Shown: positions 1 to 19,566 of the stretch, in pieces | Numbering within the stretch: the stretch's first letter is position 1 | How the letters are laid out: every line of letters begins with the position of its first letter | From: Clostridia bacterium | Lineage (GTDB): Bacteria; Bacillota; Clostridia; Christensenellales; Borkfalkiaceae | Direction: 5' to 3' | Assembly (NCBI GenBank): GCA_029054485.1 | Contig: JAIDFD010000235.1 | Coordinates: 1 to 19,566, forward strand | Length of the DNA: 19,566 nt | The notes under the pieces: generated by a model | Databases searched by the model: none | The model's input: only the letters and a program-made list of their open reading frames with translations | What the model was told of the DNA's origin: nothing | Made by a program: the position numbers and the translations under genes

Positions 1-89
1 GACTTATTTATATAATAACACAGATTTACGATTTTTCAAAACTTAAACGGGGGAATTTTTGTAAAATTTTAATTTTTATTTGCCCGTGT

Positions 90-118
90 TTGAATTTTTA
101 CTTACGGTATGGTAAACT
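90..118 (+). promoter_or_regulatory. Sigma-A promoter of queH, extended -10, adjacent to the ATG
   Basis: TTGAAT (90-95), a 17-nt spacer, and TGG-TAAACT with the -10 at 113-118. Only 6 nt separate the -10 from the ATG at 125, so the expected transcription start falls on or beside the A of the ATG. No Shine-Dalgarno sequence is present. The same geometry recurs before the genes at 740 and 5420. The rest of 1-89 is AT-rich. It has a TATAAT at 11-16 whose -35 would lie outside the window, and nothing else that I recognise. Confidence 0.6.
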
Positions 119-124
119 GTATAT

Positions 125-718
125 ATGAACGCGTGCAACTACGACAAAATTATGTGCGGCGAAATTGAAAAGTATATGGGCGCAAAGCTGCTTTTGCACT
201 GCTGTTGCGCACCCTGCTCTTCCGCCTGTCTTGAAAGGCTGAAAGACTGCTTCGATATAACCGTGCTGTTTTATAACCCCAATATCGAGGACGGTGAATA
301 CCTGCGGCGAAAAGACGAGCTTAAACGGCTTTTAACCGAAACGGGCTGGGCGAAGTTTTTGGACTGCGACTTTGAAAGCGAAAAGTTTTACACCGCCGTA
401 AAGGGTCTTGAAAGCGAAAAAGAGGGCGGCGCGCGTTGTGCAAAGTGCTTTAAACTCCGGCTTGAAAAGACGGCTGAAATTGCAAAAAGCAACGGCTTTA
501 AACTGTTTACAACCACCCTTACGATAAGCCCCTTAAAGGACGCAAAGCTTATTAACGCGATTGGCGAGAGTCTGCAAAATAAAAACCTTGTATGGCTGCA
601 CTCCGATTTCAAAAAGCGGGGCGGGTATTTAAGAAGTTGCGAACTCTCAAAAGAGTATAACCTTTACAGACAGAATTACTGCGGTTGCGTATACTCTAAA
701 TCACTTGAAAATAAATAA
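125..718 (+). CDS. queH: Epoxyqueuosine reductase QueH
   Basis: QueH (old DUF208) reduces epoxyqueuosine to queuosine in tRNA, the last step of queuosine synthesis. It is the non-cobalamin alternative to QueG, a cytosolic Fe-S enzyme. The 197 residues carry the family signatures in order: LLLHCCCAPCS near residues 22-32, FYNPNI near 49-54, a CAKCFKLRLEKTAEIA block near 105-120, the TTTLTISPLKDA stretch near 128-140, and the C-terminal YRQNYCGCVYSK with its CGC. The paired cysteines (CC...C, CxxC, CxC) are the expected metal-cluster and redox ligands. Length is usual for the family. The start at 125 fits a leaderless promoter. Internal ATGs at 158 and 176 are possible, since the conserved part begins at about residue 20, but they have no clear ribosome site either. 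No terminator follows; the next gene's promoter lies in the 3' end of this one. Confidence 0.93.
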   Translation: MNACNYDKIMCGEIEKYMGAKLLLHCCCAPCSSACLERLKDCFDITVLFYNPNIEDGEYLRRKDELKRLLTETGWAKFLDCDFESEKFYTAVKGLESEKEGGARCAKCFKLRLEKTAEIAKSNGFKLFTTTLTISPLKDAKLINAIGESLQNKNLVWLHSDFKKRGGYLRSCELSKEYNLYRQNYCGCVYSKSLENK

Positions 719-733
719 AAAACGTGGTAAAAT
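705..733 (+). promoter_or_regulatory. Sigma-A promoter of the carbamoyltransferase gene
   Basis: TTGAAA (705-710), a 17-nt spacer, and TGG-TAAAAT with the -10 at 728-733. The ATG follows after exactly 6 nt (740). The -35 and part of the spacer overlap the end of queH. No Shine-Dalgarno precedes the ATG, so a leaderless mRNA is predicted. Confidence 0.65.
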
Positions 734-739
734 AATTAT

Positions 740-1681
740 ATGGATATAAACCGTTATACACCCTCTTACGGGGTAAACAAAAAACATATGCTAAGGCTCG
801 CCGATTTTTCAACCGAAGAGCTGTTTGAATTTCTTTACGCGACCAAGGCGATGAAAGCCAAATCCGCCGCGCACGAATCCACCGAAATTTTAAAGGGCGT
901 AAGCGTTGCCCTGCTCTTCGGCGATACTTCAATCCGCACGCGCGCCGCGTTGGAAATCGGCATACGTCAGCTTGGCGGCTATTGCGTTAACTTGCCTTAT
1001 AGCGAAAGCGATATGCTCGCGGGCGAAAATATTAAAGATATAGTAAGCGTAATTTCGCGCTACGGCGCGGGCGCGCTTGTAACCCGCGGAATTAACCACA
1101 ACGAGCTTAACGAGTTTTGCAAGGTTTCGGACGGAGTTTCAATTATCAACTCCACCAACCGCGAATACGTCCCCGCGCAGGCGCTTTGCGATATTTTCAC
1201 TATCTGGGAAAAGAAAGGCAAGCTCGAGGGGCTGAAACTCGCCTACGTCGGCAAAGGCGGACACAACGCCGCGTCCCTCATTATGGGCGGCATAAAGTGC
1301 GGAATGGAAGTTTCGCTTGCCTCGCCCGAAAAATTTGCGATTAATCCCGAACATCTGAAAAATGCCGAGCAGTACGGCAAAATTTTCGTAACCGACAACC
1401 CCGCCGAGGCTGTGCGCGGCGCCGACATTGTATACACCGACAACTACGGCTATCACGACACGCTGTCGGAAGCGGATAAAGAAATTTTAAAACCTTATCA
1501 GGTCAACAATACCCTTATGGGCTTTGCACAACACAACGCGCTGTTTATGCACTCCCTCCCCGCCACCCGCGGACTGGAAGTCACCGCGGACGTTATCGAC
1601 GGAAAGCAGAGCGCGGTACTGGACCAAGGCGAAAACAAGTTGCACACAATAAAAGCCGTACTTGCACTTCTTATAAAATAA
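740..1681 (+). CDS. Ornithine carbamoyltransferase-family protein with altered active-site motifs
   Basis: The 313-residue protein follows the OTC/ATC fold from end to end. The N-terminus (HMLRLADFSTEELFEFL) and C-terminus (PYQVNNTLM, FMHSLP, VIDGKQSAVLDQGENKLH) match ornithine transcarbamylases (ArgF/ArcB), which make citrulline from ornithine and carbamoyl phosphate. Key motifs differ from the canonical ones. STRTR, which binds carbamoyl phosphate, reads SIRTR near residues 61-65. HPxQ reads VPAQ near 140-143. The GDxxNN segment reads GKGGHN. The SMG loop that closes over ornithine is replaced by YGYHD after a retained TD. HCLP reads HSLP near 273-276. The family is clear; the substrate is not. 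It may be a divergent ArgF, a transcarbamylase for another amine, or an impaired paralogue. No other arginine genes are adjacent. An intrinsic terminator follows directly. Confidence 0.85.
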   Translation: MDINRYTPSYGVNKKHMLRLADFSTEELFEFLYATKAMKAKSAAHESTEILKGVSVALLFGDTSIRTRAALEIGIRQLGGYCVNLPYSESDMLAGENIKDIVSVISRYGAGALVTRGINHNELNEFCKVSDGVSIINSTNREYVPAQALCDIFTIWEKKGKLEGLKLAYVGKGGHNAASLIMGGIKCGMEVSLASPEKFAINPEHLKNAEQYGKIFVTDNPAEAVRGADIVYTDNYGYHDTLSEADKEILKPYQVNNTLMGFAQHNALFMHSLPATRGLEVTADVIDGKQSAVLDQGENKLHTIKAVLALLIK

Positions 1682-1687
1682 AAAGAT

Positions 1688-1723
1688 TTTTCGGGCAACT
1701 TGAAAGTTGCCCGAAAATGTTTT
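1688..1723 (+). terminator. Intrinsic terminator after the carbamoyltransferase gene
   Basis: A 13-bp perfect stem (1688-1700 with 1705-1717; core CGGGCAACT/AGTTGCCCG), a 4-nt loop, then TGTTTT. It begins 7 bases after the stop codon and ends just before the ribosome site of the next gene. Confidence 0.85.
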
Positions 1724-1735
1724 ACGAGGTGAAAA

Positions 1736-3919
1736 ATGAAAAGAAAACTTTTTGTTATTCTCTTGACAATTACAGCCGCGGTTGCCTGCGCCTTGGCTCT
1801 TGCCGCCTGCAATACTGACGGCGACAAAAACGCGCACGTCCATAATTACACGAAAGAAGTTTTTGCACCCACCTGCACCGAGCGGGGTTACACGGTTTAC
1901 TCCTGCGACTGCGGCGACAGTTACACAGACGACTACGTTGACGAGCTTGGGCATAAGTTTGAAAATTACGTTCACGATGGGGACGCCACCTGCACCAAAG
2001 ACGCAACCGAAACGGCGGTCTGCTCGCGCGAGGGCTGTGAAGAAACCGACACGGTTACAGTCGAAAACTCACACCTCGGACACGATTTTGCGGAGTACGT
2101 TCCGAACAACGATGCCACCTGTACCGAGGACGGCACGGAAACTGCAAAGTGTACGCGATGCGATGCGGAAGACACCCGCGTGGAAGAGAATTCCAGACTC
2201 AAACATAATTTCGTAAACTACATATGCACCGAATGCGGCGCGGAAGATCCGAACTCGCCCTTTACCCTCGGCTTGAAATACACGCTGAACGAGGACGGCG
2301 GTTACACCGTATACAAAGGCTCGGCAACCGATAGCAATATAATTATTCCGTCAATATACAACGGCGTAAACGTAACCGCTATCGGCGAGTCAGCTTTTAT
2401 AAATCGCAAAAATCTTGAAAGTATTTCTATTCCGAACACCGTTACTTCTATCGAAATCTGCGCGTTTATAGGTTGTACAAACCTTAAAAGCTTAACATTA
2501 CCCAAAAATTTGACTTTTATCGGCGACAGCGCGTTTATCGGTTGCAACAGCCTAAAAAGCATAACTTTACCCGAAAGCGTCACTTTTATCGGCGACATCG
2601 CGTTTGGCAGTTGCACCGAGCTTGAAAGCATAACCGTTGCAAGCCAAAACTCCGTTTACCACAGCGACGGCAACTGCCTGATTGAAACGGCGGGCAAAAC
2701 CCTTATATCAGGCTGTAAAAACAGCGTTATTCCCTCTGACGGCAGTGTAACCGCTATCGGCGATTATGCGTTCTTCAGTTGCAGCGGTCTTACGAATATT
2801 ACTTTCCCGAGCGGATTGACCTCTATCGGTAATTCCGCGTTCTACGGTTGTTATAAATTTACGAGGATAGAAATTCCCGCAAGCGTTACGTCTATCGGCG
2901 ATAATGCGTTCCGCGGTTGCGACGATCTTGAAAGTATAACCGTTACAAGCGGAAATTCCGTTTACCACAGCGACGGCAACTGCCTGATTGAAACGGCGGG
3001 CAAAACTCTTATCCAAGGTTGTAAAAACAGCGTTATTCCCTCTGACGGCAGTGTAACCGCTATCGGCGAATACTCATTCTACGGCTACACCGGACTCACG
3101 AGCATAAATATCCCCGCAAGCGTTATCTCTATCGGCGATTATGCGTTCTCCGGTTGCAATAGCCTTACAAATATTACTATACCCGACAGCATAACCTCTA
3201 TCGGCGATTATGCGTTCTCCGGTTGCAATAGTCTTACAAATGTTACTTTCCCGAACGGTTTGACCTCTATCGGCAATTCCGCGTTCTACGGTTGTTATGA
3301 ATTTACGAGGATAGAAATCCCCGCAAGCGTAACTCATATCGGCAATGGTGCGTTCAGCGGTTGTTATGAACTTACGGAGATAAAAATTTCCGCAAGCGTA
3401 ACTTATATAGGTATCGGTGCGTTCAGCGGTTGTAAAAATGTTGAAAGCATAGCCGTTGCAAGCGGAAATACCGTTTACCACAGCGATGGAAACTGCCTGA
3501 TTGAAACGGCGAGCAAAACTCTTATCCAAGGTTGTAAAAACAGCGTTATTCCCACGGACGGCAGCGTAACCGCTATCGGCGAGTCCGCATTCTACGGCTG
3601 CACCGACCTAACAAGCATAAATATCCCCAACGGCGTTACAATTATCGGTATTTACGCATTCAGCGGGTGCGAAAACCTTATCAGCATATCGTTACCCGAC
3701 GGAGTAACTTCCATAAAAAATCTGGCGTTCTCCGGTTGCAAAAATCTTAAAAGTATAACTATTCCCAAAAGCGTAAATTATATCGGACCTGCAATGTTTG
3801 CCGGTTGCACCGCTCTTACGGACGTTTACTATGAAGGCAGTGAGGACGACTGGGCAAAAATAGAAATTGACGACAACAACGAAGTATTGGAAAACGTAAC
3901 GATACACTATAACAGTTAG
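1736..3919 (+). CDS. BspA-type leucine-rich repeat surface lipoprotein
   Basis: The 727-residue protein starts at an ATG with a GAGGTG ribosome site 5 nt upstream. Residues 1-25 form a lipoprotein signal peptide ending in the lipobox LAAC, so Cys25 should be lipidated and the protein displayed outside the membrane. Residues about 35-175 hold three or four loose repeats of roughly 45 residues with paired cysteines (for example CDCG, CTRCDAE, CTECG) and recurring GH and ATCT elements, a common N-terminal module of gut Firmicutes surface proteins. From about 195 to 715 run about 18 BspA-type LRRs (consensus LxxIxIPxxVxxIGxxAFxGC). They are interrupted by three near-identical non-LRR islands (SVYHSDGNCLIETAGKTLI). 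The last repeat ends in a YEGSEDDWAKI cap typical of this family. Proteins like this usually bind host or matrix ligands; the target here is unknown. Confidence 0.9.
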   Translation: MKRKLFVILLTITAAVACALALAACNTDGDKNAHVHNYTKEVFAPTCTERGYTVYSCDCGDSYTDDYVDELGHKFENYVHDGDATCTKDATETAVCSREGCEETDTVTVENSHLGHDFAEYVPNNDATCTEDGTETAKCTRCDAEDTRVEENSRLKHNFVNYICTECGAEDPNSPFTLGLKYTLNEDGGYTVYKGSATDSNIIIPSIYNGVNVTAIGESAFINRKNLESISIPNTVTSIEICAFIGCTNLKSLTLPKNLTFIGDSAFIGCNSLKSITLPESVTFIGDIAFGSCTELESITVASQNSVYHSDGNCLIETAGKTLISGCKNSVIPSDGSVTAIGDYAFFSCSGLTNITFPSGLTSIGNSAFYGCYKFTRIEIPASVTSIGDNAFRGCDDLESITVTSGNSVYHSDGNCLIETAGKTLIQGCKNSVIPSDGSVTAIGEYSFYGYTGLTSINIPASVISIGDYAFSGCNSLTNITIPDSITSIGDYAFSGCNSLTNVTFPNGLTSIGNSAFYGCYEFTRIEIPASVTHIGNGAFSGCYELTEIKISASVTYIGIGAFSGCKNVESIAVASGNTVYHSDGNCLIETASKTLIQGCKNSVIPTDGSVTAIGESAFYGCTDLTSINIPNGVTIIGIYAFSGCENLISISLPDGVTSIKNLAFSGCKNLKSITIPKSVNYIGPAMFAGCTALTDVYYEGSEDDWAKIEIDDNNEVLENVTIHYNS
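2621..3580 (+). repeat. Three long intragenic repeats inside the LRR gene
   Basis: Segments of about 140-150 bp start at about 2621, 2927 and 3440 and share a high level of nucleotide identity, including runs such as CCACAGCGACGGCAACTGCC in the first two copies. Each encodes the same island, ESI(T/A)V ... VYHSDGNCLIETA ... CKNSVIP(S/T)DGSVTAIG. They are separated by LRR blocks of unequal length (about 306 and 513 bp from start to start). Such repeats can recombine and change the number of LRRs. Confidence 0.85.
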
Positions 3920-3930
3920 TAAGAAAATTT

Positions 3931-3960
3931 AAAGCCTTCCGCGTTTGCGGAAGGCTTTTT
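3931..3960. terminator. Bidirectional intrinsic terminator between convergent genes
   Basis: A perfect 12-bp stem, AAAGCCTTCCGC with GCGGAAGGCTTT, and a GTTT loop. It has T's on the right for the LRR gene and A's on the left that read as T's for the minus-strand gene ending at 3964. Confidence 0.85.
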
Positions 3961-3963
3961 AAT

Positions 3964-4755
3964 TTAGGGTAACAGTTCAATAACTACGATTTCGGGGCGG
4001 TTAAAAAGGCGAAGAGGAAATTCAGAATTGCCCAAACCGCGCGAGATTATCATTTTCGATTTTCCGCAGGTATGCACGCCCGAAGTGTATTTTGGAAACG
4101 CGCCCTGACCGGGGGCAAACAGCCCCGCGCCCGTAAAGGGTATGCGCCACTGCCCGCCGTGCGCGTGTCCGCAGAGGATAAGTTTGTACTCTGCCTTTGC
4201 GTAACTCTCGATATGTTGCGGCTCGTGCGCGAGCAGAATATCCCTCTCCCCCTCGGGCGCGATTTTGAACAGCTTTCCGTTTTTAAGCGACGCGCCGTTA
4301 AGTCCCGTTACGTTAAGTCCGCACACTTCCACCGTCTTATCGTCTAAAACGAGCGCGCCCGCCTCTATCATATCCTTTCTGAAAAAGCGATAGCCCTTGT
4401 TGCGCATTTCGTGGTTGCCCGCTATATACAAAACGGGTGCAATCTCTTTGAGCGCGCCCACCGTCTGCAAGGCGACCGCCTTATCGCGCGGGCGGTAAAG
4501 GTGGATAATATCGCCCGTGATACAGACAAAATCGGGCTTTTGGGCGGCGATCTTTTTTATCAGCCGCACGTTTTTGCGCCCAAACGACTTTCCGTGCAAG
4601 TCCGAAAGGTGAACGATTTTCAGCCCCCTTTCAAGTCTGAACGAAAAGCGGTAACGCGTGACTTTCAGCCAGTCGTTATTTAAAAGAAAAATCAGCGCAA
4701 CGAGTAACGCCGCGCCGATTGCGCCAAGCGTTATCCAAAGCCATAAAAACTCCAT
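3964..4755 (-). CDS. Membrane-anchored calcineurin-like metallophosphoesterase (YkuE/YaeI type)
   Basis: This 263-residue protein has one N-terminal transmembrane helix (about residues 5-26) followed by a complete metallophosphoesterase domain. The metal-ligand motifs are all visible: DLH at 52-54, GD at 81-82, GNHE at 113-116, LLAHEP with His177, and GHAHGGQ at 196-202. This is the arrangement of the YkuE/YaeI group, two-metal phosphohydrolases at the membrane, some of which act on lipid phosphates such as UDP-diacylglucosamine-type substrates. The substrate here is not determined. Its ATG overlaps the TAA of trmB by one base (TAATG), so the two are co-transcribed and probably translationally coupled. 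It ends at the shared terminator. Confidence 0.88.
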   Translation of the reverse strand: MEFLWLWITLGAIGAALLVALIFLLNNDWLKVTRYRFSFRLERGLKIVHLSDLHGKSFGRKNVRLIKKIAAQKPDFVCITGDIIHLYRPRDKAVALQTVGALKEIAPVLYIAGNHEMRNKGYRFFRKDMIEAGALVLDDKTVEVCGLNVTGLNGASLKNGKLFKIAPEGERDILLAHEPQHIESYAKAEYKLILCGHAHGGQWRIPFTGAGLFAPGQGAFPKYTSGVHTCGKSKMIISRGLGNSEFPLRLFNRPEIVVIELLP

Positions 4756-5420
4756 TAAACCTCCGCAACTATGCGGTAAATATTTTTTCCGCGCTCTTTG
4801 AAAAGTCTTTCATGCTCGGTTTCAACGTCGTCTGCAAGCGGTACGGCGTAATCTTCGCATGTTTCCAAAACTTTGTAACCCGCGGCGCGGTAGCTTTCAA
4901 GCGAAAACAGATAAAAGTCCTTATCGTCCGTCTTTTGAACGATTTTTCCGCCGTCCTTTAAAATTGCGCGGTAAATTTCCAAAAATTTAGGGTGAGTCAG
5001 CCGCTGTTTTTTATAGCCCTCTTTGGGCAGCGGGTTTGAAAAATTGAGGTAAATTTTTTCAACCGTATTCGGTCTGAAATACCTTTCCAAAACTTCCGCC
5101 GCGCTGTTTAAAAAGCGTACGTTTTTGATGTTTTCGCGCAGGGCGCACTCGCACGCATCGATAATCACGTTTGAAACCTTTTCGCAGGCGATGAAATTTA
5201 TTTCGGGTTGCATTTTTGCAAGTCCGCAAACAAATTTGCCCTTGCCGCAACCTATTTCGAGGTGGACGGGGTTGTTGTTTTTGAAAATTTGTTCAAAGTC
5301 TAAATAGTCCTTAACTTTTGCCGCGCTCTTCATATTTTTGTCCGATAAATCGCATACGGTCAAAATTTCGGCGCAGGATAAAAGCCGTTCTTCGAGGTGT
5401 CCCTTTTTGTGCATTCTCAT
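4755..5420 (-). CDS. trmB: tRNA (guanine-N7-)-methyltransferase TrmB
   Basis: TrmB transfers a methyl group from S-adenosylmethionine to N7 of G46 in the tRNA variable loop. The 221 residues show the SAM-binding loop EIGCGKGKF (55-63), the acidic strand end FIACEK (76-81), the tRNA-binding/catalytic region LNFSNPLPK with QRLTHPKFL (125-147), and the QKTDDKDF motif near 162-169. In most TrmB proteins the motif is SDPWPK with an Asp. Here it reads SNPLPK, an Asp-to-Asn change at about residue 129. Length is normal. The start is fixed by the adjacent promoter; an alternative ATG two codons further in would change little. Confidence 0.92.
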   Translation of the reverse strand: MRMHKKGHLEERLLSCAEILTVCDLSDKNMKSAAKVKDYLDFEQIFKNNNPVHLEIGCGKGKFVCGLAKMQPEINFIACEKVSNVIIDACECALRENIKNVRFLNSAAEVLERYFRPNTVEKIYLNFSNPLPKEGYKKQRLTHPKFLEIYRAILKDGGKIVQKTDDKDFYLFSLESYRAAGYKVLETCEDYAVPLADDVETEHERLFKERGKNIYRIVAEV

Positions 5421-5426
5421 AGCGCA

Positions 5427-5455
5427 ATTTTACCACACGCGCTGAAAATTTGCAA
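5427..5455 (-). promoter_or_regulatory. Sigma-A promoter of trmB, extended -10, adjacent to the ATG
   Basis: On the minus strand: TTGCAA (5455-5450), a 17-nt spacer, and TGG-TAAAAT with the -10 at 5432-5427. The ATG at 5420 follows after exactly 6 nt. No ribosome site is present. This is the third copy of the leaderless-type arrangement in the window. Confidence 0.65.
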
Positions 5456-5536
5456 TCGTGAAAGGGTCACGCTTTTATTTTATTTTTATTTTGGATTTTT
5501 ACGTTTAACCGCGCCGTTCGGCGTTATAAATAACCG

Positions 5537-5575
5537 TCGGGTGAAATAATAATCTCGTAATTTATCGGGTGAAAT
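5537..5575. repeat. Two 11-bp direct repeats upstream of the TTG-start membrane protein
   Basis: TCGGGTGAAAT occurs at 5537-5547 and 5565-5575, 28 bp apart, just before the ribosome site at 5582. The spacing is close to three helical turns, so they could be a regulator's binding sites. I see no convincing -35/-10 pair to anchor this. Confidence 0.4.
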
Positions 5576-5592
5576 TACGGCAAGGAGTAATT

Positions 5593-6141
5593 TTGACTTT
5601 TATACAGATTATAGACCTTTTCACCTTTTACGGCGTGGATATAGCAATTCTTGCCGCCGCCACTGCAATAATTACGCAGGTACTCAAAATAACGATACTG
5701 AAAAAGGTGCAGAAAAAAATTCTGACTTTTCTTCCGTTCACTTTGGGAACCTTGCTGTATGCAGTATATGCGGGCGTGCGCAATATGAGTGCGGTCTACG
5801 TTATTCAGCAGTACGCCGAAATCATTGAGCGCGGTCTTGCTATTGGCTCGCTTGCAACCTTATTGTACGTTTTGTACGAGCAGTTTATAAGGCAGAAGAG
5901 CGGACTTTCGGAGACCGAGCAGGTAGTTTCCGCGCTCATTCAGGGCTTTGTTCCCGACGATGGTGTTGAAGAGGTTGCAAAAAAAGTTACCGACGCAATC
6001 TTAAAAGACGTAACGGGCAACGGCGCTAAATTATGCGAAGAGATTATCGCGGACAACGCCGCCGAGGGCGTAACCGAACGCGACGTGCAGTTGCTTTCAA
6101 AACTGATAATCGAAACGCTTGCGCATATGACCGTGCAGTAA
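5593..6141 (+). CDS. Hypothetical membrane protein, TTG start
   Basis: I do not recognise this protein. The open frame extends back to a GTG at 5569, but the TTG at 5593 has AAGGAG at 5582-5587, five bases upstream, and is the better start; this gives 182 residues. Residues about 14-34, 44-62 and 82-97 are hydrophobic helices, with a basic LKKVQKK segment between the first two. The C-terminal half (about 100-182) is soluble and predicted helical, with two similar blocks, VVSALIQGFVPDDGVEEVAKKV and LCEEIIADNAAEGVTERDVQL. The topology resembles small phage-holin-like or scaffold membrane proteins, but I see no family signature and no phage genes nearby. It stands alone between opposing units and ends at a strong hairpin. 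Confidence 0.75.
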   Translation: MTFIQIIDLFTFYGVDIAILAAATAIITQVLKITILKKVQKKILTFLPFTLGTLLYAVYAGVRNMSAVYVIQQYAEIIERGLAIGSLATLLYVLYEQFIRQKSGLSETEQVVSALIQGFVPDDGVEEVAKKVTDAILKDVTGNGAKLCEEIIADNAAEGVTERDVQLLSKLIIETLAHMTVQ

Positions 6142-6155
6142 CGCCGTAAAAAAAC

Positions 6156-6190
6156 AGTCCTGCGGATTTTTCCGCAGGACTTAAAACTTT
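6156..6190. terminator. Bidirectional intrinsic terminator
   Basis: An 11-bp perfect stem, AGTCCTGCGGA (6156-6166) with TCCGCAGGACT (6171-6181), and a TTTT loop. A T-rich tail follows on the plus strand (weaker). On the minus strand a run of seven T's (plus 6148-6154) follows after one G. It serves the membrane protein gene and the small ORF ending at 6210. Confidence 0.8.
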
Positions 6191-6209
6191 TGTGCGGGTG
6201 CAGCCGCCG

Positions 6210-6347
6210 TCAGTCTTGATCGATTGCTACTGTAATAGTAACGGTGATTTTTCCGTTTTCGTCAACCTCCTGTTTTAAAGTCAGGCTGTTTTCTTCGGTA
6301 AGTTCCAAGATACGTTCTAAAAGTGTGGTAACAATTTTATTGCGCAA
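6210..6347 (-). CDS. Small 45-residue protein with TTG start
   Basis: On the minus strand AGGAG lies 6 nt before a TTG at 6347. The frame gives 45 residues beginning RNKIVTTLLERILELTEEN and ending TITVAIDQD: a basic amphipathic helix followed by an alternating beta-like tail. I do not recognise a family. The frame stays open upstream to a GTG at 6491 with its own weaker AAGGA site, but that extension runs through a long hairpin and an intrinsic terminator, so the short form is preferred. Expression would need read-through of the terminator at 6361-6395. The first codons (6323-6334) are complementary to the 3' arm of the upstream hairpin, suggesting control by RNA structure. Confidence 0.55.
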   Translation of the reverse strand: MRNKIVTTLLERILELTEENSLTLKQEVDENGKITVTITVAIDQD

Positions 6348-6360
6348 ATTTTTTCTCCTG

Positions 6361-6395
6361 AAATAAAAAAGTGTGTTCCCAAACCGAGAACACAC
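6361..6395 (-). terminator. Intrinsic terminator inside the leader of the small ORF
   Basis: On the minus strand the stem GTGTGTTC (6395-6388) pairs with GAACACAC (6378-6371) and is followed by TTTTTTATTT. It stands 7 bases before the AGGAG of the TTG-start ORF, the usual place for a transcription attenuator. Confidence 0.75.
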
Positions 6396-6523
6396 CTGCA
6401 CCTGTACCCCCGATTTGTTACCACACAAATTGAACGTATAATAAAAAAATACCGCGCAAAAGAGGTACAAAATGCCATTCACATTTTGCACGGTTTTTTC
6501 CTTTTTTATTCAATTTGTGTGGT
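6361..6523 (-). ncRNA. Candidate long-hairpin small RNA or attenuator leader
   Basis: A transcript starting at about 6523 from the promoter at 6558-6530 opens directly with a 14-bp perfect closing stem (minus 6524-6511 with 6432-6419, TACCACACAAATTG/CAATTTGTGTGGTA). Further in lie an A-tract/U-tract stem and a CCGTGCAAAA/TTTTGCGCGG stem, around an apical loop. The hairpin spans about 106 nt. It is followed by about 23 unpaired nt and an intrinsic terminator, giving an RNA of about 160 nt. A single rod with internal loops recalls 6S-like RNAs, but I cannot match a known family. It could be a stand-alone sRNA or the leader of the 45-residue ORF. Confidence 0.55.
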
Positions 6524-6529
6524 ACGACC

Positions 6530-6558
6530 AGTATAACATTAAACCTTCTTATTTTCAA
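6530..6558 (-). promoter_or_regulatory. Strong sigma-A promoter for the hairpin RNA
   Basis: On the minus strand TTGAAA (6558-6553), a 17-nt spacer and TATACT (6535-6530). The predicted start at about 6523 coincides with the first paired base of the long hairpin. It lies just after the terminator of the ger operon, so this is an independent transcription unit. Confidence 0.7.
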
Positions 6559-6574
6559 CTTTTTTTCAAAAGAT

Positions 6575-6609
6575 AATAAAAATCCCGCCCCTTATCAAGA
6601 GGCGGGTTT
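6575..6609 (-). terminator. Intrinsic terminator of the ger operon
   Basis: On the minus strand the stem CCCGCC (6606-6601) pairs with GGCGGG (6589-6584) around an 11-nt loop and is followed by ATTTTTATTAT. It begins 4 bases after the gerAC stop codon. Confidence 0.8.
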
Positions 6610-6612
6610 ATT

Positions 6613-7893
6613 TTAGTTTACGCTTTGGATATTAATTTCGTATTTAACTTTCATTCTGGTCAGTAAATCACCGTTGAAAGCATCGAAGTATTTTGTATTG
6701 AACTTATACAAGAGGTTGCGCGCGCCCAAAAGGTCGCAGTCCGTTTCGGCGCAGGTTTTCACAAGGTCTGAAAAGCGTGTTTCAATTTCCTTTTTCGCGC
6801 CCTCCAAAACGTTTTGCTTTACTATATCATCGAATGGAACGTCCTTGGGGTCGAGAGTCATTCGCTTGCCCTGAATCTGCGCCTTTGCCTTGAAGCTTAT
6901 AGTAAGCTCGGGCACGCCCTTATTGACTTTCAGCTTTACATCACCCTTGGCGTTTTTCATACCCAAGGTATAGTGAACGTCGTCCACGTTGAAAGGAAGT
7001 ACCGCAAGGCGGATATTGTTTTTTATTATATCCAGCGCAAAGGACTGGGTTTCGTCTAAAATTCCCGCAAATTTGCCGTCCGAAAAGAACGCCGTTCTTC
7101 TTGCGGTAAACTCCACCTGTTCTTCTCCGCCGCCCGTGTCGCTGCTTTGCGAGGACGAGCCCCCGCCTTGCGAGCCGCCCGAACTTCCACCGGAGCTTCC
7201 ACCCGAACCGCCCTCCGAGCCGCCCGAACTTCCGCCCGAACCCTCGGCGGGGTCGCCGCCTATGCTGTCGCCTCCGCCGCTTTCGGAAGTGCCGGGCTTA
7301 TTCGCCTCGATATAGGGCATATAGCAAGCCGCGCTCTTTGAGAAGTTTGTTTCGGCTATATCTTTAAGGTTTGCGTAAGAAACGTTTGCCGACTTTTCCA
7401 GCTCGTCCGAAAGAACCTGCAAAATCGCGGATGAAGTTTCGGGGTTGACGGTCGCGGGCATCGCCAGCATATCCCCCGCCTTGCCCTGACACATAGCGAC
7501 TAGCGCGGTCAGCTCGGAATAGTTGCGCCTGTAAAAGCAGCTCAATATTTTAAACAGCTCGTCCTTCTGGCACTCTTCGCCGATTAAAATCAGTTTGCAG
7601 AATAAAAGTTTGGGGTAAAAGCCCGTCTTTGAGTTGATTTCGTTCAGCGCGTCCGCCACGGTAAGTCCGCTGCCCTGAACCTGCGTGTACTGGATATTGT
7701 TTCCGCTTTCCGACGGCTGCGGTACCGCAAGCTGTGCGGTAACCTGCACCTCGCCGTCCTGCGTGTCCACGCCGACCGCAACTATTATAGAGGTTTTGCG
7801 TATATCTGTAAGTCCGAAGTCGTTTGTAAAAAACAGCGCCAAAAGGGCAATCATTATCGCCCAGTAAATTATTACCGAAAGTTTTTTAATCAT
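6613..7893 (-). CDS. gerAC: Ger(x)C-family spore germination protein (GerAC)
   Basis: This is the third subunit of a GerA-type germinant receptor in the spore inner membrane. The open frame reaches 7968, but the start at 7893 (MIKKLSV) has AGGAGG five bases upstream and overlaps the gerAB stop as ATGA, giving 426 residues. After a hydrophobic segment (about 7-23) comes the family opening DIRKTSIIVAVGVDTQDGEV, then the Ger(x)C N-terminal domain (YTQVQGSGLTVADALNEI, KLLFCKLILIGEE) and the C-terminal domain ending in KYFDAFNGDLLTRMKVKYE. Two oddities stand out. There is no lipobox cysteine where family members have a GCWD-like site, so the protein seems anchored by an uncleaved helix. A Gly/Ser-rich linker (about 201-258) separates the two domains. 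Last gene of the operon. Confidence 0.92.
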   Translation of the reverse strand: MIKKLSVIIYWAIMIALLALFFTNDFGLTDIRKTSIIVAVGVDTQDGEVQVTAQLAVPQPSESGNNIQYTQVQGSGLTVADALNEINSKTGFYPKLLFCKLILIGEECQKDELFKILSCFYRRNYSELTALVAMCQGKAGDMLAMPATVNPETSSAILQVLSDELEKSANVSYANLKDIAETNFSKSAACYMPYIEANKPGTSESGGGDSIGGDPAEGSGGSSGGSEGGSGGSSGGSSGGSQGGGSSSQSSDTGGGEEQVEFTARRTAFFSDGKFAGILDETQSFALDIIKNNIRLAVLPFNVDDVHYTLGMKNAKGDVKLKVNKGVPELTISFKAKAQIQGKRMTLDPKDVPFDDIVKQNVLEGAKKEIETRFSDLVKTCAETDCDLLGARNLLYKFNTKYFDAFNGDLLTRMKVKYEINIQSVN

Positions 7894-8951
7894 TTTGCCC
7901 TCCTCTTCATAGCCCAGCTCAAAAGAGGGATAACCGTTGCAAACAGCAGGAACACAATCCACATCCACTTGCCGAAAACGATACTGAGCGTGTTGTATTT
8001 GCTGTCAAAAACAATGATAAACACAAGAAGCAAGCCGTTGATTATTACGGAAAGCGCGTTTCTGTTTTTCCAGCCCGTACATTTGACAAAGCAGTGAACT
8101 GCAAGCTGGATATTGAGAACGAGCGCGAAAAGCATAGCGATTTCAAGGATATACAGCGCGATTAAATCTATTCTGCCAAGCATATCTATCGCGGGGAAGA
8201 AAAGCGAAATTTTCGAAACGGCAAACTGCCTCGACACGGAGATTTCGCCGTAAATTCCGTAGAACACGAAGAGGAAAAACATAACTATAAGTCCCCCTCC
8301 GATATACGAAGCCGTGATTTTTGCCGAGTCCCACTTTTTGTACTTGAAGTGTCCCATGAACATCAAAAGCCAGCAGGGCTCGAAAAAGAGATAGGTCGTA
8401 CCAAGCGAGCTTCCGAAAAGGGTCTTTACGGGCGTCTTTAAAAGGGGCAGAAAATTATCCCAGTTGACCTCCCACAGCGACATAATAAATATGAAAATCA
8501 GTGAAAGCACAAAAATCGGCAGACAAATGTCCGCGCTTCTTCCTATATTTGTAAATTTTTTGCTTGCCGCGTAAACCGAAAAGAAAAAGAAGGGCAAAAA
8601 GACCAAAAGCGAAGGCACGGTATCGTAAAATATCGTGTGAACGTACAGCTTTTGCTCGGACAGCGGCATAAGCGTTCCCAGAATGAAGAACAGCCCGAAC
8701 AAGCCGTAAACAATTCTCGCGCAAATATTGCCGAGGGTACCCTCAATAAGCTGGAACAGAGTTTTATCGGTGCGCGAGCAAAGATAGCTGACCGCCCACA
8801 CCACCACCGACTGAACGGCAAAGCTGATAAAGGCGGGAAACCACAAGTCCCGCCCGCACTGCGAGCTTAAAAGAGTGGGATATATGAGAATTTTCGAAAC
8901 CACCGTATAGGCAAGCATTATAAAACATATCTGTCTTGTACAAATCTTCAT
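7890..8951 (-). CDS. gerAB: GerAB-family spore germination permease
   Basis: The 353-residue polytopic protein has about ten hydrophobic helices and matches the GerAB/APC-superfamily subunit that binds the germinant. The N-terminal ICFIMLAYTVVSKILIYPTLL segment carries the family's early helix. A large central loop with EVNWDNFLPLLKTPVK corresponds to the conserved NWxNxLP-like stretch, and EPCWLLMFMGHFK follows. The protein ends in a basic KRRAK tail whose codons supply the AGGAGG ribosome site for gerAC. Its start overlaps gerAA by 4 bases and its stop overlaps gerAC by 4, indicating a tightly coupled operon expressed in the forespore in related organisms. Length is typical (about 350-370). 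Confidence 0.92.
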   Translation of the reverse strand: MKICTRQICFIMLAYTVVSKILIYPTLLSSQCGRDLWFPAFISFAVQSVVVWAVSYLCSRTDKTLFQLIEGTLGNICARIVYGLFGLFFILGTLMPLSEQKLYVHTIFYDTVPSLLVFLPFFFFSVYAASKKFTNIGRSADICLPIFVLSLIFIFIMSLWEVNWDNFLPLLKTPVKTLFGSSLGTTYLFFEPCWLLMFMGHFKYKKWDSAKITASYIGGGLIVMFFLFVFYGIYGEISVSRQFAVSKISLFFPAIDMLGRIDLIALYILEIAMLFALVLNIQLAVHCFVKCTGWKNRNALSVIINGLLLVFIIVFDSKYNTLSIVFGKWMWIVFLLFATVIPLLSWAMKRRAK

Positions 8952-10375
8952 TTTGCTCTGAACCTCACTTTGTCACGGGTTACGAACGATTGCGGCCGGT
9001 CGTTTAGCTTGTTCATATTGGCTTTTACCATACTATCGTACAAATCGCTCTTGACTATGGGTGCAAAGGGTGCGAGAAGAGGCGCGCCGTAAGACTGCTC
9101 GGTTACGAGATAACAGATTATAAACGCCGTAAACAGCACCACGCCGAAGGGTCCTATACTTCCCGAAACGATTAAAAGTATCCACCGCAAAGTCGAGGTC
9201 GTTTCAACCAAATCGGGCGTGGTATAAAGACAGATTGCCGAAAAGGCTATTATTATTATCGCGGGGGTTGAAATTATGCCCGCCTTGACCGCCGTGTCGC
9301 CCAGAACCAGCGCGCCCACTACCGACAGAGCCAGTCCGACGTACTTGGGCATTCGGATAGAAGCTTCGTTTAAAACTTCCAGAACGAACAGCGTCAAAAA
9401 CATCTCTACGCTTGGCGAGAGGGGCAGACTCGATATGGAGCTAGAAATTTTCAGCAATAACTGAAAGGGAATTAACTGAATTTTGAAAAGCTGCGCCGAG
9501 ATATACATTGCGGGCAAAAACATTCCCACAACCAATGACAGCACGCGCAGAATCCTTATTATGGTAGAACGGTACGAAACCGCGTAATAGTCCTCCGCCG
9601 CCTGCAAATCTTCCGTAAGTATATAGGGCACGGTCAGCGCGATAGGCGAGCCGTCCACGATAAGCCCCACCCTTCCCTCGCAGACCTTTGCGCAGAAAAT
9701 ATCGGGCTTTTCGCTTGTGCCGTTGCGCTTAAAAAGAGACTTGGGTCTTTTGGAAATGAACTGCGCGATATAGCTTGAATCGGGGATTAAATCGATTTCA
9801 TTGTTCGCAATCCGCTTTTCAACCTCTTCGGGCAATCCCTTTTGAACGACGTCGTCCAGATAAATCATTGCGACCGCGGTATCGGACCGCTGTCCCGATT
9901 TAAGCATTTTTATATGCAGTTTTTCGCTTTTGAGTCTTTTTCTTACAAGTCCCAGATTTACCTTAATATCCTCGGTAAAACCCTCGCGCGGGCCCTTTAA
10001 GGTTACCTGCGTGGGAGGCTCGGCAACCGAGCGCCCCGGGGGATTTTTAAGTCCTATAATAAAAAAGTCTTTTTCCCCGTCCACAAACAGCACCGCGTTT
10101 CCGTCCGAAACTTCCGCGATGCCGTCCTTTATTTTTTTGCAGTCCTTGACTTCGGGCGAGGCAAGCAACAGCTTCACTTCATCGAGTTTAGCGTCTTTTT
10201 TAACTTCTCTTAAAGGCTTGACCACAAGTTCGCCCAAAAGCTGTTTGTCGGCTATGCCGTCCGCGTAAATTGCGGCAAACTTCTTGCCCGCAGACGACTG
10301 AAACTCGAAAACGAGAATATCCTGCGAGGTTAAAACGTCCTTCACCCCTTTAATATTTTTTTCCAATGTTACCAT
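8948..10375 (-). CDS. gerAA: GerAA-family spore germination receptor subunit
   Basis: The 475 residues contain a soluble N-terminal domain of about 275 residues, including the family stretches IYLDDVVQKGLPEEVEKRI and EGRVGLIVDGSPIALTVPYIL, then a membrane domain of four to five helices. That domain holds the GerA hallmarks LNEASIRMPKYVG and TTPDLVETTSTLRW, and the C-terminus is soluble. In the germinant receptor this subunit forms the oligomeric channel with GerAB and GerAC. It is the first gene of the operon and overlaps gerAB by 4 bases. Upstream on the minus strand there is no good ribosome site and no clear CATNNTA sigma-G box. A GATAAT six bases before the ATG, with TTGAAT 19 nt further upstream, is a weak alternative. 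Confidence 0.93.
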   Translation of the reverse strand: MVTLEKNIKGVKDVLTSQDILVFEFQSSAGKKFAAIYADGIADKQLLGELVVKPLREVKKDAKLDEVKLLLASPEVKDCKKIKDGIAEVSDGNAVLFVDGEKDFFIIGLKNPPGRSVAEPPTQVTLKGPREGFTEDIKVNLGLVRKRLKSEKLHIKMLKSGQRSDTAVAMIYLDDVVQKGLPEEVEKRIANNEIDLIPDSSYIAQFISKRPKSLFKRNGTSEKPDIFCAKVCEGRVGLIVDGSPIALTVPYILTEDLQAAEDYYAVSYRSTIIRILRVLSLVVGMFLPAMYISAQLFKIQLIPFQLLLKISSSISSLPLSPSVEMFLTLFVLEVLNEASIRMPKYVGLALSVVGALVLGDTAVKAGIISTPAIIIIAFSAICLYTTPDLVETTSTLRWILLIVSGSIGPFGVVLFTAFIICYLVTEQSYGAPLLAPFAPIVKSDLYDSMVKANMNKLNDRPQSFVTRDKVRFRAK

Positions 10376-10421
10376 AAAAACATTATCAGTAAAATCACAT
10401 AAAAAAATTCAAAAAAAATGC

Positions 10422-10454
10422 TTGACATTTAATACTATGTAATGTATAGTATTA
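10422..10454 (+). promoter_or_regulatory. padR promoter with overlapping palindromic operator
   Basis: TTGACA (10422-10427), a 17-nt spacer and TATAGT (10445-10450) form a near-consensus promoter. A 9-bp inverted repeat, TAATACTAT (10430-10438) and ATAGTATTA (10446-10454), covers the spacer and the -10. The centre is ATGTAATGTAT-like, as in PadR sites. A bound dimer would block RNA polymerase, so autorepression is likely. ACGGAG at 10461-10466 is the ribosome site for the ATG at 10474. Confidence 0.8.
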
Positions 10455-10473
10455 GACATAACGGAGTATTTCT

Positions 10474-10785
10474 ATGGACAGTCAACTGAAAAAGGGCGTA
10501 CTCGATGTGTGCGTACTGCACGCGATCAGTAAAAGCGAAAGCTACGGCTACAAAATTATAAGCGATTTGCAGGGGATAATAGAAATATCCGAAAGCACGC
10601 TTTACCCCATTTTAAAACGGCTTGAATCGGGCGGTTATCTTTCCACCCGCACCGCCGAGCACGGCGGAAGGCTCAGGCGGTATTACAACATTACCGCCGA
10701 CGGTAATAAAAAACTGTTATCGGGCAAGACCGATTTGCTTGAAATCATTTCGATTCATAAAAAATTATTCGGAGGAGAGTTATGA
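10474..10785 (+). CDS. PadR-family transcriptional regulator
   Basis: The 103-residue winged-helix protein matches the PadR family core: the LKKGVLDVCVLHAISKSESYGYKII helix region, the recognition segment ISESTLYPILKRLESGGYL, and the wing with RRYYNITADGNKKL. PadR proteins are dimeric repressors, many of which respond to small phenolic or antimicrobial compounds. The short C-terminus places it in the compact PadR-s2 class. It overlaps the next gene by 4 bases, the standard padR-HAAS operon. Its promoter contains a palindrome expected to be its own operator. Confidence 0.93.
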   Translation: MDSQLKKGVLDVCVLHAISKSESYGYKIISDLQGIIEISESTLYPILKRLESGGYLSTRTAEHGGRLRRYYNITADGNKKLLSGKTDLLEIISIHKKLFGGEL

Positions 10786-11897
10786 AATATAACGAGTGGC
10801 GCGATGAATTGAAGAACAATCTTTTAGGAGTTTCAGAGAGTGAGCGCGCAAGAGTTTTGGATTATTATGCCGAGGCTTACGCCGACAGGCGCGAGGCGGG
10901 CTTTTCCGAGCGCGAAATAATAGATGAATTCGGCGCGCCCTTTGACGCGGCGCAACGGATTTTAGCAGACGCGCCCAAAACGGAAGTTAACGAACAGAGC
11001 GAACAACCCGCACCTGCGCCTACACCCTCACCCGCGCCGGTGACTCCCGCGTTTGTTCCTCAGACGGCGGCGGCAACGACCGCGACTGCCGTCAAGAAGA
11101 AAAAATCAAATCTCGGTTGGATTATTCCTCTTATATGCGGCGCGGTTATACTTGGGGTATGTTTTTTTGTAATCATACCCGTAAAGTACGCGTGCAGGTT
11201 TTTTAAAAACTCGATAGTGACGATGACGAGTTATACCGCCGAAGAGGACTATACCGCGGTGAAAATCAATGCCGAAAGGTGTTCGGTAAGAACGGAGTTT
11301 TACAACGGCGACAAAATCACGGTTGATTACCCCGTAATCAAAGGTTATCAATGGTCTATATCCAACGCCGACGGCGACGGCTTACTCACGTTAAGCTCGA
11401 ATATGCCCTCCAACTACCTCACCCTCTTAGGTTCTGTAAACATTCCCGACGCGGTGATAAAACTTCCGGAAAACGTACTGTTTGACGTTGAAGTAGAAAC
11501 CGCCGCGGGCAGCGTAACCCTTGCAAACGGCAACTATAATAACATAAAGGTCGATCTTGCCGCGGGCAGTTTTTATGCTAATACGGTGACATGCGAAAGC
11601 ATAAACTGCAAGATCAATGCAGGCAGTTTTTACGCCGACAGTATGACCTGCAACGACATACGTTGCGATATTAACGCGGGCGAAATAAATATAGACGAGT
11701 TGACCTGCAATTCACTGACCGCATCAGTGGATATGGGTTCGCTTGAAATAGGAATGACGGGCTTAAAGAGCGAGTACACTATTTCGGCGGTCTGCAATAT
11801 GGGTTCAAGCAATTTAAGCACCCAAACGGGAAGTTCGGACAAAAAAATAGACGTCAGCGTAAGTATGGGTTCGTTAGAGGTTACGTTTGACAATTAA
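10782..11897 (+). CDS. HAAS (DUF1700) plus DUF4097 membrane protein
   Basis: Of the 371 residues, 1-65 form an HAAS/DUF1700 helical domain (YNEWRDELKNNL, ERARVLDYYAEAYADRREAG, IIDEFGAPFDAAQRIL). A Pro/Ala-rich linker (about 72-105) follows, then one transmembrane helix (about 110-131), then an extracytoplasmic DUF4097-type beta-helix (about 155-371) with repeated (A/M)GS and N-x-G turns such as INAGSFYADSMTC and VDMGSLEIGMTG. Proteins with HAAS domains are nearly always encoded next to a PadR regulator, as here. The pair is thought to sense envelope conditions, but the precise role is not established. The ATG is preceded by a GGAGGAG ribosome site inside padR. An intrinsic terminator follows 13 bases after the stop. 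Confidence 0.9.
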   Translation: MKYNEWRDELKNNLLGVSESERARVLDYYAEAYADRREAGFSEREIIDEFGAPFDAAQRILADAPKTEVNEQSEQPAPAPTPSPAPVTPAFVPQTAAATTATAVKKKKSNLGWIIPLICGAVILGVCFFVIIPVKYACRFFKNSIVTMTSYTAEEDYTAVKINAERCSVRTEFYNGDKITVDYPVIKGYQWSISNADGDGLLTLSSNMPSNYLTLLGSVNIPDAVIKLPENVLFDVEVETAAGSVTLANGNYNNIKVDLAAGSFYANTVTCESINCKINAGSFYADSMTCNDIRCDINAGEINIDELTCNSLTASVDMGSLEIGMTGLKSEYTISAVCNMGSSNLSTQTGSSDKKIDVSVSMGSLEVTFDN

Positions 11898-11910
11898 ACA
11901 ACTAAATGCT

Positions 11911-11946
11911 AAAATGCAACTGTAAAAATTACAGTTGCATTTTTTT
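11911..11946 (+). terminator. Intrinsic terminator of the padR operon
   Basis: A 13-bp perfect stem, AAATGCAACTGTA with TACAGTTGCATTT, a short AAAAT-type loop and a T-run. It lies between the HAAS gene and the glycosylase start, and shows that the glycosylase ORF cannot begin at the upstream ATG at 11906. Confidence 0.85.
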
Positions 11947-11956
11947 CGGTGTACCA

Positions 11957-12769
11957 ATGAAATTTGATTTTGACGCGGGCTATTTCAACCCCCTGCACAC
12001 GCTCGACTGCGGGCAGACCTTCAGATTTTCCCCCTATAAAGAGGGCTTTGCGGTGATTTCCGCGGACAAGGCTTGCTACGTTTATACCGCGGGAAATAAG
12101 ACGGTTGTCGAGAGCGCGGACTGCGACTATTTTTGGCGGTATTTTGACCTTGACCGCGACTATTCCGAAATAGTCGACAGGGCGGGTTCATACAATATCC
12201 CCCTCCTTTCGCGCAGTGCGCAAAATTGCAAGGGCTTGCGTATTTTAAATCAGAACCGCGAGGAGATGATTTTTTCCTTTATCATTTCGCAGAACAACAA
12301 CATACCGCGCATAAAGGGAATTATAAATAAAATCTGCGCGGGGCTGGGCGAAAACGTGGACGGAAAATATTTCGCCTTTCCCACCGCCAAGGTGATTGCG
12401 GCGGCGGGCGCGGAGTTTTTCCACAGCGCAGGCGCGGGTTACAGAGATACCTATCTCGTTGAAACGGGCGCGCGCATTGCCGCCGAGGGAATTGAAAAGC
12501 TGGAAAAGCTGGGCGGCGCCGAGCTTAAACGCGAGCTTCTTACTTACAAGGGAATAGGTCCCAAGGTCGCGGACTGCATTGCGCTGTTCGGCTTCGGAAA
12601 AACAGACAGTTTTCCCGTGGATACCTGGATTGAAAAAATTTACCGCGAGGACTTTGGCGGCACGCTTACAAACCGCAACAAAATATCCGAGTACCTTGTC
12701 GGACTCTTCGGAGAATATTCGGGTTTTATGCAACAGTATCTTTTTTACGGAAAACGGTTAAACTTATAA
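11957..12769 (+). CDS. ogg: 8-oxoguanine DNA glycosylase / AP lyase (OGG1 family)
   Basis: This enzyme removes 8-oxoguanine opposite cytosine and cuts the backbone by beta-elimination (base excision repair). The open frame begins at 11906, but those codons lie in the terminator, so I take the ATG at 11957 (MKFDFDAGYF), giving 270 residues. The N-terminal OGG domain shows TLDCGQTFRF (15-24). The HhH-GPD domain shows SFIISQNNNIPRIKGII (107-123), the hairpin YKGIGPKVADCIALFGFGK with catalytic Lys203, and VDTWI with catalytic Asp222. These match the human OGG1 Lys249/Asp268 region. There is no clear ribosome site. The next gene starts 1 base after the stop, so the two are co-transcribed. Confidence 0.92.
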   Translation: MKFDFDAGYFNPLHTLDCGQTFRFSPYKEGFAVISADKACYVYTAGNKTVVESADCDYFWRYFDLDRDYSEIVDRAGSYNIPLLSRSAQNCKGLRILNQNREEMIFSFIISQNNNIPRIKGIINKICAGLGENVDGKYFAFPTAKVIAAAGAEFFHSAGAGYRDTYLVETGARIAAEGIEKLEKLGGAELKRELLTYKGIGPKVADCIALFGFGKTDSFPVDTWIEKIYREDFGGTLTNRNKISEYLVGLFGEYSGFMQQYLFYGKRLNL

Positions 12770-12770
12770 T

Positions 12771-13445
12771 GTGCCCGATTATTTTTCACACGGCGTATGC
12801 GCCGAAATCATTTACGAGAAACTGCAAAGTAAATACAAAAACAAAATAAAAAACAAGACCCTGTACCTTTTGGGTGCGCAGGGCGGCGACGTGTTTTTTG
12901 CGTACAACATAAAGCCGACAAAATCGAACCTCGGCAGAAGTATGCACAGAATGGACGCGCAAAAGCTGTTTGAAAAGCTGGTTGAAGGCAACCCCTCTTA
13001 CGTTGCGGGATTTGCCACGCACTACGCACTGGACTGCACTCTGCACCCCAAAATTTACGCCTACGAACACAGCCACCGCTCCCCATTTGCCCACATTAAA
13101 TTCGAAAACGATTTAGGGCTTTTTATAAGCAGAAAGTTTAAAATGCGCAGGACAATCATTCCGCGCGAAAAACTTTTATCCTGCACGGGCGCGGTGTACG
13201 ATACGGTTAAAAGGGTCGAGCCTTTGATTACTGTCACGGGCGTTGAACGCTGTTTAAAACGGCACTTTACCTACTCAAAATTTCTGTACCGCTTCAAACG
13301 GCAAAACTATAAGTGCGTCTATAACTTTCTGACTATGTCGGACGATATAGATAAAAGCATTGAGCTTGGAGTTGCGGCTGTCAAAAGCGTTTTGGACGGC
13401 GAAGTTCAGCTTGAAATTTTCGATAAACAATTTTTGCAAAACTGA
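12771..13445 (+). CDS. Zinc-dependent phospholipase C-like protein
   Basis: The 224-residue protein belongs to the zinc-dependent phospholipase C fold group (PF00882 type) that is common in Clostridia as a cytosolic protein. It opens with PDYFSHGVCAEIIYEKL, including the early Asp and His. It then has LLGAQGGDVFFAY (the GAQGPD-type metal loop), HRMDAQKLFEKL, and FATHYALDCTLHPKIYAYEH with spaced His and Asp ligands. No signal peptide is visible, so secretion as a classical toxin is unlikely, and its substrate is unknown. The start is a GTG one base after the glycosylase stop; an ATG at 12769 is out of frame. The stop codon lies inside the terminator stem shared with the opposing gene. Confidence 0.82.
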   Translation: MPDYFSHGVCAEIIYEKLQSKYKNKIKNKTLYLLGAQGGDVFFAYNIKPTKSNLGRSMHRMDAQKLFEKLVEGNPSYVAGFATHYALDCTLHPKIYAYEHSHRSPFAHIKFENDLGLFISRKFKMRRTIIPREKLLSCTGAVYDTVKRVEPLITVTGVERCLKRHFTYSKFLYRFKRQNYKCVYNFLTMSDDIDKSIELGVAAVKSVLDGEVQLEIFDKQFLQN

Positions 13446-13470
13446 CGGAAAGCTTTTCCGTCAGTTTAAA
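13439..13470. terminator. Bidirectional terminator overlapping both convergent stop codons
   Basis: A 13-bp perfect stem, AAACTGACGGAAA (13439-13451) with TTTCCGTCAGTTT (13455-13467), and a 3-nt loop. The plus gene ends at 13445 and the minus gene at 13461, both within the hairpin. T-rich sequence follows on either side. Confidence 0.8.
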
Positions 13471-14258
13471 ATTTTGTCGTAGATATTGTGTTCCTGCAAC
13501 ATATCGTAAAGTTCGTCCTCGGTAATCTCGTCCAGATTTCCGTCATCGTAAAAGCGGAAAATTATGTACTTACTTCCGTCGACGTGTCGAAGAGCGTCTT
13601 TATAGGTAGAGTTCACATTCAGCATAACCTGCTTTATGTCCTTACCCCTTTTCGGCTTTTTCGCGGCGAAAGCTATGCGCGAGAGGGGAACTTCTTTTTC
13701 AAAAGCCGAGCATATCAGAAAGGCGGAAAAAATCAGAAGCGAAATATTTTTAAGCGCGAAGAAAAAGACGAAAACAAAGGCGACTGAAAGCGCCACGCTT
13801 AAAACGCGCAGAGTTATTTTTGCGGTTTTTTCCTTTAAAAACAGGCTTAAAAAACACCTCGCCGCCCTGCCGCCGTCGAGGGGGTACGCGGGCAAAAGGT
13901 TGATTGCAAGCATTATCGCGCTGGCGGAAAAAACGGTGTCGGTATAGGCGTAGCTCTCGGGATAGAACCACCACAGCCCCGCCGTTGCAACGCAAATCAG
14001 CGCGTTTACAAGCGGACCTGACAGCGCGAGCTTTATCTCGTCCGCGGCGGAAATTCCGTCCGTGTCACAGAGCGCGGCGGCCCCGTAGGGCATAAGACTT
14101 ATTTTACTGCACGCGTATCCAAGCCGTTGGGCGCAAAAAATATGACCGCACTCGTGCAGGAGTGCGGTCAACGCGTATATTATAAATACGGGAAACCCGC
14201 CGAAAACCGCCGAGGCAATTCCCAAAGCTATGAATAGCGGATGGACGGTAATTTTCAC
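13461..14258 (-). CDS. spoIVFB: SpoIVFB-like site-2 (M50) intramembrane metalloprotease
   Basis: The 265-residue membrane protein has the M50 zinc site HECGH (35-39) in its first helix pair and the second motif LLPAYPLDGGR (121-131), which supplies the Asp ligand. Five to six hydrophobic segments fit the family core. The C-terminal 60 residues (KQVMLNVNSTYKDALRHV onward) resemble the degenerate CBS domain that ends SpoIVFB. In Bacillus SpoIVFB cleaves pro-sigma-K in the mother-cell-derived outer forespore membrane. Coupling to the SpoIVFA-like gene just upstream (4-base overlap) supports the same role, though a general site-2 protease cannot be excluded. Confidence 0.85.
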   Translation of the reverse strand: MKITVHPLFIALGIASAVFGGFPVFIIYALTALLHECGHIFCAQRLGYACSKISLMPYGAAALCDTDGISAADEIKLALSGPLVNALICVATAGLWWFYPESYAYTDTVFSASAIMLAINLLPAYPLDGGRAARCFLSLFLKEKTAKITLRVLSVALSVAFVFVFFFALKNISLLIFSAFLICSAFEKEVPLSRIAFAAKKPKRGKDIKQVMLNVNSTYKDALRHVDGSKYIIFRFYDDGNLDEITEDELYDMLQEHNIYDKILN

Positions 14259-15031
14259 GAAACCCAGACGGGGACTTCGTCCATGAGCGTAAAGCAGTTT
14301 AAAAGCGCGCCATTGTTGTAGAGGGATACGCGCACTTCGCTCGCGCCGTCGCTGTAACCCACGGGAAGATTTGCCGCAACCTTGGTGTCCGCTTCGTAGT
14401 AAGCATAGGTGAGACCTGTGATTACGCTTGTGAAGTTTGAAGTGTGAGCGATTTCAACGGTGTAAAGTCCGCTGTCCTCGTAAACGTGCGAAATTTTTCC
14501 GTTGTATACGGGATAGACGCTGCCCTCTGCGGTGAATGAAATTACGCCGCTGTCAGATACGAAAACTTCCGCGTCCGAAAAGTCGCTAACGACTGCGGAC
14601 AGGGTGAGTTCGGAATAGGTAGGCTCAGCCGCTTCCGCATTTGCCGTACCGGTGAAAAGTCCCAAAAAGGCGTTTATCGCGCTGTTAGGCATAAATATAT
14701 TTGTTACGAAAATGGCTATTGCAATAAGTCCGATTGCAACCGCTTCGATAAACAGCACCTTGCCGCCCTTTCCCTTTATTGCCGCCGCCGCGTCCGAAAC
14801 TCTGTTTTTAAATCTCACCTTTTCGGGCTTGGGAGCGTCCGTAAGGTCCTCTGCGTAAACGTAAGCGCCCACGCGCTCGTTGACGCTTTCAACTACCATT
14901 TCTTTCAGCTCTTCGGGCTGGGGTGCGGGTTGAACGGCTTGTTTGCGTTTGAAAAAACTTTTCTTTTTGACTACGTTTACCGTGTTTACGGGTATTTCAA
15001 GCATTTCGGCATAGTCTAATTCCTGATTCAT
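14255..15031 (-). CDS. spoIVFA: SpoIVFA-like membrane protein with degenerate M23 (LytM) domain
   Basis: This 258-residue protein has a basic, Pro-rich cytoplasmic part (1-85), one transmembrane helix (about 90-112) and an external C-terminal domain. Within about 165-235 the pattern YPVYNGKISHVYED, YTVEIAHTSNFTSVITGL and VAANLPVGYSDG follows the core of M23/LytM domains (VYNG-V, TVxIxH, Y-G-L, V-G-x-G). It lacks the zinc-binding HxxxD and HxH sets, as expected for SpoIVFA, which holds SpoIVFB inactive until SpoIVB cleaves it. It overlaps the protease gene by 4 bases. A GGAGG ribosome site lies 6 bases before the ATG. A CATAAATT 23 bases further up could be a sigma-E -10, but I see no matching -35. 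Confidence 0.78.
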   Translation of the reverse strand: MNQELDYAEMLEIPVNTVNVVKKKSFFKRKQAVQPAPQPEELKEMVVESVNERVGAYVYAEDLTDAPKPEKVRFKNRVSDAAAAIKGKGGKVLFIEAVAIGLIAIAIFVTNIFMPNSAINAFLGLFTGTANAEAAEPTYSELTLSAVVSDFSDAEVFVSDSGVISFTAEGSVYPVYNGKISHVYEDSGLYTVEIAHTSNFTSVITGLTYAYYEADTKVAANLPVGYSDGASEVRVSLYNNGALLNCFTLMDEVPVWVS

Positions 15032-15117
15032 ATTTATCCTCCGATTTATTCAGTCTACCCTAATTTATGCCGACGAAAAAGCCGTTAGAACGTTTTTTTG
15101 AAATTTAGCATATAATG

Positions 15118-15153
15118 AAAGCCACCCGCGCTTAAATAAGCGCGGGCGGCTTC
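15118..15153. repeat. GC hairpin, left copy, flanking the XRE gene
   Basis: GCCACCCGCGCTTA pairs with TAAGCGCGGGCGGC (15121-15150) with one A/C mismatch and a two-base AA centre. The right arm plus tail, AAGCGCGGGCGGCTT, is identical to that of the terminator at 15481-15523. It has only a short T-run on the minus strand, so it is a weak terminator at best and may be a repeated element. Confidence 0.6.
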
Positions 15154-15161
15154 CGTTCGAG

Positions 15162-15238
15162 TTGACTGACACAAAAAGCGCAAAAACATAATAGCGCACC
15201 TAACAGGTGCAAGTCAAGCAAATTGCACCCGTTGGGTG
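15162..15238 (+). promoter_or_regulatory. XRE gene control region: weak promoter and two paired palindromes
   Basis: TTGACT (15162-15167) with CATAAT (15187-15192, 19-nt spacer) is a possible promoter. Downstream lie two palindromes, CACCTAACAGGTG (15197-15209) and CACCCGTTGGGTG (15226-15238), which are also inverted copies of each other (14 of 16 bases including the TGCAA flank). They may be operators for the XRE protein, or a cruciform or RNA hairpin; the arm bases differ in a paired manner (T/A versus C/G). Confidence 0.45.
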
Positions 15239-15269
15239 ATATTATTTAAAAAAATATTGGGGACAATCA

Positions 15270-15479
15270 ATGATAACACTTGAACGGATACAAATGAGAT
15301 TGGCGGAAGCAATTAAGCAAAGCGGCATGACGCAAAGCGAATTGGCGAAAAAACTCGGCGTTAAGCATCAACAAATATCCTGTTATATAAAGGGGCAAAA
15401 AATGCCCGCGATAGATACGCTTGCAAACCTTTGTAAAATTTTGGACGTGGACACAAATTATATTCTCTGTCAAGATTAA
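15270..15479 (+). CDS. Small XRE/Cro-CI family HTH protein
   Basis: The 69-residue protein is almost entirely a lambda-repressor-like helix-turn-helix: LAEAIKQSGMTQSELAKKLG (helices 1-2), VKHQQISCYIKGQKMP (recognition helix and turn), then IDTLANLCKILDVDTNYIL. It lacks an effector or dimerisation tail beyond a few residues. GGGGA lies 6 nt before the ATG. It stands alone between the SpoIVF pair and the giant surface gene, flanked by two similar hairpins. It could be an autoregulator, the antitoxin-like part of a lost pair, or a remnant of a mobile element; no partner is visible. Confidence 0.9.
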   Translation: MITLERIQMRLAEAIKQSGMTQSELAKKLGVKHQQISCYIKGQKMPAIDTLANLCKILDVDTNYILCQD

Positions 15480-15480
15480 A

Positions 15481-15523
15481 AACAGCCGCCCGCGCTTTTT
15501 CAAAGCGCGGGCGGCTTTCTGTT
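15481..15523 (+). terminator. Strong intrinsic terminator after the XRE gene
   Basis: A 15-bp perfect GC-rich stem, AGCCGCCCGCGCTTT (15484-15498) with AAAGCGCGGGCGGCT (15502-15516), and a TTC-type loop, followed by TTCTGTTT; AAACAG/CTGTTT extends the stem. It is the right copy of the flanking hairpin. Confidence 0.8.
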
Positions 15524-15546
15524 TAGTTAAAGTAAAATCGGTTGCC

Positions 15547-15757
15547 AAGCCTAAGGCTTGCTTGACCTGCGTTTAGCCGTATTACGGTTTTGCAATTAAG
15601 ATACACGGTCAAGCGGAACGCTTGTTGATTTGCGGTTAAGTCAATCAAGTTGTACCGCAATAAAGATACGCCGCCGAGCGGAACGCTTGTTGATTTGCGG
15701 TTAAGTCAATCAAGTTGTGCCGCAATAAAGATACGTGATTAAACGGAACGTTTATTA
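15547..15757. repeat. 65-bp-period tandem repeat with covarying hairpins
   Basis: Between the XRE terminator and the end of the giant surface gene a unit repeats at 15547 (degenerate), 15611, 15676 and 15741 (partial). The steps are 64, 65 and 65 bases. Each unit begins with a 5-bp hairpin whose arms change together: AAGCC/GGCTT, AAGCG/CGCTT, GAGCG/CGCTT and AAACG/CGTTT. Copies 2 and 3 then carry TTGCGGT pairing with (A/G)CCGCAA across a 17-nt loop. A conserved tail CAATNAAGATAC follows in copies 1 to 3. No ORF is visible. It occupies nearly all of the 275 bases between the flanking genes. Confidence 0.8.
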
Positions 15758-18700
15758 CTCGAACTTATCGTAGAAGCCGTCCACGTCAAAGTTAGTATCC
15801 TCTTCGCGAGTGCGCATTACGGGTTTTGCCTTGGTAGTGTCTACCGTGGTCGTTGTCGTTATCACTGCGTCCGAGGGATACATTGTCGGGGTACTCGGCA
15901 CAGATCTTTCATCTACCGTCGGTTGCGGCTCGGCATTATTCTGCGCCGTTGCAATAATAGCCGCAGGCGAAACTCCGCTGTTTCTCAATGCGGAAGCTAT
16001 CACCGCGCCGATAAAGTCGGGGTTCGCTCCCATTGCCGCAGGCGTTTGCACATTCTGGTTTACGGGTGCAGGCAACGCGGGCACTGCCCCGCCGCCGCGA
16101 ACATACCGTTCTTCCGCAAGCATCGCCCGCTCTTCCATAGAGCGGTACGACTTTTCTTCCGCCGCTCTCGCACGCTCCTCCGCAAGTCTGCCCTCCGCCG
16201 TTCTTGCACGCTCCTCCGCAAGCATTAGTCTTGCGTCCTCATAAGAGCCGCCCTGCTGTTGCGGCAATGGCATATACTGCGGCATTGGCATTGGCATAGT
16301 CATTTGCAACGGCATCTGCATAGGCGGTTGCGAATAGCTTGCACCCATATTCTGCCTTGCCTTGATTTCCGCAAGCTCTGCCCGTATCTCTGCAAGCACT
16401 GAATTGTCGGGTTGCGAATACTGCTGTACAGGCATTTGCTGTTGAGCGGGCTGTGCCGGCATTGCCTGTTGCATAGCCATACCTGCCATACCTGCGCCGA
16501 CCATTCCCATTCCCGCCTGCGCGCGGATCTTTTCAAGCTCGGCTTCCTGCTTTGCCTTGGCTAGCTCGCGCTCCGCTTCCTGTTTTTCCTTTTGCGCCTG
16601 TCGCTCTTCCTCGCGGCGCCGCTGTTCTTCTTCCCTGCGCCGCTTCTCTTCCGCTTTGCGTTCTTTTTCCGCCGCTTTCTTTTCGGCTCGCTCTTCCTTA
16701 GTCTTTCTCAGTCTTACAGCTACCGCTATGATTATTATCAATAGTATCAGCGCCGCAACCGCAATCACAATCCAAAGCCAGTTAGCTTTTAAAAACTGTA
16801 CAATCTTTTCCCAGATTGTAGGCACATACTCGGGCGTGTATGTATATGCTTCGTCGCCCGAATCCATAAGACTTTGCGTGCCCTCGTCCAGCTCGATATT
16901 ACTTGCGTACAGCGGATTTATCCGCGCCGTCACCTGATAGGTCCTGCCGCCAGCAAGATTATCTCTGTTTGTAAACTCCCTTCCGTCCGAATTGGTGTAT
17001 ACCTGAGTTAAAAAGTTGCTTTCGGTTGTTTCCGCAAGCGGGCTCGATGCAGGCACCCAGATCGATTTTTCCGAGTCCCACACGGCAGCTACCTTTGCCT
17101 TATTTATATTCCATTTAAGTTCAACCGTAGTTCCGTCCGCGCTTAATTGCGCAGAGGTAAGACGCGCCGTCAATCCGTACCTTGCAGGGGTTGCGGTCTG
17201 GTTTTCCCATTTAACACTGCCGATATACTCGTCTTTGATTTTGAATTTAACGGTATATTCCCCTGCAAGCTTACCCGAAACGGTACCGCTTACGTCAAGA
17301 TAGGTCGCTATTTCCGTTGAACTGAGATTGCTGATTTCTGACAAAACGTCAAAGGTTTCGCCCGTATACGTCAAATCGTTCACCTCGGGAATATTCAGCT
17401 CTATTAATACGGGGTCTGCCACTACGTTCACCGTAAACGTTGTTGATATACTGCTATCTTCGTCCGGAGTTACCGTAACCGTAACATTCCCCAACGACAG
17501 TCCCCCGCCGGACGTTGAAAGAGTATAGTCTGTAACCGGCGCCGTACTCCCGTTGTTGTACGTACCTGTTACCGTTAAACTATCCTTTAAATCGTCTAAA
17601 CTGCTTGAAAGATATATATCTCCCGCAGGGTTAAACGTTGCAGCTATTGACTTTAACTGTACTTCCGTTATTTCTACGTCGAAATCACCGTAGAACTCTT
17701 CCAATGCCGGCTTTTCTGCCGCCGTTGAAGTATAGATTACTTGTACGTTTACTGTTCCCGCTGTTGACAAATCTCCGTCAAGCTCGTAATCAGCGGAATC
17801 TATCGGGTCTTCAGTGCCGTCGTTGTACACCTTAAAAACCGCAAGTCTTATCTTTAAATCATCTATTTGGTTTGAAGTGTAAAACTTTGCCGTACCCTGG
17901 TTGAACACAACCCTTATGCCCGAAATTACTATTCCCGCAACAGTTATCGACTCCGTGTCGGTTTTTGTGTTGTAGTTGTTTGTATCCGTAGGTGTAAACG
18001 TCCAGGTATAATTGTTTGTTCCCGCCGAAAGGCTTTGCCCCGCGTTCCAGCTGATTGTGCCCGGCGTGTCGCCGTCCGTTGTCTTTATGCTTACGTCTTT
18101 ATATAAATCATTATTAGCATAAAAAGGTCCCGTGCCTATAATCGGTGTTACCGTAGATTCTTTCTTGGTTATTGTCAGGACTATTGTTTTTTCGCCTGTG
18201 CCACCGCTTACCCACTCCATACCGCTGGTTATTGCACTGGGACTTAAATTGAATCTTACGGTGTACGTTCCCGCCTCGGTTGCAGTGATACTGCCTGAGC
18301 CCGTTGCCGTTGCTAAATTTGAAGGGTCAGTTGTGTAACCGCTGGTAATGTTTCCGTTACCGTCAATCGCGTATACGCTCACCACTACATTTTTACAGCC
18401 CAACTTGTACGAAAACGAATTACCGTCCAAATCGGTCAATTCTACAGGATCGGCGTAAGTAAAATTTACCGTGTGCGGATTGCCGTCGTAACTGAAAGTC
18501 AAAGCGTCGCTTGTTAACGGGTCTGATACTTTTGATACTTCGACCAAGCTTGTATTAGGGCTAAAACCCACAGCATAGTACATACCGGATGTGCCTGATT
18601 TATACACATCTTCACAATCAAGGCTAAAATATGTTGTAAATGTTTTAGCCGAGCTTGTATCATTTAAAAAAACAAGATTGGCAACGTCAAAATAAACAGC

Positions 18701-19159
18701 ATTAAAATTATTTGACTTAACCACGGTATGTTGTAATGAACAGTGAGTAGCCAAAGGAGTACCGTAACTACCGTCTGCATAACGCTGTACCGAACATTTT
18801 CCCGTAGCAGACCCGCTACCATTGAAACTAGCGTTTATGCATAAATTCATTTTATAAGTAACCGTGTATTCCATATACGCGGGTACCGATATCTCGACGC
18901 TGAAACGAAAATACCCGGAAGACAACGTTGTACTTTGTGTTTCGTATATAGCCGTTCCGGCGGTCATTGTCTGTCCGTCGGTATATATAGATGATGCATA
19001 GCCACTGACTTCGCCCGGCGTATACGTCGGTACATTTGTGGCGGCGTTGGCATTAATTTTTTCGACTTTAGGCATTAAAAAGCTTACGCCGAGCGCAAGC
19101 GCAATAGTGCAAAGCACTGCCAAAATTATCGTGGCTAAATTCCTTTTCTGTATTTTCAT
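15755..19159 (-). CDS. Giant single-pass surface protein: Ig-like ectodomain, coiled cytoplasmic tail
   Basis: The 1134-residue protein starts at an ATG with AGGAGG 6 nt upstream. Residues 1-40 are a signal peptide (KKRN-type basic start, hydrophobic core, INANA cleavage region). The ectodomain (about 41-785) is Thr/Ser/Asn-rich beta-sandwich sequence with repeated Ig-like/MBG-like units, for example LTFSYDGNPHTVNF, GTISWNAGQSLSAG and two IRVVFNQGT/IAATFNPAG-type units. A transmembrane helix follows at about 792-815. The rest faces the cytoplasm: an Arg/Lys/Glu coiled-coil (about 816-880), a Met/Gln/Pro-rich disordered stretch (about 885-990), a second EERAR-type coil (about 995-1040) and a tail ending in VDGFYDKFE. 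There is no LPXTG motif. I do not know its function. The outside binding domain joined to an inside scaffold suggests adhesion linked to a cytoplasmic partner. Confidence 0.85.
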   Translation of the reverse strand: MKIQKRNLATIILAVLCTIALALGVSFLMPKVEKINANAATNVPTYTPGEVSGYASSIYTDGQTMTAGTAIYETQSTTLSSGYFRFSVEISVPAYMEYTVTYKMNLCINASFNGSGSATGKCSVQRYADGSYGTPLATHCSLQHTVVKSNNFNAVYFDVANLVFLNDTSSAKTFTTYFSLDCEDVYKSGTSGMYYAVGFSPNTSLVEVSKVSDPLTSDALTFSYDGNPHTVNFTYADPVELTDLDGNSFSYKLGCKNVVVSVYAIDGNGNITSGYTTDPSNLATATGSGSITATEAGTYTVRFNLSPSAITSGMEWVSGGTGEKTIVLTITKKESTVTPIIGTGPFYANNDLYKDVSIKTTDGDTPGTISWNAGQSLSAGTNNYTWTFTPTDTNNYNTKTDTESITVAGIVISGIRVVFNQGTAKFYTSNQIDDLKIRLAVFKVYNDGTEDPIDSADYELDGDLSTAGTVNVQVIYTSTAAEKPALEEFYGDFDVEITEVQLKSIAATFNPAGDIYLSSSLDDLKDSLTVTGTYNNGSTAPVTDYTLSTSGGGLSLGNVTVTVTPDEDSSISTTFTVNVVADPVLIELNIPEVNDLTYTGETFDVLSEISNLSSTEIATYLDVSGTVSGKLAGEYTVKFKIKDEYIGSVKWENQTATPARYGLTARLTSAQLSADGTTVELKWNINKAKVAAVWDSEKSIWVPASSPLAETTESNFLTQVYTNSDGREFTNRDNLAGGRTYQVTARINPLYASNIELDEGTQSLMDSGDEAYTYTPEYVPTIWEKIVQFLKANWLWIVIAVAALILLIIIIAVAVRLRKTKEERAEKKAAEKERKAEEKRRREEEQRRREEERQAQKEKQEAERELAKAKQEAELEKIRAQAGMGMVGAGMAGMAMQQAMPAQPAQQQMPVQQYSQPDNSVLAEIRAELAEIKARQNMGASYSQPPMQMPLQMTMPMPMPQYMPLPQQQGGSYEDARLMLAEERARTAEGRLAEERARAAEEKSYRSMEERAMLAEERYVRGGGAVPALPAPVNQNVQTPAAMGANPDFIGAVIASALRNSGVSPAAIIATAQNNAEPQPTVDERSVPSTPTMYPSDAVITTTTTVDTTKAKPVMRTREEDTNFDVDGFYDKFE

Positions 19160-19169
19160 ATAATTCCTC

Positions 19170-19300
19170 CTGTTGTCCTTAGGTAAGCGGACGGTGCGGC
19201 TTTACACATTTGCACTTATCCTTTTTTTATTGCGCCGCCGCTTTACTCACTAAGGTTTCCCTCTTTGCCGCGCGCTAAACGGCGCGCGGCAGAGGGGCTT
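19170..19300 (-). promoter_or_regulatory. Structured 5' leader of the giant surface gene (possible riboswitch)
   Basis: In the minus-strand leader a 16-bp-class GC hairpin (19259-19296, arms GCCGCGCG/CGCGCGGC plus CCCTCT/AGAGGG) precedes a long-range helix. That helix pairs CTAAGG and CCGC(T)TTAC (19238-19255) with CCTTAG and GTAAGCGG (19177-19190). The helix encloses GCGGC/GCCGC and an A-rich stretch, and it closes 10-15 bases before the AGGAGG. This looks like a folded regulatory leader that could mask or free the ribosome site. I could not assign it to a known riboswitch class. Confidence 0.45.
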
Positions 19301-19383
19301 CTCTTCATTTGCTTTACGCAAAATCAGATGACGTGGTCCTTTTTGTCCTTTCCATTAAAGTACACTTTTTTAGAAAATATATA

Positions 19384-19412
19384 TTGACATTTTTCGCGGC
19401 ATATATTATTAT
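19384..19412 (+). promoter_or_regulatory. Plus-strand sigma-A promoter with no visible gene
   Basis: TTGACA (19384-19389), a 17-nt spacer and TATTAT (19407-19412) make a near-consensus promoter pointing out of the window. Its transcript meets a palindrome at 19463-19490 and the plus strand of the 19534-19561 hairpin. I find no credible ORF before the window ends, so it may make a small RNA or serve a gene to the right. Confidence 0.55.
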
Positions 19413-19436
19413 AAAAAGACCAAATAATGGCTTAAA
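19408..19436 (-). promoter_or_regulatory. Possible promoter of the giant surface gene, opposed to the plus promoter
   Basis: On the minus strand TATAAT (19413-19408) is preceded at 17 nt by TTTAAG (19436-19431), a weak -35. The -10 overlaps that of the plus-strand promoter almost base for base. Transcription from about 19401 would give a leader of about 240 nt. Confidence 0.4.
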
Positions 19437-19525
19437 AACCCCATTTTTAAGGGTTTTCGGAAATTCCAAAAAAGTGTACTTTTTTGGAATATTTTTTAAT
19501 TTCGCACTACATTTTTGCAAAAAAA

Positions 19526-19561
19526 GGTAAAAAAGTCCGCCCGGCATATGCCGCGCGGACT
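19526..19561 (-). terminator. Intrinsic terminator of a minus-strand unit entering from the right
   Basis: AGTCCGC-C-CGGC pairs with GCCG-C-GCGGACT (19534-19561) with a single C/C mismatch and an ATAT loop. On the minus strand it is followed by TTTTTT. The gene it ends lies beyond the window. Confidence 0.75.
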
Positions 19562-19566
19562 GATAT

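Follow-up and report, generated by a model that had tools for sequence, protein, structure and literature searches.

The locus at positions 6210–6558 of the window, as we call the whole stretch of 19,566 nt of Clostridia bacterium DNA that was analyzed, raises the question of whether it makes a 6S-like or other structured sRNA or a transcription attenuator for a tiny protein, the two layouts between which a first-pass annotation had left the choice. Our comparison of the window with its relatives points to the latter: the locus is very probably an independent gene headed by a cis-acting leader RNA that attenuates transcription and whose family matches nothing in Rfam 15.

The unit in the window

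The unit is encoded on the minus strand. It is flanked by a spore-germination gene (6613-7968, Pfam Spore_GerAC) and by a convergent 190-aa ORF (5569-6141). The minus strand at 6613-10375 carries gerA-type spore germination genes (GerA, spore permease, GerAC), and a GerAC relative is present in 86 of the 93 genomes of the genus. We located the proposed minus-strand promoter at 6558-6530, with TTGAAA as -35 (6558-6553) and TATACT as -10 (6535-6530), separated by a 17-nt spacer that ends in TGT, so that TG precedes the -10. By itself this match is weak, because the 2.2-kb region holds seven promoter-like sites, compared to 2.2 (sd 1.7) in shuffled sequences. It gains credibility from the related leaders, in which a similar layout is kept at a fixed distance: a -10-like hexamer occurs in 97 of 98 leaders (n = 98 after omission of five doubtful rows and of L223, at a contig edge), 88 of which have it 5 or 6 nt upstream of the RNA; TG precedes the -10 in 86/98, and TTG is found at -35 spacing in 88/98. 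Control windows farther upstream showed no preferred -10 position. Judged from the promoter, the RNA would start at about position 6524, the first pair of the closing stem P1. Another candidate promoter, on the plus strand in the 3' arm (TTGTTA-16-TATAAT), was rejected, its -10 being absent in the genome G080.

The predicted hairpin of about 106 nt was confirmed at 6524-6419. Its outer stem P1 (6524-6508 with 6435-6419) is indeed a long closing helix, but not the perfect 14-bp stem described before: it has 17 bp, one G-U included. For the 164-nt RNA, the calculated folding energy is -57.4 kcal/mol (z = -6.5), a value that none of 200 shuffled sequences attained. A long imperfect hairpin with internal bubbles might also suggest 6S RNA or another catalogued structured RNA, and the window hairpin does have sub-threshold matches to a microRNA precursor model (E 8.8e-4, 30.7 bits vs a gathering score of 211) and to RsaD (E 0.002, 30 vs 50). 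Nevertheless, all Rfam 15 families stayed below their gathering scores on the window leader, and 6S was absent among the 24 sub-threshold matches. Twenty related loci returned only a tRNA at gathering score, four of these 20 returned nothing at E ≤ 0.1, and 20 loci from the class-wide search returned, at E ≤ 0.05, only tRNAs and one sub-threshold match outside the leader. The 6S suggestion is thus not supported, and we consider identity with any catalogued RNA hardly credible. We also recognized no paper describing the leader RNA in the open-licence PMC literature.

A terminator had been expected downstream of the hairpin and is found at 6397-6369 (6397-6385 with 6381-6369, followed by a T-run). 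The region holds five terminator-like sites against 3.6 in shuffled sequences, and the one at 6397-6369 is supported by covariation in relatives. Past it, as annotated, come a ribosome-binding site AGGAG (6359-6355), kept in the genomes G080 and G010, and an ORF of 45 residues that runs from a TTG start at 6347 to a stop ending at 6210. A terminator-like stem at 6181-6156, kept in G080 and shorter and of other sequence in G010, closes the unit. The sequence right after the stop codon (GCGGCUGCACC, 6192-6209) is common to the three orthologs, and positions 6192-6203 are 83% complementary to the linker at 6396-6407.

Conservation of the 45-residue ORF had been named as a check, with a mixed outcome: the ORF is kept in the orthologs, but its family is tiny, being found in three of the 93 genus genomes (its own, G080 and G010) and comprising 11 database proteins, the window's own among them. 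Of the 13 differences that separate the window ORF from that of G080, 10 fall at third codon positions, as do 17 of the 27 that separate it from that of G010, so that the ORF looks to be under selection as a protein; codons 4-13 are identical at all positions in the three genomes. The predicted fold combines a single helix with a beta-hairpin (mean pLDDT 79, pTM 0.44). The protein has no Pfam or PHROG match, and neither a structure search (best E 0.5) nor a comparison of its sequence with those of solved structures (best E 0.78) gave anything usable.

In G080 the unit occupies the same genomic place as in the window genome. In G010 it has a different gene on each side and is split over two contigs, whose ends seem to abut at the promoter. 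A long gene for a secreted-looking protein lies there between gerAC and the unit (L218, contig 66), which suggests that this intergenic site takes up genes. At the 11 other genus loci listed (G010 not counted) the germination gene is followed by the 190-aa ORF (5), a trmB-like gene (4) or another gene (2) and never by the unit, which was thus apparently gained. Such a gain would fit a hairpin transposable element or MITE that carries a terminator by chance. Against this, the hairpin sequence has a single copy in its own genome, the only other match being its palindrome on the opposite strand, and not the many identical copies expected of an insertion element; the unit has no match in phage or plasmid records; and its relatives share the structure, but have other sequences and neighbours. 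We therefore rate a mobile element as very improbable. A DNA search in 61 genomes gave strong E-values only for the window's own genome and G010. Family members found no match in phages (two tested) or plasmids (one tested) either, and the 45-aa ORF family was not found in viral contigs. Among viral contigs with short leader-like patterns (110, 3 and 1), the second covariance model described below gave four weak matches (E 0.011-0.038), which we took as chance.

Exclusive pairings and their covariation

A stem search over the three ortholog leaders yielded two mutually exclusive sets of pairings. The set designated OFF consists of an inner stem P2 (6452-6493; 6493-6484 with 6461-6452), a pseudoknot between UGUACCUC (6462-6469) and GGGGUACA (6403-6410, in the linker after P1), and the terminator. 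The ON set consists of a longer apical stem P3 (6465-6491; 6491-6481 with 6475-6465) and a 15-bp antiterminator (6380-6417; linker 6417-6403 with 6394-6380). In the window copy P3 is exclusive with both P2 and the pseudoknot, and the antiterminator excludes both the terminator and the pseudoknot. Every cell of the two sets pairs in the three orthologs (139/139 and 127/127). Two pairs are compensatory: in G010, C-G has become U-A once within P2 and once within the pseudoknot. Among 500 column shuffles of the three leaders, one such stem occurred in 2% and two in none; the covariation of the three orthologs alone, however, was reached by 55/500 shuffles and is not decisive. Antiterminator and terminator have the same calculated energy in the window (-16.0 kcal/mol each), and the antiterminator is part of the minimum-energy fold at those lengths at which the 3' half of the terminator is incomplete.

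The covariance search in related Clostridia that the first-pass annotation had advised revealed a widespread family. A first covariance model (R1), built from the three ortholog leaders, detected the leader in 42 of the 93 genus genomes at E ≤ 1e-3, with full-length relatives down to E = 2e-28 outside the orthologs, and, in the order, found relatives in other families (42/396 genomes at E ≤ 0.1). A second model (R2), from 64 leaders, found the leader in 74 of 371 genomes and 49 of 212 genera of the class at E ≤ 1e-3. Because the window copy is among the leaders from which R2 was built, the score that R2 gives to the window follows from its construction. The only R2 hit in a draw of 388 genomes from the phylum was the window's own genome; this draw is not a clean outgroup, because it includes some other genomes of the class. 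The E-values of both models are rough, and the counts may run low, as at most seven candidates per genome were scored in the order search and at most eight in the class and phylum searches. The window genome itself holds several weaker matches, four of which (L326, L327, L332, L333) by eye retain a terminator and have an ORF downstream; L330 looks doubtful. Two of these, L326 and L327 (contigs 276 and 26), are divergent leaders 19 nt before two similar 105-aa ORFs that start with MKYxVENLL; their pseudoknot sequence is, by eye, unlike that of the rest of the family. Tandem leaders less than 80 nt apart were seen as well, at L351 (1291-1447 and 1501-1663, minus strand), at L355, on contig 2 of G739 and on contig 80 of G723.

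Collection with R1 over 100 of 105 loci gave 113 matches, nine of which were the palindrome on the opposite strand and were dropped; a few doubtful rows remain among the resulting 104 leaders. From these, 64 were chosen, chiefly for their score and the absence of long insertions, and aligned by MAFFT without structure (alignment A9). In the pseudoknot, 95.1% of 448 cells are paired and 25 are compensatory, compared to 7.1 in shuffles, although two further measures, both-side changes (83/500) and further pair types (282/500), are not above the shuffles. For the antiterminator, 88.4% of 810 cells pair, with 35 compensatory changes against 14.0. Ten P1 and nine terminator pairs together hold in 97.0% of 1189 cells (195 compensatory changes vs 51.9 shuffled), so that the paired arms, whose loss would have spoken against the hairpin, are in fact conserved. 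The models themselves include P1, the terminator and, in R2, P3, which biases the counts for these stems; R1, which collected the sequences, contains neither the pseudoknot nor the antiterminator. Watson-Crick pseudoknot stems of at least 6 bp are present in 49/64 leaders compared to 6.6 per set with shuffled linkers. The commonest pairing, GUAUCUC/GAGAUAC, accounts for 27/64, and its matched variants include GUAUCC/GGAUAC (9), GAGGUAC/GUACCUC (3) and GUGUUUC/GAAACAC (1). At least eight antiterminator pairs form in the folds of truncated RNAs in 62/64 leaders, against 22.8 with shuffled linkers, and the energy difference between antiterminator and terminator has a median of 0.35 kcal/mol (range -7.9 to 9.2).

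Leaders from the class search carry a longer pseudoknot whose sequence has changed on both sides. In 23 of 28 kept class loci, the pseudoknot pairing energy averages -15.2 kcal/mol with the locus's own linker, -9.6 with the linkers of other loci and -5.5 with shuffled ones, and the own linker is better than the mean of the others in 22/23. The inner stems are less uniform. About half of the cells in the P2 columns pair in the structure-blind alignment, which is not confirmation column by column, whereas 68 to 95% of ungapped cells, with many gaps, pair in a model-fitted one; since P2 varies in length between leaders, alignment error is as likely as absence. The window's P3 geometry is not general (down to 18/66 leaders); for the version shared by the family, the number of leaders (of about 64) in which a given position pairs ranges from 26 to 62, which is moderate support. 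For the three innermost P1 pairs, the numbers of pairing leaders in the 64-leader alignment are 25, 54 and 25. At least 90% conservation is found in 36 of the 206 columns of A9, most of them in strands that pair in one state; columns 24 and 25 do not.

Taken together, the pseudoknot, antiterminator, P1 and terminator show covariation in relatives, the corresponding pairings exist in the window, and antiterminator and terminator are of about equal energy. An attenuator for a tiny protein, one of the two original proposals, is thus supported by an exclusive antiterminator and terminator and a deciding pseudoknot in the window copy, all kept in relatives, and we regard the attenuator class of mechanism as well supported by these sequence comparisons.

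Client genes and their first codons

An ORF with a ribosome-binding site follows the leader in 90 of the 104 cases; by the rule used, 14/104 have none. According to a simple rule of our own, 56/90 of these client ORFs are lipoprotein-like, compared to 1/43 control ORFs drawn from upstream sequence, and a basic, hydrophobic N terminus is found in 77/90 clients and 12/43 controls. In a Pfam scan of ten clients, five were above the cut-off (Big_2 Ig-like, lipocalin-like, DUF6273 and twice LRR_5) and five had no match. We found no single pathway shared by the clients, which are lipoprotein-like plus other proteins, and as they lack a common metabolic theme they suggest no ligand. From these counts we infer a regulon of mainly secreted lipoproteins. 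Because the leader family is widespread and stands mostly before ORFs for lipoprotein-like or secreted proteins, the 45-aa ORF appears as one odd client. Its start, KIVTTLL, resembles the lipoprotein-gene starts KRFVTTLI and KRLVTTLL; hence it may have descended from such a gene, retaining the start and acquiring a different body.

The coding start of the window ORF (codons 5-13, 6334-6310) is complementary, at 21 of 25 nt, to the 3' arm of P1 and the first linker bases (6439-6415). This complementarity was reached by none of 2000 shuffled leaders and by five of 2000 synonymous recodings, and the duplex is calculated at -27.1 kcal/mol, compared to -23.0 for P1 itself. Near their start, 10/90 clients, counting the three window orthologs, carry a perfect 12-mer complement to this part of their own leader, compared to 1.6 for each permutation of partners; matches of 10 or 11 out of 12 are not in excess over such permutations. 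By eye, we found matched variants, e.g. GUGUGGUAAC with GUUACCACA, GUGUGGUGAC with GUCACCACA (L231 and L238; L227 has one mismatch nearby) and GCGUGGUAAC with GUUACCACGC (L249 and L250). In L241, GUGUGGUAGCAA faces UUGCUACCACAC, the same bases being read in another frame (KLLPHI, not FVTT). As the coding starts co-vary, and in L241 do so in another frame, they point to nucleic-acid pairing and not to a conserved peptide. Pairing of the first codons with the P1 3' arm is perhaps a second, translational layer in the subset of leaders that includes the window, and a leader-coding pairing with matched changes would constrain the first codons of a protein in an unusual way. Inversion of a segment between the 25-nt inverted repeats was considered as well, but pairing would better account for the matched changes in relatives.

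The strength of this duplex relative to P1, together with the leader's own promoter and terminator, also fits a different role, in which the terminated leader of about 160 nt is a trans-acting sRNA, with coding starts that can pair with the P1 3' arm as possible targets, and read-through is incidental. However, an ORF with a ribosome-binding site lies downstream in the 90 loci counted above, the antiterminator is kept though it would be useless to an sRNA, and where the complementarity has changed it fits the adjacent gene. We consider this role improbable and retain the cis-acting attenuator.

Proposed mechanism and known systems

In the attenuator we propose, transcription would begin at or near the first pair of P1, and four pairings would be linked in series, each one incompatible with the next: P3, pseudoknot, antiterminator and terminator. 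The pseudoknot would join the 3' strand of P3 to the linker after P1, and the antiterminator would join that same linker to the 5' half of the terminator. With P3 and the antiterminator formed (ON), polymerase would read into the gene; with the pseudoknot and the terminator (OFF), a leader of about 160 nt would be released. This presumes that the pairings form in the cell and that some factor stabilizes the pseudoknot, thereby turning the gene off. Most likely, this factor would be a bound small ligand, as in a riboswitch, although a protein, another RNA or folding kinetics could set the switch. A protein, such as a specialized antiterminator that binds RNA or the product of the client gene itself, would suit clients that are diverse and not metabolic, some of them small proteins; feedback by each product is, on the other hand, unlikely because clients differ between the loci listed, and the tandem arrangement of leaders is known from riboswitches. 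We regard a protein-set switch as a serious though unlikely alternative to the ligand.

In its full form, our reading is that of a new riboswitch class of Clostridia, present in about one fifth of the sampled class genomes and often in several copies, that would sense a ligand through a four-way strand exchange and set the expression of a lipoprotein and secreted-protein regulon, with, in some clients, first codons that co-evolved with the leader as a second layer; we hold this whole to be about evenly balanced between right and wrong. An uncatalogued regulatory RNA of this kind would offer a handle on the control of surface and secreted proteins in poorly known Clostridia, and the family would count as an orphan riboswitch candidate, open to a direct search for its ligand.

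Several known systems share parts of this design. Type III toxin-antitoxin systems (ToxIN and relatives) combine promoter, structured RNA, terminator and ORF in one unit, an order also seen here. Unlike them, the window unit has no tandem RNA repeats, its 45-aa ORF has no Pfam match that would indicate a ToxN-like endoribonuclease, and clients differ between loci. In T-box and leader-peptide attenuators, terminator and antiterminator share strands, as they do in the present leader; here, by contrast, the three orthologs have, by eye, no leader-peptide frame in common, and Rfam T-box models gave no match at gathering score. The c-di-GMP riboswitches of Clostridia occur in several copies per genome before genes for surface and secreted proteins and resemble our family in both respects, but no such Rfam family matched any leader tested. 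The proposed mechanism itself resembles that of transcriptional preQ1-I riboswitches, in which a pseudoknot between loop and 3' tail takes a strand from the antiterminator, so that the terminator forms. According to PMC7266159, a preQ1-I riboswitch can be as short as 34 nt, a single stem-loop plus tail. The leader described here, by contrast, has a long outer stem P1 that encloses inner stems, measures about 150 nt and stands before other clients.
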